Assembly: GCF_000300005.1 (NCBI RefSeq)
Contig: NC_018691.1
Span: 1,922,001-1,986,000, forward strand
Length of the DNA stretch: 64,000 bases
Direction: 5' to 3'
From: Alloalcanivorax dieselolei B5
GTDB lineage: Bacteria > Pseudomonadota > Gammaproteobacteria > Pseudomonadales > Alcanivoracaceae
The notes under the pieces are model-generated. The model saw nothing but the letters and a program-made list of their open reading frames with translations. It searched no databases and was not told the origin of the DNA. This document shows positions 1-64,000 of the stretch, in pieces (positions within the stretch are counted from its first letter, which is position 1; each line of letters opens with the position of its first letter). The position numbers were made by a program, and so were the translations under genes.

Positions 1-538
1 ACGGCGCGAAGCCGTCCAGGAACCAGGCGTCCACGGCACTGTGGCAATGCCGCCACTGAGCGGTGGCCTCGCCGTACATCAGCGTGAGGCGCACCCGCGG
101 ATGCAGTTGCAGGCGATGATAGCCGGGGCAGGGTGGTGGGTACTGCCGCTGCAAGGGCGCCGCCAGATCGGCCAGCTCCGGCCAGTGGGCCAGGGCGCGA
201 GCCAGATCCTCAGCGTGCAGGGGATGCTTTTCCACCGACAGCAGATCCAGCAGGGTGTCTTCCGGCGCCAGCCGCAGGAACTGGCGCGTCGCCAACAGCA
301 TGTTCAGGCCGGTACCGAAACCGGTTTCACCGATGACGAAATGCTGCCCGGGACGCAGCGCCCGGAAGCGCTCCTGCAGGCGGTTGCCTTGCAGGAACAC
401 ATAGTCGCTTTCCGCCATGCCGTCCTGACGGGAGAAGTACGGATCATCGAAATCCGTCGCCACCGGCGTGTCCGCCTGCCAATCCAGCCGGGCTGGTTGC
501 AGGGGTTCGAAGTCACGGTCGGATTCGCCGTTGGACAT
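1..538 (-). CDS. mnmC: MnmC, N-terminal part (cut by window edge)
   Basis: 5' part (about 179 codons) of the bifunctional tRNA enzyme that finishes 5-methylaminomethyl-(2-thio)uridine at the wobble position. The visible part belongs to the N-terminal SAM-dependent methyltransferase domain, which acts on the aminomethyl intermediate. Reading back from the ATG at 538 gives a family-typical start: a DDPYFS motif near residue 32, YVFLQGN, the SAM-binding stretch FVIGETGFGTGLN, and DAWFLDGFAP just before the edge. The C-terminal FAD oxidase domain would lie outside. The opposite strand has a 214-codon open frame here, which I regard as a shadow. Confidence 0.9.
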   Translation of the reverse strand, partial: MSNGESDRDFEPLQPARLDWQADTPVATDFDDPYFSRQDGMAESDYVFLQGNRLQERFRALRPGQHFVIGETGFGTGLNMLLATRQFLRLAPEDTLLDLLSVEKHPLHAEDLARALAHWPELADLAAPLQRQYPPPCPGYHRLQLHPRVRLTLMYGEATAQWRHCHSAVDAWFLDGFAP

Positions 539-679
539 GGGCGGAGGCTCTCCTCAGAATTGGGCTTTCGATGGCGCCGGCGAGTTTATCACGATGCGGG
601 TCTGGCGTTTGCCGTGTACGGGGCGCTAGTACGTCATTCGCTGCTAAAGCCGCTTCCCACGGACCGGACTACGAAGCCG

Positions 680-750
680 CTGTAGGAGCTTGCCCTGCAA
701 GCGAATGGGCTCTCCGCCAAAAGATTCGCTTGCAGGGCAAGCTCCTACAG
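680..750. repeat. REP-like inverted pair
   Basis: Two perfect 27-bp inverted copies (680-706 and 724-750) are separated by 17 bp in the mnmC-AEC gap. Each copy begins CTGTAGGAGC, contains a short internal hairpin (GCTTGC/GCAAGC), and ends GCGAAT. The design matches Pseudomonas REPs, which begin GTGGGAGC or GTAGGAGC and end GCGAA. The same unit recurs at about 5.1, 8.75, 13.9, 17.95, 42.9 and 45.5 kb. Nothing else is apparent in the 539-799 gap. Confidence 0.9.
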
Positions 751-799
751 TGACTGCGTAACGCGTTTTTTCGCTGATTTTTGAACTCGGGAGATAGCT

Positions 800-1669
800 T
801 TGATCTGGTCAGTAATGGCACCGGTGGTGGCCTGTGCCGGCGTCGGTTATTTCTGGGGGCGTAGCGGACGTCCCTACGACATTGCCATGGTCAGCACGCT
901 GGTGACCACCGTGGCCACGCCGTGCTTGATCGTCGCTACGTTGGGTAAAACCGGACTGTCGCTGACGGCGCTGATGGAAATGGCCGGGCTCTACGCGGCG
1001 GTGTTCATCGGTACCGCGCTGATCGCCCTGGCGGTGATTCGTATCAGTGGCCGCTCGCCACGGGTGTTCCTGCCGGCAATGTTATTTCCCAACACTGGCA
1101 ATATGGGGCTGCCGCTGTGTTTGCTGGCTTTTGGTGACCATGGTCTGGCCCTGGCGCTGGCCTGGATGATGCTGTCGTCGGTACTGCAATTCTCTTTCGG
1201 GCTGGCGGTGGTCAGCGGCCAGGGGATATCGCGCAAGCTGTTCATGCACCCGATTCTGATATCAGTGGTGATCGCTCTGATCATGGTGATTTTTCGCATC
1301 CACTTACCGGAGTGGCTGTTCAACAGCGTCAGTCTGATTGGCGATCTGGTGATTCCGATGATGTTGATCACGCTGGGCGTGTCCCTGTCGCAACTGCGAG
1401 TCAACGACCTTGGCCCCGGCGCCGCTTTTGCCGTATTACGACTGGGAACAGGATTTGCGCTGGGCTGGCTGATCTGTGAAGTGACTGGCACCGAAGGCAT
1501 GGTGCGCGGCGTCGTGTTGATCCAATCCACCATGCCGGTGGCGGTGTTCAATTACCTATTGGCGCAGACGTACCGCCAGGGCCCGGAACAGGTGGCGGCC
1601 ATGGTCATGTGTTCCACTGCGTTATCATTCGTGACTCTGCCGTTGTTATTGATGGTGGCGATGGGTTAA
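800..1669 (+). CDS. AEC-family (auxin efflux carrier-like) permease
   Basis: Inner-membrane secondary carrier of the AEC (Mem_trans) family. Members export or exchange organic anions such as malonate, but the substrate here cannot be told. The 289-residue protein is hydrophobic throughout, with about 8-10 predicted helices, and carries the family motif NTGNMGLPL near residue 97. The start is taken as TTG at 800 because GGGAG lies at the right distance upstream (789-793). An in-frame ATG at 815 is the alternative. It stands alone between a REP pair and a convergent lipoprotein gene whose stop overlaps its own by 4 bp. Confidence 0.85.
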   Translation: MIWSVMAPVVACAGVGYFWGRSGRPYDIAMVSTLVTTVATPCLIVATLGKTGLSLTALMEMAGLYAAVFIGTALIALAVIRISGRSPRVFLPAMLFPNTGNMGLPLCLLAFGDHGLALALAWMMLSSVLQFSFGLAVVSGQGISRKLFMHPILISVVIALIMVIFRIHLPEWLFNSVSLIGDLVIPMMLITLGVSLSQLRVNDLGPGAAFAVLRLGTGFALGWLICEVTGTEGMVRGVVLIQSTMPVAVFNYLLAQTYRQGPEQVAAMVMCSTALSFVTLPLLLMVAMG

Positions 1670-2262
1670 TCCCGTTCGCTGCTCTGCGCGGCGCGAAATT
1701 CCGCCTGAGCCCGCTTCAGCAATAACAACAGCCAGCGGCTGTTCTGGTCCCGCGAATAGCCCTCGAACAGCAAAAAGTGGTCGCCCATGTGCATCAGCAG
1801 CAGCGCCTGGTCACGACGGTTGCCGTTGTTGTCCAGCCAATGCCAGCGGCTGCTGGCGGTGGCATGGCCTTCCAGATCGAACAGCCGTTCCTCATCCACG
1901 GTGAGCGACAGATCCGGGCGTTGCATCAGGTGGTCCAGGCGCCGTTGCCGCAGTTGACCGTAGCGGCCGGACACTGCCCGTTGTGGCGACATCCGCTCCC
2001 AGCCTCCCGGCATCGGCGCCACCGCCACGGTAACGCGTTCGCGGGCCGGGGCCGGCAGACGGTAACGCCACTGGCGCCGCCGTGGCGCGGTAATCTCGCC
2101 ATCGGCTTCCAGGCCGGCCAGGGTGTCCGGCGTGTGGAAGCGGTGCACGTCCCAGTTCGGGTCGTCGGCCAGCAAACGGGGTGGCGACGAAGTGCGGGTA
2201 ATGTTCTGGCAACCGCTCAATCCCAGGCCGAACAACAGGAAAGTAAAAAAAAGAATCCTCAC
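1666..2262 (-). CDS. Predicted lipoprotein of unknown function
   Basis: No family recognised. From a GTG at 2262 (or 2268) the protein begins with a short signal peptide rich in Phe and Leu and ends it with a lipobox-like LSGC, so it is probably lipidated at the Cys and held in the envelope. The mature part, about 180 residues, is rich in Arg and Trp and has no obvious catalytic motif. An upstream in-frame ATG at 2412 would add about 50 Arg-rich residues before the signal peptide, which argues against it. It is divergent from the histidine kinase gene, so the two may share a regulatory region (about 2263-2438). Confidence 0.7.
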   Translation of the reverse strand: MRILFFTFLLFGLGLSGCQNITRTSSPPRLLADDPNWDVHRFHTPDTLAGLEADGEITAPRRRQWRYRLPAPARERVTVAVAPMPGGWERMSPQRAVSGRYGQLRQRRLDHLMQRPDLSLTVDEERLFDLEGHATASSRWHWLDNNGNRRDQALLLMHMGDHFLLFEGYSRDQNSRWLLLLLKRAQAEFRAAQSSERD

Positions 2263-2438
2263 GGGCACGGTGGTTCCGTCGTTATGGCTGAAGCGCCTAT
2301 GATGACATAGTCGTTCCCGCCGCGACTGCCCGCGGGCGCACAGTGTGCGGCGATGCGTCGTCATCGCCGGTGATGGATGGCACAATGGAACGGCTCGGGA
2401 AGAGCGGAGCACCGGTTGGCCCTGGATGGGAGAAGCGG

Positions 2439-5000
2439 TTGGCCAGTAAAAGAACAGCCTTTCCCGCTATTGCGTTGATGGCGGCGTTGATCACGGTGCC
2501 ATTCGTGTTGTTGGCGCTGTTGATTCTGCAACACCGCCTGGCGGTACACGATAACTACCAACGCATGCTCGGTGATCTTCGCGCTTTCGAGGCCGGTCTG
2601 GCGGTGGCGCCGGTATTGGAGGAAGTCCGGGATCTGGCGGTGGGCATGGTCCATCTGGAATCCGCCGAGTTGAACATTCGCTACCGCGGCGCCCGCGAGC
2701 GGACCGATCAGCGGATCACCGCGTTCTTGGATGCGCTGGTGGCGCTGCCGTCGCCGGGGCTGTTGGATCAGGGCGGCATATTGCGCCGGGAATGGCGCGA
2801 CTCGCCGGTGCGCACCGGCATGTCGGTGGAAGATGTGGCCGGGCCTTTCGATAATGTCGAGCACATCAATGAGCGCCTGTACGCCACCCTGGCGGCGGTG
2901 CTGTATATGTCTGATCTGTCCACCGGCACCCGGCCGCAACCCAGCGAAGCGTTATCGCTGCCGCTCAACGGCTTGCGTGAATTGACACTGCACGTCGGTC
3001 TGATCCGCTCCATCGCCATGTACACCAGTTTGCGCGGCGGCTATCTGAGCGGCGCTGATGCGCTTCGCCTGGAATCCGCCCGCCTCAAACTGGAAGAACA
3101 GATTCTGTTGCTGGACGGGCAGGTACAGGCGCTGGCGGCCCGTGCCGAGGACGCCGCGTTACGGCAGCAGTGGCGGCCGCTACGCGATTCCTTGATGAGC
3201 TATTTACAGTGGGTGGATCAACAACTGGTGGCCACGCCCCGCGTCACCGTGCCTTGGCGTGAAGCTCTGGAGCAGGGCGGCGAGCGGCAGCGGCAGGTGC
3301 ATGAATTCGCCGGGCTCACCGTGGATCTGGCCCGCCGGCTGGTATTGCAGGCTCACCGAAACGCCCGTTACGACACGCTCTGGACCATGGGCGGCATCGC
3401 CCTGCTGTATCTGGTGGTGCTGTTGTTGAGCGGGGTATTTCTGCATTTCACCACCAGGGCCATCCGCGGGCGGGCGGAGCTGCGCGCCAAAAGCCGGTTT
3501 CTGGCACGCATGAGTCACGAAATCCGCACGCCGCTCAACGGTGTGCTCGGATTGGCGGAACTGTTGCGGGAGACCAATCCGTCGCCACGCCAACGGGAGT
3601 ACATTGGCCTGATCGAGAACGCCGGCCGCACCTTGACCACGCTGATCAACGACGTGCTCGACTACGCCAAACTGGAAGCCGGCAAGCTGGAGCTGGAACC
3701 GGGGCCGTTCGACCCGGCGGCGGAACTGAGCGATTGCGCGCGTATGTTCAGTCTACCGGCCAGTGACAACGGCAATCTGATTCTGGTGGACGTGGACCCG
3801 GCCATGCCCTCCCTGGTGATCGGGGATGCGCCCCGGTTGCGTCAGGTATTCACCAATCTGCTGTCCAACGCGGTCAAATTTACCCGCCAGGGCTGGATCC
3901 GCGTCTCCGCCCGCTGTCTCGAGCACGGTGATGACCAAGTGTTGCTGGAATTCGCCGTCAGCGACAGTGGCATGGGCATGAGCCGCGAGGAGCAGAAGCG
4001 GTTATTCCGGCACTTTTCCCAGGCCAGCGCTGCGGTGACGCGACAATTCGGCGGCACCGGCCTGGGGCTTTCCATCAGCCAGGAACTGGTACGGCTGATG
4101 GGCGGCGAGATTCATGTGCGCAGTGCTCTGGGCAAGGGCTCCCGGTTCCGCTTTCGCATCCGCCTGCCGATCTCGGCGCTGCCGGTGCCAATGGCGGAAA
4201 TCCCCATGCGGCCGGCGCTGATGTGGGATCGCAGCGGGAATCTGGCGGCGCTGTTGAAAGGGGACCCGCGCTTCCAGTCGGTACGGATACTGGATTCGCT
4301 GGCGTCGTTGTCGGCATTGCCGGTGGATAGGGACACACCGCTGCTGATCAACGGGGTACGCGACAGCGCGCAACTGGACAGTGCTCTGCAGGCGATCCGG
4401 CGCAGCGGTGCCGGTCTCCAGGTGGTGGTGTTGTGCGGCATGCGGCAAAGCGATGATCTCAGCATGCGGGACGACGTAACCCTGGTGCGCCGCTCGGTGC
4501 TCAGTGTCAGTGAGCTGCAGGAGCTGCTGTGTGATCGGGATGGTGCGGCGGCACCCTTGTCATCCCGTGCGTCCGGAGAGGAAGGGCGGGGGCTGCGGGT
4601 GCTGGTGGCGGAGGACAATCCGGTCAATCAGATGGTGACGCGGGGCTATCTGCAGCGGCTGGGCGTGCCGGCGCCGCATCTGGCCGATGACGGTGCCCAG
4701 GCGTTGCAGGCCTTCACCACCGCCGCCGGCGGCTTCCGGCTGGTATTGATGGACCTGGACATGCCGGTGATGGACGGCTTCACCAGTGCCCGCCGGATGC
4801 GGGAGCTGGAACGGGAACAAGGCTGGCCGCCAACGGTGATCCTGGCGCTGAGCGCCCATATTCTGCCGGAATACGCGGACCGGCTGCGGGACGCCGGCAT
4901 GGACGGCCAGCTGATCAAACCGCTGACGTTGAGCGCGCTACAATCGGCATTACAACACTACCTGGGTGGTGTGTCTTCCGGCCTGACAGACCGGCCTTGA
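2439..5000 (+). CDS. Hybrid sensor histidine kinase with receiver domain
   Basis: Membrane signal-transduction kinase of about 853 residues. Order: TM1 (about 9-31), a periplasmic helical sensor region (about 35-310), TM2 (about 314-336), HisKA with SHEIRTPLNG (His360), HATPase with NLLSNAVKFT, DSGMGM and GGTGLGLSI, a linker with a degenerate receiver-like segment, and a C-terminal receiver with EDNPVN, the phosphoacceptor Asp772 in LMDLDMPVMDG, and KPL. I prefer the TTG at 2439, because GGGAG sits 6 bp upstream and TM1 then follows a short basic tail. The frame is open back to a GTG at 2343. The sensor resembles NIT-type all-helical domains only weakly. No partner response regulator lies nearby, so a phosphorelay to a distant HPt protein is likely. 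Confidence 0.88.
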   Translation: MASKRTAFPAIALMAALITVPFVLLALLILQHRLAVHDNYQRMLGDLRAFEAGLAVAPVLEEVRDLAVGMVHLESAELNIRYRGARERTDQRITAFLDALVALPSPGLLDQGGILRREWRDSPVRTGMSVEDVAGPFDNVEHINERLYATLAAVLYMSDLSTGTRPQPSEALSLPLNGLRELTLHVGLIRSIAMYTSLRGGYLSGADALRLESARLKLEEQILLLDGQVQALAARAEDAALRQQWRPLRDSLMSYLQWVDQQLVATPRVTVPWREALEQGGERQRQVHEFAGLTVDLARRLVLQAHRNARYDTLWTMGGIALLYLVVLLLSGVFLHFTTRAIRGRAELRAKSRFLARMSHEIRTPLNGVLGLAELLRETNPSPRQREYIGLIENAGRTLTTLINDVLDYAKLEAGKLELEPGPFDPAAELSDCARMFSLPASDNGNLILVDVDPAMPSLVIGDAPRLRQVFTNLLSNAVKFTRQGWIRVSARCLEHGDDQVLLEFAVSDSGMGMSREEQKRLFRHFSQASAAVTRQFGGTGLGLSISQELVRLMGGEIHVRSALGKGSRFRFRIRLPISALPVPMAEIPMRPALMWDRSGNLAALLKGDPRFQSVRILDSLASLSALPVDRDTPLLINGVRDSAQLDSALQAIRRSGAGLQVVVLCGMRQSDDLSMRDDVTLVRRSVLSVSELQELLCDRDGAAAPLSSRASGEEGRGLRVLVAEDNPVNQMVTRGYLQRLGVPAPHLADDGAQALQAFTTAAGGFRLVLMDLDMPVMDGFTSARRMRELEREQGWPPTVILALSAHILPEYADRLRDAGMDGQLIKPLTLSALQSALQHYLGGVSSGLTDRP

Positions 5001-5031
5001 CGCCGGTATCGCGGCTCGTGAGCCTGGGCAC

Positions 5032-5146
5032 TACGAAGCTCCCACAGGGGCTTCGTAGCATGATCTGTGGGAGCCAGCCTGCTGGCGAATTGGCACCCGA
5101 CGCGGGACATTCGCTTGCAGGCAAGCTTCCCACAGCGGCTTCGTAG
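5032..5146. repeat. Composite REP-like element
   Basis: A hairpin with 9-bp arms CTACGAAGC/GCTTCGTAG (5032-5059) is followed by two REP-like units in inverted orientation (5065-5090 and 5109-5135) and another GCTTCGTAG. The first unit is a variant with CCAGCCTGCTGG as its internal hairpin. It fills the gap between the convergent kinase and oxidoreductase genes, where it could also act as a transcription terminator. Confidence 0.8.
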
Positions 5147-5166
5147 TTCGGCCAGCGAATCGATGC

Positions 5167-6402
5167 TCAGGCTCTAAGCCGCCCCATTCGCAGTCGGCGC
5201 CAGCCTACCACGCCGGCCACTTTCAGCAGCGAACTGAGGCCGCCGGCGTCTGGCAGCGGCGCCTTGCCACGGGCGATACGCCCCAGTTGCAGGGTGTACC
5301 AGGACACTTCCATCATGGCCGCTTCGTCCACCATGCGTACACCGGTGCGGATCGGCTTCACCCGGCAGTCGCGGGCGCGGCCATCCAGCAGGCGCCGGCT
5401 CAAATCCGGTTCCACCACCAGAGGGCGGGCCAGCCCGACCATGTCGGTGGCGCCGTCGGCCAGGGCGCTGTTCATTCCCTCCAGCGTGCGGAAACCGCCG
5501 GTGACCATCAGCGGCACCGTCACCCGTTGCCGCACCTGTTCGGCGTAATCGAGGAAATAGGCCTCGCGGCGGCGGGTGGACTCCTTCACGCCCTGACCGG
5601 CCATGCGCGGCGACTCATAAGTGCCGCCGGAAATCTCGATCAGATCCATGCCCTGTCGTGCCAGCGCCTCCACCACTTGCAGCGATTCGCCTTCCTCGAA
5701 GCCGCCTTGCTGGAAATCGGCGGAGTTGAGCTTGATGGATACCGGGAAGTCGTCGCCGACCCGCGCGCGAATGGCATCGTACACCTCAAGAACAAAGCGA
5801 CGGCGATTCTCGGCGTTGCCGCCGTATTCGTCTTCACGCTGATTGGACAGCGGTGACAGAAACTGACTGACCAGGTAACCGTGGGCGCCGTGAATCTGCA
5901 CGCCAGTGAAACCGGCGTCACGGGCGAGGGCGGCGGATTCGCCAAAGCGGCGCACGATGTCGGCGATTTCGGGTTGCGTCAAAGCCCGCGGCAGATGGAA
6001 GAAACGACCCAGTTTGGGGTCGCTGAACGGCACCGCCGAGGGAGCCACCGCGCCGCGATTGAGCGCCTTCGGGGCCTGTTTGCCGGGATGATTGAGCTGC
6101 ATCCAGATGTGCGTATTCTGCTCGCGCCCGGCCAGTGCCCAACGTTCCAGCAGCCGTTTGTCACGGTTGTTTTCCAGCACCACGTTGCAGGGCTCGCCGA
6201 TGGCGCGACGGTCCACCATGACGTTGCCGGTGACCAGCAGGCCGGTGCCGCCCCGGGCCCATTCGCGGTACAGCCGTACCAGGCGCGGCGTCACCCGGTT
6301 GCCCGGGGTGCCCAGGGTTTCGCTCATCGCCGACTTGCCCAGGCGGTTCTTCAGGGTCGCGCCACAGGGCAGGGGCAGCGGCTGGTCAAGGGTCACGGTC
6401 AT
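5167..6402 (-). CDS. NADH:flavin oxidoreductase, old yellow enzyme family
   Basis: FMN-dependent ene-reductase-type TIM barrel of 411 residues, probably reducing activated C=C bonds with NAD(P)H in the cytoplasm. Seen: HPGKQAP in the first third, the substrate-binding signature HGAHGYLVSQFLSPLSNQR with following DEYGG, SIKLNSAD, and the FMN-phosphate strand VTGGFRT. The start at 6402 (MTVTLDQPLPLP) fits the family and has GGAG upstream. A longer frame reaching 6495 would add a basic unrelated tail. No iron-sulfur or C-terminal Rossmann extension is present, so it is the short OYE form rather than the dienoyl-CoA reductase form. Substrate unknown. Confidence 0.85.
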   Translation of the reverse strand: MTVTLDQPLPLPCGATLKNRLGKSAMSETLGTPGNRVTPRLVRLYREWARGGTGLLVTGNVMVDRRAIGEPCNVVLENNRDKRLLERWALAGREQNTHIWMQLNHPGKQAPKALNRGAVAPSAVPFSDPKLGRFFHLPRALTQPEIADIVRRFGESAALARDAGFTGVQIHGAHGYLVSQFLSPLSNQREDEYGGNAENRRRFVLEVYDAIRARVGDDFPVSIKLNSADFQQGGFEEGESLQVVEALARQGMDLIEISGGTYESPRMAGQGVKESTRRREAYFLDYAEQVRQRVTVPLMVTGGFRTLEGMNSALADGATDMVGLARPLVVEPDLSRRLLDGRARDCRVKPIRTGVRMVDEAAMMEVSWYTLQLGRIARGKAPLPDAGGLSSLLKVAGVVGWRRLRMGRLRA

Positions 6403-6566
6403 CTCGGGACTCCGGTGGATTCGATGGGCCCATGATGCCCATTGCGGCCGGCTTTGCCGCGTCCTCTCGGGCCAAAAGCGGGGCCGATCCGCCATTGGAG
6501 CGGCCCCATTGATCCGTCATAATGCGCTCCCCGAATGGCCGGGCCGAGCACAACCGGGAGCGCCCC

Positions 6567-7298
6567 ATGACCGAGCAACGAGACGACATCTACGCCCAGC
6601 AGCGCGAACGCATCGAACGGTTTTCCTTCGATGAGCGGGTGGTGCGTGTGTTCCCCGACATGATCAAGCGCTCGGTGCCCGGTTACGCCACCAACATCGA
6701 CATGATCGGGGTACTGGCGGCGCGCTACGCCCAGCCGGATACCTGCCTCTATGATCTGGGGTGTTCCCTGGGGGCCGCGACTCTGGCCATGGCGGCCCTG
6801 ACGCCGCCGGACAAAGGCACTCTGGTGGCGGTGGACAACTCCCCGGCGATGATCGAGAAGGCGCGGGATCTGTTGCGGGGCGAGGGTTTGCAGGACCGGG
6901 TCCTTCTGCGTCAGGCGGATGTGGCACGGATGGACTTCGAACCCACCTCGGTGGCGGTGCTCAATTTCACTCTGCAATTCATTCCCCTGGAACAACGCGA
7001 CGCGCTGATTCAACGTCTCGCCGATGCCACCCGCGAGGGCGGCATTCTGGTGCTGTCGGAGAAAATCCGCTTCGAGGACGCCGCCGAGAACGCCCTGCAA
7101 AGCGAGTGGCATCATGCGTTCAAACGCAACAACGGCTATTCGGATCTGGAAATCAGCCAGAAGCGCAGCGCCATCGAGGAAGTGCTGTTGCCGGAAACGC
7201 TGGCCGCCCATGAGGACCGGCTGCGCCGGGCCGGCTACCGCGAGGTGCGGGTCTGGTTCCGCTGCTTCAACTTCATGTCGCTGGTGGCGGTACGTTGA
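6567..7298 (+). CDS. cmoA: Carboxy-S-adenosyl-L-methionine synthase CmoA
   Basis: Converts SAM and prephenate into carboxy-SAM, the donor for wobble-uridine modification (cmo5U34) in several tRNAs. The 243-residue protein has the family's start region ([15 protein letters not shown]), the SAM motif [11 protein letters not shown], and [12 protein letters not shown]. The ATG at 6567 is preceded by GGGAG. It overlaps cmoB by one base, so the two are one transcription and translation unit, the usual arrangement for this pathway. Confidence 0.95.
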
Positions 7299-8266
7299 TG
7301 GAGCGCTATCTGACGGCGTTGGGCGCGGCCCTGCAGCAGCACCTTGGTGACGCGGCGGCGCCGATGCGGGCGCTCAGCCGGGAGCGTCTGGTCGAACGCC
7401 CGCACGGGGATTTGCCGCGCTGGCTGGCGGCTCTGGAGCGGTTGCCGCCGGGGCCGGCGCCCTGTGACTTTGCCAGGGATACGGTGATCATCGGCGCACC
7501 CGGCGCGGCCGGGGACACGGAGACCCTGCGCCAGGGACTCACGGGGCTGATCCCCTGGCGCAAAGGTCCCTTTTGTTTCTTTGGCGAGCACATCGACACC
7601 GAATGGCGGTCGGACTGGAAATGGCAACGGGTGGCGCCGCATCTCAGCGATCTGCGTGGCCGGCGCGTGCTGGATGTGGGTTGTGGCAGTGGCTACCACG
7701 GATGGCGCATGATCGGCGCCGGCGCCGACTGGGTGCTCGGCATCGATCCCACCATTTTGTTCCTGGTGCAGTATCTGGCGGTGCGCCGTTACGCACCGGC
7801 GGCGCCGTTCTCGTTCGCGCCATTGCGGATGGAGGAATTGCCAGCGGCTCTGGAAGCCTTCGACACGGTGTTCTCCATGGGCGTGCTGTACCACCGCCGC
7901 TCGCCACTGGATCACCTGCTGGAGTTGCGTGATGCGTTGCGCCCCGGCGGCGAACTGGTGCTGGAAACCCTGGTGGTGGAAGGCGATGAGCGCACCGTGT
8001 TGATCCCCGAAGGCCGCTATGCCGCCATGCGCAACGTGTTTTTTCTGCCCAGCACCGCCCAGTTGTCGACCTGGCTGCGACGCAGCGGCTTCGATCAGGT
8101 GCGCTGTGTCGATGAGTGCGTCACCACCACCGACGAGCAGCGCGCCACCGAGTGGATGCGCTTTCAGTCTCTGCCCGATTTCCTCGACCCGGACGACCCG
8201 TCCCGCACCCGCGAGGGGCTGCCGGCACCGCGCCGGGCGGTGATGATCGCCCGCCGCGCGCCCTGA
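7298..8266 (+). CDS. cmoB: tRNA U34 carboxymethyltransferase CmoB
   Basis: Transfers the carboxymethyl group from carboxy-SAM to 5-hydroxyuridine at tRNA position 34. At 322 residues it has the family length. Motifs: [21 protein letters not shown], the SAM-binding motif [15 protein letters not shown], and the conserved [16 protein letters not shown]. Its ATG at 7298 overlaps the cmoA stop (TGATG), with an in-frame TTG one codon earlier as a less likely start. Confidence 0.95.
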
Positions 8267-8357
8267 CCGTTGGCATCTGCCGGGCCGTCCCGGCAGCCAT
8301 GTCAGCGGTGGAACACAGGAGTATCATGGCGCCATTCACCCGGGGTGCGAGGTTGCC

Positions 8358-8669
8358 ATGTTGTCTGTTGTTGTCGTTGCGTTGTCCAGTTCCGCCCTGA
8401 CGCTGATCGTGGTGTCCCTGTGGGGGCATTTCTATTTTCAGCCGAAACTGCGCCGGACCCTGGAAAAAGATATGGAAAAACAGGCGCGCCAGGCCGCCGA
8501 GGTGATCGGCGAAAGCGTGGAAGCGGCGGTCAAGCGCGGCCTCGCCGACGGCCTGCGCAACCTGCCCACTCGGGAAATCCTGGAGGAAACCAGTCGCAGC
8601 CTGGCCCGCTCCGGCAGCGAGATCGTGGGGGAGCGGCTGGGGAAGTTCTTTGGCAAGAAAGAAAGATGA
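8358..8669 (+). CDS. Small single-helix membrane protein
   Basis: 103 residues, family not recognised. One hydrophobic helix (about 3-25) is followed by a charged, amphipathic, probably helical tail (KQARQAAEVIGESVEAAVKRGLADGL) ending in a basic GKFFGKKER. The layout is the same as the 94-residue protein at 11140-11424, and the two may be distant paralogues. It lies downstream of cmoAB and directly before a repeat block. Confidence 0.65.
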   Translation: MLSVVVVALSSSALTLIVVSLWGHFYFQPKLRRTLEKDMEKQARQAAEVIGESVEAAVKRGLADGLRNLPTREILEETSRSLARSGSEIVGERLGKFFGKKER

Positions 8670-8671
8670 AG

Positions 8672-8874
8672 ACAGTTGATAGTGGACAGTGGACAGTTGA
8701 CAGCGAAAACAAGGGGCTGAACTGCTGTGGGAAGCGTGCTTGCAAGCGAATATTGCTAAACGCCTGAGCCACCCCATTCGCTTGCAAGCACGCTTCCCAC
8801 AGCGGCTAAAGATCAGGCTGTTCCGCGATTTTTTTGTTTGCGCTGTCAACTGTCCACTATCAACTGTCAACTGC
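8672..8874. repeat. Inverted pair of five-heptad arrays (family A)
   Basis: Left array 8672-8706: five 7-bp units ACAGTTG, ATAGTGG, ACAGTGG, ACAGTTG, ACAGCGA. Right array 8840-8874: the same type of units in reverse complement. The side facing the spacer carries an A/T tract. The 133-bp spacer holds a complete REP pair. The right array runs into the last codons of the SCP2 gene (stop at 8867). Single or paired copies of the same 35-bp array occur at 24.6, 52.1, 52.2 and 56.2 kb. Confidence 0.9.
8725..8802. repeat. REP-like inverted pair nested inside heptad arrays
   Basis: Two 27-bp inverted units (8725-8751 and 8776-8802) beginning CTGTGGGAAGC and ending AAGCGAAT are separated by 24 bp. This variant has GTGCTTGC where other copies have TTGCCCTG. 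The pair sits in the middle of the heptad-array pair at 8672-8874. Confidence 0.88.
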
Positions 8875-9622
8875 TTTTGCTTGTCCACAGTCTTCCCAGC
8901 AGCAACGCCAGGCCCAGGCTGAGCAGGGTCAGGGCCAGGTAGTCGTGGGAGAGGGTTTGCCAGAGGCCGTGCCAGTCGCCTTGGACGCGCATGAAAGCGG
9001 CGCTGATCAGGCCCAGGCCGACCAGCAGAAAAGCCAGGTCCAGCCGGCGTGAGCGGCGCAATTCCAGGCGCATCTGCCGGAGCTCCCCCAACAGGTCTTC
9101 CTGTAGCAGCCGCTGCTCCGCCAATTGAGTGGCCAGTTCGCCAACCTGGGTGGGTAGGGTGGCCAGGCGTTCCAGCCAGGCCGGGTCCTCCCGGCGCAGC
9201 AGGGCGAGCAGGTCGTGCAGGCGCACGTGATCATCGAGCCAGTTACGCACCAGCGGCCACAGACTGAACTCGCTGATCATCTGCTCCAGCCGCAGCAGGA
9301 GATCCTCGGGGCCGGTGATGCGCAGTTCCTCGCTGCTGCTGTTGGGGGCCAGCAGCCAGTGGAGCAGGGCGCCGAGAGGGGCGCGGATGCGAACATCCAC
9401 CTGGCCTTCGTAATCGGTGAGCAACTCGATGCCGTCGGCGTAGATCAGCACATACAACACCCAGTGCGGCTGATCGCCGCGCAGGCGCACCACGGTGCCG
9501 TCCAGCGCCGCCAGCTGATCACGGCCGCGGCTGTGGGCGGTGAGCACCTGATTGAGCAGGGTTTCCAGGGTGCCGTAGAGGAGCAGCCCGGAAAGGCCGG
9601 TGGTGGTGGGTGAAGCGGGCAT
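8867..9622 (-). CDS. UbiJ-like SCP2-domain protein with membrane tail
   Basis: 251 residues. The first half (about 10-130) reads as an SCP2/UbiJ-type lipid-binding domain: LLNQVLTAHSRGRDQLAALDGTVVRLR, DVRIRAPLGALLHWLL and RITGPEDLLLRL match the order of conserved segments in UbiJ, the accessory factor of ubiquinone synthesis. After a charged helical stretch come two predicted membrane helices (about 195-213 and 228-245), which typical UbiJ lacks. It is not next to ubiE or ubiB here, so it may be a membrane-bound paralogue rather than the housekeeping UbiJ. Start ATG 9622 has AAGGA upstream. The stop lies inside a repeat array. Confidence 0.6.
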   Translation of the reverse strand: MPASPTTTGLSGLLLYGTLETLLNQVLTAHSRGRDQLAALDGTVVRLRGDQPHWVLYVLIYADGIELLTDYEGQVDVRIRAPLGALLHWLLAPNSSSEELRITGPEDLLLRLEQMISEFSLWPLVRNWLDDHVRLHDLLALLRREDPAWLERLATLPTQVGELATQLAEQRLLQEDLLGELRQMRLELRRSRRLDLAFLLVGLGLISAAFMRVQGDWHGLWQTLSHDYLALTLLSLGLALLLGRLWTSKSS

Positions 9623-9740
9623 GCCTGTCCTTGTGGTGTGTGCCTGATCGTGTGAATGGGAAAGCTATCGCCAAAGTATGGCCTTTTGCCGGTGGAGTTG
9701 CCAAAAATTACGCGATGATGGTTATCCGGGACCACCCTCG

Positions 9741-9755
9741 TGCCTATACTAGGCA
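9741..9755. promoter_or_regulatory. Possible operator overlapping a -10 box
   Basis: TGCCTA-TAC-TAGGCA, a perfect inverted repeat with 6-bp arms, contains TATACT, a good sigma-70 -10 hexamer for the rightward DUF445 gene. No clear -35 hexamer is seen at the right distance. The rest of the 9623-9916 gap between divergent genes shows no gene. Confidence 0.4.
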
Positions 9756-9916
9756 GGTTAAGAGACCCTAAACGGGCTCTACGCATATCACATTGGCTGT
9801 TTTGACTCGGTGCGGCGGTTACACAAACTGTTCGTCGCGAAGCTTGATCGTTAGAGTACTCCAGACTGGCGCCTGCCGTGCCATTGGTGACCGATGCCAG
9901 GGGAGTCTTTACCCAG

Positions 9917-11137
9917 ATGCTGGATTCTTTTTTTTCCCACCCGGACTTCTGGAAGTTATTCAGTATTCCGTTCATCGCCGGGGCGGTCGGTTGGGTCACC
10001 AACTGGGCGGCCGTGCAGATGACCTTCTATCCCCTTGAGTTCATCGGTATCCGTCCGATCTTCGGCTGGCAGGGCATCATTCCGTCCAAGGTGGAAAAGA
10101 TGGCCGGCATCGTGGTGGAGAAAACCCTGCAGAAGCTCGGCAGCCTGGACGAATTCTTCCGCGAGATGGAACCGGAGAAAATCGCCGCCCACCTGACCAA
10201 AAGCATCCAGGCGCGGATGGAGGAATACGTTGATGAGGTGATGACCGAGCGCAATTCCGTGCTCTGGGAGAACCTGCCACTGGTGGTGCGCCGCCGTGTT
10301 TACAGCCGCGCCCGGCGGGCCATTCCGGCGGTGATGGACAATGTGGTCGAGGACATCAGCCGCAACCTGGATAGCCTGGTGGACATGAAGCACATGATCG
10401 TCAGCCGCATGCGCGAGGATAAGGCGCTGATGGTGCAGATGTTCAAGGAGGTGGGCGAGCCCGAGTTCCGCTTCGTCACCAATTCCGGCTTCTATTTCGG
10501 TTTTCTGTTCGGTCTGATCCAGGTGCCGGTGTTTATTTTCGTGCCCGGCAACTGGGTGTTGCCGCTGTTCGGTTTTATTGTCGGTATCGCCACCAACTGG
10601 CTGGCGCTGAACGTGATCTTCCGGCCGCTGAACCCGGTGCGGGTGGGGCCGTTCCGGTTTCAGGGACTGTTCCTGAAGCGGCAGAAGGATGTGGCGGAGT
10701 CGTTCGCCAAGCTCACCACGGAAGAACTGGTGACGCTGCGCAATATTATGTATCAGGTGGTCAACGGGCCACGTGGTGACCGCACCAAGGCGTTGATCAA
10801 GCGTCATCTCAAGCCGCTGCTCAGCGGCGGCGTGGTGCGCACCGCGGCGCAGTTGACGGTGGGGCCGGGTGGCTATGCCGATCTCAAGCGCGCGGTGGAG
10901 GACAAAGCCGTGGATCTGGCGGTGGAGCCGTTCGAGGACGACAACTTCAACCGCGAGCGCAGCTCCATTATCGAGCGGCTGATGTGCGACCGCATGCAGG
11001 CGCTCAGTTCCTTGGAGTTCCAGGACCTGTTGCGCCCGGCCTTCCAGGAGGATGAGTGGATCCTGATCCTGGTGGGGGGCTTCCTCGGCGCCATGGCCGG
11101 ACTGGCGCAACTGATCTTCGTGTTTGGAGTGGCCTGA
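9917..11137 (+). CDS. DUF445 family membrane protein
   Basis: Inner-membrane protein of the DUF445 (YheB/YjiN-like) family, function unknown. From ATG 9917 (GGGGAG upstream; an in-frame GTG at 9878 is the alternative) it has 406 residues: a helix near the start with the family motif GAVGWVTNWAAVQMTFYP, a long cytoplasmic helical part, a second pair of helices (FGFLFGLIQVPVFIFVPGNWVLPLFGFIVGIATNWLAL region, with the motif repeated as GIATNWLALNVIFRPL), another helical part and a C-terminal helix. The duplicated TNW motif is typical. Two bases separate it from the next gene, so they are one unit. Confidence 0.85.
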   Translation: MLDSFFSHPDFWKLFSIPFIAGAVGWVTNWAAVQMTFYPLEFIGIRPIFGWQGIIPSKVEKMAGIVVEKTLQKLGSLDEFFREMEPEKIAAHLTKSIQARMEEYVDEVMTERNSVLWENLPLVVRRRVYSRARRAIPAVMDNVVEDISRNLDSLVDMKHMIVSRMREDKALMVQMFKEVGEPEFRFVTNSGFYFGFLFGLIQVPVFIFVPGNWVLPLFGFIVGIATNWLALNVIFRPLNPVRVGPFRFQGLFLKRQKDVAESFAKLTTEELVTLRNIMYQVVNGPRGDRTKALIKRHLKPLLSGGVVRTAAQLTVGPGGYADLKRAVEDKAVDLAVEPFEDDNFNRERSSIIERLMCDRMQALSSLEFQDLLRPAFQEDEWILILVGGFLGAMAGLAQLIFVFGVA

Positions 11138-11139
11138 CC

Positions 11140-11424
11140 ATGGCGTCCCTGAGCCTGACCCCGGCGACCCTGGCCATGCTGCTGGTGGGCTGCGCGCTGA
11201 TTTCTTCCCTGATCACTCTGAGCGTGGTGGGGCTGGCGGTGAAGTACCGCCTCTGGCCGGCCCTGGAGCGCCATATCGACCACCGTCTGGAGCAGGCGGC
11301 GGACCGCCTGGAAGAGCGTCTGCGCCGTCGCGTCAGCGGACTGGCCAAGGATCTGGCCCGGGGCGTGGGCGGTCTGGTGGTGGGGCGTCGCGGCCGGGAA
11401 GACGACGCCGATCCGGACGCCTGA
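11140..11424 (+). CDS. Small single-helix membrane protein, second copy of the type
   Basis: 94 residues starting 2 bp after the DUF445 stop, so translationally linked to it. Helix at about 9-33, then HIDHRLEQAADRLEERLRRRV, an amphipathic and probably coiled segment, then a Gly/Arg-rich and acidic end. Its architecture is like the 103-residue protein at 8358-8669. Family not recognised. A role as a partner or regulator of the DUF445 protein is a guess from position only. Confidence 0.65.
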   Translation: MASLSLTPATLAMLLVGCALISSLITLSVVGLAVKYRLWPALERHIDHRLEQAADRLEERLRRRVSGLAKDLARGVGGLVVGRRGREDDADPDA

Positions 11425-11458
11425 TGCCCGCCCGGCTGTAGGACAATTCCCCCCGTCT

Positions 11459-11486
11459 TTGCAAGTGCTTTCCCTTATACTATAGG
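11459..11486 (+). promoter_or_regulatory. Candidate sigma-70 promoter of the phasin gene
   Basis: TTGCAA (11459-11464) and TATAGG (11481-11486) are 16 bp apart in an AT-rich stretch of the gap before the phasin gene. The expected start site would lie about 50 bp upstream of its ATG. Confidence 0.45.
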
Positions 11487-11545
11487 GCGTTTTTCACAGC
11501 GCGCCGACGATGACCAGGACGGCGCCCGCTTTCGGGAGAAGCATC

Positions 11546-11995
11546 ATGTCCGATCAACCCCAGGACAATAACCAGGATAAAAAAGACGAACGCGGCCCTT
11601 TGCGCACCCTCACCGGTGCCTCCCGGGATCTGCGCAAGTACACCCATCAGATCTGGCTGGCGGGGCTTGGCGCTTTTGCCCGTGCCGAGGAAGAGGGCAG
11701 TGGTTTCTTCGATGCGCTGGTGGAAGCCGGCCGCCAGGTGGAAAAGCACACCCGTGAGAAGGCCCCGCGAGTGGAGGACATCAAGGAACGGGTGCGTCAT
11801 CACACCGGCGAGACCATGGACCGCATGGAGAAAGCCTTTGATGACCGTCTGAGCAAGGCGCTGTCGCGGCTGGGTATCCCCAACAAGCGGGAAGTGGAGG
11901 CGTTGCAACGCCGGGTCCAGGAGTTGACCGATGCCCTGGAACGGATGGAAGACGAGGAGCCGGAGTCCGAATCCAAACCCCGGGACCCGGAATAA
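11546..11995 (+). CDS. Phasin family protein (polyhydroxyalkanoate granule-associated)
   Basis: 149 residues. The N-terminal half matches the PhaI/PhaF-type phasin domain (RKYTHQIWLAGLGAFARAEEEGSGFFDALVEAG). The rest is a long charged amphipathic helix with heptad leucines (EVEALQRRVQELTDALERME) for oligomerisation and an acidic end. Phasins of this family coat PHA granules and control their size. The Lys/Ala/Pro-rich DNA-binding tail of PhaF is absent, so it is closer to PhaI. The ATG at 11546 has GGGAG upstream. No PHA synthase gene lies in the window. In a wax-ester-forming organism it might coat other lipid bodies, which is inference. Confidence 0.82.
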   Translation: MSDQPQDNNQDKKDERGPLRTLTGASRDLRKYTHQIWLAGLGAFARAEEEGSGFFDALVEAGRQVEKHTREKAPRVEDIKERVRHHTGETMDRMEKAFDDRLSKALSRLGIPNKREVEALQRRVQELTDALERMEDEEPESESKPRDPE

Positions 11996-12010
11996 ATCGT
12001 GCTCCGTTTC

Positions 12011-12036
12011 CGTGGGATGCTGCCTTGGCAGCGAAT
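12011..12036. repeat. Single divergent REP-like unit
   Basis: A unit beginning CGTGGGATGC and ending GCGAAT with an internal GCTGCC/GGCAGC hairpin lies just after the phasin stop. It is a weaker relative of the REP copies elsewhere and may help terminate phasin transcription. Confidence 0.55.
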
Positions 12037-12107
12037 CGACGTGTAAATCGGCTGCCCCACGACTCTGGGACAGCCGCGCCCTTGCTTTTCCCCCGCCTAT
12101 TGCCAGC

Positions 12108-12629
12108 TTATTCACAAAGTTATCCACAGATTCGTCCGGCGTGCTCCACAGGGGCGCATCGGACTATGAAAAATAACGCTATTCATCCACAGGAATGACC
12201 TGGAACAGGGCAGAAGGCCAAAATCCGGACCTTGGCGTCTGTTCACTATTGACATCGACAAATCGGCCCGAAACTGTGCACAGCACCCGGTGGGATGTGA
12301 AAGTCGGTAACAAAACTTCCCAAAAGGTCTAAATTGCTTAAAGTTGACGCCATAACTAACTGAAAAATAAAGATTTTCTTTAATTGGTCAAAAAAACGTC
12401 AAATTGCGCAACCTCCCCTTATTAAGCTGTCATGGGTTGTTTTCCTCACTTTCTCAACAGGGTTATCCACAGGAACTGTGGAAAACCGGCATGGTCGTTC
12501 CAGGACCCCGATTTTCCCGCCGTTGGGACGGTCAAAATCACACCAACGAACAGGTACCGGCGTACTGTCTGGGATGTGAGTCTTCTCGCACCGGTTATGC
12601 ACCGGCTTATCCACAGAAGCTGTGGGTAA
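12108..12629. other. DnaA-box cluster with AT-rich stretch (origin-like)
   Basis: Consensus DnaA boxes (TTATNCACA): TTATTCACA 12108-12116, TTATCCACA 12120-12128, 12463-12471 and 12607-12615. One-mismatch boxes are at 12183-12191 (TCATCCACA), 12477-12485 and 12621-12629 (reverse strand). The last two complete 23-bp palindromes: TTATCCACAG-GAA-CTGTGGAAAA (12463-12485) and TTATCCACAG-AAG-CTGTGGGTAA (12607-12629). Between the clusters, about 12340-12435 is strongly AT-rich for this genome and could be an unwinding element. There is no credible gene from 11996 to 12638. It could be the chromosomal origin, a DnaA-titrating or reactivating site, or a relic. dnaA, dnaN, gyrB, rpmH and mnmG are absent from the window. 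Confidence 0.7.
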
Positions 12630-12638
12630 CTCAGGCAA

Positions 12639-12833
12639 ATGAGTATGTTCCCAATCCTCCAGCGTCAATTGGTGCCGCGGTTTGAACAGCACCTCGCCGG
12701 CGTTGTTGTAGCCCATGTCCAGACGGCCATAGTGATCCAGTGTTTTGTCGATAAAGGCGCGCACCTGCTGGTGAAAAAGGGTGATCCCCACCTTGCCCTC
12801 CGGCAAAGCGGGGATAAATGGGGCCAATCGCAT
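12639..12833 (-). pseudogene. Remnant of a short-chain dehydrogenase gene
   Basis: From ATG 12833 the frame contains RAFIDKTLDHYGRLDMGYNNAGEV and LTLEDWEH, which match the middle of SDR enzymes (the NNAG strand and the following helix). The N-terminal TGxxxGxG cofactor motif is missing, and similarity ends near 12639, followed by about 80 unrelated codons running into the DnaA-box region. Both ends of the gene are therefore lost. It is divergent from a LysR regulator, the usual layout of a LysR gene with its target, so the target has probably decayed. Confidence 0.7.
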
Positions 12834-12882
12834 GGTATTTTTGACTCCGAGTCATTAATGCATGCTTGGCAAGGCGGTCTTC

Positions 12883-13827
12883 ATGTCCCTGGAAACCATG
12901 GAAATCAGTGTCTTCGTCAGTGTCGTCAAACTGGGCAGTTTTGCCCGTGCCGCGCAGGAGCACGGCATGACCCCTTCCGGCGTCAGCCGCGTGGTATCCC
13001 GCCTGGAGGAGCGGTTGGCGGTGCGCCTGTTGCAGCGGTCCACCCGGCGGTTGTCGCTGACCGAATCCGGTGCCGTGTTGTTCCGGCGCGGCCAGCGTGT
13101 TCTGCAAGAACTGCAACAGACGGAAAGCGAGGTTACCGCCGCCAGCCGGCATCCAAACGGCGTTATTCGTGTCAACGCACCGGTGGTGTTCGGGCGGCAG
13201 CACATCGTGCCGTTGCTGAAACCGCTGCGTGATCGCTATCCGGAGCTGTCGATTGAATTGGAATTGAGTGATCGCTTCATCGATCTCATAGACGGCGGCG
13301 TGGACCTGGCCATTCGCATCGGCGCACTGGAGGATTCCCGTCTGGTGGCCCGCCGGCTGTGCGCCAACCGACGGTTGCTGGTGGCCAGCCCGGCCTATAT
13401 TCGCCGCTATGGCGTGCCCCGTGAGCCGAAGGAACTGAGCGATCACCAATGCCTGATCTTCACCGCGCTGGAGAAGCCGCGCCATTGGCGGCTGCAGGGG
13501 CCCGAGGGCACGGTGTCGGTACCGGTGGCGGGGCCCGTGGTCTGTAATAACGGCGAGGTGCTGACCGAGGCCGCCAAGGCCGGCTTGGGCATCGCCATGG
13601 GGGTGACGTTCTCGATCGCCGATGCGTTGCTCTCCGGTGATCTGGTGCGGGTCTTGCCGGAGTACGAATTCGAGCCCTCGGCGGTGCATGCGGTTTACCC
13701 GTCGGCGCGGCAACTGTCGCGCAAGGTGCGGGCGGTGGTGGACTTCCTGGCGGAATCCTTGCCGGGGCCGCCGTCCTGGGATCTGGCATTGCGCGGCAAG
13801 GTGGTGGGGTTCGAGCCGACGCCCTGA
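12883..13827 (+). CDS. LysR-family transcriptional regulator
   Basis: 314 residues. N-terminal winged helix-turn-helix (METMEISVFV-like start, GSFARAAQEHGMTPSGVSRVVSRLEERLAVRLLQRSTRRLSLTESG region) followed by a LysR substrate-binding domain beginning GVIRVNAPVVFGRQHIVPLL. It resembles the CrgA/DhcR-like subgroup. The ATG at 12883 is preferred (AAGG upstream), with 12862 and 12898 as alternatives. Divergent from a decayed SDR gene, so its former target may be lost. Effector unknown. Confidence 0.85.
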   Translation: MSLETMEISVFVSVVKLGSFARAAQEHGMTPSGVSRVVSRLEERLAVRLLQRSTRRLSLTESGAVLFRRGQRVLQELQQTESEVTAASRHPNGVIRVNAPVVFGRQHIVPLLKPLRDRYPELSIELELSDRFIDLIDGGVDLAIRIGALEDSRLVARRLCANRRLLVASPAYIRRYGVPREPKELSDHQCLIFTALEKPRHWRLQGPEGTVSVPVAGPVVCNNGEVLTEAAKAGLGIAMGVTFSIADALLSGDLVRVLPEYEFEPSAVHAVYPSARQLSRKVRAVVDFLAESLPGPPSWDLALRGKVVGFEPTP

Positions 13828-13874
13828 TGCTGCTGTGATCCTCGGGATTTGAATCAAGAATGGCTACGCAGCCT

Positions 13875-13950
13875 CTGTAGGAGCTTGCCCTGCAAGCGAA
13901 TGTCTGGAGCCCGAAAGAAGCCCCATTCGCTTGCAGGCAAGCTCCTACAG
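13875..13950. repeat. REP-like inverted pair
   Basis: Units at 13875-13901 and 13925-13950, inverted, 23 bp apart. The right unit lacks one base of the CCC/GGG core present in the left. It lies between the LysR gene and the acetolactate decarboxylase gene, and the gap 13828-14089 shows nothing else. Confidence 0.88.
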
Positions 13951-14089
13951 CGGCGTCGTAACCTCCTCGGTGGGGAAGTGATCACCAGGATTGATGAGCC
14001 TCCGGCAAGAATGCCTTGAGGCACCGGGGCTGTTTCATGGTTCCGCCGCCGCCTAGTCTGGGGGGCTCATGAACCTCGAGGAGAAACGG

Positions 14090-14884
14090 ATGAGAAAAGC
14101 GGCGGGCATTTTTCTACTGTCGATAGGGTTGGCAACGGGCCCCCGGGCGGAATTGGCGCCGGAAGATCTGGTCTATCAGTTGGCGCCGACCGCCGCGTTG
14201 AGTGCCGGTGTCCTGGAGGGCGGCACTCGCTTCAGCCGGATGCTGGCATTGGGGGACTTTGGCCTCGGCGCTCTTAGCCCGGTGGACGGCGAGGTCATCG
14301 TGTTGGGCGGCAAGGCGTACCAGGCCGACCTGGAAGGCCGGATCAGGGCGGTGGCGGAGCAGGAGCAAACCCCGTTCCTGACGGTCAAGCGGTTTACCCG
14401 GGATCAGCGTTTCACTTTGTCGCAAGTGCGGGGAATGGCGCACCTGGCCCGTGCTCTGGACGCCCGGCTGCCATCGGCCAACGGCGTTTACGCCGTGCGG
14501 CTGGACGGGCGTTTCCAAGCTCTGAAATTACGCAGCGTGCCCCGGCAAAAGCCGCCGTATCGGCCCATTGATCAGGTGGTAGCCGAGCAGAACGTGTATG
14601 AGCTGGCTGATGTGACGGGTACTCTGGTGGGGTTCCGGTTGCCGGATTACCTGGCCGCGGTCAGCGGTGCCGGCTATCACTTTCACTTCATTGACCGGGA
14701 GCGGCGCCGGGGTGGTCATTTGCTGGACCTGCGTGGCGAGGACCTGACCGTGTCCGTGGATAAGGGGGCGGGGGTGGCGCTGTTGTTGCCGGAAGACGAT
14801 GCCTTCGCCGACGCCGACTTGCGCCTGGACGCACAAAGCACGGCCCGCTTTCAGCGGGCCGTGCGAGGGGAAGCAGGGCAGTAA
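14090..14884 (+). CDS. budA: Alpha-acetolactate decarboxylase, exported
   Basis: Converts 2-acetolactate to acetoin, consuming acid precursors. The 264-residue protein has FGLGALSPVDGEVIVLGGKAYQ, PFLTVKRF, and the zinc-binding cluster GYHFHFID...GGHLLD with three His ligands, as in characterised BudA/AlsD enzymes. The ATG at 14090 has GAGGAG upstream and opens a clear signal peptide (MRKAAGIFLLSIGLATG, cut near PRAE), so the enzyme probably acts outside the cytoplasm. No budB (acetolactate synthase) or budC lies nearby, so it is an orphan. A strong hairpin lies inside its last codons. Confidence 0.88.
   Translation: MRKAAGIFLLSIGLATGPRAELAPEDLVYQLAPTAALSAGVLEGGTRFSRMLALGDFGLGALSPVDGEVIVLGGKAYQADLEGRIRAVAEQEQTPFLTVKRFTRDQRFTLSQVRGMAHLARALDARLPSANGVYAVRLDGRFQALKLRSVPRQKPPYRPIDQVVAEQNVYELADVTGTLVGFRLPDYLAAVSGAGYHFHFIDRERRRGGHLLDLRGEDLTVSVDKGAGVALLLPEDDAFADADLRLDAQSTARFQRAVRGEAGQ
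14838..14864. terminator. 12-bp hairpin inside the 3' end of budA
   Basis: GCACGGCCCGCT and its exact complement flank a TTC loop within the last 16 codons of budA. There is no T tract, so it is not a classical intrinsic terminator. It lies 27 bp before the convergent TRAP gene's stop and may serve both genes. Confidence 0.45.
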
Positions 14885-14890
14885 GGGTGG

Positions 14891-16066
14891 TTACAGCCCG
14901 TACTGGCTGACGTCCACTTTCGAGTAGATTTCGTTCCAGTACAGGTCCGCCAGCGCCTCGCTGCCGTCCACGTCCTTGACCAGTGTCATCCATTTTTCCA
15001 GCAGAGGACGGAAGGTGGCGATCATCTCCGCGGCGTCGTCCACGCCGTATTTCTTCTGGTAGTTGGCGGCGATGGTCTCCATGTCCTTTTCGATGAACTG
15101 CTCGGCGGTGGTGACCATGGCGTCGTCGGCTTCGTGCATGGCGATGCCTTTTTCCTTGGCTTCCTTGAGCGCGCGCTCGTCATCTATCCGGTAACCCCAG
15201 GTGGTGTGCGCGTTGGAGTCGGCCGCGGCATGCAGCAGCGCTTTGCGTTGCGCCTCGGTGAGCCCCTGCCAGACTTTGCGGTTGGTGCTCAGGGACAGGC
15301 CTCCGTAGATGCCAAGAGGGGCGCCCAGCGTGATGTCGGTGGTGACTTCCATCAGGTTGAAGCTGATCAGTTCGGCGGCGGCCTGCATGGTGCAGTCGAC
15401 GGCGCCCTGGCTCAGGCCCTCGTAAATCTCGTTCACCGACATGGTCACCGGCGTGGCGCCCAGCGCTTCGGCGGCCCGGGCCCATTGCGCGCCGCCCACG
15501 CGGACCCGCTTATCGCTGAGATCCTTGAGCGTATCCACGGGCTTGTTGCAGAGAAAATAGTAGGGGGACGCCGCCGAACCGCCGCTGAAAACATGGTCGT
15601 GTGCTTCCCATTCCGCGACACATTCCGGGCAGTGCTCGAACACGAACTCGCTGACCGCGCCGGCGTAGGCGAGGTTGGACAGGGATTTCGGAGCGCCCAT
15701 CAGGTCGGTGAGCATGGTCAACTCGGCCACCAGGTTGGTGCGCGGATACTCGGACGGGAAATAGGGATAGATCATGGAGCCGATGTCGGTCATGCCTTTT
15801 TCCACCCCGCCGGACATCTCCGCGAAGCTGAGCAGGGACATCATATAAACCTTGGCGGTGAGGTCGCCACCGGAGTGCTCCTTCAGGGACTTGGCGAACT
15901 GCTCCGCCGACAGGCCGCCGATGGAGTTGGGGGCGGACCCGGTGGCGAAACGCAGCTGTTCCGCGCTGGCCCCGGAGTTGAACAGCAGGGCAGCGAGAGC
16001 GGCAAGCAGGACAGAGAATGCGGGGCCGCGACGGGAAGCCGCGCCCCGTGAACGAAATACCGACAT
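14891..16066 (-). CDS. TRAP transporter substrate-binding protein (DctP family)
   Basis: Periplasmic solute receptor of 391 residues. An N-terminal signal peptide (about 1-36, ending NSGASAEQ) is followed by a DctP fold: LRFATGSAP, then the family's central region DKRVRVGGAQWARAAEALGATPVTMSVNEIYEGLSQGAVDC. The carboxylate-binding Arg of family members may be the one in KRVRVGG. GGAG precedes the ATG. DctQ and DctM membrane subunits are not next to it, so it must work with permease genes elsewhere. It has five Cys, including HCPEC, which is unusual for the family. Ligand unknown. Confidence 0.85.
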   Translation of the reverse strand: MSVFRSRGAASRRGPAFSVLLAALAALLFNSGASAEQLRFATGSAPNSIGGLSAEQFAKSLKEHSGGDLTAKVYMMSLLSFAEMSGGVEKGMTDIGSMIYPYFPSEYPRTNLVAELTMLTDLMGAPKSLSNLAYAGAVSEFVFEHCPECVAEWEAHDHVFSGGSAASPYYFLCNKPVDTLKDLSDKRVRVGGAQWARAAEALGATPVTMSVNEIYEGLSQGAVDCTMQAAAELISFNLMEVTTDITLGAPLGIYGGLSLSTNRKVWQGLTEAQRKALLHAAADSNAHTTWGYRIDDERALKEAKEKGIAMHEADDAMVTTAEQFIEKDMETIAANYQKKYGVDDAAEMIATFRPLLEKWMTLVKDVDGSEALADLYWNEIYSKVDVSQYGL

Positions 16067-16285
16067 GGGAATGTTCTCCTTCTTATATAACCCGAAATGG
16101 GTCTTTCATCCTGTCGGTGGGCGGCGGCAATTAACGTCGTCGGAATGGACGATTATGAAAGCGCTCCGGGCCGGCCGCTGGATCGCGATAACGGTTCTGT
16201 CCCATGGAGCTCGTTCGATCCGACGATGGTAGCGGTGCCGGCAAGGGGTTTAATGGGGCAGGTCAGGCCATAACAAGGACAAGTC

Positions 16286-17909
16286 ATGATTTTGCATTCC
16301 CGGCAGTGGATTGATCACTACATCGGCGAGGGGCGTTGGGGCCAACGCACCTTATTGGACCAGTTCGAACATAACCGCGACGCCAACCCGGACCGGGAAG
16401 CGGTGGTGGATCCGCCTGACCGGCCGGATCTGGTCGGCACGCCGGCCCGTTCGCTGAGCTATCGGGAGTTTGGCCAGGCGGTGGACGCCACTGCCGCAGA
16501 ACTGATCCGGCGCGGGTTGGAAAAGGACGACATCGTGGTGGCCCAGCTCCCCAATATCTGGGAACTGGCCATGCTCTACCTGGCGGTGGCCCGCGCCGGC
16601 GGTGTCCTCACCGCGCTGCCGTTGCAATGGCGAGCCACCGATGTGGGCTATGTGGCGGAGCTCACCGGTGCACGCTTGTATATTGCCGCCGATCACGCCA
16701 AGGGCTTTGACTATATTGCCATGGGCAGGGCGCTGGGTTTCGAGCAGTGTCTGTCCCTGGCCGAACTGACCGCCATCGCCGAAGGGCCGGTGGGGCCGTT
16801 ACCGCCAGTGACGGTGGACGCCAATGATATCTTCACTCTGTGCTGGACTTCCGGGACCGAGTCGCGGCCCAAGGGGTGCCCGATGAGCCACAACAGCTGG
16901 TTCTCCCATATCGGGCCGCTGATGCGGACCGCCGGGCTGCGGGAAGGAGACCGGCAATTGTGTGTGGCGCCGCTGGTCAACATGACCGCCCTGGGCGTCT
17001 TACGTATCCTGGCTGGTTTCCGCCGGCACCCTGGTTCTGCATCACCCGCTGACCATGCCGGTGCTGTTGGAGCAACTTTCCGAGCAGGACATTCACTTCA
17101 CCATTCTGGTGCCGGCGGTACTGAACATGATCGCCAAGCTGCCGGACGTGGATCGGATTGATCTGTCCTCGGTGCGCGCCATCACCACTGGTTCGGCGCC
17201 GCCGTCACTGTGGACGTTACAAGAATTCAAGCGTCGCTGGGGTATCGAGATCATCAATATCTGGGGGCAGAACGAGGGCACCTGTCTGATCGCCGGGCCG
17301 GCGGATGTGCCGGAACTGGAGCGGCGGGTGGATCACCTGCCGTTCTGGGGCAAGCCCGGTTGCCACTGGCCGTCCGGTGTGGACGGGGTAAGCGTCAAGC
17401 TGCTCGATGACGAGGACCGGGAGGTGAGCGGGCCGGGAGACATCGGCGAACTGTGCTATCGGGCGCCGAGCCTGTTCGCCGGCTATTTCAAGCGGCCGGA
17501 TCTAACCGAAAAAGCATTCACCGCCGATGGCTATTTCCGCACCGGTGATTTGTTCGTGATCCGGGATGACGCCCATGTCGGTTTCCATGATCGCAAAAAG
17601 GACATGGTGATCCGGGGCGGCTTCAATATTTCCAGCGCGGAAGTGGAGAACGCGGTGCAGGCGCACCCGGCGGTGCTGGACGCGGCGGTGATTCCGCAAC
17701 CGGACGAAGTGATGGGGGAGCGGGTGTGTGTCTGCGTGGTGGCGCGGGAACCGGCGTCGCCGCCAACCCTTGACGATATTACCGGCTTCCTGCGCGAATC
17801 CGGCATGAGCCTCTACAAGCTGCCGGAGGCGCTGCGCATGGTCGATGCGATCCCCCGCAACCCGGTGGGCAAGATACTGAAACGGCAGTTGCGGGATGAG
17901 GTGGAGTAG
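16286..17909 (+). pseudogene. Acyl-CoA ligase (AMP-forming) split by a frameshift
   Basis: Two overlapping frames together make one class I adenylate-forming enzyme of about 540 residues. Frame 1 (16286 to about 16998) holds the N-terminal part and the P-loop WTSGTESRPKGCPMSH. Frame 2 (from about 16998 to 17909) continues with VSAGTLVLHHPLTMP, the IWGQNEGT motif, GYFRTGD, the hinge DRKKDMVIRGG, and the C-terminal PRNPVGKILKRQ with the catalytic Lys. Family sequence switches frames in CTGGGCGTCTTACG (16991-17004), which implies one extra base there. A real mutation or a sequencing error are both possible. It resembles cyclohexanecarboxylate/fatty-acid CoA ligases, substrate not assignable. Confidence 0.8.
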
Positions 17910-17924
17910 GGCTGCTGCACCGGG

Positions 17925-17994
17925 TTCGCCAGCAGGGCTGGCTCCTACAGGTCATGCTACGAAGCTGCTGTAGGAGTTTGCCCTGCAAGCGAAT
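17925..17994. repeat. REP-like pair in tail-to-tail order
   Basis: A reverse-orientation variant (17925-17950, internal CCAGCAGGGCTGG) is followed by a forward unit (17968-17994), the opposite order to the other pairs. It fills the gap between the broken ligase gene and the convergent atuH stop. Confidence 0.75.
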
Positions 17995-17999
17995 TTCGC

Positions 18000-19829
18000 T
18001 CAGAAACGATACTCGCCGCCGTCGATGCCCTTCTGCACTTCTTCGCTGAGACGCTGGTAGCCGCTCTCGCCGGGCAGCAGCACGTAGACCGGATCGTCGT
18101 GCTTGTTGAGATCGTATTTCTCGTCCTTCAGCTTGTTTTTCTGGTGCTTGAAGGTGCCGGTGGTTTCCACGCCGTGATCGGTGATGCGCAGGAATACCGG
18201 AATGGCGTAGGGCGGCAACTCACGTTTGAGGTAGTCGAACAGGGCTTGGAAGTCCACATCATCATGAGGACGGTCCAGGCGCAGCTCGGCCATGCCGGCG
18301 CGGCCATTGGTGCCGGGGATTTCCACACCGTAAACCACCGACTCGACGACCACCTCGGCGCCATCCAGGATCTGTTCCACTTCGGTGGTGGAGACGTTTT
18401 CCCCTTTCCAGCGGAAGGTGTCACCGAGACGGTCGACGAACTGGGCATGACGGAAGCCAATGTCCCGCATCATATCGCCGGTGTTGAACCAGGCGTCGCC
18501 TTTCTTGAACACGTCGCGGAAGATCGCCTTTTCGGTTTTTTCCTTGTCGGTGTAGCCGTCGAACGGGGTCTTGTCGGTGATCTCACCGAGCATCAGGCCG
18601 GACTCGCCCTTGCTCACCTTGATCATGAAACCCTTGGCGTCGCGCACCGGCTGATCCGCTTCCTTGTCGTACTTGACGATGGCGTAACTCACCGGGGAAA
18701 AACCCACGGTGTTGTCGAAGTTGAACACGTTGGTGAAAGCCACGTTGCCCTCGGAGGAGGCGTAGAACTCTTCCACGCGTTCAATACCGAAACGCTCCTT
18801 GAAATCCTTCCAGATACTCGGTCGCAGGCCGTTGCCAACGATGGTGTGCACGCGGTTGTTGCCGTCGTCGGCTTTGCGGGGCTGCTCGTGCAGGTAACGG
18901 CACAACTCGCCGACATAACCGAACGCGGTGCAGTTATGTTGACGGATATCGTCCCAGAAGCGGCTGGCGGAGAAGCGGCGCGCCAGCACCAGGCCGCCGC
19001 GGGCGGCGATCACCGAGGCCCAGCAGATGACCATGCCGGTGGCATGGTAGAACGGCAGGGTGCAATACAGGCGGTCGTCCTTGTCCAGGCGCACGGCGGA
19101 ATAGCCGAACGCCCCGAACGCTTTTTGCCAGCGGCCATGGTTGAAGACCACTGCCTTCGGCAGACCGGTGGTGCCGGAGGTGTAGATGTAGAACAGCGGA
19201 TCCCTGAGGCGGCTCTGGTTGGTGCCGGCCGGGTTCTCGCTGGAGCAGTTCTGGATCTCGGTGGCCAGGTTCTTGTAGCCCTCGGGGGCTTCTCCCGGGT
19301 TTTGCAGTGTGTCGGTGTCGGCCAGGTAGAAGAAGTTGGTCTTCAGATCCAGATCGCCGCGGACTTCCTCGACGGCTTCGATCAGTTCCCCGCCGATGAT
19401 GGCGGCCTTGGGTTCCACCAGATTGATGCTGTGGGTGAGCACTTTGCCACGCTGGGAGGTGTTCACCAGGGCGGCGCAGATACCCAGTTTGGCGCAGGCC
19501 AGCACCGTGGCCACCAGTTCCGGGCGGTTCTCGATATCCACCACCACGGTGTCGCCTTTCTTCAGCCCGATGGAGGCGAAGTAGTCGGCGATGCGGTTGG
19601 CCCAGGCGTTGAATTGCCGGTAGGTGAGTTCGGTGTCCTGATGGATAACGGCGATGCCGTTGGGGTTGGCGGCGGTGGCGGCCTCGAATTCGACACCCAG
19701 ACCCAGCGGTTTGGTGGTGTCGGTGATCTTGCTCATCTTGGAGCCCTTCAACAGCCCGGGCAGATTGGCAACGATCTCGGGAACCTTCGACAGAATCTTC
19801 GGCAACGTAATGACGTCGGCGCTGCTCAT
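18000..19829 (-). CDS. atuH: Long/very-long-chain acyl-CoA synthetase, probable AtuH
   Basis: 609-residue FATP/FadD6-type ligase that activates fatty or isoprenoid acids with ATP and CoA. Seen: the P-loop YIYTSGTTGLPKAVV, FYASSEGNV, the adenylation signature FNTGDMMRDIG, DRLGDTFRWKGENVSTTEVE, and C-terminal GTFKHQKNKLK. GGAG precedes the ATG. In Pseudomonas aeruginosa the last gene of the acyclic terpene cluster, atuH, is an acyl-CoA synthetase of this kind, and the order here (after atuF on the same strand) supports the name. A role in making citronellyl-CoA or geranyl-CoA is inferred from that context. A 368-bp gap separates it from atuF, so it may have its own promoter. Confidence 0.75.
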   Translation of the reverse strand: MSSADVITLPKILSKVPEIVANLPGLLKGSKMSKITDTTKPLGLGVEFEAATAANPNGIAVIHQDTELTYRQFNAWANRIADYFASIGLKKGDTVVVDIENRPELVATVLACAKLGICAALVNTSQRGKVLTHSINLVEPKAAIIGGELIEAVEEVRGDLDLKTNFFYLADTDTLQNPGEAPEGYKNLATEIQNCSSENPAGTNQSRLRDPLFYIYTSGTTGLPKAVVFNHGRWQKAFGAFGYSAVRLDKDDRLYCTLPFYHATGMVICWASVIAARGGLVLARRFSASRFWDDIRQHNCTAFGYVGELCRYLHEQPRKADDGNNRVHTIVGNGLRPSIWKDFKERFGIERVEEFYASSEGNVAFTNVFNFDNTVGFSPVSYAIVKYDKEADQPVRDAKGFMIKVSKGESGLMLGEITDKTPFDGYTDKEKTEKAIFRDVFKKGDAWFNTGDMMRDIGFRHAQFVDRLGDTFRWKGENVSTTEVEQILDGAEVVVESVVYGVEIPGTNGRAGMAELRLDRPHDDVDFQALFDYLKRELPPYAIPVFLRITDHGVETTGTFKHQKNKLKDEKYDLNKHDDPVYVLLPGESGYQRLSEEVQKGIDGGEYRF

Positions 19830-20197
19830 GGCATCTCCACTCTCTGATTCTCTATGTTCTTGAAATACCCGGGTCGCGCCGGGAGTCCACTACCAGCAAA
19901 GGGCTGAAAAGGGCTTCTCCGAAGGCATGCCGCCACCGCCCCCGACAACGGAGGAAGGGCGCGTCGTGACCCGGAGATGACCAAATATTCGCGGCGAACA
20001 ATCGTAAGTTGACCACCGATGGGCGCTACCATAACCGGCGCCCCGGAGGCGGGCAAGCGGTGATCGAACGGACCCATCGGTCACCGTCTTGATTGGTTAA
20101 AACATCGCCGGTCCCGGCAATGAAACCCCACGCCAGCCGCCATTCAAACACAGCCCCAAGGCCAGAGCATTTGCCCGGCCGCCGGGGGGCAACGCCA
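19830..20197. other. Gap between atuH and atuF, no gene seen
   Basis: 368 bp without a convincing coding frame or repeat. The part near 19980-20030 is relatively AT-rich and is the likely site of a leftward promoter for atuH, but no convincing -35/-10 pair stands out. Confidence 0.5.
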
Positions 20198-22150
<1,953 letters not shown>

Positions 22151-22220
22151 GGCGTTGGTTTCCTTTGCTTTATGTCATCGCGGTTCTTTCTGGTATGGAG
22201 AGGAGCGCTGGTGTCTGGTA

Positions 22221-22379
22221 ATTCGCTTGCACGCAACACGCAACACGCAACACATAAAAAGACATACTGGGGCAAAGACTTGTGGTTGCCCGGCGCTGCC
22301 GAGCAGTGTGTCGTTTCCAGGCCCGTATTCGCTGCAAGTATGGCGTGAAAGCGTGTTGCGTGTAGGCGTGCAAGCGAAT
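22221..22379. repeat. Inverted pair of heptad arrays (family B) in the atuE-atuF gap
   Basis: Left array 22221-22255: ATTCGCT, TGCACGC, AACACGC, AACACGC, AACACAT, exactly five 7-bp units, then an A tract. Right array about 22343-22379: reverse-complement units (GCGTGTT, GCGTGTA, GCGTGCA, AGCGAAT) with two single-base insertions. The spacer is about 87 bp. Confidence 0.88.
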
Positions 22380-22408
22380 TGCAGGCCCTGTGAACCGCTC
22401 GTCCGGCA

Positions 22409-23212
22409 TCACGTCCAATCCGGTGCGCGTTTCTGTACGAAGGCCAGTGTGCCTTCCTGGCCTTCCTCGCTGGTGACGGCGTCGGCGAAGTCCCGGGCGG
22501 CCTGATCGAGCACCGCATCCAGCGGCTGCTCGTCCACGCTCAGTACCAATTGCTTGGTCACCCGGTTGGCGTGGGGCGCGCACCGGCGGATTTGTTCCAG
22601 CACCTGCCGCAACCGTTGCTCCAGCTCCTCGGTGGAATCGGCCACCTCGTGCACCACCCCGAGCGCCTGGGCGCCGTGACCATCGAAGCGGCCACCGGTG
22701 AGCGCCAGCCGGCGGGCCTGGGTCAGGCCGATGCGGCGCACCACGAATGGGGCGATTTGCGCCGGGATCACGCCCAGGCCGGTTTCCGGCAGCCCGAAGC
22801 GGGCATCACCGGCGGCCAGCGCCACGTCGGAGACGCAGGCCAGACCAAAACCGCCGCCGAGCACCGCGCCTTCCAGCATGCACACCAGCACCGCCGGCAA
22901 CCGTTCCGCGCGGCTGACCATGGCGCCGAAACGCCGGTTCAGCGTGAAGAACGCCTGATCGTCACCGGCCGCCGCCTGCTGACGGGCGCCGGCCATGTCC
23001 TTGATGTCGCCGCCGGCGCAGAAATGGCCGCCGGCGCCACGCAACACCACGGCACGGACATCCGGATTGGCTTCCACCCAGTCGAAGACCGCCATCAGTT
23101 CATCAACCATGGTCAGGCTCATGGCGTTGCGGCTTTGCGGCCGGTTCAGCGTGACGGAGAGGGTGGAGCCGTCCCGGTTGAGAGTGATCGTTTCGGTTTC
23201 AGGTAGCGTCAT
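22409..23212 (-). CDS. atuE: Isohexenylglutaconyl-CoA hydratase AtuE
   Basis: Crotonase-superfamily hydratase of 267 residues. In the acyclic terpene pathway AtuE hydrates the product of geranyl-CoA carboxylase to 3-hydroxy-3-isohexenylglutaryl-CoA. Seen: the oxyanion-hole segments GHFCAGGDIKDM and LEGAVLGGGFGLACVSDVALA, then FGLPETGLGVIPAQIAPFVVRRIG with the catalytic Glu. The ATG at 23212 is family-typical. An open frame 30 codons longer runs into a repeat array and would encode a nonsense basic tail. Assignment depends on cluster order, since LiuC-type methylglutaconyl-CoA hydratases look similar. Confidence 0.85.
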   Translation of the reverse strand: MTLPETETITLNRDGSTLSVTLNRPQSRNAMSLTMVDELMAVFDWVEANPDVRAVVLRGAGGHFCAGGDIKDMAGARQQAAAGDDQAFFTLNRRFGAMVSRAERLPAVLVCMLEGAVLGGGFGLACVSDVALAAGDARFGLPETGLGVIPAQIAPFVVRRIGLTQARRLALTGGRFDGHGAQALGVVHEVADSTEELEQRLRQVLEQIRRCAPHANRVTKQLVLSVDEQPLDAVLDQAARDFADAVTSEEGQEGTLAFVQKRAPDWT

Positions 23213-23234
23213 GGTTGGTCTCGTTCGGTATTGT

Positions 23235-23370
23235 ATTCGCTTACACGCATCACGCTTACACGCAACACGCGAAAAAAACGGCCAAACAAAGAGAGTGCCC
23301 ACTTGATTTGCCGAGTAAGAAAGCCCTTCAGGCGGGTGTATCGCTGAATAAGCATGGCGTGCCAGCGTGT
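23235..23370. repeat. Heptad arrays (family B) in the atuD-atuE gap
   Basis: Array 23235-23270 (ATTCGCT, TACACGC, ATCACGC, TTACACGC, AACACGC) is followed by an A tract. A short reverse remnant, GGCGTGCCAGCGTGT, lies at 23356-23370, a few bases before the atuD stop. The right arm looks cut short. Confidence 0.8.
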
Positions 23371-23375
23371 CCCTA

Positions 23376-24533
23376 TCAGCGTTTCTTGCCCGGCAACGTG
23401 TTCATGGTCTTGCAGATGATACCGAGCATGATTTCGTCGGCGCCGCCGCCGATGGAACCGAGCCGGCCATCGCGGTAGAGCTGGCTGGCCGGGTTGTCCC
23501 ACATGAAGCCGTTGCCGCCCCAGAACTGCAGGCAGGCGTCCGCCACCTCCCGGGCCAGCCGGCCCACTTTCAGTTTCGCCATGGACGCCAGTTGCAACAC
23601 GTCCTGGCCGTTGATGTAGAGGTCACAGGCGCGGTAGGTGAGGGCGCGCAGCGCTTCCACTTCGGTTTGCAGTTCGGCCAGCCGGAAGTGCACGGTCTGA
23701 TTGTCCAGCAGACTCATGCCGAACACCTTGCGCTCGCGGGCGTACTCGATGGTTTCGTTGATCACGTGTTCCATGCCCTTGAGGCTGTTGGACGCGGCGA
23801 ACAGGCGCTCTTCCTGGAACTGCATCATCTGCATCATGAAGCCCATGCCTTCCTGGCCGATCAGATTGCGTTGCGGCACGCGCACGTTATCGAAGAACAC
23901 CTGGGCGGTTTCCGAGGAGCGCATGCCCAGTTTGTCGAGCGGTTTATCCACGGTGATGCCGGCGGCGTCCTTGGGAACCACGATCAGGGATTTGTTGATG
24001 TGCGGCTTGTCATCGGAGGTGTTCGCCAGCAGACAGAAAAAGTCGGCGCTGGGCGAATTGGTGATCCACATCTTGGTGCCGTTGATGACGTAATCGTCGC
24101 CGTCTTTTTTCGCCGTGGTTTTCACCGCCGCCACATCGGAACCGGCCTGTGGCTCGGAAACGGCGATGGAGGCGACCATGTCACCGGCGATGGCGGGAGC
24201 CAGATAGTCCCGGCGCAACTGGTCGGAACCGAAGCGGGCCAGGGCCGGCGTCGCCATGTCGGTCTGCACGCCCACCGCCAGCGGCACACCGCCGCAATGC
24301 ACCGTGCCCATCTCCTCGCTCATCACCATGCCGTAGGAATAGTCCAGCCCCATGCCGCCGTACTCCACCGGCTTGGTGACCCCGAGCAGGCCGAGATCGC
24401 CCATTTTCTTGAACACCTCATGAATCGGAAAACGGCCGGCCGCTTCCCATTCCTTCACATGCGGATTGATTTCCTTGTCGACGAATTGACGTACCGTGCG
24501 GCGCAGTTCTTCATGTTCTTGCGTAAACTTCAT
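23376..24533 (-). CDS. atuD: Citronellyl-CoA dehydrogenase AtuD
   Basis: FAD acyl-CoA dehydrogenase of 385 residues that oxidises citronellyl-CoA to geranyl-CoA. Order: N-terminal helical domain (FTQEHEELRRTVRQFVDKEINPHVKEWE), the beta domain with AVSEPQAGSDVA and MWITNSP, and the C-terminal helical domain with QFWGGNGFMWDNPASQLYRDGRLGSIGGGADEIML. In place of the catalytic Glu followed by Arg common in short-chain enzymes, the YRDGRLGSIGGGADEIM segment is seen, typical of this branch. AGGAG precedes the ATG. A methylcrotonyl pathway (LiuA) enzyme is the alternative, but atuA in the cluster argues for AtuD. Confidence 0.87.
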   Translation of the reverse strand: MKFTQEHEELRRTVRQFVDKEINPHVKEWEAAGRFPIHEVFKKMGDLGLLGVTKPVEYGGMGLDYSYGMVMSEEMGTVHCGGVPLAVGVQTDMATPALARFGSDQLRRDYLAPAIAGDMVASIAVSEPQAGSDVAAVKTTAKKDGDDYVINGTKMWITNSPSADFFCLLANTSDDKPHINKSLIVVPKDAAGITVDKPLDKLGMRSSETAQVFFDNVRVPQRNLIGQEGMGFMMQMMQFQEERLFAASNSLKGMEHVINETIEYARERKVFGMSLLDNQTVHFRLAELQTEVEALRALTYRACDLYINGQDVLQLASMAKLKVGRLAREVADACLQFWGGNGFMWDNPASQLYRDGRLGSIGGGADEIMLGIICKTMNTLPGKKR

Positions 24534-24611
24534 GACACACTCCTGCTTCGTGTTCTATTCGATTTGACTGACGTCCAGACTGATTCTTGAGTCGTTGTGT
24601 GTTTTTGTCTT

Positions 24612-24646
24612 TCGCTGTCAACTGTCCACTATCAACTGTCAACTTC
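24612..24646. repeat. Single five-heptad array (family A) in the atuC-atuD gap
   Basis: 35 bp: units TCGCTGT, CAACTGT, CCACTAT, CAACTGT, CAACTTC, base-for-base the same as the array at 52201-52235. It ends two bases before the atuC stop. No inverted partner is seen in this 115-bp gap. Confidence 0.9.
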
Positions 24647-24648
24647 AT

Positions 24649-26259
24649 TCATAGTCGTGCCACGCCAAAGGTATTGGCATTCAACTTCCGGTGTTCGGCC
24701 TGACGGCAGATATCCAGAACATAGGCCAGCACCCGGCGGGTATCGCGTGGGTCAATGATGCCGTCGTCCCACAGATGGGCGGTGCCGTACAGCGCGGTGG
24801 ATTGCGCGTCCAGTTTCTGCGCGGTGCTTTGCTGCAGCATCTCCAGCACGTTCTCATCCGGCTCGATACCGTTGGCCCGTTGTTTGGCCTCGGCGACGAT
24901 GCGCAGCACCATGCCGGCCTGCTGGCCGCCCATCACCGCCACCCGGGAATTGGGCCAGGCGAAAATAAAACGCGGATCCAGACCCCGGCCGCACATGGCG
25001 TAGTTGCCGGCGCCGTAGGAGCCGCCGATGACGATGGAAATTTTCGGCACCCGGGCATTGGCCACCGCCTGAAGCATTTTCGATCCGTGTTTGATCACGC
25101 CGTTGTGCTCGGCGTCGGTGCCGACCATGAAGCCGGTGGTGTTGTGCAGAAACAGCAACGGCCGATTACTCTGGTCACACAATTGAATGAACTGGGCCGC
25201 TTTGGCCGCGCCGCGCGGGGTGATCGGTCCGTTGTTGCCAAGCACGCCCACGGGTTGGTCTTCGACGGCGATCCAGCCGCACACGGTGGCGGCATCCCAG
25301 TCGTTCTTGAAGTCGACGAAGTTGGAGTCATCGGCGATCCGCGCGATCACCTCACGCACGTCGTAGGGTTTCTTGGCGTCGCTGGGCACCACGCCAAGCA
25401 GTTCCTCTTCATCGTAGCGTGGCGGTGCCCAGTCATCGGCGGCCGGTGCATCGTCGCGCCAGCCGAGCACACCCATCAGGTCCCGCGCCTGGCGAATGCC
25501 ATCCGCGTCGTCGTCGGCCAGATACTCGGCGGTACCGGCCACACCTGCGTGCATTTCCGCGCCGCCCAGGTCTTCGTCGGTGGCGATTTCGCCGGTAGCG
25601 GCTTTCAATAGTGGTGGGCCGGCGAGGAACATCTTGGCGCGATTACGGACCACGATGACGTAATCAGAAAGCCCCGGCTGATAGGCGCCGCCGGCGGTAG
25701 CGTTGCCGTGCACCACGGTGATCTGCGGGATGCCGGCGGCGGACAGACGTGCCTGATTGGCGAAGGTCCGCGCGCCCTCGACGAACACCTCGGCGGCGTA
25801 GTTCAGATTGGCGCCACCGGATTCCACCAGACTCACCACCGGCAGCTTGTTCTCCAGGGCGATGCGTTGCAGACGCAGCGTTTTGTGTAGTCCGGACGGG
25901 GTGATGGTGCCACCCTTGATGGCCGAGTTGGACGCCGTGACCAGGCAGCGCACGCCGGCCACATAGCCGATACCGGCGATGCTGCCGCCGCCGGCTTCGG
26001 TGCCGTCCTTGTCGTCGTGCATGCCATAGCCGGACAGGTTCATCAGGCTGAGGAACGGCGAGCCCGGATCGAGCAGACGGGCGACTCGCTCATGGGGCAA
26101 TAGTTGACCCCGTTTTTCGAACTTGGCGCGTTTGGCTTCGGAGGCGTCCACCACGCCTTGCTCGATGGCGCGGAATTCTTCCACTGCCTTGAGCATGGCA
26201 TCCCGGCTTTCGCGGAAGCTGTCGCTGTTCACGTCCAGGCTGGTTTCGAGTACGGGCAT
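24649..26259 (-). CDS. atuC: Geranyl-CoA carboxylase beta subunit AtuC
   Basis: Carboxyltransferase subunit (536 residues) that moves the carboxyl group from AtuF-biotin to geranyl-CoA, giving isohexenylglutaconyl-CoA. Both crotonase-like halves are present: the N-terminal half with AVTASNSAIKGGTITPSG-like glycine-rich segments and HGNATAGGAYQPG, and the C-terminal half with NTTGFMVG, GGSYGAGNYAMCGRGLDPRF and FAWPNSRVAVMGG. Length fits. Homologous to LiuB/MccB, so geranyl specificity is inferred from the atu context. It starts 27 bp after the atuB stop. Confidence 0.88.
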   Translation of the reverse strand: MPVLETSLDVNSDSFRESRDAMLKAVEEFRAIEQGVVDASEAKRAKFEKRGQLLPHERVARLLDPGSPFLSLMNLSGYGMHDDKDGTEAGGGSIAGIGYVAGVRCLVTASNSAIKGGTITPSGLHKTLRLQRIALENKLPVVSLVESGGANLNYAAEVFVEGARTFANQARLSAAGIPQITVVHGNATAGGAYQPGLSDYVIVVRNRAKMFLAGPPLLKAATGEIATDEDLGGAEMHAGVAGTAEYLADDDADGIRQARDLMGVLGWRDDAPAADDWAPPRYDEEELLGVVPSDAKKPYDVREVIARIADDSNFVDFKNDWDAATVCGWIAVEDQPVGVLGNNGPITPRGAAKAAQFIQLCDQSNRPLLFLHNTTGFMVGTDAEHNGVIKHGSKMLQAVANARVPKISIVIGGSYGAGNYAMCGRGLDPRFIFAWPNSRVAVMGGQQAGMVLRIVAEAKQRANGIEPDENVLEMLQQSTAQKLDAQSTALYGTAHLWDDGIIDPRDTRRVLAYVLDICRQAEHRKLNANTFGVARL

Positions 26260-26286
26260 GATCGGGTCCTGTCGGTTGGCGCGGAA

Positions 26287-27159
26287 TCAGTCTTGTTTGA
26301 AAATGGCGGGAGTGATGGCGCGGTGGAAACCGTCATAGGGTTCGCTGCGCTGGTGCTCCGGCAACGGGAAGATAGCCACGTTGCCCTGGCTGGCGCCGCC
26401 GTCGATACGCAGCGTGTCGCCGCTGATGAAGGCGGCGGCGTCGCTGAGCAGGAAGCAGATCGCCGAGGACACTTCCGCCTCCACGCCCATGCGTTTCAGC
26501 GGCACCGCGGAGCGCAGTGTTTTGAGAATGTTCTGAAACGCTTCCGGATAGGTGTCCATGCCGGAAGAGGCGATCCAGCCCGGAGCCACCGCGTTCACCC
26601 GTACGCCGCAGCATCCCCATTCCACCGAGGCGGTCTTGGTGAAGTTGTCCATGCCGGCGCGGGCGGCGCCGGAGTGCCCCATGCCCGGCATGCCTCCCCA
26701 CATGTCGGCGACGATGTTGACGATGGCGCCGCCGTGCTGGTTCATGCCTTGTGTGAACACTTCCCGGGCCATCAGAAAGCCGCCGGTGAGGTTGGTTCGG
26801 ATCACCGTTTCCCAGCCTTTCTGGCTGATCAGTGCCAACGGAGCGGGAAACTGGCCACCGGCGTTGTTGACCAGGCCGTGAACCTGGCCCACTGCCTGGT
26901 AAATCTGCGCCACGGTCTCGCGCACCCGTTCCTCCTCACGGATGTCGCAACTGAAATACAGGGCCTCGCGGCCGGTGTCCTGCTGTATTTCCCCGGCCAC
27001 TTCTCGCAGCTTGTCTTCGCCGCGGCCGATCAGGACCACCCGGGCGCCGAGCGCCGCCAATTCATGCGCGGTGCAACGGCCGATACCGGAACCACCGCCG
27101 GTGACGATGATGTTGCGGTCGGCGAACAGGTTTTCCCGAAAGACGGAACGGTAGGGCAT
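26287..27159 (-). CDS. atuB: SDR-family dehydrogenase/reductase AtuB
   Basis: 290-residue short-chain dehydrogenase with NAD(P) motif TGGGSGIG near residue 20 and NNAG. The usual active-site YxxxK is replaced by HSGAARAGMDNFTK, as in 2,4-dienoyl-CoA/trans-enoyl-CoA reductase-type SDRs, so classical alcohol oxidation is doubtful. AtuB is part of every described atu cluster but its exact step is not firmly settled. A role in the oxidation of citronellol or in a side-chain reduction is inference. Confidence 0.8.
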   Translation of the reverse strand: MPYRSVFRENLFADRNIIVTGGGSGIGRCTAHELAALGARVVLIGRGEDKLREVAGEIQQDTGREALYFSCDIREEERVRETVAQIYQAVGQVHGLVNNAGGQFPAPLALISQKGWETVIRTNLTGGFLMAREVFTQGMNQHGGAIVNIVADMWGGMPGMGHSGAARAGMDNFTKTASVEWGCCGVRVNAVAPGWIASSGMDTYPEAFQNILKTLRSAVPLKRMGVEAEVSSAICFLLSDAAAFISGDTLRIDGGASQGNVAIFPLPEHQRSEPYDGFHRAITPAIFKQD

Positions 27160-27215
27160 GGGTAAAGGTCCTTCAAAAGTGTGAGGTAAGCTGAAACGAT
27201 GCGGTGCCTGGCAAG

Positions 27216-27247
27216 GGGTCGGACGTCTGACGTCAGACGTCCGACCC
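27216..27247. repeat. 32-bp perfect palindrome built of heptads, atuA-atuB gap
   Basis: The sequence reads the same on both strands over 32 bp and contains four tandem units of the form GTCNGAC (27219-27246; N = G, T, A, C). It is the only repeat in the 109-bp gap. It could be a hairpin in the mRNA, an operator, or another mobile repeat. Confidence 0.9.
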
Positions 27248-27268
27248 GCTCATAAGAAAACCATGCGC

Positions 27269-29044
27269 TCACAACACTCGCTCCGCGACGTCTTCACTGA
27301 CCGCCACCGGCATGTCCAGCAGCTGTTGCGCGAACGCCTTGCCCTGCGGATCAATGCGCAGACTGGCGATACCGCCGCCGCCCAGGGCGTTGCGCAGCAG
27401 GAAATTGAAGGCGTGCATGCCGGACAGTTCCCAGCGGCGGACCGAGCCGGTTTCCGGATCGAGCACATGCCGCATATAGTCCGCCACCGCGGTTTCACTT
27501 AGTGCCGCGCGTAAATAGGGCAGGTAAGCCGGGTCCCGGGCGATAACGCCGATGTTGGCGTGGTTGCCCTTGTCGCCGGAGCGGGCCCAGGCCAGTTTCA
27601 CCAACGGTACCTCGGTGTCACCGGAAGCGGTCTCGCCGCCCGCTTGCGGGGCCGGCTCCGTCGGCGGCTCGCCGGCGGGAATGGTCACCGGCAGGGTTTC
27701 GCCGTTGACGTCCACGGTGACCGGCACCTTCTGTTTGTCGATCAGGGTGGAATAAAGGCGAATGCGGGGCAGCGGCTTGGGCCGGCCGCCGACCAGACCG
27801 GACAGGCCCGGGGCCATGCCGGTGGCGGCCTGGGCGATTTCCCGGGCGAACAGACCCAGGGCCTTGCGGTCGTCGTGCAGGGCGGCGATTTTCACCACGA
27901 CTTCGCGGCTGTCCTGGCGGCGCGCCTGATTGCCGTAGGTGGCTTCGCTGCCGAGGATTTCCACACTGACATCCCGGAACGGCGCCAGCCCCGCCTGTTT
28001 GAACTGCGCCGCCACCTTGCCGAGGATGGCGTCCGCCACCACCTGGCCCTTGGCGGGGGCGTCGATGCCGCCCATCAGGAAAGAGGCGGTGATGCGCTGG
28101 CCGTCGGGGTAGGTGGCGGACACCTTGTAGGTGTCGGTGGGGGCGAGCCCGCGCGCACCGCTGACTTTGACCCGATCCGGCCCATCCTGGGTGAGGGTGA
28201 CGTTGGTGAAGTCACAGACTACGTCGGGAAGGATGTACTGGCGCGGGTCGCCGATCTCATAGAGCAGTTGCTCGCCGACGGTGGCGGGGGTGACCAGGCC
28301 TCCGGTGTCCGCCGGTTTGGTGATCACCACGGTGCCGTCCCGATGGCATTCGGCGATCGGGAAGCCCATGTTGTCGAAGCCGGGCACATCGCGCCAATCG
28401 GTGAAGTTGCCGCCGGTGCATTGGGCGCCGCACTCGATCAGATGGCCGGCCAGGGAGCCCTGGGCCAGCCGGTCATAATCGTCGTTGGCCCACTGGAACT
28501 CATGCAGCAACGGGCCCAGCACCAGCGCGGAGTCGGCGATGCGGCCGGTCAGCACCAGGTCGGCGCCGGCGTCCAGAGCGGCCTTGATCGGCAGGGCGCC
28601 GAGGTAGGCATTCATGGTCACGGTGATCGGCGGTAGTGCCGCGCCGGTGTCCATTTCCCGGCAGTCGGCGAATTCGGCCCGGCGTGGATTCAGATCGTCG
28701 CCTTCCACCAAAGCGATGTTCATTTCGACGCCGGCCTCGGCGAACGCTTTCCGCAGAGCATCGCGGCAAGCGCGGGGATTCACGCCGCCGGCATTGCTGA
28801 TCACCTTGATGCCTTTGTCCTTGATCTCCCGGGCCAGCGGTGCCATCACCTGGGTGACGAAATCGTGGGCGTAACCGGCGTTGGCGTCCTTCATGCGCGC
28901 CCCGGCCATGATCGACAGGGTGACCTCGGCCAGATAGTCGAACACCAGGTAGTCGATATTGCCCTGGCGGACCAGTTGGAAGGCGGCGCTGTTGGTATCG
29001 CCCCAGAAACCGGCGGCGCAGCCGATGCGGGTCAGGTCGCTCAT
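27269..29044 (-). CDS. atuA: AtuA, acyclic terpene utilisation protein (DUF1446)
   Basis: 591-residue protein, first gene of the cluster and its diagnostic marker, since AtuA-type DUF1446 proteins are otherwise rare. Seen: [20 protein letters not shown] at the start, [27 protein letters not shown], then the C-terminal AtuA-like domain with [22 protein letters not shown]. Its biochemical role is unresolved, although it is required for growth on citronellol in pseudomonads. The ATG at 29044 has GGAAGGAA upstream, and a frame open to 29269 has no support. Regulated from the atuA-atuR intergenic region. Confidence 0.9.
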
Positions 29045-29114
29045 GGTGTTGTTCCTTCCTTCATTACAAACGGGCAAGTGGGCAAATGGGCCGGTAACGG
29101 AGTGGTTCAACACT

Positions 29115-29132
29115 ACCAAGCAAGCGCTTGGT
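29115..29132. promoter_or_regulatory. Probable AtuR operator
   Basis: ACCAAGC-AAGC-GCTTGGT, an 18-bp near-perfect palindrome with a nested CAAGCGCTTG core, lies 70 bp before atuA and 125 bp before the divergent atuR. AtuR of P. aeruginosa is known to bind two 13-bp inverted repeats between atuA and atuR. Only one clear copy is visible here. A perfect TATAAT box for atuR lies at 29230-29235. Confidence 0.7.
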
Positions 29133-29256
29133 ATGTAAATATGGGATCGGCCACGACCATTGACCGAAACGCTCAGGTCCGCGGCCGAATGGGCCAGCGG
29201 CATTGTCTGATGCCTAATTGTGTAATGCGTATAATGCCGTCCGATCAGGAGGAACC

Positions 29257-29868
29257 ATGACACAAGCACGCGCTGTACACGGCATCGACGACAGCCCGCG
29301 GGGGCGTCTGCTCAGTGCCGCCGCCCAGCTGTTCCGAGACAAAGGGTATGAACGCACCACCGTGCGCGATATCGCCGCCGTGGTGGGGATCCAGAGCGGG
29401 TCCATTTTCCATCATTTCAAAACCAAGGAAGAGATCCTGTTCGCGGTGATGGAGGAGGTGATCCACTTCAATACCGAGCGCCTGCGCGCCGCCATCGCCG
29501 CCGAGAACCGCCCGGTGGAGCGGTTGCGGGCACTGGTGCGCGCGGAACTGACCGCCATTGTCGGTGATACCAGCGAGGCGATGACGGTGCTGGTGACCGA
29601 GTGGCGCTGCCTCAATACGGACAAGCAGCGCGAGGCGCTGGCCTTGCGGGACATTTATGAGCAGCTCTGGCTGGACGTGCTGGCGGATCTCCATAAGGAA
29701 GGCCGCTTCCGCGCCGATCCGTTCATCATGCGGCGGCTGATCACCGGCATGACCGGCTGGACCCATAACTGGTTTGATCAGTCCCGCCGTCTGTCGGTGG
29801 AAGGGCTGGCGGACCTGATCGTCGACCGGGTGGTGGGCGAGGGTGAGAGTGAGGAGGGCGCGGCGTGA
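29257..29868 (+). CDS. atuR: TetR-family repressor AtuR
   Basis: 203-residue TetR regulator. The N-terminal helix-turn-helix is [45 protein letters not shown] (residues about 9-54). The C-terminal ligand domain resembles those sensing acyl-CoAs. AGGAGGAACC precedes the ATG at 29257. It is divergent from atuA, as in P. aeruginosa, where AtuR represses the cluster until a terpenoid intermediate is present. It overlaps the next small gene by 4 bp (GTGA). Confidence 0.87.
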
Positions 29869-30065
29869 TCGGCAATGGCTTCGCCTGGGGACGTACCGGC
29901 TACACCATCATGGAAGAAGGAGAACTGGACCGTGCCACCTGGCAGTTGAAGGTCAGCCATTATCTGGTGGCCGAGCCCAGTGGCCGGACCGTGCCCGGGC
30001 ACTTCACCCTGGAGCAGGCGAAAAAATGGATTGAAGAGCGGGAATCGGGGGCGGATTCCGGCTGA
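29865..30065 (+). CDS. Small conserved-looking protein after atuR
   Basis: 66 residues from a GTG overlapping the atuR stop by 4 bp, so probably translated by coupling. Soluble, no motif recognised. It contains HFTLEQAKKWIEERES, which resembles short proteins with an N-terminal sheet and one helix. A role with AtuR is only inferred from the overlap. Confidence 0.55.
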   Translation: MIGNGFAWGRTGYTIMEEGELDRATWQLKVSHYLVAEPSGRTVPGHFTLEQAKKWIEERESGADSG

Positions 30066-30194
30066 ACAGGCCCTGAAACGGGCGTTTATTCGACAGTGCG
30101 ACGAAAATATGAACGAACGGCCGGTTTTTTCGCAGAAAGCCGTTGACACTCCGGGGCCAATCCCTAAAATGGCGCCCACTTCGCAACGCGATGC

Positions 30195-30270
30195 GGGTGG
30201 TTAGCTCAGCTGGGAGAGCATCTGCCTTACAAGCAGAGGGTCGGCGGTTCGATCCCGTCACCACCCACCA
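30195..30270 (+). tRNA. tRNA-Val (anticodon UAC)
   Basis: 76 bases with encoded CCA. Acceptor arms GGGTGGT/ACCACCC, D arm AGCTCAGCTGGGAGAGC, anticodon loop CTTACAA with TAC at 30228-30230, T arm GGCGGTTCGATCCCGTC. It is followed 20 bp later by tRNA-Asp, and the two are probably one transcript. Confidence 0.97.
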
Positions 30271-30290
30271 GTTTCCCTAGTGGAAAGTTC

Positions 30291-30367
30291 GGAGCGGTAG
30301 TTCAGTTGGTTAGAATACCGGCCTGTCACGCCGGGGGTCGCGGGTTCGAGTCCCGTCCGCTCCGCCA
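30291..30367 (+). tRNA. tRNA-Asp (anticodon GUC)
   Basis: 77 bases with encoded CCA. Acceptor GGAGCGG/CCGCTCC, anticodon loop CTGTCAC (GTC), T loop TTCGAGT. Discriminator G, as usual for tRNA-Asp. Confidence 0.97.
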
Positions 30368-30406
30368 ATGTTTTTCATGATCTTAGCCTTTTTCCATGTA
30401 TTAAGG

Positions 30407-30442
30407 AGCCGCATCGAGTGTTTCGATGCGGCTTTTTCTTTT
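30407..30442 (+). terminator. Rho-independent terminator of the tRNA pair
   Basis: Perfect 11-bp stem AGCCGCATCGA/TCGATGCGGCT with a 5-base loop, followed by TTTTCTTTT. Confidence 0.92.
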
Positions 30443-30570
30443 GTGGCGCCAGGCCACCGCGGAACTTCCTTCCCTCCTGATGTTCTTATCCTGTAAGTGC
30501 CGCTTGCCCCTATAAGCACCGCTTGACCTCTGTCATGAAAGGGTCACCAAGAGGGCGCTAAAGTTGATCC

Positions 30571-30600
30571 GACAACCTTTGATTGGACAACTTTTGATTC
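30571..30600. promoter_or_regulatory. Tandem 15-bp direct repeats upstream of a small ORF
   Basis: GACAACCTTTGATTG (30571-30585) and GACAACTTTTGATTC (30586-30600) are adjacent direct repeats with 13 of 15 bases shared. A partial third copy (TTGATCC) lies just before them. They end 34 bp before the ATG of the 35-residue ORF. Spaced direct repeats of this size are typical of response-regulator sites, but no consensus is recognised. Confidence 0.5.
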
Positions 30601-30634
30601 GGCGATAGTGGATGAAACGTAAAGGAGAATAACC

Positions 30635-30742
30635 ATGGATCATTATTTCGAAGAACGACTGCAGGAAAAACTGTGGCTGGAAACCCTGGAAGAGCTGGTT
30701 GAAGGCGACTGGGAAAACGACGACGACGGTGTGGAGCTCTGA
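30635..30742 (+). CDS. 35-residue acidic small protein
   Basis: ATG at 30635 with a strong AAAGGAG at proper spacing. The product begins MDHYFEERLQEKLWLETLEE and ends in a very acidic WENDDDGVEL tail. Net charge is about -11 with no hydrophobic segment. Family not recognised. The ribosome site, the direct repeats upstream and the lack of any competing gene between the tRNA terminator and 30964 support a real, regulated small gene. Confidence 0.6.
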   Translation: MDHYFEERLQEKLWLETLEELVEGDWENDDDGVEL

Positions 30743-30963
30743 TCCCCCGTCGTCACCCCTCCGGCCCGATGGGCCAACCCCTCCCGATTCTGTGAAGCAC
30801 TCAGCGTTCTGATTACCTTTCCCGAGCAACCCCTTTCTTTTACCTAAAAGCCGGTTCACACTTTTGTCGTAGCTGTCTGCGATCGGCAGATTGTGACGAG
30901 CCTGGTCACCTGACGGTCCGCAAGGCGGATAAAACGATAAAGACATGACCCGGGGAAGGCGAG

Positions 30964-32313
30964 ATGGCGGGGTCCTCCGTTACCTCTGAAGCAATAGTGT
31001 TCTTTGCCGAGCACCACATCACCAAAAGCATGCTCTACGCCGACTTCGAGGCGATTCTGGATGGCATGGTGGGGGTGCCGGAGTTCGCTCGCAAAGAGAT
31101 GCGCGGTGCCTACTGTCTGATCAACGGACAGTTGAAGGTCAAGGCGCTGGTGTTGTTTCTGATCGGCTTCGACGAAGACGGCATGGCCGATACCACCTGG
31201 AATATCCCGTTGCGCCACCTGGCCGAGCACGGTGGCCCCGGCCCCGACATGGGCAGCGGTCCGATCCGGCTGGCCTGCCGCAGCCAGTGCCCGGTGGCGT
31301 GGCACCAGGACCAGTTGTGGGATCCGTCGATGAAGCCCGGCGCCAACGATTTTGTCGCGGTGCGGGATCTGCTGCGCCAGCGCGGGCCGAAGATGGGCCT
31401 GGAAATGGACGAGGATCTGCCGCCGCCGACGGCGCCGCCGGTGCTGTCCGAGGAGGATATTCCCACCCTGGGCGCCGCCGAGCCGGATCCGGAACGGGTA
31501 AGACTGGCCCGCACCATCAAGGAGTTGCGTCTGCGCATCCATACCCTGGAGAGCGGACAGAAGGAAGAGATGGCGCAACTGCGCTATGCCCAGCAGCAGA
31601 AGGAGGAAATCCTCAATACGCAGCTGGAAAAGGTGCTGATGCAGTTCAAGACACTGAAGTCCCAGAACGCGGCGTTGCGCGAACAGAACAGTTCACTCAA
31701 GGAACAGCTGGAGGCGCTGCGCCGGGATCAGCAGGAGCAATCCCGCCAGGACCGCCAGCAGGGCAGTGAAACGGAGCGCCTGCGCCAGCAGTACCAGTTG
31801 GAACTGGAGCAGCGCCTGGAAGAAGAGCGGGCGCGCCTGTCCGACGAATTGCACAGTAAGGAAATGGAAGTGCTCAACCGGGACGATCTGATCGCTCAAC
31901 TGCGCAAGGACGTGGCCGGCCTCAAGCATCAACAGATGAAAGTGAGCAACGCCGGCGGCGAGCAGATGCTGCGTAAACTGGAGAGCCTGGGGCTCAGTTT
32001 CATTGCCTTCCATCCCGGTGCCGGCCATGTCTCCATCGGCGCCGATCAGATTTCCGATTACATGGAAAACCCGCTGGCGTTCGCTGCCCGTAAATGCCTG
32101 GTGACCGAGGATCACTACCGTGTCTGGTTGGCTCACTATGAGAATCCGGTATGCCAGGTGGCGGTGGGGCCGGAGGCGCGCGCCTGCGGTAAAAGAGTGA
32201 TCCGGGTGGACGTGCCGAATCAGTTCAAGCCGGGCGTGTCCGACTGTAATTCCAACCGCTGTCCGCACTGCCGTTCGGATGCCGCCATCGATAATGTGCT
32301 CAAGTTCCGGTAA
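30964..32313 (+). CDS. Conserved coiled-coil protein with C-terminal Cys cluster
   Basis: 449 residues, function unknown. N-terminal globular domain (1-150, starting SSVTSEAIVFFAEHHITKSMLYADFEAILDG), an acidic Pro-rich linker, a long Gln/Glu-rich coiled coil (about 180-330), and a C-terminal domain ending DCNSNRCPHCRSDAAIDN, where a CxxxxC-xx-C arrangement could bind metal. Cytoplasmic, no signal or membrane segment. It is the first gene of a co-oriented block with the cNMP-rhodanese gene and nadK. The shift to coiled coil suggests a structural or scaffolding role, which is inference. Confidence 0.75.
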   Translation: MAGSSVTSEAIVFFAEHHITKSMLYADFEAILDGMVGVPEFARKEMRGAYCLINGQLKVKALVLFLIGFDEDGMADTTWNIPLRHLAEHGGPGPDMGSGPIRLACRSQCPVAWHQDQLWDPSMKPGANDFVAVRDLLRQRGPKMGLEMDEDLPPPTAPPVLSEEDIPTLGAAEPDPERVRLARTIKELRLRIHTLESGQKEEMAQLRYAQQQKEEILNTQLEKVLMQFKTLKSQNAALREQNSSLKEQLEALRRDQQEQSRQDRQQGSETERLRQQYQLELEQRLEEERARLSDELHSKEMEVLNRDDLIAQLRKDVAGLKHQQMKVSNAGGEQMLRKLESLGLSFIAFHPGAGHVSIGADQISDYMENPLAFAARKCLVTEDHYRVWLAHYENPVCQVAVGPEARACGKRVIRVDVPNQFKPGVSDCNSNRCPHCRSDAAIDNVLKFR

Positions 32314-32433
32314 TCGTGCCGCGAACTGGTAAGTATCTTGCTTCAAGACTTTAAACAAACGCTAAGCGCCATGCCGGATCGCGCGGGTCGGGGGGACTCG
32401 CACGATCAAATAAAAAAGGGGGGGAAGCCATTC

Positions 32434-33504
32434 ATGGCTCAAGAGTCCATCGATAAGCGTTTATTGCAGGCGTTCGTGCCAGTCAATGCGCTGTCCAACG
32501 ATCAGCTCGACTGGCTGCTGGATCAGCAGGAAGTCTGCCGTTACGAACCCGGCGATATTCTGTTCCGTCAGGGCGATCGCGATAACGCCACCATCTATCT
32601 GCTCAGCGGTGACGTGGAATTGTTCAACGAGAGTGGGCAGCGCGGTGTGGTGCGGGCCGGGGATGCCGCGTCCTGGCATCCGCTCGGTCACTTTCAGCCA
32701 CGCCGGGATGACGCCCGGGCGCTGACCGAGGTCAGCGTGGTGCGTTTCGACAGTTTCCGGCTGGACACCATTCTGTCCTGGGATCAATCCGCCGGTTACG
32801 TGATTCTCGACATCAATGCCAACGCCGCTTATCAGCATGACCGCGACTGGATGATCCGGTTGCTGAAGTCCAATCTGTTCCACCGGGTGCCGCCGGCCAA
32901 CATTCTGGAAATCTTCCGCCGCCTGCACGCCCGCCGCTGCAAGGAAGGCGAGGTGATCATCCGCCAGGGCGAGGAGGCGGATTGCTGCTACATCATCAAG
33001 GAAGGGGTCTGCGAGGTGTCCATCGAACTGGGTACCCCCGGGGTGGCGACGCCGGTGGCGATGCTGGAGGAAGGGCAGTGGTTCGGTGAGGAGGCATTGC
33101 TGTCCGGCACGCCGCGTAACGCCACCATCACCATGGCCACGGACGGGGTGCTGATGCGGCTGGGGCGGGACGATTTCGACGCACTGCTGCGTGAACCGAT
33201 TATCCATACCCTGCCGGTGGACAAGGCCCGGGATAAGATCGCCGCCGGCGCCCGCTGGCTGGATGTGCGCACCGGCGACGAGTTTGACCGCCATCGGCTG
33301 TCCGGAGCCGCTAATATGTCGTTGAATGTGCTGCGCCTGAAGTCGCGGTTGCTGGACCCGAAACAGGCCTACGTGGCCTACTGTGATACCGGTCGGCGTA
33401 GCGCCACGGCGGCATTTTTGTTAAAAAACGCAGGCTTGGACGTGTTCGTGCTGGAAGGCGGCCTCAACGGCAACGCCGATCATCTGCACGAGTATCTCGA
33501 ATAG
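32434..33504 (+). CDS. Two cNMP-binding-like domains fused to a rhodanese
   Basis: 356 residues. Domain 1 (about 10-115) is a cNMP fold with a degenerate cassette (SWHPLGHFQPRRDDARAL). Domain 2 (about 140-250) has the intact phosphate-binding cassette FGEEALLSGTPRNATI and is the likely ligand site. Domain 3 (about 260-355) is a rhodanese with the active-site loop YCDTGRRS (nucleophile Cys). No DNA-binding domain, so it is not a Crp-type regulator. It may couple a cyclic nucleotide signal to sulfur transfer, which is inference. ATG 32434 has a G-rich ribosome site. An upstream frame to 32338 is less likely. nadK follows after 43 bp. Confidence 0.8.
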   Translation: MAQESIDKRLLQAFVPVNALSNDQLDWLLDQQEVCRYEPGDILFRQGDRDNATIYLLSGDVELFNESGQRGVVRAGDAASWHPLGHFQPRRDDARALTEVSVVRFDSFRLDTILSWDQSAGYVILDINANAAYQHDRDWMIRLLKSNLFHRVPPANILEIFRRLHARRCKEGEVIIRQGEEADCCYIIKEGVCEVSIELGTPGVATPVAMLEEGQWFGEEALLSGTPRNATITMATDGVLMRLGRDDFDALLREPIIHTLPVDKARDKIAAGARWLDVRTGDEFDRHRLSGAANMSLNVLRLKSRLLDPKQAYVAYCDTGRRSATAAFLLKNAGLDVFVLEGGLNGNADHLHEYLE

Positions 33505-33547
33505 CCCGTCCCGGGGATCCGGGGCTGGGGCCCAACCCGGGACTAAT

Positions 33548-34435
33548 GTGGCGCAAGACAAATTTCGTAATATCGGCCTGATTGCCCGTTCCGAAAGCGA
33601 GCAGGCGCTGTACTCCATGCGCCAGCTGATTCACTTTCTGCACGGTCGCGACTGCACCGTCATTCTGGAAAAGGACATCGCCGGCAGTCTTCCGGAGATG
33701 GGACTGCAGGCGGCCAGCGCCGCTCAGATGGGCGAATCCTGTGATCTGGTGATCGTGGTCGGCGGCGATGGCAGCCTGCTGGGCGCGGCCCGCACCCTGG
33801 CCCGTTACGACGTGCCGGTGCTGGGGGTGAACCGTGGCCACCTGGGATTTCTCACCGACATTCTGCCCTCGGAAATCGAATCCCGGGTCGGTCAGGTGCT
33901 GGATGGCGAATACACCACCGAACGCCGCTTTCTGCTGGATATGGAAGTGCGGCGCGGCAATCTGGTGATGGGCGAGGGCAGTGCTCTCAATGACGTGGTG
34001 CTGCTCTCCGGTGACAGTGTCCATATGATCGACTTCGAGTTGATCATCGACGGCCATTTCGTCTATGGGCAGCGCTCCGACGGCCTGATCATCTCCACGC
34101 CCACCGGCTCCACCGCCTATGCCCTGTCCGGTGGCGGCCCGATCATGCATCCCCGCCTGGACGCCATGGTGCTGGTGCCGATGAACCCCCACACCCTGAC
34201 CAGCCGGCCGCTGGTGGTGGACGGCAACAGCGAAATCAAGATCCAGATCACCACCGAGAAAGTGAAGCCCCTGGTGAGCTGCGACGGCACTTCCGGGGTG
34301 CGATTGCAGCTGGGCGACGTCATCGCCATTCGCAAGAAGCCCCACCGTTTGCAGTTGATCCACCCGCCGGGGCACGATTTCTATCAGGCCTGCCGTTCCA
34401 AACTGGGCTGGAGCACCCGTCCGGGGGATAATTGA
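33548..34435 (+). CDS. nadK: NAD kinase
   Basis: Phosphorylates NAD to NADP with ATP, the only route to NADP. 295 residues from a GTG start. Seen: VVGGDGSLLGAARTLARYD with the catalytic GGDG at 72-75, NRGHLGFLTD, NDVVLLSGD, and SDGLIISTPTGSTAYALSGGGPI. Family length. Placed between the cNMP-rhodanese gene and a DUF1315 gene, as in other gammaproteobacteria. Confidence 0.96.
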   Translation: MAQDKFRNIGLIARSESEQALYSMRQLIHFLHGRDCTVILEKDIAGSLPEMGLQAASAAQMGESCDLVIVVGGDGSLLGAARTLARYDVPVLGVNRGHLGFLTDILPSEIESRVGQVLDGEYTTERRFLLDMEVRRGNLVMGEGSALNDVVLLSGDSVHMIDFELIIDGHFVYGQRSDGLIISTPTGSTAYALSGGGPIMHPRLDAMVLVPMNPHTLTSRPLVVDGNSEIKIQITTEKVKPLVSCDGTSGVRLQLGDVIAIRKKPHRLQLIHPPGHDFYQACRSKLGWSTRPGDN

Positions 34436-34478
34436 TGGCCGACCGCCGTCCCACCCATGTCACGACCCGAGAGGGATG

Positions 34479-34757
34479 ATGAACTTTTCCAATTTCGAGC
34501 AGTTGATTGATTCCATGACCCTGGAAGTGTGGCACGGTCTGCGCCGCGCCGTGGAACTGGGGCGCTGGCCCGATGGCCGCCGGGTTTCCGCCGAGCAGCG
34601 TGAGCTGTGCCTGCAGGCGATCATCGCCTGGGAAACCAAGAACCTGCCGGAACAGGAGCGTACCGGTTATGTGCCTTCTCACTGCAACAGCAGTGAGGCG
34701 GACAGCGAGCAGCCGGTGGACCTGCAACCGGCACCCGAGCGGAAAGGAGAGCACTGA
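34479..34757 (+). CDS. DUF1315 family protein (YeaC-like)
   Basis: 92 residues. FSNFEQLIDSMTLEVWHGLRRAVELGRWPDGR is the family's signature start, followed by QAIIAWE and LPEQERTGYV. Small soluble protein, function unknown. Two adjacent ATGs (34476, 34479). It overlaps pepN by one base (TGATG), so pepN translation is probably coupled to it. Confidence 0.88.
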   Translation: MNFSNFEQLIDSMTLEVWHGLRRAVELGRWPDGRRVSAEQRELCLQAIIAWETKNLPEQERTGYVPSHCNSSEADSEQPVDLQPAPERKGEH

Positions 34758-37384
34758 TGCGTGATGGCAGCCCGGCCAATGTCACCCGCCTGGCGGATTA
34801 TCTGCCGCCGGCCTATCTGGTGCCACGAACCCATCTGGACGTGGACATCCGCGACGGCCACACCCTGGTCACGGCGACCCTGACGCTGGAGCGCAATCCG
34901 GCCCGGGACGACCGGCCAGAGGACCTGGTGCTCGACGGTGAGCATCTGGAACTGTTGTCGCTGAGTCTGGACGGCGCTTCGCTGCCGGCCTCCCGCTATC
35001 GCGAAGCGGACGGCCGTCTGACCGTATTCGCGGTACCGGAGTGCTTCGAACTGACCTCGGTGGTGCGCATCGAGCCGGAAAAGAACACCGCTCTGGAGGG
35101 GCTGTATCGCTCCAATGGCATGTACTGCACGCAATGCGAGGCGGAAGGGTTCCGCCGCATCACCTGGTTCCCGGATCGTCCGGACGTTCTCAGCCGCTTC
35201 ACCACCACGGTGCGGGCCGACCGCGAGCACTACCCGCTGCTGCTGTCCAACGGTAACCCGGTAGCCAGTGGAGAAGAGCCCGAAGGCAAAGAGGAGGGCG
35301 GCCGACACTGGGTCACCTGGGAAGACCCGTTCCCCAAACCCTGCTATCTGTTCGCCCTGGTGGCCGGCGATCTGGCCTGCCTCAAGGACACCTTCACCAC
35401 CACGTCCGGGCGTGAGGTGGCGTTGCATCTGTATGCCGAACACAGGGATCTGGACAAACTCGATCACGCCATGGTGTCACTGAAAAAAGCCATGGCTTGG
35501 GATGAGCGGGTCTACGGCCGTGAGTACGACCTGGATATCTTCCAGATCGTCGCCGTCAGCCACTTCAATATGGGCGCCATGGAAAACAAGGGGCTCAACA
35601 TCTTCAACACCGCCTGTGTGCTGGCCCACCCGGCCACCACCACCGATGCCGCTTTCGAGCGGGTGGAATCGGTGGTGGCCCACGAGTATTTCCACAACTG
35701 GAGCGGCAACCGCGTCACCTGCCGGGACTGGTTCCAGCTCAGCCTCAAGGAAGGCTTCACCGTGTTCCGCGATCAGGAATTCTCCTCGGACATGAATTCG
35801 CGGGCGGTGGTGCGGGTGGAAAACGTGAACTTCCTGGTCAACCACCAGTTCCCGGAAGATCAGGGCCCGCTGGCCCACCCGGTGCGCCCGGCGCAGTATC
35901 AGAAGATCGACAATTTCTACACCCTGACCGTGTACGAAAAAGGCGCGGAAGTGGTGCGCATGCAGCATGAGTTGCTTGGCGCCAGGGACTTCCGCCGCGC
36001 CACCGATCTGTACTTCGAGCGGTTCGACGGGCAGGCGGTGACCTGTGATGATTTCGTCGCCTGCATGGAAGAAGTATCCGGACGTGACCTGAGCGGCTTC
36101 AAGCGCTGGTACAGCCAGGCCGGCACCCCCATCGTCAGCGCCGAGGACCGCTACGTGGATGGGCTCTACAGCCTGACGCTGAGCCAGCACACCCCGCCCA
36201 CCCCGGGACAGGCGGACAAGCAGCCGCTGATGATCCCGGTGAAACTGGCGCTGCTGGACCCGCAAGGCAAACCGCTGGCGCTGAACGATCAAGGCGATAC
36301 CGAAACCGTGGTGATTTTGGAGCGGGCCACGCAGACCTTTTCATTCCCGCTGCCGGTCAAGCCGACGCCCTCTCTGCTGCGTGGCTTCTCGGCACCGGTG
36401 ATCCTGCGCTACGACTTCGACGAAACCCAGCTGCAGACACTGCTGGCCCACGACAGCGACGGTTTCTGCCGCTGGGATGCCGCCCAACGCCTGTACTTCT
36501 CGGCGCTGGCGCGCATCATCGAACAGGGCGAGAGCGCCGAGCAACAACTGGAACGGCTGCGCCCGGCCCTGGAAGGGGTGATCCGGCGCGCCGCCGAGGA
36601 TCCGGCCCAGGCCGCGCTGCTTTTGACCCTGCCCACCGAGACCGCCATCGGTGACCGTCATTCACCGCTGGATCCGGCCCGGGTGCACCGCGCCGCTCAT
36701 GCTTTCAAGGTGGCGCTGGGACGGGCTCTCGGCGAGGACTGGCGGCGTCTGGCCGAGTCCCTGCGGGAACCGGAATATCGCGCCGACGGTGATGCCATGG
36801 GCAAACGCCGCCTGCGCATGCTGGCGCTGGCCTACCTGGGCCTGGCCGAAGCCGACGGTATTGCTGACTACCTGCAACGGACCTTCCGCGACGCCGCCTG
36901 CATGACCGAGGAAATCGGTGCCCTGGGCATTCTGGTGAGCAACGGCCTGGACGGCGCCGAGACGGCGCTGGAGCAGTTCGCCGAGCGCTGGCGGGACGAA
37001 GCGCTGGTGATGGACCAGTGGTTCGCGGTACAGGCGGCGGTACCCGGGCCGGCCACGGTGGCGCGGGCGAAGGCGTTGATGTCCCATCCCGCCTTCGAGT
37101 GGACCCTGCCCAACCGGGTGCGGGCGCTGATCGGCACTCTGGTCAACGGCAACCCCTCGGCATTCCACGCCGAGGATGGCAGTGGCCATCGCCTGTTCGC
37201 CGAGGCTCTGAAGACATTGGACGCCATTAATCCGCAGATCGCCGCCCGGCTCGGTAACGGCGCCGCGCGGCTGGATCGTCTGCGGGAGGACCTGTCGACG
37301 TCGCTGCGCACCGCGCTGAGCGAAGTGCGTGAAGGAGCCTCCGCCAACCTGGCGGAAGTGCTGGATCGTATTCTCGGAGCCTGA
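34757..37384 (+). CDS. pepN: Aminopeptidase N
   Basis: M1-family zinc metallopeptidase of 875 residues that removes N-terminal residues from peptides in the cytoplasm. The substrate-binding GAMEN is at 273-277, the zinc motif HEYFH at 309-313, and the third ligand Glu lies in SLKEGF 18 residues on. Domains: N-terminal beta saddle, thermolysin-like domain, small beta domain, C-terminal helical array (family layout of the E. coli enzyme). Start ATG 34757 has AAAGGAG. The stop overlaps the next start. Confidence 0.97.
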   Translation: MRDGSPANVTRLADYLPPAYLVPRTHLDVDIRDGHTLVTATLTLERNPARDDRPEDLVLDGEHLELLSLSLDGASLPASRYREADGRLTVFAVPECFELTSVVRIEPEKNTALEGLYRSNGMYCTQCEAEGFRRITWFPDRPDVLSRFTTTVRADREHYPLLLSNGNPVASGEEPEGKEEGGRHWVTWEDPFPKPCYLFALVAGDLACLKDTFTTTSGREVALHLYAEHRDLDKLDHAMVSLKKAMAWDERVYGREYDLDIFQIVAVSHFNMGAMENKGLNIFNTACVLAHPATTTDAAFERVESVVAHEYFHNWSGNRVTCRDWFQLSLKEGFTVFRDQEFSSDMNSRAVVRVENVNFLVNHQFPEDQGPLAHPVRPAQYQKIDNFYTLTVYEKGAEVVRMQHELLGARDFRRATDLYFERFDGQAVTCDDFVACMEEVSGRDLSGFKRWYSQAGTPIVSAEDRYVDGLYSLTLSQHTPPTPGQADKQPLMIPVKLALLDPQGKPLALNDQGDTETVVILERATQTFSFPLPVKPTPSLLRGFSAPVILRYDFDETQLQTLLAHDSDGFCRWDAAQRLYFSALARIIEQGESAEQQLERLRPALEGVIRRAAEDPAQAALLLTLPTETAIGDRHSPLDPARVHRAAHAFKVALGRALGEDWRRLAESLREPEYRADGDAMGKRRLRMLALAYLGLAEADGIADYLQRTFRDAACMTEEIGALGILVSNGLDGAETALEQFAERWRDEALVMDQWFAVQAAVPGPATVARAKALMSHPAFEWTLPNRVRALIGTLVNGNPSAFHAEDGSGHRLFAEALKTLDAINPQIAARLGNGAARLDRLREDLSTSLRTALSEVREGASANLAEVLDRILGA

Positions 37385-38733
37385 TGAGACGCTATCCGCT
37401 GCTCTTGCTCGCCGGGCTGGCCCTCGGGCTGGCGGTGGAGCCGGTGCGGGCGGCGGTGAGCGAGCAGGAGGCGCGGCGGCTGTCGTCGGATCTGACCCCG
37501 CTGGGCGGCGAACGGGCCGGCAATACCGAGCCGCTCTCATCGCCGCGGGCGATCCCTCCCTGGCGCGGTGAGGGCTGTCGGGTGCCGGCGGCGGATCAGC
37601 CGCTGTTGCGCATCGACGCCGACAACCTCGCCGAGTACGAGGCGGACCTGCCGCAGGGCGTGGCGGCGATGATCCGCCGCTATCCCGACAGTTTTTACCT
37701 GCCGGTCTATCGCAGCCGCCGCACCGCGACGGCGCCGGATTGGGTGTATCGCAATACCGCCGCCAACGCGGTGCGGGCGACGCTTTCCGAGCGCGGCGTT
37801 GCGGGCGCGTTCGGCGGTATCCCTTTCCCCATTCCGCACGGCGACGCCAGTGACCGTGGCCGCCAGGCGATGTGGAATCATCTGTTGCGCTGGCGTGGCG
37901 TGTTCATGGAACGCCAGTCCAGTCAGTTGTCGGTGCGCGCCAGTGGCGGCTACCGCCGCGTCAGTTCCCGGCAAAGTCTGTATTTTCCCTATTACGATGA
38001 GCGCTTCGACGCGGAGCGCATCGGGCCCCGTTATCTGTACTACTACTCGCGGATACTGGCACCGGCACGGCTGGCCGGCGGCGCGGTACTGATGTACGAC
38101 ACTCTGGATCCGGCGCGGATGCCGCGCCAGTCCTGGGGCTATGACGTGGGGCGGCAGCGTGTGCGGCGGGCGCCGGAAATCGCCTACGACGCCGTGCTGG
38201 CGGGCAGTGATGGCCTGAGCACCGTCGACGACGCGGATCTGTTCAACGGGGCATTGGACAAATACCACTGGCGTTTGCTCTATCCGCAGCCGGTGGAGCG
38301 CTTCATTCCGTACAACAATGGTTTCCCTATCGATCTGGAACGGGAGGGTGAATCCCTGCGCCCGGGGCATTTGGATCCGGCGGGGACGCGCTGGGAAAGA
38401 CACCGGGTGTGGGTGGTGGAAGGGCGCCTGCGGGAAGGCGAGCGGCACCTTTATCCGCGCCGCCGTTTCTATATCGACGAGGACAGCTGGCAGATCGCGG
38501 TGGCGGACCAGTACGACCTCAGCGGCGCGTTGTGGCGGGTCAGTCTGGCTTACAGCAAATGCTATCCCCGGCTCCCGGCGGTCTGGACCGCCCTGGATGC
38601 CTATCATGACCTGCGTGAGGGCCGCTACCATTTGCGCTTTACCGAGACCAGAGAACCCGGCGGCCTGGCGTTTCCGAAAACACTGCCGGACGAACGGGAT
38701 TTCCTGCCTTCCGCCTTGCCCGACCTGCGCTAG
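37384..38733 (+). CDS. DUF1329 family exported protein
   Basis: 449 residues, ATG overlapping the pepN stop (TGATG). A signal peptide (MRRYPLLLLAGLALGLAVEPVRA) and the DUF1329 hallmark LTPLGGERAGNTE show an exported protein related in fold to the lipoprotein-carrier (LolA/LolB-like) superfamily. It further has SSRQSLYFPYYDERFDAERIGPRYLYYYSRILAPARLAGG-type beta-rich segments and a C-terminal RRRFYIDEDSWQI typical of the family. Function unknown. Lipid or hydrocarbon handling at the outer membrane is often suggested. Confidence 0.82.
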   Translation: MRRYPLLLLAGLALGLAVEPVRAAVSEQEARRLSSDLTPLGGERAGNTEPLSSPRAIPPWRGEGCRVPAADQPLLRIDADNLAEYEADLPQGVAAMIRRYPDSFYLPVYRSRRTATAPDWVYRNTAANAVRATLSERGVAGAFGGIPFPIPHGDASDRGRQAMWNHLLRWRGVFMERQSSQLSVRASGGYRRVSSRQSLYFPYYDERFDAERIGPRYLYYYSRILAPARLAGGAVLMYDTLDPARMPRQSWGYDVGRQRVRRAPEIAYDAVLAGSDGLSTVDDADLFNGALDKYHWRLLYPQPVERFIPYNNGFPIDLEREGESLRPGHLDPAGTRWERHRVWVVEGRLREGERHLYPRRRFYIDEDSWQIAVADQYDLSGALWRVSLAYSKCYPRLPAVWTALDAYHDLREGRYHLRFTETREPGGLAFPKTLPDERDFLPSALPDLR

Positions 38734-38823
38734 GGGAAAAGCGTCGGGCGCAAACCGGGCAGGGCGGCGCGGTTCCCGATATAATCCCCCGCCGTTGTCG
38801 CCCACGAAGGAACCGGAACCCCC

Positions 38824-39831
38824 ATGCTGTATTCCCTCGCCCGTCCCCTGTTGTTTTCCCTGTCCGCCGAACGCAGCCATGATCTGACGCTGGCGGCGCT
38901 GCGCCACGGCGCCGGCAAGCTCTATCCGGGCCGGGTGCCGGACCGGCCGGTGCGGGTGATGGGGCTGGATTTTCCCAACCCGGTGGGGCTGGCGGCGGGG
39001 CTGGATAAAAACGGCGATTGCATCCGCGGCCTGGCGGATCTGGGTTTTGGTTTTCTCGAGATGGGAACGGTGACGCCACGCCCGCAGCCGGGCAATCCGC
39101 GGCCGCGTTTGTTCCGGTTGCGCCGCTCCCGGGCGGTGATCAATCGCATGGGGTTCAATAACAAAGGCGTGGATTACCTGGTGGAGGCGGTCCGTGGCAG
39201 TGGCTACAAAGGCATCCTCGGCATCAATATCGGCAAGAACAAGGACACGCCGATGGAACAGGCGGCGGACGACTACCTGCACTGCCAGCGCAAAGTTCAT
39301 GCCCTGGCCAGCTATCTGGTGGTCAACGTGTCCTCGCCGAACACACCGGGCCTGCGCGAGCTGCAGCATGGCGAAGCGTTGAACGCGCTGCTGGGAACGC
39401 TGCGCGAGGAGCAGAGCAAGCTCGACCAGCGCAATGGCTGGAAGGTGCCGCTGGTGGTCAAGATTGCCCCGGACAGCAGCGACGAGGAACTGGCGTCCAT
39501 GGCGGAAGCCTTCGTCCGTCACGGCATCGATGGCGTCTGTGTCAGCAACACCACTTTGGAACGGCCCGGTATCGCCGGCGAGCCGCACGGTGACGAGCAG
39601 GGCGGTCTCAGCGGCGCCCCGTTGAAACCGATCGCTCACCGCGCGTTGGACGTGGTCAGCCGTACTTTGAACGGCCGTGTGCCTCTGATCGCTGTCGGCG
39701 GCATCATGAACGGCGAGGACGCCCTGGAAAAACGACGTCTCGGTGCCGATCTGGTGCAGATCTACAGTGGGTTGATATATCGGGGCCCGGAACTGATCGG
39801 CGAGATCGCCCGGGCCTGGCCGAAGGGCTGA
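38824..39831 (+). CDS. pyrD: Dihydroorotate dehydrogenase (quinone), class 2
   Basis: Oxidises dihydroorotate to orotate in pyrimidine synthesis, passing electrons to quinone at the inner membrane. 335 residues with an amphipathic N-terminal quinone-tunnel segment (SLARPLLFSLSAERSHDLTL), FPNPVGLAAGLDKNGD, MGTVTPRPQPGNPRPRLFRL, NVSSPNTPGLRELQ (catalytic Ser) and KIAPD. AAGGAA precedes the ATG. rmf follows in convergent orientation, as in Pseudomonas. Confidence 0.97.
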   Translation: MLYSLARPLLFSLSAERSHDLTLAALRHGAGKLYPGRVPDRPVRVMGLDFPNPVGLAAGLDKNGDCIRGLADLGFGFLEMGTVTPRPQPGNPRPRLFRLRRSRAVINRMGFNNKGVDYLVEAVRGSGYKGILGINIGKNKDTPMEQAADDYLHCQRKVHALASYLVVNVSSPNTPGLRELQHGEALNALLGTLREEQSKLDQRNGWKVPLVVKIAPDSSDEELASMAEAFVRHGIDGVCVSNTTLERPGIAGEPHGDEQGGLSGAPLKPIAHRALDVVSRTLNGRVPLIAVGGIMNGEDALEKRRLGADLVQIYSGLIYRGPELIGEIARAWPKG

Positions 39832-39863
39832 GGCGTAAAGATCGTGAACAGGTTCTAAAGAAA

Positions 39864-39882
39864 AGGGCCCGGGTGGGGCCCT
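39864..39882. terminator. GC-rich hairpin after pyrD
   Basis: Perfect stem AGGGCCC/GGGCCCT with a 5-base loop, 33 bp after the pyrD stop. No T tract, so it is only a possible terminator, shared with the convergent rmf. Confidence 0.4.
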
Positions 39883-39967
39883 ATGGGGTCGGCACCAAGG
39901 GTGCCGGCGCTGTGGAGAACGGGTTGTTTTATCGGTTCATCATATCCGGTTCATTTCCCCCTTTTCT

Positions 39968-40174
39968 TCAGCGGAGATCCTTGAGGTTGTGGATGCCGGC
40001 GACACCCACCAGGCCATGCAATTGATCAACGTGTCCTTCCCGCCATCCGTTCAGCCAGCTGCTGCGGGCCTGCAAAGCGTCGAAGGGACAAAAGTCTTTG
40101 GATTTTCCTTTATAACCGGCCTGGTATCCGCGGCTGTAGGCCCGCTCCTCACGACTCCGTTTCTGTCTTTTCAT
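39968..40174 (-). CDS. rmf: Ribosome modulation factor
   Basis: 68-residue basic protein that dimerises 70S ribosomes into inactive 100S particles in stationary phase. MKRQKRSREERAYSRGYQAG and CPF..QARSSWLNGWREG match RMF. The Pseudomonas-like C-terminal extension (GVAGIHNLKDL) is present. The start is the ATG at 40174, because AGGA lies 8-9 bp upstream. A GTG two codons earlier is too close to it. A weak promoter (TTGTGA, 18 bp, GATATT on the minus strand) may lie in the upstream gap. Confidence 0.95.
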   Translation of the reverse strand: MKRQKRSREERAYSRGYQAGYKGKSKDFCPFDALQARSSWLNGWREGHVDQLHGLVGVAGIHNLKDLR

Positions 40175-40548
40175 GGACACTTTCCTCTTTCCTTCATCGT
40201 AGTGACTGGGAATATCCTGCTGATCCTCTCTGTGTCACAATGCGCCGCCTTCTCCGGCGGGTTGGGCGAGCCATTTATTGTCCCTGGCTCAAAGGCCCGT
40301 GATGCCGGTGGCGAACACGAGTGATCAGGTATTGGTAGTGCCTTGACCCGCGCCTGTTATCGCGCAAGCCGTTCTTCGAGTATGGGAAAGGGGGCAGCCC
40401 GTGTCGAATAACGAACGGCAATATGTGACGGCGTGGTTAAACGGATGCCGCATATTTGACGGTTTCGTGAAAGTTCGCCCATCTCCTTGATTTAGTTGAT
40501 AATTGTTTCGAGACACCAATTCGTGCAGACACCGACGAGGCATTCCCC
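40175..40548. other. Divergent promoter gap between rmf and rlmL
   Basis: 374 bp without a convincing gene. It must hold promoters for both divergent genes. The end nearest rlmL (about 40440-40520) is AT-rich and contains GATAAT at 40497-40502. No repeat family member is present here. Confidence 0.5.
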
Positions 40549-42660
40549 ATGGAGTTCGTGACCACTTGCCTGCCGGGCCTGGCCCCGCTGCTGGCCGAGG
40601 AACTGGTGGAGCTGGGCATATCCGTAACAGAGACCGGTAACGCCCATGTCATCATCGACGGGCGTCAGGAAGACGGCTTGCGGGTGTGCCTGTGGTCACG
40701 CCTGGCGGAGCGTGTGCTGCTGCCGCTGGTGACCCTGGAAATCAGCGCCGAAGAAGCCCCGGAAGCGCTGGCGGCGGCGCTGGACTGGCCGGCCCTGGTG
40801 GCGGCTGGGGCGCCCTTGTTCCTCAATCTGGAGCACGGCAAGGGCGTACGCGGCGACAACCGCATCAGTACCCGGCGGCTGGCGCGGGCGCTGCCCCCGT
40901 CACTGCGTGTTTCGGACAGTGAACTGGGGGCGTGCTGCGTCCGCGGGCGTCTGGACGAGAATCAGGCTCATTTGTGGCTGGATCTGGCCGGCACACCGCT
41001 GCACCGGCGCGGCTATCGCCTGGCCGGTGGCCGCGCGCCGCTGCGCGAGAATCTGGCGGCGGGCGTACTGAGAGCCGGTGGCTGGCATCGCCAGGATCGT
41101 CCTTCCATGTTGCTGGATCCGTTCTGCGGTAGCGGCACCCTGTTGATCGAAGCGGCCTGGATGGCCGGCGGCGTGGCGCCCGGCGCCTTGCGTCAGGACT
41201 TCGGATTCATGGCCTGGCGCGGGTGCCGGCGGGCGCTGTGGGAAGGGCTGCGCGAAGAGGCCGCCGCCACCTTGCACGACCCGCTGCCATTGCCGCCGCT
41301 GAAGGGCTTCGACGTGGACAACCGGGCCATCCAGTACGCCATGGATAACGCCGAGCGAGCCGGGGTGCGCCGCTCGCTGCACCTGGAGCGGCGCGAGCTG
41401 GGTGCCCTGCGCCAGCGGGATCTGGGCGACACCGGACTGCTGGTGACCAACCCGCCCTGGGGCGAGCGTCTGGAGGAGCGGGAGCGTTCCGCCTGGCTGC
41501 ACGCCGGTCTTGGCCGCCTGATGGGGCAAAGGGCCCCCAACTGGACCGCGGTGTTGCTGGGTACCGATGTCACCACTCTGGATCGTTGCGGCATGGAACT
41601 GCAAAGCCAGCACCGCTTGCTCAACGGGCCGCTGAAGAACTATATCCGCGTCTACCGGCCACGGCCGCCGGTGCCGGAATCGCCGCTGCGGGTGGCGCCG
41701 GAGCCCGGCTTCGCGCCGCCGGAAGGGGCGCTGCCGCTGCTGAACCGGCTGCGCAAGAACGGCAAACACCTGCGCCGCTGGCTGGAGCGCGAGGATATCC
41801 AGTCGTACCGCCTGTATGACCGTGATCTGCCGGAATTCAACGTGGCGGTGGATATTTATGGCGATCAGGCGCTGGTGCAGGAATTCAAGGCGCCGTCCTC
41901 GATTGATCCGGACAAGGCCAAGGAGCGCCGCCAGTGGGCGGTGAGCGCGGTGCGCTCGGCGCTGGCGGTGCATCGGGAGCAGGTTCATCTGCGCACCCGC
42001 GAGCGGCAGAAGGGGCACAGTCAGTATCAGAAGCTGGACAGCCGAGGCCAGTACAAGGTGGTACGCGAAGGGCGTGCCCATCTGCTGGTGAATCTCAATG
42101 ACTATCTGGATACCGGCCTGTTCCTGGATCATCGGCCGATGCGGCTGCGGCTGGCGCAGGAGTCCGCCGGCAAGCGTGTCCTGAATCTGTTCGCCTACAC
42201 CGGTGCCGCCAGTGTTCACGCTCTGGTGGGCGGCGCCCGCCGGGTGGTGACGGTGGACGCCTCGCGCCGTTATCTGGACTGGGCCGCCTGTAACCTGGCC
42301 TTGAACGGCTTTTCCAGTGACGCTCACCCGCTGGAGCGGGCGGATGTAATGAGCTGGCTGGAAACCTGCCGCGAACAGTTCGATGTGGTGTTCTGTGATC
42401 CGCCCACGTTTTCCAATAACAAAAGCCGCCAGGACTTCGTGGTCCAGGAGCATCACGGCGAATTGATCCGCCGTATTCTCAAACGGCTCGAGCCCGGTGG
42501 TGTCTTGTACTTCTCCTGCAACTTCCGCCGTTTCGAGCTGGATGAAAGCATTCGTCGCTGGTACCAGGTGGAAGACCTTACCCAATGGAGCACCCCGGAG
42601 GACTTCCGCCGCCACGGGCTGCATCGTTGCTTCGCCATCCGTCACGGGGAAACGCCATGA
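40549..42660 (+). CDS. rlmL: 23S rRNA methyltransferase RlmKL (m2G2445 and m7G2069)
   Basis: Fused enzyme of 703 residues, the E. coli length. Order: THUMP RNA-binding domain, N-terminal methyltransferase (RlmL) with DPFCGSGTLLIEAAW and NPPWGERL, a linker, then the C-terminal methyltransferase (RlmK) with VLNLFAYTGAASVHALVGGA and FCDPPTFSNNK. Methylates helix 74/89 bases during 50S assembly. GAGG precedes the ATG. Neighbours rmf and pyrD are conserved in pseudomonads. Overlaps the next gene by 4 bp (ATGA). Confidence 0.96.
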   Translation: MEFVTTCLPGLAPLLAEELVELGISVTETGNAHVIIDGRQEDGLRVCLWSRLAERVLLPLVTLEISAEEAPEALAAALDWPALVAAGAPLFLNLEHGKGVRGDNRISTRRLARALPPSLRVSDSELGACCVRGRLDENQAHLWLDLAGTPLHRRGYRLAGGRAPLRENLAAGVLRAGGWHRQDRPSMLLDPFCGSGTLLIEAAWMAGGVAPGALRQDFGFMAWRGCRRALWEGLREEAAATLHDPLPLPPLKGFDVDNRAIQYAMDNAERAGVRRSLHLERRELGALRQRDLGDTGLLVTNPPWGERLEERERSAWLHAGLGRLMGQRAPNWTAVLLGTDVTTLDRCGMELQSQHRLLNGPLKNYIRVYRPRPPVPESPLRVAPEPGFAPPEGALPLLNRLRKNGKHLRRWLEREDIQSYRLYDRDLPEFNVAVDIYGDQALVQEFKAPSSIDPDKAKERRQWAVSAVRSALAVHREQVHLRTRERQKGHSQYQKLDSRGQYKVVREGRAHLLVNLNDYLDTGLFLDHRPMRLRLAQESAGKRVLNLFAYTGAASVHALVGGARRVVTVDASRRYLDWAACNLALNGFSSDAHPLERADVMSWLETCREQFDVVFCDPPTFSNNKSRQDFVVQEHHGELIRRILKRLEPGGVLYFSCNFRRFELDESIRRWYQVEDLTQWSTPEDFRRHGLHRCFAIRHGETP

Positions 42661-42893
42661 CCGTCAAGCTTTACACCACCTTGGGATGCCATTTGTGCGA
42701 GCGGGCCCGGGACATGCTGTTGACCGTGGATCCGGTGCTGGCCATCGAGGCCGTCGACATCGCCGAGGACGACGATTTGATCGCCCGGTACGGTGAGCGG
42801 ATCCCGGTCTTGCGCCGGGGGGATCAGGAACTGGCCTGGCCATTCGGACTGCTGGACGTGCGTGCGTTTCTGATGGGGGAACGGCTGGCCTGA
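42657..42893 (+). CDS. Glutaredoxin-like protein (DUF836 type)
   Basis: 78 residues, thioredoxin fold: VKLYTTLGCHLCERARDML has a CxxC (Cys-His-Leu-Cys), followed by EAVDIAEDDDLIARYGERIPVLRR with the cis-Pro loop. Typical of the short glutaredoxin-like family often next to rlmL or fused to other genes. Starts inside the rlmL stop (ATGA), so translationally coupled. Redox partner unknown. Confidence 0.88.
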   Translation: MTVKLYTTLGCHLCERARDMLLTVDPVLAIEAVDIAEDDDLIARYGERIPVLRRGDQELAWPFGLLDVRAFLMGERLA

Positions 42894-42934
42894 GGGGGCT
42901 TGGAGAAATGAATTCGGAGAGTGCTACAAGGCCG

Positions 42935-42961
42935 CTGTAGGAGCTTGCCTTGCAAGCGAAT
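42935..42961. repeat. Single REP-like unit
   Basis: One forward copy (CTGTAGGAGC...GCGAAT, core TTGCCTTGCAA) lies in the gap between the convergent glutaredoxin-like and tatD genes. No inverted partner is visible. Confidence 0.85.
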
Positions 42962-42992
42962 TGGATTTTGATTTAAGCCCCCACGGCGGCTA

Positions 42993-43823
42993 CTAGGCCG
43001 CCGGCCAATCCCGCTGCAAAAACGCCAGAGTATTGGCCAGGGTTTGCTGGGCCAGGGCTTGCGTCGTTTCGCCCCGCAGGGTCGCCACCCGTTCGCCGAT
43101 CCAGGGCAGCAGGCAGGGTTCATTGCGTCGTTTTTTCGCCGGAGGCTCCGGCAGGTCCCGTGGCAACAGGTAAGGCGCGTCGGTTTCCAGCAGCAGCCGG
43201 TTGCCGGGAATGTGCGGCACCAGTTCGGCCAGTTCCCGGCCGCGCCGTTCGTCGCAGACCCAGCCGGTGATGCCGATGAAGCAATCCAGGTCCAGGTAGT
43301 CGAACAGGGGCCGGCGCTGGTCGGTGAAACAGTGCACCACGACAGCGGGCAAACGGTCCCGCCAGGCCTTGAGCATCGGCAGGAAGCGATCATGGGCGTC
43401 CCGCTGATGCAAAAACACCGGCTTGTTCAGCCCGGCGGCCAGTGCCAGCTGCGCTTCGAACGCTTTTTCCTGATCCGGGCGCGGGGAGAAATCCCGATTA
43501 AAGTCCAGGCCCATCTCGCCAGCCGCCGCCACCGCCGGTTGCTCCAGCAGTTCCCGTAATTCCGACAGGACCTCGTCGTTACAGAAGCGGGCACTATGCG
43601 GGTGCAGGCCGGCGGTACAGAGCAGGCCCTGATCGGGGTAGCGTTGGCACAGCGCCAGCGCTTGCCGGGATTCCTCGACGTTGGTGCCGGTCAGCAGCAG
43701 GCGGTTGACGCCGGCCTGCCGGGCCCGTTGTAGTACCGCTTCACGGTCGTCAGCGAACTGGCGATCGGTGAGGTTGACGCCGATGTCCGCCCATTCACAC
43801 TCAGTGGATCCCGGCATGCTCAT
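42993..43823 (-). CDS. tatD: TatD family metal-dependent deoxyribonuclease
   Basis: 276 residues. DIGVNLTDRQFADDR at the start, GLHPHSA, GEMGLDFNRDFSPRPDQEKAFEAQL, VFLHQRDAHDRFLPML, VHCFTD, and LLLETDAPYLLPRDL are the TatD signature in order, with the His/Asp/Glu metal ligands intact. These enzymes act as 3'-5' exonucleases in DNA repair or quality control. No tatABC here. The ATG overlaps the upstream DUF1499 stop by 4 bp, so the two are coupled. Confidence 0.93.
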   Translation of the reverse strand: MSMPGSTECEWADIGVNLTDRQFADDREAVLQRARQAGVNRLLLTGTNVEESRQALALCQRYPDQGLLCTAGLHPHSARFCNDEVLSELRELLEQPAVAAAGEMGLDFNRDFSPRPDQEKAFEAQLALAAGLNKPVFLHQRDAHDRFLPMLKAWRDRLPAVVVHCFTDQRRPLFDYLDLDCFIGITGWVCDERRGRELAELVPHIPGNRLLLETDAPYLLPRDLPEPPAKKRRNEPCLLPWIGERVATLRGETTQALAQQTLANTLAFLQRDWPAA

Positions 43824-44398
43824 CCGGCGCCTTGCCCCTGAACCGGTGTCAGGTCGCCCAGCCGTTCCTCAAGCCGCTCACGCAGGTCCTCCACCCGGCG
43901 CCGGTTGGCGCCGAAATCGTAGTATCCGACCCGGGACGCGGAGCGCACTTCAATACCGCCATTCTCGTGCACATAGAAAGTGACGTCATCAACGAAGCGA
44001 AGCACGCGGCTGGTGAAACGGGCTTGCAAGCGGGCTGGCCCAACCTGCTCAAAACTGACACGGGGCAGGGTGGCCAGCACGTCGCTCAGCAGTTTGAGAC
44101 TGCCGGCACGATCGGCGTAGCCGGGAAGAGGTTCCACCCGATGCCGTTCATCCGTGGCCAGGCTGGACACGCAATTGGGCGAGGACGGGCAGGGCGCTAG
44201 CAAACGGGTATCGTTCATGGCAAAGCTACTCAGCAATAACAAACCACAGGCACAGAGAACACGGCGGACATGCCGTGAGAGAACCCGTGATGCGCCCCCG
44301 GCGCTTGGCATCCGCTGGGACGCCCGACCCTCCCTGGCACGTCGACTGATGTCGCCGTTATCACTGTGCTTATCCTTGGTCCTGACCGTCCTGTTCAT
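43820..44398 (-). CDS. DUF1499 family protein
   Basis: Up to 192 residues. The core LAPCPSSPNCVSSLATD starts a DUF1499 domain that continues through VDDVTFYVHENGGIEVRSASRVGYYDFGANRRRVEDLRERL. Before it lies a single hydrophobic segment (VLCACGLLLLSSFA) that may anchor or export the protein. The start at 44398 is favoured by GGAG upstream, but it adds a 45-residue basic tail, and internal ATGs at 44311 or 44218 are possible. Function unknown. Confidence 0.78.
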   Translation of the reverse strand: MNRTVRTKDKHSDNGDISRRAREGRASQRMPSAGGASRVLSRHVRRVLCACGLLLLSSFAMNDTRLLAPCPSSPNCVSSLATDERHRVEPLPGYADRAGSLKLLSDVLATLPRVSFEQVGPARLQARFTSRVLRFVDDVTFYVHENGGIEVRSASRVGYYDFGANRRRVEDLRERLEERLGDLTPVQGQGAG

Positions 44399-44574
44399 GG
44401 AGGCTCCGTCTCATGGTGCTTCCCATGGTGCCTCCATGGCGTCTACGGAAGGTCATGGCCTTTCATTCCCTGGCCATCAATGTGGCGACAACAGGACCAC
44501 AGGTGCCATGGAGAAAACGCAAATGCGTGCGTAGTCTAACCGGCACTAATGCATTTTGTCTCTTCGGGGGCGAC

Positions 44575-45189
44575 TTAATGCGAGTTCGGATCACGGATCA
44601 GGCCGACGAACACACCTTCGATGATCAGTTGATCCGCGGGCACCTGGATCGGTTCGTAGTCTTCGTTGGCCGGTAACAAAGTGGCGTCGGATTTGTTCAG
44701 CCGCAGTGTCTTCACCGTCACCTCCTCGCCGATACGGGCGACCACGATTTCACCGGAACGGGCCGTTTCGCTCTTGCGCACGGCGATCAGGTCGCCGTCG
44801 AAGATGCCGGCGTCGATCATGCTGTCCCCCTGCACCTTGAGCAGGTAGGTGGGCCGTTGACGAAACAGTCCGCGTGGCACCGGTACCGTGCGCTGCACGT
44901 TTTCCACCGCCTCGATCGGGGTGCCGGCGGCCACCTTGCCCACCACTGGCAATTCGTCCTCGTCGCCGAGAGCGGACTCCAAAAGCTGAATGCCGCGGGA
45001 GCGGTCGCTGTGCAGGCGGATATAGCCCTTGCGCTCCAGCGCCCGCAGGTGATCGGAGGCGGCGTTCTTGGACTGGAACCCCATGCGTTCGGCGATTTCC
45101 GCCCGGGTGGGGGCCATGCCGGTGTCCGCCTGTGAGTCACGGATGCAATCCAGCACCTGCTGCTGGCGGAGGGTCAGTTTGCTGCTCAT
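44575..45189 (-). CDS. lexA: LexA, SOS response repressor
   Basis: 204 residues. N-terminal winged helix (LTLRQQQVLDCIRDSQADTG, RAEIAERMGFQSKNAASDHLRALERKGY) and a C-terminal S24 domain. Self-cleavage bond Ala88-Gly89 (VAAGTPI), catalytic Ser123 (QGDSMID) and Lys160 (VTVKTL). AGGAG precedes the ATG. An SOS box lies about 115 bp upstream, so it is autoregulated. The sulA gene that follows lexA in Pseudomonas is not present. Confidence 0.97.
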   Translation of the reverse strand: MSSKLTLRQQQVLDCIRDSQADTGMAPTRAEIAERMGFQSKNAASDHLRALERKGYIRLHSDRSRGIQLLESALGDEDELPVVGKVAAGTPIEAVENVQRTVPVPRGLFRQRPTYLLKVQGDSMIDAGIFDGDLIAVRKSETARSGEIVVARIGEEVTVKTLRLNKSDATLLPANEDYEPIQVPADQLIIEGVFVGLIRDPNSH

Positions 45190-45302
45190 GTCGGTCTCCT
45201 GTGGTGGCCGGGCGCGGCGGTATCCGGCTCGGATTGAGACGGTGCGGCGCCGCGGACGCCTGTTCCGTTCCGTCGCGAAACCCTGCGGCGACGGGAATGG
45301 AA

Positions 45303-45322
45303 TACTGATAATACGAACAGTA
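45303..45322 (-). promoter_or_regulatory. LexA box (SOS box)
   Basis: TACTGTTCGTATTATCAGTA on the minus strand is a 20-bp imperfect palindrome matching the gammaproteobacterial SOS box (CTGT-N8-ACAG with one deviation, TCAG). It is within an AT-rich promoter-like stretch upstream of lexA. Confidence 0.85.
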
Positions 45323-45492
45323 TAATATGTCCAGTGTTTTTGTCATCCCCGATGTTGTTGCAAGGCGCTCTCCGCTCGCCTTGCACGGCCATCCAAGCTA
45401 GGCTATGCGCTCGGCGCTTCCCGGGGGGGAGGCGTCATCGTGCCGCTGTATTCGCTGCTAAAGCCGCTTCCCGCGGAGGGGCTACGGAGCCA

Positions 45493-45563
45493 CTGTGGGA
45501 GCTTGCCCTGCAAGCGAATAGCGCTGCATTCCAAGAATTCGCTTGCAGGGCAAGCTCCTACAG
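45493..45563. repeat. REP-like inverted pair
   Basis: Units 45493-45519 (CTGTGGGAGC start) and 45537-45563 (CTACAG end), inverted, spacer 17 bp. The preceding 38 bp (CGCTGCTAAAGCCGCTTCCC...) also resembles the flank of the pair at 680-750, so the repeated unit is longer than the hairpins. Confidence 0.88.
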
Positions 45564-45607
45564 CAGCCATTTCAGCGAATGGTGGGGCTGCGGCGATTGG
45601 GGGAGAA

Positions 45608-46270
45608 ATGAAGCAGGCCGAGTGGCAACGTTCTCAGCAGGCGCGGGTGGAGTCGTTACTTTCCGGCGTGCCGTTTTTCAATGAAGTGTCCCGTGACGAT
45701 GCCGACCAGCGAGCCTTGCTGCTGGCCGGGACCCGGATTCTTGAAGCCGCGCCGGGCGAGGTGGTGATTCAGGCTGGAGCCGAGGCCCGCGGGCTCTATT
45801 TTTTGCTGCGTGGAGAGCTGTGGGTGCTTGGTGAGGGCACACCGCCGCCAGTGGTGTACCGGGTGTCTCCGGGGGAGGTGTTTGGCGCTTTGTCCCTGCT
45901 GCTGGCGACGCCGCGCAGCGCCACCTTGAAGGTGGCGGAAAAAGTGGCGGAGGGAGACCGGGCGAAACCGGCGGTGCTGGCGCGCTTGTCGTTCGCCGAT
46001 TTCGATGAGCCGCGGGTGGCTCTGTTCAGTCTTGGAACGCGCCTGGCGCTGTTTCACATGCTGGTGCATCAGATTCGCTGGGCGGTGGAGGTGCAGCGTC
46101 TGGCGGCGCCGGACGCGGAATTGGAAGCGGCCCTGCGCAAGATCCCGGTTTATCACGGCGAGAAGGAAACCGCACAGGAACTGGCGGCGCTGCGTGAACA
46201 GGCGCGGGCGCTGGCGGCGCTGTTATGCCGCTGGAACGACCACCCTCGTGCCGGGCCGGCGATGACGTAA
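45608..46270 (+). CDS. Cyclic-nucleotide-binding-like domain protein
   Basis: 220 residues. A cNMP fold (about 20-135): ILEAAPGEVVIQAGAEARGLYFLLRGEL and FGALSLLLATPRSATL, where Ala replaces the ribose-binding Glu of functional cassettes, so ligand binding is doubtful. The C-terminal half is helical with no DNA-binding domain. Start ATG 45608 has GGGGGAG close upstream. The frame is open back to 45440, but that part is a translated REP element. Function unknown. Confidence 0.72.
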   Translation: MKQAEWQRSQQARVESLLSGVPFFNEVSRDDADQRALLLAGTRILEAAPGEVVIQAGAEARGLYFLLRGELWVLGEGTPPPVVYRVSPGEVFGALSLLLATPRSATLKVAEKVAEGDRAKPAVLARLSFADFDEPRVALFSLGTRLALFHMLVHQIRWAVEVQRLAAPDAELEAALRKIPVYHGEKETAQELAALREQARALAALLCRWNDHPRAGPAMT

Positions 46271-46341
46271 CGGATCGACCCGGCCGGGCTGGTGGCCGGG
46301 CTGCCGCATGATTCGCGGACGGGTGAGGCGGGCCGGTGCCG

Positions 46342-46800
46342 TCAGTCCGATTTCTTGTCCTTGCGCTGGACTTTCACCGCCAGCACGTCGCAATGGGCGC
46401 CGGGTACCAGGCCTCGGGCAGTGGAGCCCAGCAGCAGAGCCAGGCCGCTGCGGGTGTGGCTGCCCACCACGATCAGATCCACGCCCAGGGCATCGGCCTT
46501 GTCGACGATGGTCTTTTCGATGGAACCCAGCTCCACGTGGATGCGATCCTCGCCGATCTGGTACTGGCGGGCGTATTCCAGTGCGGTTTCGCGGGCCTGC
46601 TTGACCAGACCGCTTTGCAGGTCGGTGACGTCCATGGGCACATCCGCCCCATAGGCCAGGGCCAGCGGCTCGATCACATGAATCAGATGCAGCTCGCCGG
46701 TGGCGTTACCTTCCAGCACCCCGGCGGCACGGCACAGGATGTCGGCGGACTCGTCACTGCAATCGATGGCGACAAGAATTCTTTGATACGGAGCAGTCAC
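46342..46800 (-). CDS. Universal stress protein (UspA family)
   Basis: 152 residues from a GTG at 46800 with GGGAG upstream. YQRILVAIDCSDES at the start, LHLIHVIEPLAL, then DLIVVGSHTRSGLALLLGSTARGLVPGAHCDVLAVKV: the Gly-2x-Gly-9x-Gly(Ser/Thr)-type ATP-binding region is recognisable. Cytoplasmic stress protein. A longer frame to 46953 adds an unlikely basic tail. Confidence 0.9.
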   Translation of the reverse strand: MTAPYQRILVAIDCSDESADILCRAAGVLEGNATGELHLIHVIEPLALAYGADVPMDVTDLQSGLVKQARETALEYARQYQIGEDRIHVELGSIEKTIVDKADALGVDLIVVGSHTRSGLALLLGSTARGLVPGAHCDVLAVKVQRKDKKSD

Positions 46801-47004
46801 GGCGATCTCCCTCGAACGCTTTTCACCGAGTATAGCCCGCTCCCGGGAAGCGGTCGATTGATGCTGATCAAGGCCCGCCCGGCGGGCGATCCGGCCCGGG
46901 CGGGAAGGCCATGGGCAGGGCCCCCGGGAGGCACCGAAAAGGGATTGTGCCACCCCGAAGCTTGACCGGACGTTAGCGCCGCTGTCTAAATAGGCGCCCC
47001 TGAG

Positions 47005-47054
47005 GGCCCCCGAAACGGGGCCTGGACATCGTATCCGGCCGGGGAAGGCCGGAT
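47005..47054 (+). promoter_or_regulatory. Two hairpins in the topA leader
   Basis: GGCCCC/GGGGCC with loop CGAAAC (47005-47022) and ATCCGGCC/GGCCGGAT with a 6-base loop (47033-47054) lie 42-91 bp before the topA ATG. The first could end an upstream transcript. Both would be in the topA mRNA leader if transcription starts upstream. Confidence 0.45.
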
Positions 47055-47095
47055 CGACCGACTTCTCGGTAATTCAGTAGTGGGTGACGAACGTA

Positions 47096-49822
47096 ATGGG
47101 TAAGTCCCTGGTAATTGTGGAGTCGCCGGCCAAGGCGAAAACCATTAACCGCTATTTGGGCGATGACTTCATCGTCAAGTCCAGTGTGGGCCACGTGCGC
47201 GATCTGCCGGTCAGCGGCGGTGGCAAAAAGTCCACGCCCCAGGAACGGGCCAAGGAGGCGGCCTATACCCGTTCGCTGCCAAAGGAAGAGCGCGAGGCCT
47301 ATAAAAAGAAGAAAGCGCAGTCTCAGCTGATCAACCGCATGGGGGTGGACCCGGAGCACGGTTGGAAGGCGCACTACGAGATCCTGCCCGGCAAGGAAAA
47401 GGTCATCGATGAACTCAAGCGCCTGGCCGTCAACGCCGAGCGCATCTATCTGGCCACTGACTTGGACCGCGAAGGGGAGGCCATTGCCTGGCACCTGCGT
47501 GAGGTGATCGGCGGCGACGATGAGCGCTTCGACCGGGTGGTGTTCAACGAGATCACCAAGAAAGCGATCCAGGCCGCCTTCCAGGAGCCGGGCAAGCTGG
47601 ACATGAGCCGGGTGGAAGCCCAGCAGGCGCGCCGTTTCCTCGATCGGGTGGTGGGGTTCATGATCTCGCCGCTGCTGTGGGAAAAGATCGCCCGCGGCCT
47701 GTCCGCCGGCCGGGTGCAGTCGGTGGCGGTGGAACTGGTGGTGGAGCGCGAGCGGGAAATCCGTGCGTTCACCCCGGAGGAATTCTGGGAACTGCACGCC
47801 GACACCCACGACAGCAAGCAGAAAGCGGACGAACTGCGTCTGCAGGTGGCCCGCCACCAGGGCGAAAACTTCCGCCCGAACAACGGCGAGGATGCGGAGC
47901 GCCACCGCGAGGCCCTGCGCCGCGCCGGCCAGTTGACCATTTCCCAGCGCGAGGAGCGGCCGACCCGATCGAAACCCTCGGCGCCGTTTATTACCTCCAC
48001 GCTGCAGCAGGCGGCGAGTACCCGTCTGGGCTTCGGGGTGAAGAAAACCATGATGATGGCCCAGCGTCTCTACGAGGCCGGCCATATCACCTACATGCGT
48101 ACCGATTCCACCAACCTGAGCGCGGACGCGGTGACGGCGTGCCGGGCCTGGATCGACGACAAGCTGGGCGAGAAATATCTGCCGGCGAAACCGCTGTCCT
48201 ATTCCAGCAAGGAAGGCGCGCAGGAAGCCCACGAAGCGATCCGGCCTTCCGACGTTAATCGCACCTCCGAGTCGCTCAAGGACATGGAGCGCGATGCCCA
48301 GCGCCTCTACGAATTGATCCGCCGTCAGTTCATCGCCTGCCAGATGCCGCCGGCGGAATACCTGAGCACCACGCTGACCGCCGAGGCGGACGGCTACGAA
48401 CTCAAGGCCAAGGGCCGCATCATGAAGTTCGACGGCTGGACCCGGATCCTGCCGCCGGCGGCGCGCAAGGGGCAGGAAGACACGGTACTGCCGGACCTCA
48501 AGCAGGGCGACGTGCTGGTCATCGATCAGGTGGATGCGACCCAGCATTTCACCAAGCCGCCGGCCCGTTACACCGAGGCCAGCCTGGTCAAGGAACTGGA
48601 AAAACGCGGCATCGGCCGGCCGTCCACCTACGCCTCGATCATTTCCACGATCCAGGATCGCGGTTATGTGCGGCAGGAAAGCCGCCGCTTTTACGCGGAG
48701 AAAATGGGCGACATCGTCACCGATCGCCTGGTGGAAAATTTCCCCAACCTGATGGATTACAACTTCACCGCGCGGATGGAGGAAACCCTCGACGAGATCG
48801 CCGAGGGCAAACGTCACTGGCGCGATGTGCTCAACGATTTTTACCAGGATTTCCAGGCCAAGCTGGACGCCGCCCAAGGCGAGGGCAGTGGCAAGCAGGC
48901 CAAGGGCGGCATGCGCGCCAATCTGCCCACGGACACCGACATCGCCTGTCCCACCTGTGGCCGTCCGATGCAGATCCGGACCGGTTCCACCGGGGTCTTC
49001 CTGGGTTGCTCCGGTTACAGCCTGCCGCCCAAGGAGCGCTGCACCGCCACGCTCAATCTGCTTCCCGGCGAGGAGGCGGTGCGGGCCGACGATGACGAGG
49101 CGGAAACCCAGGAACTGCGCCGCAAGAAGCGTTGCCCCAAATGCGGCACGGCGATGGAATCCTTCCTCATCGACGAGAAGCGCAAGTTGCACGTCTGCGG
49201 TAACAACCCGGATTGCGACGGCTACGTGGTGGAGCAGGGCGAGTTCCGTATCAAGGGCTACGACGGTCCGACCCTGGAGTGTGAAAAGTGCGGCAGTGAG
49301 ATGCAGCTGCGCACCGGCCGGTTCGGCAAGTTCTTCAAATGCACCAATGATGACTGTGGCAACACCCGCAAGCTGCTGAAGAACGGCGAACCGGCGCCGC
49401 CCCGCGCCGATCCGATCCCCATGCCGCATCTCAAGTGCGAGAAAGTGGACGATCACTACCTGCTGCGCGACGGTGCTTCCGGCCTGTTCCTGGCCGCCAG
49501 CAAGTTCCCCAAGAACCGGGAAACGCGGGCGCCGCTGGTGGAGGAGATCCAGTCCGTGGCGGAGCAACTGGACCCCAAACACCGTTATCTCGCGCAAGCG
49601 CCCGGCGAGGACGCCGAGGGCCGCAAGGCGATACTGCGCTACAGCCGCAAGGCCAAGGAGCAGTATGTGATGACCGAGGAAGAGGGCAAGCCCACCGGCT
49701 GGTATGCCTTCTATCGGGACGGCAAGTGGGAAGTGGAAGAGAAGAAAGCCGCACCGAAGAAAAAGGCGGCGGCGAAGAAGAAAACCGCCGCCAGGAAGAA
49801 GGCCGCCGCTCGCCGGTCCTGA
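47096..49822 (+). CDS. topA: DNA topoisomerase I (type IA)
   Basis: Relaxes negative supercoils. 908 residues. Toprim domain ([36 protein letters not shown]), catalytic Tyr333 in [12 protein letters not shown], then C-terminal zinc ribbons with four-Cys sets (CPTCGRPMQ...[13 protein letters not shown]...[16 protein letters not shown]...CTNDDC) and a Lys/Ala tail (about 25 residues) that binds DNA. ATG 47096 matches the family start, with an in-frame GTG at 47084. The next gene, DUF6586, follows topA in Pseudomonas too. Confidence 0.97.
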
Positions 49823-49845
49823 ACCGCGAATAGCCGGAGATAACC

Positions 49846-50373
49846 ATGTCCCGAATGGTGCGGGAAAACGAAATCAGCGGCCTGCGTGAGCGGCTGTTCT
49901 TCGCCCGCGACTTGCTCAAGACACTGCGGGCCGAGGCCGGCAGTCCGATGGGGCACCGTCTGGCGCTGCGCGGCGCGGTGGTGTTTCATCTCTACTCGGT
50001 GCTGGTGGGCATGGCGCGGCAGTCCGCCAAGTCCTACCAGGTGCCCGGTTACGATGACCTGATCAGTCTCGCCGCCCTGGAGCGGGCCTTCGCCGATACC
50101 GGTGTCCGCGCCCCGGAAATGCAACTGCTGATCCAGGCGCGGCAGGATCGCTCCGATCCGGTATGCTGGCTGGATCTGGAGCTGCGCGCGGCGGTGGGCG
50201 CCGCCGGTCTGGCGCGCCGGGCCACGCCTCCCGGTGATACCAACGCCCTGGCTCTGCGCGCCGAGGATCCTTATGCGCCCTTGGCCGATGGTGACCTGGA
50301 GCGTTTGCAAAAGGCGGCCGACCGGGTGGAGGAATTGCTCGGTTTGTTCGGTACTTATATGGACGAATGGTAA
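49846..50373 (+). CDS. DUF6586 family protein
   Basis: 175-residue soluble, helical protein. ENEISGLRERLFFARDLL at the start and RGAVVFHLYSVLVGMARQ resemble the small protein encoded directly after topA in pseudomonads (DUF6586). Function unknown. GGAG precedes the ATG, and 12 bp separate it from the CNNM/CBS gene, so they may share a transcript with topA. Confidence 0.75.
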   Translation: MSRMVRENEISGLRERLFFARDLLKTLRAEAGSPMGHRLALRGAVVFHLYSVLVGMARQSAKSYQVPGYDDLISLAALERAFADTGVRAPEMQLLIQARQDRSDPVCWLDLELRAAVGAAGLARRATPPGDTNALALRAEDPYAPLADGDLERLQKAADRVEELLGLFGTYMDEW

Positions 50374-50385
50374 GCGGGGAGCGCC

Positions 50386-51411
50386 ATGCTGTTACTGATC
50401 ATCTTCGCCGCCGTCGCTTTGGGGTTCTCGTTCCTCTGCTCGATTCTGGAAGCCGCTCTGTTGTCCATTACGCCCAGCTATATCGCCGGTCTCAAGGACG
50501 ACAACCCCAAGCTGTTTGAACGCCTGCGGCACCTCAAGGACGATATCGACGACCCACTGGCGGCCATTCTCACGCTCAATACCATCGCCCATACCGCCGG
50601 CGCCACCGGGGTCGGCGCCCAGGTGGCGGTGCTGTTCGGGGAAACCTGGCTGGGGGTGGCCTCGGCGGTCATGACCCTGGCCATCCTGATCGTCTCCGAG
50701 ATTATTCCGAAGACCATCGGCGCCAAATTCTGGCGTGCCCTGGCGCCGCTGCTGCCGCCGGTGCTCAATGTCATGATCTGGGTGCTCAAGCCGTTCGTGT
50801 GGTTATCGAAAATGATCACCCGGCGGATCGGCGACGGCGAGCCGGATACCGACATCAGGGCGGAGTTGAAGGCGATGGCGTCCATCGGCCACGAACAGCA
50901 GGCGCTGGATGAGGGTGAGCGCCGGGTCATCGCCAATATTCTCAGTCTCCATGAAATCAGGGTCGACAAGGTGATGACCCCGCGCACGGTGGTGGAATCG
51001 CTGCGCCCGGAACAGACCGTGGCCGAGGTGCGCCATCACCTGGTGTCCACGCCTTTTTCCCGTTATCCGGTGCTCAATGACAAGGACGAAGCGGTTGGCT
51101 ATGTGCACAAAAGCGACCTGCTGGAAGTGGCGGACGAGCGCACCGTGGGCGAGCTGGCCCGTGCCATGGCCTTGTTCCGCACCGACACCAATATCGAGGC
51201 GGTGTTTGGTGAGATGCTGCGTGACCGGCAACACCTGGGCCTGGTCTACGACGATCTGGGAACCTGGGTGGGTCTGGTCACCATGGAAGACATCATTGAA
51301 ACCATCCTCGGCCAGGAGATCATGGACGAAACCGACAATGTGGCCAATTTGCGCCACTATGCCCGCCAGCGCTGGAGCCGCAAACTCAAACGCAAGGGCG
51401 CCCCGGAATAG
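50386..51411 (+). CDS. CNNM (DUF21)/CBS-domain membrane protein
   Basis: 341 residues. DUF21 transmembrane domain (helices at about 3-22, 60-85, 92-112, 120-140; EAALLSITPSYIAGL and IIPKTIGAKFW motifs), then two CBS domains (VDKVMTPRTVVESLRPEQTV..., then GLVYDDLGTWVGLVTMEDIIETILGQEI). Related to CorC/HlyC and to CNNM magnesium transporters, so it probably helps move Mg2+ or Co2+. The C-terminal CorC_HlyC domain of longer members is missing. GGGGAG precedes the ATG. Confidence 0.86.
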   Translation: MLLLIIFAAVALGFSFLCSILEAALLSITPSYIAGLKDDNPKLFERLRHLKDDIDDPLAAILTLNTIAHTAGATGVGAQVAVLFGETWLGVASAVMTLAILIVSEIIPKTIGAKFWRALAPLLPPVLNVMIWVLKPFVWLSKMITRRIGDGEPDTDIRAELKAMASIGHEQQALDEGERRVIANILSLHEIRVDKVMTPRTVVESLRPEQTVAEVRHHLVSTPFSRYPVLNDKDEAVGYVHKSDLLEVADERTVGELARAMALFRTDTNIEAVFGEMLRDRQHLGLVYDDLGTWVGLVTMEDIIETILGQEIMDETDNVANLRHYARQRWSRKLKRKGAPE

Positions 51412-51438
51412 CGGTCCCTGCTTGACGCTGATCGCCGC

Positions 51439-51461
51439 CAAACGTATGTTTCAAACGTTTG
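51439..51461. promoter_or_regulatory. PsrA operators upstream of psrA
   Basis: CAAAC-GTAT-GTTTC (51439-51452) exactly fits the PsrA motif (G/C)AAAC-N4-GTTT(G/C). An overlapping CAAACGTTTG palindrome follows at 51452-51461. They lie 22-44 bp before the psrA ATG, as expected for autorepression. Confidence 0.85.
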
Positions 51462-51482
51462 CTTCGATCCTGGCAGGTTCCC

Positions 51483-52109
51483 ATGTCCCAATCCGATACC
51501 GTTCGCCGCATCCTCGACACGGCGGAAGTGTTGTTTGCCCAGAAGGGGTTCGCGGAAACCAGCCTGCGCGCCATTACCGGCAAGGCCGGTGTCAATCTGG
51601 CGGCGGTGAACTACCATTTCGGCTCCAAGGAAGCACTGATTCAGGCGGTGTTCGAGCGCTATTTGACGCCGTTCTGCCAGGCGCTGTCGGTCAAATTGCG
51701 GGAGCTGGAACTGGACGACGATCCGCTCAGTCTGGAGCGGCTGTTGACCGTGGCGTCGCGGCTGGCGCTGGGTTCCGGCACCGAGGAGCCGCGCCGCGCC
51801 ATGATCTTCTTCCGCCTCGCCGGCCAGGCCTATAGCCAGCCCCAGGATCATCTGCGCGCCTATCTGCGCAAGCATTACGGCGATGTCTTCAACCAGTTCA
51901 CCACCTTGCTGCGCCGCACCGCGCCGGATGTGCCGCCGGTGGAGCTGTTCTGGCGCGTGCACTTCAGTCTGGGAGCGGTGATCTTCACGCTCTCCGGCAT
52001 GGAGTCCTTGCAGACGATCAGCAAGAAGGATTTCAACCGCTCGGTGTCCGCCAGCGACATCGCCCAGCACCTGCTGCCCTTCGTGGTGGGCGGGATAAAA
52101 GGCAACTGA
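51483..52109 (+). CDS. psrA: PsrA, TetR-family fatty-acid-responsive regulator
   Basis: 208 residues. RILDTAEVLFAQKGFAETSLRAITGKAGVNLAAVNYHFGSKEALIQAVF is almost the DNA-binding half of P. aeruginosa PsrA, and FWRVHFSLGAVIFTLSGM matches its ligand half. PsrA represses beta-oxidation genes and itself, and is released by long-chain fatty acids. It also activates rpoS in Pseudomonas. Located between the lexA/topA block and nagZ as in Pseudomonas. Own operators overlap the promoter. Confidence 0.92.
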   Translation: MSQSDTVRRILDTAEVLFAQKGFAETSLRAITGKAGVNLAAVNYHFGSKEALIQAVFERYLTPFCQALSVKLRELELDDDPLSLERLLTVASRLALGSGTEEPRRAMIFFRLAGQAYSQPQDHLRAYLRKHYGDVFNQFTTLLRRTAPDVPPVELFWRVHFSLGAVIFTLSGMESLQTISKKDFNRSVSASDIAQHLLPFVVGGIKGN

Positions 52110-52113
52110 AAAG

Positions 52114-52235
52114 ACAGTTGATAGTTGACAGTTGATAGTTGACAGTTAAAACCGAAAAGACAACCCCGTGGACCTGTGTCCTGGATCGTTTTTTTGATTT
52201 TCGCTGTCAACTGTCCACTATCAACTGTCAACTTC
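52114..52235. repeat. Inverted pair of five-heptad arrays (family A)
   Basis: Left array 52114-52148: ACAGTTG, ATAGTTG, ACAGTTG, ATAGTTG, ACAGTTA. Right array 52201-52235: TCGCTGT, CAACTGT, CCACTAT, CAACTGT, CAACTTC. Spacer 52 bp with a T tract next to the right array. It starts five bases after the psrA stop and ends 14 bases before the YkuD gene, leaving no room for a normal ribosome site. Confidence 0.9.
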
Positions 52236-52249
52236 CCCTTGTTGGTCCT

Positions 52250-52720
52250 ATGCACATCACTATTTCCCTTGCCGATCAGACCCTGACCCTCGATGGCGCC
52301 GGCCAGCGTCGTTATCCGGTTTCCACCGCGGCGGTCGGCGCCGATGAGCGCAGCGGCAGTAACGGCACGCCCCGTGGGGAACATCTGGTCCGTGCCCGTA
52401 TCGGCGAGGGGCTTCCCGTGGGCGCGGTGTTTCGCGGGCGCCGCTTCAGCGGCGAGATCCTGACGCCGGAACAGGCCGCGGCGGAGCCTGAACGGGACTG
52501 GATACTCAGCCGGATCCTCTGGCTCGGTGGGCTGGAAGCGGGTAAAAACCAGGGCGGTGACGTGGATAGTTTCCGGCGCTTTATTTATATTCACGGCACG
52601 CCGGACCACGAGCCCATGGGGCAACCCGCCTCCCACGGTTGTATCCGCATGCGTAACGCCGACGTCATCGATTTGTTCGACCGCGTGCCATTGGGGTGCG
52701 CGGTCTCCATCACCGAGTAA
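52250..52720 (+). CDS. YkuD-domain L,D-transpeptidase/carboxypeptidase without signal peptide
   Basis: 156 residues. The YkuD active-site run FIYIHGTPDHEPMGQPASHGCIRMRNADV has the catalytic Cys in SHGCIRM. The protein begins MHITISLADQTLTL with no signal peptide or membrane segment, unlike periplasmic L,D-transpeptidases, and only 4 bp separate it from nagZ, whose product works in the cytoplasm. This fits a cytoplasmic L,D-carboxypeptidase for peptidoglycan recycling, such as ElsL of Acinetobacter baumannii, better than a cross-linking enzyme. The start is preceded by repeat sequence and a poor ribosome site. Confidence 0.82.
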   Translation: MHITISLADQTLTLDGAGQRRYPVSTAAVGADERSGSNGTPRGEHLVRARIGEGLPVGAVFRGRRFSGEILTPEQAAAEPERDWILSRILWLGGLEAGKNQGGDVDSFRRFIYIHGTPDHEPMGQPASHGCIRMRNADVIDLFDRVPLGCAVSITE

Positions 52721-52724
52721 TCAC

Positions 52725-53747
52725 ATGAATCAGGCCAATAACACCCAGCCTCTGCTGATGCTGGATCTGGAAGGCGTCGCGCTCACCAGTGAGGAGCGCG
52801 ATTTACTCGTTCATCCCGCCGTCGGCGGGGTGATTTTGTTCAGCCGTAATTATCAGGACCCGCTGCAAGTGCGCGATCTGGTGGCGTCCATGCGGGCGCT
52901 GCGGCCGGAATTGCTGATCGCCGTGGACCAGGAAGGCGGGCGAGTGCAGCGCCTGCGCGAGGGTTTTACCCGGCTGCCGCCGATGGCCAGTCTCGGCCGT
53001 TTGTACCTGAAGAATGCCGAGGAGGGGCGCCAGGCGGCGGAACTGTTGGGCGAATTGATGGCCGACGAAGTGCGCGCCGTGGATATCGACATCAGCTTCG
53101 CCCCGGTACTGGACCTGGACTATCAGCGCAATTCAATGATCGGCGATCGTTGTTTCAGCGATGATGTGGACACCCTGATCACCCTGGCGGATGCCTTCCT
53201 GGACGGTATGCAGAGGTCGGGCATGTGCGCCACCGGCAAGCATTTTCCCGGTCACGGTCATGTGCAGGCGGACTCCCACCTGGAACTGCCGGAAGATCCG
53301 CGTGGTCTGTCAGAGATGGACGCCGATCTGGCTCCGTTCCGGGCCTTGGCCTCACGCCTGGACGGCATCATGCCGGGCCATGTGCGCTATCCGGCCATGG
53401 ATGCCCAGCCCGCCGGATTTTCCCACTATTGGTTGCAGAAGGTGCTGCGCGAGGAGCTGGGTTTCCGTGGCGTGATCTTCTCTGATGACCTGACCATGGC
53501 CGGCGCCGCCGCCGCCGGGGATTACGCACAGCGGGCGGAGGTGGCACTGAACGCCGGTTGCGACATGGTGCTGGTGTGCAACGATCGCGCCGGTGCCCTC
53601 ACGGTGCTGTCCTGGCTGGAGCAGCAATCGCTGCCGAAAGTAGTACCGGCCAGCGCCCTGCGGGCGCGCCCACGCCGGCCCATGAGCCCGGTCCGCCGCC
53701 AGCGGGCCTGTGACCTTGCCGAACAATTGTCAGGAGAAAGCGCATGA
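52725..53747 (+). CDS. nagZ: Beta-N-acetylhexosaminidase NagZ
   Basis: Cytoplasmic GH3 enzyme (340 residues) that cuts GlcNAc from anhydro-muropeptides in peptidoglycan recycling. DQEGGRVQRLREGFTRLP, KHFPGHGHVQADSHLELP (with the His-Asp dyad loop) and FSDDLTMAGA are the family signature. ATG 52725. The end overlaps the MscS gene by 4 bp (ATGA). Position after psrA is conserved in Pseudomonas. Confidence 0.96.
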   Translation: MNQANNTQPLLMLDLEGVALTSEERDLLVHPAVGGVILFSRNYQDPLQVRDLVASMRALRPELLIAVDQEGGRVQRLREGFTRLPPMASLGRLYLKNAEEGRQAAELLGELMADEVRAVDIDISFAPVLDLDYQRNSMIGDRCFSDDVDTLITLADAFLDGMQRSGMCATGKHFPGHGHVQADSHLELPEDPRGLSEMDADLAPFRALASRLDGIMPGHVRYPAMDAQPAGFSHYWLQKVLREELGFRGVIFSDDLTMAGAAAAGDYAQRAEVALNAGCDMVLVCNDRAGALTVLSWLEQQSLPKVVPASALRARPRRPMSPVRRQRACDLAEQLSGESA

Positions 53748-54904
53748 ATTGGGAGGCCCTGCTGAACTGGAACCTGTTGCTCCAGTGGCCCGGCCCGGAA
53801 ACACAGACGATCATCTGGCTGACGCAGGTGTTCGTGGTGGTATTTTGCACCGTATCGCTGAACTTCATGATGATGCGGGTGCTGGACATCCTCACCGTGC
53901 TGGGCAAGAAGACCGCCAGCACATGGGACGACGTGCTGATCGAGGCGTTGCGGCTGCCGTTACGGCTGGTGACCTGGGTCGTTGGCTTGTCGGTGGCGGC
54001 GGAGATGCTTTATGACGTTTCCGAAAGCGCCTTGTTCGAGCATGTGGGCATGGTCCGCCGGGTGGCGTTCATCGCCATCATCGCCATGTTTTTCAATCGC
54101 CTGATCACCGGCGTCGAGCGTAACCTGACCGATCCCGGCCGGATGAAGAAACCCATGGACAGCACCACCGCGGCGGCGGTGTCCAAGTTGCTGCGAGTGT
54201 CGGTGATCATCACCTCGGTGCTGATCATCTTGCAGGCGCTGGGCTACAGCGTATCCGGGGTGCTTGCCTTCGGCGGTATCGGCGGTATGGCGGTGGCCTT
54301 CGCCGCCAAGGATCTGCTCGCCAACTTTTTCGGCGGCATGATGATTTACATGGACAAGCCCTTCAAAGTGGGGGAGTGGGTACGCTCGCCGGACCGGACC
54401 ATCGAAGGGACGGTGGAACACATCGGTTGGCGGCTGACTCGCATCCGCACCTTCGATCAGCGGCCGCTGTACATTCCCAACTCGTTGTTCACCACCATCG
54501 TGCTGGAGAACCCGGCGCGCATGTTCAACCGGCGGATCAACGAGAAGATCGGTATCCGCTATCAGGACTGGCGGAAAATGCCGGCGATTGTCGCCGAGGT
54601 CCGGCAAATGCTGATCGATCACGATGACATCGAAACCGACGCCCGTACTCTGATCGTCAATTTCGATACCTATGGCGCTTCGCACATCGAATTCTTCATC
54701 TATACCTTCACCAAAACCACCAACTGGGTGCGTTTCCATGAGATCAAGCAGGATGTGCTGATGAAGATCATGGAGATCGTCGAGCAGCATGACGCCGAGT
54801 TCGCCTTCCCGACCCGTACTCTGCACATGGTCAGCGATGACGATCAACAGGATACCCCGTCGGCGCCGGCTGCCGAGGAGGCACAGCATGCCCATCGCGG
54901 ATGA
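53744..54904 (+). CDS. MscS-family mechanosensitive channel
   Basis: 386 residues. Four or so N-terminal helices, the MscS pore helix GVLAFGGIGGMAVAFAAKDLLANFFGGMMIYMDKPFKVGEWV, then the beta domain with IEGTVEHIGWRLTRIRTFDQRPLYIPNS. The layout resembles the YnaI/YbdG subgroup, with extra helices before the pore. Releases solutes on hypo-osmotic shock. ATG overlaps the nagZ stop, with AGGAG upstream. Its end overlaps hpt by 17 bp. Confidence 0.92.
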   Translation: MNWEALLNWNLLLQWPGPETQTIIWLTQVFVVVFCTVSLNFMMMRVLDILTVLGKKTASTWDDVLIEALRLPLRLVTWVVGLSVAAEMLYDVSESALFEHVGMVRRVAFIAIIAMFFNRLITGVERNLTDPGRMKKPMDSTTAAAVSKLLRVSVIITSVLIILQALGYSVSGVLAFGGIGGMAVAFAAKDLLANFFGGMMIYMDKPFKVGEWVRSPDRTIEGTVEHIGWRLTRIRTFDQRPLYIPNSLFTTIVLENPARMFNRRINEKIGIRYQDWRKMPAIVAEVRQMLIDHDDIETDARTLIVNFDTYGASHIEFFIYTFTKTTNWVRFHEIKQDVLMKIMEIVEQHDAEFAFPTRTLHMVSDDDQQDTPSAPAAEEAQHAHRG

Positions 54905-55451
54905 GGTAAAGCAGGAGTTGATGCAGGTGCGCCGCGATGCGCGCCAGCTCTACTCCCAGGATCAGGTGGAAGCGGCCATCGCCAAACTGGCGATTCAGCT
55001 TACCGAGGACTGCAGCGAGCGTTTTCCGTTGTTCGTCACCATCATGAACGGCGGCATGATCTTCGCCGGGCATTTGCTTACGCGGCTGGATTTCCCGCTG
55101 GAAATGGACTATCTGCACGCTTCCCGTTACCTGGGAGACACCCAGGGCGGGGAGGTGGAATGGATCGTCACTCCGGGCGCCAGTTTGTCCGGCCGCGACG
55201 TGATCATCCTCGACGATATTCTTGATGTCGGCTCCACCTTGCTGGCGATCGTCGATGCCTGCTACGCCCAGGGGGCCAATAATGTGAAAACCTGCGTGCT
55301 GGTGGACAAGGTGCACGACCGCAAGGCGCGGCCGGGTCTGAAAGCCGATTACACCGCGCTGGAGGCCGAGGATTTTTACTTGTTCGGCATGGGCATGGAC
55401 TACAAAGGCTATTGGCGTAACGCCCCCGGCATCTTCGCCGTGGAAGAATAA
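54888..55451 (+). CDS. hpt: Hypoxanthine-guanine phosphoribosyltransferase
   Basis: Salvages hypoxanthine and guanine with PRPP. 187 residues, with VTIMNGGMIFAGHLL, the PRPP-binding DVIILDDILDVGSTLLAI, and VLVDKVHDRK. GAGGAGG precedes the ATG, which lies inside the MscS gene. Next to mtiP, whose product releases hypoxanthine, so the two form a purine salvage step. Confidence 0.93.
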   Translation: MPIADEVKQELMQVRRDARQLYSQDQVEAAIAKLAIQLTEDCSERFPLFVTIMNGGMIFAGHLLTRLDFPLEMDYLHASRYLGDTQGGEVEWIVTPGASLSGRDVIILDDILDVGSTLLAIVDACYAQGANNVKTCVLVDKVHDRKARPGLKADYTALEAEDFYLFGMGMDYKGYWRNAPGIFAVEE

Positions 55452-55460
55452 GGAACAGTG

Positions 55461-56195
55461 ATGCTGGCATTCATTGGCGGTACCGGCCTGACGCGCATGG
55501 ACAACCTGCGTATCACCGGCAGCCGGACCCAGACCACCCGTTTCGGCGACCCTTCGGCGCCGGTGGTGGAAGGGCAGCTCAACGGTCGTCAGGTGCTGTT
55601 CCTGGCCCGTCATGGGGATCCTCATGCGTTGCTGCCACACCAGGTCAACTATAGGGCCAATATGGTGGCGCTGAAGGACGCCGGCGCCAGCGCCATTGTC
55701 GCCGTCAACGCGGTGGGCGGAATCACCGACCAAGCGCCCACCGGTGCGCTGGTACTGGCGGATCAGATCATCGATTACACCCACGGCCGTGACATGACGC
55801 TGTTCGATGATCCGGACCAGCCGCTGGTGCACGTGGATTTCAGCTGGCCCTTTGATGCCGCCCTGCGCGCCGCGCTCAAGGAGCGGCTTGCCGTCAGTGG
55901 CCTGGCCTGGACGGACGGCGGTTGCTATGGCGCCACCCAGGGACCGAGGTTGGAAACCGCGGCGGAGATTCTGCGTATGGAGCGCGACGGCTGTGACGTG
56001 GTCGGCATGACCGGCATGCCGGAAGCCGTTCTGGCCCGGGAACTGGATATTCCCTATGCCATGCTGTCCCTGGTGGTGAACCCCGGTGCCGGCAAATCCG
56101 ACCGCGAGATCACCATGGCCGAGATCGAAGCCGTGATCCACGATGGCATGGCTGGCGTATGTCGGGTGCTGGCGGATCTGGCCGGGCATTGGTAG
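55461..56195 (+). CDS. mtiP: S-methyl-5'-thioinosine phosphorylase
   Basis: PNP/MTAP-family enzyme (244 residues) that splits methylthioinosine (from methylthioadenosine) into hypoxanthine and methylthioribose-1-phosphate. FIGGTGLTRM at the start, FLARHGDPHALLPHQVNYRANM (phosphate/ribose sites), NAVGGITD, QGPRLETAAEI, and VGMTGMPEAVLARELDIPYAMLSLVVNPGAG. The NPG instead of a more acidic base-binding segment, and the location after nagZ and hpt as in P. aeruginosa PA3004, favour the inosine-specific form over MtnP. ATG 55461 with AAGGAA upstream. Confidence 0.88.
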   Translation: MLAFIGGTGLTRMDNLRITGSRTQTTRFGDPSAPVVEGQLNGRQVLFLARHGDPHALLPHQVNYRANMVALKDAGASAIVAVNAVGGITDQAPTGALVLADQIIDYTHGRDMTLFDDPDQPLVHVDFSWPFDAALRAALKERLAVSGLAWTDGGCYGATQGPRLETAAEILRMERDGCDVVGMTGMPEAVLARELDIPYAMLSLVVNPGAGKSDREITMAEIEAVIHDGMAGVCRVLADLAGHW

Positions 56196-56207
56196 GCCAT
56201 GTTGTGG

Positions 56208-56242
56208 AGAGTTGACAGTTGATAGTGGACAGTTGACAGCGA
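56208..56242. repeat. Single five-heptad array (family A)
   Basis: Units AGAGTTG, ACAGTTG, ATAGTGG, ACAGTTG, ACAGCGA, followed by an A tract. The last four units are identical to those of the arrays at 24.6 and 52.2 kb (read on the other strand). No partner in the 84-bp gap. Confidence 0.9.
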
Positions 56243-56279
56243 AAAAACTGGACGCTCCCTCTGGTTGAGTCGGTGCCGT

Positions 56280-57284
56280 ATGCAGAGTTCGCTTTTCCCC
56301 GATGAGGATGTCATTCCCCCCGAAGTACGGCCGGCCACGCCGGAGCCGTCGCTGTTCCCGCTGGCGGCGGATTTGCCGGAGGCGCTCCGAATGGGCACCT
56401 CGTCCTGGCACTATCCAGGCTGGGCCGGGCTGGTCTGGGACAAACTCTACAGCGAAGAGCAGCTGTCCCGTCGAGGACTGGACGCCTACGCCAGACACCC
56501 GCTGTTTCGTACCGTGGGTCTGGACCGCGGTTTTTACCGGCCGCTGACTGTGGACCAGTACATCGATCACGCGGAGCAGGTGCCCGATGATTTCCGCTTC
56601 GTGGTCAAGGCACCGAGCCGGGTGACCGATGCCCTGTTGCGTGGCGCCGGCGGCAAGGGGCAGAAGATCAACCCCGATTTTCTGGATTCGGCGGCCGCCC
56701 GGGCCGAATTCATCGAACCGGCCGGCATCGGGCTCGGGCCCAAGCTGGGGGCGCTGGTGTTTCAAATCAGTCCCTTGCCCTCTCATTGGCTCAATGAAAT
56801 GGAACGGCTGATCGAAGGGCTGCATACGCTGTTGCGGAACACCTCCGAGCTCAAGGCCCGTTGCCCGGAGGCGGTAGTGGCGGTGGAGGTGCGCGATCGT
56901 CAATGGCTCACTCCGGCGTTTGTTGACGCTCTGAAAGACACCGGGACCACTTATTGCCTCGGACTCCACGGCAAGATGCCGCCCATTGCCGAACAACTGC
57001 CCGTTCTTCGTGCGCTGTGGCCAGGCCCGCTGGTATGCCGCTGGAACCTCAATTTGAAGCACGGCGCCTACGGTTATGAGAAAGCGCGGGATCAGTATTC
57101 GCCATTCGACAGACTGGTGGACCCGGACCCGGAGACCCGCGCTGCCCTGGCAAAGGTGATCGCCGGCACCGTGAGCGCGGGGCAACCGGCTTACGTAACG
57201 CTCAGTAATAAAGCGGAAGGCTGTTCGCCATTGTCAGTGGCGGCGCTGGCGGAGGCGGTACAAACCCGGATCGGGCCGGCTTGA
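56280..57284 (+). CDS. DUF72 family protein (YecE-like)
   Basis: 334 residues. MGTSSWHYPGWAGLVWDKLYSE near residue 38, TVGLDRGFYRPLT, FVVKAPSRVT, and VAVEVRDRQWLTPAFVDAL are the order of motifs in YecE/DUF72 proteins, a TIM-barrel-like family of unknown activity. It carries an N-terminal extension of about 35 residues (SLFPDEDVIPPEVRPATPEPSLFPL) that repeats SLFP. Start ATG 56280 lacks a strong ribosome site, with an in-frame TTG at 56265. Confidence 0.83.
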   Translation: MQSSLFPDEDVIPPEVRPATPEPSLFPLAADLPEALRMGTSSWHYPGWAGLVWDKLYSEEQLSRRGLDAYARHPLFRTVGLDRGFYRPLTVDQYIDHAEQVPDDFRFVVKAPSRVTDALLRGAGGKGQKINPDFLDSAAARAEFIEPAGIGLGPKLGALVFQISPLPSHWLNEMERLIEGLHTLLRNTSELKARCPEAVVAVEVRDRQWLTPAFVDALKDTGTTYCLGLHGKMPPIAEQLPVLRALWPGPLVCRWNLNLKHGAYGYEKARDQYSPFDRLVDPDPETRAALAKVIAGTVSAGQPAYVTLSNKAEGCSPLSVAALAEAVQTRIGPA

Positions 57285-57386
57285 TGCAATGGCAAGAGGC
57301 TCCTTGGCAGAACCGTATCGGGGAATGCGCCTACGGTTCTGTTAAGGTTCCGCGCAAAGGGACGTTTACAAAGGGATGTGGTCAAA

Positions 57387-58570
57387 ATGAGTGAATCGGA
57401 TATCGAGGCTCTGTGCCGGGCGTTTATAGCGGATGAAGATGAGGCGTTGGAACAGCAGCGGCAAGGCCGTTTCTGGCCGCGCAATCATCATTTATTGAGG
57501 CCTCATGCCGCCAGGCTGCCGGTGGCTCTGACGCCGGACAAAGAACCCGTTTCTACTTTCATTATCTGCGCGTGGCCAGCGGCATCCCGGCGGTTGCCAA
57601 CAAGGAACTGCCGTTATTGCATGAGGCTTACCGGCAAGTGTTGCCGTTGCAGGATCAGGGCCACCCGACCAACAGCAGCACTCGGCATATCAACCTGTTG
57701 GTGTTCGGCTTCGATGACAACGGGCCCTTGCCGATTGGCGCAACGTCCACGGCGAAGGAGCTCAAAGCCCGCCTCAAGCTGGTGACCCAGCTTGGCAAGT
57801 ACACCACGTTGCCGAATCAGCGGGAAAAGAAAGCGAAGTTTCTTCCTTTTGCCGATGACGGCGAGCGAATTCTGCAAGTGTTGCGTCACCTACGCTATCG
57901 CCACGATCGCCGCTATGGCGATGATCTTTACAATACCGTGAATCTGCGATTCTGGGCCATGGTATTGACGGCATTGCTGAGTCCGGAAGTGCGTGCTGAT
58001 CTGGTCGGCGACATGCTCGATGGTGATATGGCGTTTCCCAACCGGGAGACTCATATGGACATACTGCATAAAACGGTTCAGGCAGTGCTGGAGTATTGCA
58101 CGCCGGAGGAAGAGGACTTTCGCCGATTGGCCGGGCGGCTTGCCGACCTGTACCAGACCCGCCGGGAAGCCACCGAGAGCGCGACGCTGGCACGCTCTCT
58201 GAATTTGCCGTTTGATCCCGACGAGGACTGGCAGGTGAGCATACGGCTTGCGCAGGAAGGCACCGACGGTTTGAGCTGGCGGCCACCGAATCTGGCATTG
58301 ACCCTGATGCCGGAGCCGGACCTGGATTGGGATATTCGTATTATCGACGCCACAGGCCGTCATTTCAGTGAGCGGTGCAAAGGGATACTGCGCAATGACA
58401 TGGACATGGACGGGCTCGGCGCGGGAAACCTGGCGCGCTTTCCGGATTGGTTGCGGGCGTTACGGGAGCGGCACGGCATCGCTTACGATATCACTCAGGC
58501 GGACGTCCGCGCGGGCCGCAAGCGCTCCGCCGGCCGTTTGATCCAGGATTGGTTGAACGGGAGGGGATGA
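57387..58570 (+). CDS. Unknown protein, apparently frameshifted near 57545
   Basis: Family not recognised. The first 55 codons (MSESDIEALCRAFIADEDEA..., ending ALTPDKEP) are in one frame. The rest, from about RFYFHYLRVASGIPAVANKE to GRLIQDWLNGRG, about 340 codons, is in another. Reading them as one protein of about 394 residues needs one extra base near 57540-57552, i.e. the gene has lost one. Otherwise the second frame would start at GTG 57572 without a ribosome site. The long part is soluble and charged with FWAMVLTALLSPEVRADLVGDML as a helical core. Convergent with the LRR-DUF1963 gene. Confidence 0.55.
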
Positions 58571-58648
58571 AGGCAATCGGATCGTCACTGCCCGGCGCAT
58601 CGGCGGGGATCAGGTTTGTTGGTAGACCGCCATCGATGGAATCGAACA

Positions 58649-61123
58649 TCAACTGCTCTCCAGTCCGCAATAGACGTTGGCAAAATCCGCTTTGGCCAGA
58701 TCGCTCTTATGAATCACGAAATAAATTTCCCCGGCATCCCAGAAGCAGAATCCGGGGTTGTTGTCGGAGGAGACCCGCAATAGCACCATGAAGTCGTCCT
58801 GTTCGCCCCCCAGAGCCAGGGCGGCTTCGATTTCCGGGGTGTCGTGCTGCTTGAACACGAAACTGTTGACGGCATGCACCGGCGGAACGGTGGCGGCCTC
58901 GATGAGCGCGTTTTTCAATGTTTCGGTCAATGTTTCGGTCAATTCGAACTGGTCTTCCAGTGGCGCCAGGGAGGGCGCGTCGCGATAGTAGTCCTGATCG
59001 GAATAGAAGTGCGGCAGGCTGACGCTCAGGCCAGCCCGGGCCCGAAACGGGGAGTAGAGACCGTGGTCGTCACCGATGTCGTCGTCGGTCAGGTTCAGGT
59101 CGGCGGCGGAACGCAGCGTTGAAACGGGGCCGCAGTGATAGCGCACCAGCGCCCGGGGATTTTCCTGATCACTGATGAAGAAAGACAGCAGGCCGCTACG
59201 GGGCAAATAGTCCTGATACGGGGCCAGTTCTCCGCAATTGAGTTGAGCGATGAACTGATAGCCAGGGCTGTCGTCGCCGTGCAACCTCGGGTAGGGCTCG
59301 CCCGCTGGCAGGTCCGGCAGCCCGCCGAAGCGGGTATTGCCGACCTCGCTGTAATCATCCGCTTCGCTGGTGGCCAGTGCCACGGTCCGGCGGGCCAGGT
59401 TGATCAGGTCGTGTCGATACGGCGCCCATTGCTCGTCGCACAAAGCCTGCGCCAATAGCGTGTTGAGGGCTTCGTCGTGGCGGGCGAGGAAAAGACGCTT
59501 GTCGAAAGGCACGGTACCGAGCCCGTCGGCGCCCGGGTAACGATAGTCGAACAGCGCCTGCTTTTTCTCCAGTTCCAGCTTCAGGCCCGGCAGATCCCGC
59601 AGGTCTTGCGGCAAGTCGCTCAAAGGGTTGCCCTGAAGATCCAGATGACGCAATTCGGGTAGCGCGGCCAGGGCGGCGGGTATCGTGGTGAGCTTGTTGC
59701 CCGCCAGAGACAGGCTGCGCAGGCTGGGCGAGAAGGTGTCGGGAAGCCGCTCCAACGGGTTGCCGTCGAGCAGACAGGTGTTCAGCTTCGGTAAATCCAG
59801 GATCCCATCGGCTATGGCGGTGATACCGCTGCCGCTGACCATAAGACGCTCCAGCTCGGGCAAGGTCGCCAGCGCCGGGGGCAGGCCGTGGAGAGCCCGC
59901 GCATTGCTCAAATACAGGGTGTGCAGATGGCGCAGCCGGGCGATGTCGTCGGGTAATGCACGCAGACCATCGGCGCTCCGATCCGCCGGGTTGTATTGCA
60001 CGGTGAGCGATTCCAGCGAAGTATAGCCGAACAGGCCCGGGGGCAAGTCCGCGCCGGTGAGGTTGCTCAGCGACACATGACGGGGCAGGGTTTTCGGCGC
60101 TTGCCGTAATTCCGCCATGGCGGTGAAACGGTAGTGATGCCAGTCCAACTGTTCCAGTGGCAGGCGCTTGGCGATCCTTAACTTATGACTTCGTTTTTCA
60201 AGGTCGTCACGCAGGTAGCCCTCGAAGCCCACCCAGCCGTCGATCAGAGTCAGCTCGCCGTACAGCTCGATGCTGTAATGGAAGCCGTCTTTCCACAGGT
60301 AAGCGGCGCCAGCGGTATCCCGATCCGCATCGAAGCTAATCCGGCCTTGTGGCGCATCAGGGTGATAGATGCCATTCAGGGAAAAGCGCAGGGCGATCTC
60401 ACCGTCGTCATAGTCGTTGAGAAAGGCGCCATGAACGGCGTCATCATGGTCTCGCGCCCGGGCCTTTAGGTCGATCATCAGATCGCCGCCGGTGTGGCCG
60501 TGGGCGCTGATGTAATATTCGCTTTCCGGCAGAAAGTCGAAGCCGTGATCATCGATATCGAAGTACTCGCGGTGATCCGCGGGCACGTTGAATGGCGGTG
60601 GATCGGGGGTGGCCTCTTCGCGCGTTTTGGACTGAGGTCGGGCGAGCAGGGCCTCCACGCCTTGTCTCTGGTCGGCGAGCGCGGCGGCGGGATCACCGAA
60701 AAGTTGGACACTCATCAGCGTCTGCTCGAACAATGGGAACCAGATCCTTTCCTCTGTAACCAGGCAATCACCGGTCAGTTCGAAGTGATGGCCAGCGTCC
60801 ATCTCGATACCGGTGAAGTAAAACGCATCCCCCTGACCGTTCCGCGCGGTGATCACTCGGGCGGCGCGGCCGTGCACGGTAAGGGAGTATTCGGCGGTGA
60901 TCTCCACCTGACCCCGCCGGGATAGACAATATTCCCGGAATCGCGTGGCGAAATGATCGCCGTGATGTTGGCTCAGTAGATGGTCATCGTCGACGCCGGC
61001 GTTGATCATCACGATGTCGTCATCGGTTTCATATTCCGCCCGCACACTTTCCCATAATGGGCGGACGAATCCGAACTGGCCGGGGATCTCGATTGAGAAA
61101 GTGCGGGTTTCGATGTGCGCCAT
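58649..61123 (-). CDS. LRR-DUF1963 multidomain protein
   Basis: 824 residues, acidic, cytoplasmic by sequence (no signal or membrane segment). Order: an N-terminal domain (1-145, IETRTFSIEIPGQFGFVRPLWES) that may resemble DcrB/DUF1795 folds (weak); an unknown beta-rich domain (about 185-340, YFDIDDHGFDFLPESEYYISAHGHTGG); six or so leucine-rich repeats (about 344-515, e.g. LRHLDLQGNPLSDLPQDLRDLPGL); a helical segment; and a C-terminal DUF1963/YwqG domain (about 590-824, EVGNTRFGGLPDLPAGEPYP). DUF1963 proteins are of unknown function and often occur near toxin or secretion loci. No such genes are visible here. Confidence 0.75.
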   Translation of the reverse strand: MAHIETRTFSIEIPGQFGFVRPLWESVRAEYETDDDIVMINAGVDDDHLLSQHHGDHFATRFREYCLSRRGQVEITAEYSLTVHGRAARVITARNGQGDAFYFTGIEMDAGHHFELTGDCLVTEERIWFPLFEQTLMSVQLFGDPAAALADQRQGVEALLARPQSKTREEATPDPPPFNVPADHREYFDIDDHGFDFLPESEYYISAHGHTGGDLMIDLKARARDHDDAVHGAFLNDYDDGEIALRFSLNGIYHPDAPQGRISFDADRDTAGAAYLWKDGFHYSIELYGELTLIDGWVGFEGYLRDDLEKRSHKLRIAKRLPLEQLDWHHYRFTAMAELRQAPKTLPRHVSLSNLTGADLPPGLFGYTSLESLTVQYNPADRSADGLRALPDDIARLRHLHTLYLSNARALHGLPPALATLPELERLMVSGSGITAIADGILDLPKLNTCLLDGNPLERLPDTFSPSLRSLSLAGNKLTTIPAALAALPELRHLDLQGNPLSDLPQDLRDLPGLKLELEKKQALFDYRYPGADGLGTVPFDKRLFLARHDEALNTLLAQALCDEQWAPYRHDLINLARRTVALATSEADDYSEVGNTRFGGLPDLPAGEPYPRLHGDDSPGYQFIAQLNCGELAPYQDYLPRSGLLSFFISDQENPRALVRYHCGPVSTLRSAADLNLTDDDIGDDHGLYSPFRARAGLSVSLPHFYSDQDYYRDAPSLAPLEDQFELTETLTETLKNALIEAATVPPVHAVNSFVFKQHDTPEIEAALALGGEQDDFMVLLRVSSDNNPGFCFWDAGEIYFVIHKSDLAKADFANVYCGLESS

Positions 61124-61181
61124 GCTCTTTAAACCTCTCTCCCTGGTTGATGAGGCTGCGGCATTTTTGGGGTATGGGCAG

Positions 61182-61392
61182 GTCGCTTACACGCAACACG
61201 CCGTCACGCTAACACGCTTTGAAAACACCCGGTCATCCCGGGCTTGGGCGCCCTGGCGCCCAAGCGGTGCTCTAAGCACCGTTGTGTGACCCGGGATGAC
61301 GTCTTTCATCTGAATCCATGTCCCCAAGGTCGGCAAGAGGGTTTTTTGGGTTTGGCGTGCCAGCGTGTTGCGTGTAAGCGTGCTAGCGAATT
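61182..61392. repeat. Inverted pair of heptad arrays (family B) around a cloverleaf
   Basis: Left array 61182-61217: units ending in CACGC (TACACGC, AACACGC, CGTCACGC, TAACACGC). Right array 61354-61392: GGCGTGCC, AGCGTGTT, GCGTGTA, AGCGTGCT, AGCGAATT. Spacer 136 bp. The middle contains the structure at 61232-61300. Confidence 0.88.
61232..61300. repeat. 69-bp cloverleaf-like structure
   Basis: Outer perfect 11-bp stem GTCATCCCGGG/CCCGGGATGAC encloses two perfect hairpins: CTTGGGCGCC/GGCGCCCAAG with a 2-base loop (61243-61264) and CGGTGCT/AGCACCG with a 3-base loop (61265-61281). The three stems form a junction when single stranded. Confidence 0.9.
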
Positions 61393-61428
61393 GTGGGACA
61401 CCAGTGGTCCACGGACCGCGATATCGCT

Positions 61429-62526
61429 CTAGTTTGCCAGCGATTGCAGCAGGGCCGCGAGAAAGCGCGCCGCCTGGCCGCCGTTCAGGGCCCGGTGATC
61501 GAAGGTCAGCGATAGCGGCAGTTGTTTGTCCTCGAATACCTCGCCGTTGTTGAATCCGGGCTGGGTGAAGGCCTTGCCGGCACCGACAATGGCCACTTGT
61601 GGGGGGACCACCACGGGCGTGGCGAAACGGCCGCCGAGCGTACCGAAGTTGCTCAGTGACAGCGTGGCCCCTTGCAGTTCCTTCGGCGGGATCTTGCGCT
61701 GTTCCACATCCCGGCGCAGGTGGTCGAGGCCTTCGCGGAGATCGTCGTCATCCCGGTTAGCGACGTCGCGCAGCACCGGCACGAACAGGCCGTCCGGGGT
61801 ATCCACGGCAATCCCCAGATCGATCTTTTCCACTTTGCGCATGCTCAGTTGATCGCCGTCAAACCAGGCGTTGGCCGCTGGTTCCGCCCGGCAGCCGGCG
61901 ACGATGGCGCGGATCAGGCGCAGCATGATGTCGGTGCCGGCGGCCCAATGATGAATGCTGACCTGGTCGAACAGACTCACCGGCACCACCTGTTGGCCGG
62001 CGCTGGCCATGGTTTTGGCCATGCTGCGGGCGACCCCTTTGAGCGGGGTGCTGTCACCGTGGCTTTGTTTCAGTCTGGCGTGTTGCTGCACATCATTGAG
62101 CGTGATGGTGCCGCCGGGGCCGCTGCCCTTGAGGCGTTGCAGATCCACGCCGAGATGTTGGGCCAGGGCGCGGATCGCCGGCGCCGCGCCAGGGCCGCCC
62201 TGGCTGCCGGCGGCGGCGCCGATGATAAAGTCATCACGGTCGCCGTCCTGTTCACTGGCCAGTTCCCCCACCACGCTCTGGCTGGTGTCCTCCTCGCCCT
62301 CGAAGGCCAGCAGCGGCTCTCCGGTGTGCACCAGATCGCCTTCGGCGACAAAGCGGCGGGCAACGACACCGGCCTTGGGCGCCGGAATATCGACGATGGC
62401 CTTGGCCGTCTCCACGCTCAGCAGCACCTGGTCCACGTTCACTTCATCGCCTTCCTGGACATGCCATTCGATCACTTCCGCTTCCTGAAGGCCTTCGCCC
62501 AGATCCGGCAGGGTGAAGTAGCTCAT
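61429..62526 (-). CDS. 2-oxoacid dehydrogenase E2 (dihydrolipoyl acyltransferase)
   Basis: 365 residues. One lipoyl domain (1-80) with lipoylated Lys42 in SVETAKAIVD, an acidic linker, a peripheral-subunit-binding domain (about 115-150, IRALAQHLGVDLQRLKGSGPGG), and a catalytic domain ending LTFDHRALNGGQAARFL. The Asn in the DHRxxN motif also occurs in Azotobacter E2p. Carries acyl groups to CoA for the E1 encoded upstream. AAGGAG precedes the ATG at 62526. It is separated from E1beta by a heptad-repeat element. Branched-chain or pyruvate substrate cannot be settled. Short E2 with a single lipoyl domain favours the E1alpha/E1beta type. Confidence 0.88.
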   Translation of the reverse strand: MSYFTLPDLGEGLQEAEVIEWHVQEGDEVNVDQVLLSVETAKAIVDIPAPKAGVVARRFVAEGDLVHTGEPLLAFEGEEDTSQSVVGELASEQDGDRDDFIIGAAAGSQGGPGAAPAIRALAQHLGVDLQRLKGSGPGGTITLNDVQQHARLKQSHGDSTPLKGVARSMAKTMASAGQQVVPVSLFDQVSIHHWAAGTDIMLRLIRAIVAGCRAEPAANAWFDGDQLSMRKVEKIDLGIAVDTPDGLFVPVLRDVANRDDDDLREGLDHLRRDVEQRKIPPKELQGATLSLSNFGTLGGRFATPVVVPPQVAIVGAGKAFTQPGFNNGEVFEDKQLPLSLTFDHRALNGGQAARFLAALLQSLAN

Positions 62527-62549
62527 GGGGTGTGCTCCTTGGTCAGTTG

Positions 62550-62694
62550 CGCTTGCACGCAGCACGCTTGCACGCTATCACGCCATACTTGCCAGGTCGC
62601 GGGTCCATTCCTGGCGGGTTCGCTTGGAGAGCGGGGAGACGATCAGACTACCCGGTCTTTTAGCGTGTCAGCGTGTTGGCGTGCTGCGTGCAAG
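62550..62694. repeat. Inverted pair of heptad arrays (family B) in the E1beta-E2 gap
   Basis: Left 62550-62583: GCGCTTGCACGC, AGCACGC, TTGCACGC, TATCACGC. Right 62661-62694: TAGCGTGTC, AGCGTGTT, GGCGTGCT, GCGTGCAAGC. Spacer 77 bp. It fills nearly the whole gap between two genes of one operon. Confidence 0.85.
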
Positions 62695-62701
62695 CACCTC
62701 A

Positions 62702-63709
62702 TCAATACGCCAGCGTCCGTTTCGCCGCCGCCACGATCCGTTCCTCATCCGGCAGATAATGCTGCTCCAGTTGAAAATAGGGCATCGGACAATCGTAGCC
62801 GGTGACCCGCTCCACCGGAGCGCGCAGGTGCAGCAGCGCCTGGTTGGCGAGGGTGGCGGCGATTTCAGCACCCATGCCGCCGTGCCCGGGGGCTTCATGA
62901 ACAATCACGGCACGGCCGGTGCGGCTCACCGATGCCACCAGGGTATCCCGGTCCAATGGGTTGAGACAGGCCACGTCGATCACTTCGGCGTTGATGCCGT
63001 CCGCCGCCAGTTGATCGGCGGCGCCCAGGGTTTCGTGGATGGCCGCGCCCCAGCTGATCAGGGTGAGATCGTCGCCAGTGCGCAGGGTGAAACAGGTATC
63101 CAGCGGCAGGGGATCGCCGTCCGCCACCACCGGCAGCCGTTTCAGCCGGTACAGCCGCTTCGGCTCCAGGAAGATCACCGGGTCCGGACACTGGATGGCG
63201 GCCAGCAGCAGGCCGTGGGCGCGGGCCGGGGAGGACGGCATCACCACACGCAGGCCGGGGATATGAGCAAATAACGCCTCGGTGCTTTCGCTGTGGTGCT
63301 CCGGCGCGTGAATGCCGCCGCCGTAGGGTGCCCGTATCACCAGCGGGCAGCTGAGCCGGCCGCGGGTGCGGTTGCGCAAACGGGCGGCGTGGCTGAGGAT
63401 CTGCTCCAGGGCAGCGTAGATGAAGCCCATGAACTGGATCTCCGCCACCGGTTTGAGCCCCTGACTGGCCATGCCCACGGCCAGGCCGGCGATCAGGTTC
63501 TCCGCCAGCGGCGTGTCCATCACCCGGCGGCAGCCGAATTGTTGCTTGAGTCCCTCGGTGGCGCGGAACACGCCGCCGTTGGTGCCGATGTCCTCGCCGA
63601 GCAGCACCACGCTGTCATCCTCGGCCATGGCCCGCGCCAGGGCGCGGTTGACCGCTTCCAGCAGATTCATCGGTACGGCGTGGGCGCTGTGGGTTTGCAG
63701 TTCAGCCAT
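62702..63709 (-). CDS. 2-oxoacid dehydrogenase E1 beta subunit
   Basis: 335 residues. MNLLEAVNRALARAMAEDDSVVLLGEDIG, GGVFRATEGLKQQFG, DTPLAENLIAGLAVGMASQGLKPVAEIQFMGF and PYGGGIHAPEHHSE are the E1-beta signature, with the His of HHSES. Works as an alpha2beta2 thiamine-diphosphate enzyme with E1alpha. Starts inside the E1alpha gene (8-bp overlap), so the subunits are coupled. Branched-chain or pyruvate specificity not certain. Confidence 0.9.
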   Translation of the reverse strand: MAELQTHSAHAVPMNLLEAVNRALARAMAEDDSVVLLGEDIGTNGGVFRATEGLKQQFGCRRVMDTPLAENLIAGLAVGMASQGLKPVAEIQFMGFIYAALEQILSHAARLRNRTRGRLSCPLVIRAPYGGGIHAPEHHSESTEALFAHIPGLRVVMPSSPARAHGLLLAAIQCPDPVIFLEPKRLYRLKRLPVVADGDPLPLDTCFTLRTGDDLTLISWGAAIHETLGAADQLAADGINAEVIDVACLNPLDRDTLVASVSRTGRAVIVHEAPGHGGMGAEIAATLANQALLHLRAPVERVTGYDCPMPYFQLEQHYLPDEERIVAAAKRTLAY

Positions 63710-64000
63710 GACGCACCTCCTGGTCCACCGCCGCCAGGGCGCTGCGTTGATCGCGCAGGGCGGCGGGTAATTCCGCGTAAAGGTAATCGAGCATGTCGGT
63801 GGCCGGGGCCGGGGGCAGATTCAGATAGGTGTCGATGGCCTCTTCCACGGTGCGCTCGCACTGTTGTTGCCAGTCGGTTTCCCGCTGCGCGTCCCACAGA
63901 CCGGCCTCGGCCAGGGTGTCGCGCAGGCGCCGCACCGGCTCGTTCTGCCAGGCCCGGTGCAGGTCACTGGCCTTGCGGTAGCGGCTGGCATCGTCGGCGG
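63702..64000 (-). CDS. 2-oxoacid dehydrogenase E1 alpha subunit, C-terminal part (cut by window edge)
   Basis: The last about 98 codons are visible and the gene continues beyond 64000. DASRYRKASDLHRAWQNEPV, then RRLRDTLAEAGLWD and the C-terminal helix EEAIDTYLNLPPAPATDMLDYLYAELP match branched-chain-type E1alpha. Followed directly by E1beta. Confidence 0.87.
   Translation of the reverse strand, partial: ADDASRYRKASDLHRAWQNEPVRRLRDTLAEAGLWDAQRETDWQQQCERTVEEAIDTYLNLPPAPATDMLDYLYAELPAALRDQRSALAAVDQEVRHG

What the first reader, a model, noticed from the sequence alone, without database searches (positions are those of the whole stretch)
12108..12629. DnaA-box cluster with paired palindromes and AT-rich core, far from dnaA
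Seen: four exact TTATNCACA boxes and three one-mismatch boxes within 522 bp of a GC-rich genome, four near one end (12108-12191, including two boxes 3 bp apart in tandem) and two pairs as inverted 23-bp palindromes with a 3-bp centre, separated by an AT-rich stretch (about 12340-12435). By chance one exact box is expected only about once per many tens of kb. Known: this is how gammaproteobacterial oriC looks, and E. coli datA and DARS sites also cluster DnaA boxes. Inference: this is either oriC detached from dnaA (as in E. coli) or a DnaA-control site in a region whose gene order resembles the Pseudomonas topA-lexA region. The palindromic box pairing is not a standard datA or DARS layout.
Basis: partly seen in the sequence, partly recalled or inferred. 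Interest (0 to 1): 0.75.

Follow-up and report, generated by a model that had tools for sequence, protein, structure and literature searches.

The report
Twin-core DnaA-reactivation site (DARS)
This stretch is most likely a control site that recharges the replication-starting protein DnaA, built like the DARS sites of E. coli but with two cores, and the same fixed blueprint turns up in many other proteobacteria.

Summary
The DnaA-box cluster is real and the only one of its kind among the genome's exact boxes. It is not oriC: dnaA lies 1.93 Mb away, and the sampled GC skew changes sign at dnaA and between 2.26 and 2.50 Mb. The paired palindromes are two copies of the DARS core: box I, a 5-bp gap, inverted box II, a 3-bp gap, box III. 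Box starts lie at 0/+14/+26, as in E. coli DARS1 and DARS2. The AT-rich stretch holds an IHF-like site 85 bp from box III, with at most one mismatch in all 11 aligned relatives (two mismatches in the window itself). A second unlinked locus on the other replichore has the same core and IHF spacing. In a class-wide search that did not require boxes I or III, 104 of 131 listed sites had the IHF site 83-87 bp away. Most of these had box III, and most of those fetched had box I at the DARS position and another DnaA box about 188 bp from box II. I file the locus as a DARS2-type element, a twin-core variant of a known kind. Function is inferred, not shown.

The parts
12595..12629 (-). DARS core C: box I (12621-12629), inverted box II (12607-12615), box III (12595-12603)
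   Evidence: Offsets 0/+14/+26 as in E. coli DARS1 and DARS2; 2 mismatches to the core pattern
12451..12485 (-). DARS core B: box I (12477-12485), inverted box II (12463-12471), box III (12451-12459, weak: TTCTCAACA)
   Evidence: Same offsets; 2 mismatches. Box II invariant in the 12 aligned loci (window plus 11 relatives), box I 8 of 9 positions invariant
12353..12365 (-). IHF-like site, 85 bp from core B box III
   Evidence: WATCAANNNNTTR: 2 mismatches here, at most 1 mismatch at distance 85 in 11 of 11 aligned relatives
12376..12403 (.). Conserved A/T tract and CGTCAAA element between core B and the IHF site; protein unknown
   Evidence: CGTCAAA at -66 from box II in 12 of 12 loci
12306..12312 (.). 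Invariant GGTAACA block, role unknown
   Evidence: Invariant in 12 of 12 in the alignment; a plain text search gave -157 from box II in 9 of 12 and -176 in 3, where it appears to have met an upstream copy
12275..12283 (-). Weak distal DnaA box (palindromic TGTGCACAG), 188 bp from core B box II
   Evidence: Same distance in 12 of 12; a box at 187-191 recurs at other DARS-type loci
12242..12254 (.). Invariant 13-bp block TTCACTATTGACA, role unknown
   Evidence: -221 from core B box II in 12 of 12
12108..12128 (-). Tandem box pair (a box II-III half-core without box I)
   Evidence: TTATCCACA 12120-12128 invariant in 12 of 12; 342-343 bp from core B box II in 11 of 12, 332 in one
12183..12191 (+). 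One-mismatch box TCATCCACA, not conserved, probably incidental
   Evidence: Listed in L004 and L005 only; no box of at most 1 mismatch at this place in the other site-1 loci

Best explanation
The locus is a DARS2-type DnaA-reactivating sequence. ADP-DnaA binds boxes II and III in tandem and box I head to head with II. The opposed AAA+ domains on I and II loosen ADP; apo-DnaA leaves and reloads with ATP, which raises the ATP-DnaA pool before the next initiation at oriC beside dnaA. IHF bound 85 bp from box III bends the DNA and brings the distal box (+188) and the tandem pair (+343) to the core on a fixed helical face. Shown here: box geometry, spacing conservation, genome position, presence of DnaA, Hda, IHF and Fis homologues. 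Inferred from E. coli biochemistry: nucleotide exchange, IHF control, effect on timing. The second core (C) would add capacity; this is a guess.
For: Core geometry identical to DARS1 and DARS2, and absent at up to 4 mismatches from the E. coli datA locus and from the 20-kb stretches on either side of dnaA in this genome; none in 200 Markov shuffles of the window. Published: spacing is the same in DARS1 and DARS2, box I is opposed, and head-to-head boxes are functionally essential (PMC5742627 and PMC10380432, passages). Core pattern at no more than 2 mismatches in 184 of 293 genomes of the order, reversed control 0. IHF-like site at 85 in 11 of 11 relatives at site 1, at 84-86 in 7 of 7 site-2 loci. 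Class-wide search: IHF at 83-87 in 104 of 131 listed sites; box I at -14 in 60 of 73 (next best offset 9 of 73), distal box at 184-193 in 55 of 73 against 0 of 73 in a control interval. DnaA keeps D269, R285, L290. IHF-beta, Fis and Hda homologues present.
Against: No biochemical or in vivo test. In this species box III of core B, the IHF site and the distal box each carry 2 mismatches, weaker than in most sister species (and reading). One of 12 same-genus genomes (G001) has no DNA match to site 1, though it has a site-2-like core. Core C has no IHF site at 85. No Fis site that can be told apart from the DnaA boxes, although Fis is required at E. coli DARS2. E. coli DARS2 has its IHF-like sites at 58 and 74 bp, not 85, and the box nearest +188 there (+197) points the other way.
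Confidence: 0.85

Rival explanations
1. Titration or inactivation site (datA-like): the cluster soaks up DnaA or promotes ATP hydrolysis rather than reactivation.
For: High-affinity boxes plus an IHF-like site are also datA ingredients (PMC10380432, passages); titration by box clusters is argued for E. coli (PMC12371093, passages).
Against: The head-to-head DARS core is absent from the E. coli datA locus at up to 4 mismatches; mere titration does not need 5-bp, 3-bp and 85-bp spacings kept across the class.
Confidence: 0.08
2. Detached or second replication origin (true oriC, or a dormant one like the second P. aeruginosa element).
For: Boxes, palindromes and an AT-rich core look origin-like; two autonomously replicating elements are reported for P. 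aeruginosa (PMC4403523, passages).
Against: Skew samples put the origin at dnaA and the terminus between 2.26 and 2.50 Mb with no sign change near 1.93 Mb; weak boxes and AT-rich DNA precede dnaA; DARS-type matches often occur more than once per genome.
Confidence: 0.03
3. DnaA- or IHF-dependent promoter region for a neighbouring gene (phasin, LysR regulator, acyl-CoA synthetase).
For: Invariant TTCACTATTGACA contains a -35-like TTGACA; two further conserved blocks are unexplained.
Against: The same layout sits beside different genes at site 2 and recurs across many families; no good -10 follows by eye (no promoter scan was run); no Rfam family reaches its cut-off in 11900-12900.
Confidence: 0.04

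Closest known systems
E. coli DARS2 (ygdT-mutH region, 2.97 Mb)
   Same: Core offsets 0/14/26; IHF-like sites on the box III side; intergenic; between oriC and ter; a perfect box in the orientation of box II further out (+316) with a weak tandem box
   Different: IHF-like sites (my scan) at 58 and 74 bp instead of 85; the box at +197 is in the opposite orientation; Fis sites known in E. coli, none clear here; the window has two full cores 144 bp apart
E. coli DARS1 (bioD-uvrB)
   Same: Core offsets 0/14/26, 2 mismatches to the same pattern
   Different: No IHF-like site with at most 1 mismatch within 220 bp; single core
E. coli datA
   Same: DnaA boxes plus an IHF site outside oriC (PMC10380432, passages)
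   Different: No core of this geometry in the locus at up to 4 mismatches
oriC of this genome (in front of dnaA)
   Same: DnaA boxes and AT-rich DNA
   Different: Only one exact box among weak ones; no DARS core

Membership tests
DARS | Three boxes: I head to head with II, III tandem to II, spacing as in DARS1 and DARS2 | tested here: met
   description in PMC5742627 passages
DARS | Intergenic locus away from oriC, between oriC and terminus | tested here: met
   1.934 Mb of 4.928 Mb, 0.79 of the right replichore; between phasin and LysR genes
DARS2 type | IHF site on the box III side at fixed distance | tested here: met
   85 bp in 11 of 11 aligned relatives at no more than 1 mismatch; 2 mismatches in the window; E. 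coli values are 58 and 74
DARS2 type | Fis sites FBS2-3 | tested here: inconclusive
   Two Fis-like places at 1 mismatch or better in 10 of 12 rows, each on both strands (count 4, against a mean of 0.23 and a maximum of 2 in 60 column shuffles), but both overlap conserved DnaA boxes
DARS | DnaA residues needed for ADP release (D269, L290) and R285 | tested here: met
   Conserved in the aligned DnaA, 298 of 454 aligned residues identical
DARS | Stimulates ADP release from ADP-DnaA and initiation in vivo | not testable with these tools
   needs bench work
oriC | Lies at the GC-skew origin | tested here: not met
   Sign change at dnaA, not here
datA | Boxes with an IHF site that promote DnaA-ATP hydrolysis | tested here: inconclusive
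   Boxes lie on both sides of the IHF-like site, but the head-to-head core is a DARS trait; hydrolysis not testable

The most novel reading that the evidence does not exclude
The E. coli DARS2 site is an unusual form of a very old proteobacterial device whose standard blueprint is core - 85 bp - IHF - DnaA box at +188. Its helical phasing is kept across the class and into other classes of the phylum, and Alloalcanivorax carries a twin-core, 520-bp enlarged form on the right replichore plus a standard form on the left one.
Probability: 0.45. Interest if true: 0.75.

Novelty: new variant of a known kind. Interest (0 to 1): 0.6.

Why it matters
To my knowledge DnaA reactivation has been worked out almost only in E. 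coli. A 2014 paper says the DARS2 core is conserved specifically among gammaproteobacteria related to E. coli (PMC4245941, section 26), while a 2023 review says similar sequences occur in many proteobacteria (PMC10380432, passages). A simple sequence blueprint that finds such sites in unrelated families makes the DnaA cycle testable in Pseudomonadales and beyond, and shows which distances the machine cannot change.

Tried and rejected
Detached oriC: rejected on skew samples and position. A wholly coincidental cluster: rejected. An RNA element: Rfam gave one match far below its cut-off, downstream (Magnesium-II, E 0.26, 12779-12870). Fis site in the A-tract block: it has only part of the consensus, not claimed. 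Pho-box or OmpR-like direct repeats in the same block (GTCAAA twice, 11 bp apart): considered, no evidence. The secondary distance group at 72-76 bp is weak: 8 of 131 sites, only 5 with box III, and 3 of the 7 fetched have box I, so I do not claim that all of it is the E. coli form. Pseudomonas aeruginosa oriC2: I could not learn its sequence or place, so whether it is a DARS is open. Fujimitsu 2009, the DARS discovery paper, is not held, so what it says about conservation is unseen. Literature searches listed no paper I recognised as describing a DARS in Pseudomonas or Alcanivorax; they cover open-licence papers only and I saw listings, not the papers, except the passages and sections cited.

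Full report
What was checked. The window is bases 1,922,001-1,986,000 of a single 4,928,223-base contig. The size matches what I recall for Alcanivorax dieselolei B5; that name comes from no call. The named genomes holding one conserved block of the site are all Alloalcanivorax or Alcanivorax (10 stretches). Over the genome there are 38 exact boxes against 33 for the reversed control, and outside this cluster the closest two are about 4.4 kb apart.

Not an origin. dnaA lies at 115-1488. In twenty 20-kb samples plus the window, GC skew is positive in every sample from 0 to 2.26 Mb and negative in every one from 2.50 Mb to the dnaA end. The AT-rich DNA in front of dnaA carries one exact and several one-mismatch boxes, as expected for oriC. 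The cluster sits at 0.79 of the right replichore.

The DARS core. In MG1655, DARS1 has boxes at 1608(+), 1622(-), 1634(-) of L055 and DARS2 at 636(+), 650(-), 662(-) of L054: offsets 0/14/26 in both. Read on the minus strand the window has the same twice: 12621/12607/12595 (core C) and 12477/12463/12451 (core B). Against the pattern TTWTNCACA-5-TGTGNAWAA-3-TGTGNAWAA the window cores have 2 mismatches each, DARS1 2 and DARS2 3. The datA locus and the 20-kb stretches on either side of dnaA in this genome have no match at up to 4; 200 Markov shuffles of the window gave none. Reviews state that the spacing is the same in DARS1 and DARS2, that box I is opposed to II and III, and that the head-to-head pair is essential (PMC5742627 and PMC10380432, passages).

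Conservation. Of 12 same-genus genomes searched with the site's DNA, 11 match and one (G001) does not. The window and those 11 loci were aligned; some are near-identical species, so they are not independent cases. Box positions are invariant at 53 of 72 columns against 113 of 484 outside boxes. Distances from core B box II are locked: TTCACTATTGACA -221, TGTGCACAG -188 and CGTCAAA -66 in 12 of 12; the left tandem pair -342/-343 in 11 of 12 and -332 in one; core B to core C 144 in four and 153-155 in eight. An IHF consensus with at most 1 mismatch starts 85 bp from box III in all 11 relatives; the window copy has 2 mismatches. In three loci of other genera (L097, L100, L101) the site lies between a DUF445 gene and an acyl-CoA synthetase gene as in this genus, with a phasin-like gene plain in L100 (judged from the protein starts, only the window's own proteins were scanned). 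There one core was found in each; IHF at 85-86 in two, none at 1 mismatch in L097. In the window about 5 kb of other genes lie between site and synthetase.

A second locus. The core pattern at up to 3 mismatches occurs four times in the genome: the two window cores, 2,577,208 and 3,581,829; control none. The 3.58-Mb site, on the other replichore, has a perfect IHF consensus at 86 bp. Across seven loci of this kind the first IHF site is at 84-86 in seven and a second at 115-116 in six. In nine same-genus genomes, site-2-like cores appear in six, including G001; G002, G004 and G012 show only the two site-1 cores. In G010 and G015 the site lies near serA-like genes, with dapA-like or purC-, cysZ- and SMC-like genes close by; in the window genome it has cytochrome-bd and metallo-lactamase-fold neighbours (gene names are my reading of the Pfam domains). 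The 2.58-Mb site has no IHF-like site of at most 1 mismatch within 220 bp, but similar cores recur in G006 and G008.

How general. The core at no more than 2 mismatches is in 184 of 293 genomes of the order, with the reversed control at zero in the rows shown. In the truncated list of exact head-to-head pairs with gaps 0-20, 58 of 94 distinct listed places have gap 5, 11 have gap 17 (the box I to III distance), 7 have gap 8 and no other gap more than 5. In 34 cores from loci L060-L088, 27 IHF hits with at most 1 mismatch lie at 80-89 bp on the + strand; some of these loci repeat site 1. The least biased test required only an exact box II and an exact IHF consensus 70-100 bp from where box III would end. 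It gave 131 sites in 101 of 274 genomes of the class, reversed control zero; so 173 of 274 had none at that strictness. Of the 131, 104 lie at 83-87 bp, and 98 of those 104 have box III (at most 2 mismatches) at +12, none at +11 or +13. Of 80 sites fetched (of 95), 73 are in the 82-88 group: box I (at most 2 mismatches) at -14 in 60 of 73, a DnaA box in the orientation of box II at 184-193 in 55 of 73, control interval 0 of 73. In a phylum sample the same pattern matched 38 of 160 genomes. Of the 120 genomes outside the class 17 matched, 14 with a distance of 82-88 bp, 11 of these with box III at 2 mismatches or better; box I was not examined there.

Position. Twenty-two cores in 16 genomes with a single listed contig lie at 0.32-0.95 of a replichore from dnaA (genome sizes rounded, list truncated, the window genome's sites at 2.58 and 3.58 Mb not in this count). 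I left out multi-contig genomes; two of them (G080, G242) would give about 0.2 by hand.

Mechanism. The anatomy fits the E. coli DARS2 scheme: head-to-head ADP-DnaA on I and II, support from III, IHF bending. DnaA keeps the residues named for ADP release, and IHF-beta, Fis and Hda homologues are present. DiaA was not searched for. What the second core, the distal tandem pair and three invariant non-box blocks do is unknown.

Against. The window copy is weaker than most of its relatives at three elements (box III of core B, IHF site, distal box). Fis-like matches exceed shuffles but cannot be separated from the DnaA boxes they overlap. The IHF distance differs from the + strand IHF-like site of E. 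coli DARS2 by 11 bp (85 against 74), about one helical turn. Function is untested.

Noticed in passing
G000:C1 3581829-3581962 (L089, L190): Second DARS-type locus on the left replichore with a perfect IHF consensus at 86 bp; the more standard form.
   Followed up: yes
G000:C1 2577208-2577242 (L090): Third core-like match (3 mismatches) beside ParA-like and P450 genes, no IHF-like site; similar cores in G006 and G008.
   Followed up: partly
L054 952-986 (E. coli DARS2 region): A degenerate second core (952+ by reading, 966- and 978-) 316 bp from the DARS2 core, in the same orientation.
   Followed up: no
window 12242-12254, 12306-12312, 12376-12403: Three conserved non-DnaA blocks at site 1, one with GTCAAA twice 11 bp apart; binding proteins unknown.
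   Followed up: partly
window 12010-12075: REP-like repeat after the phasin gene, matched at many places in this and sister genomes.
   Followed up: no
window 12640-12833: Short-chain-dehydrogenase-like fragment (by eye); relatives G006-G008 carry about 425 extra bases between the two matched parts of the query here.
   Followed up: no
G555:C1; G391: Genomes with five and four listed box II-IHF sites respectively, at 84-86 bp.
   Followed up: no
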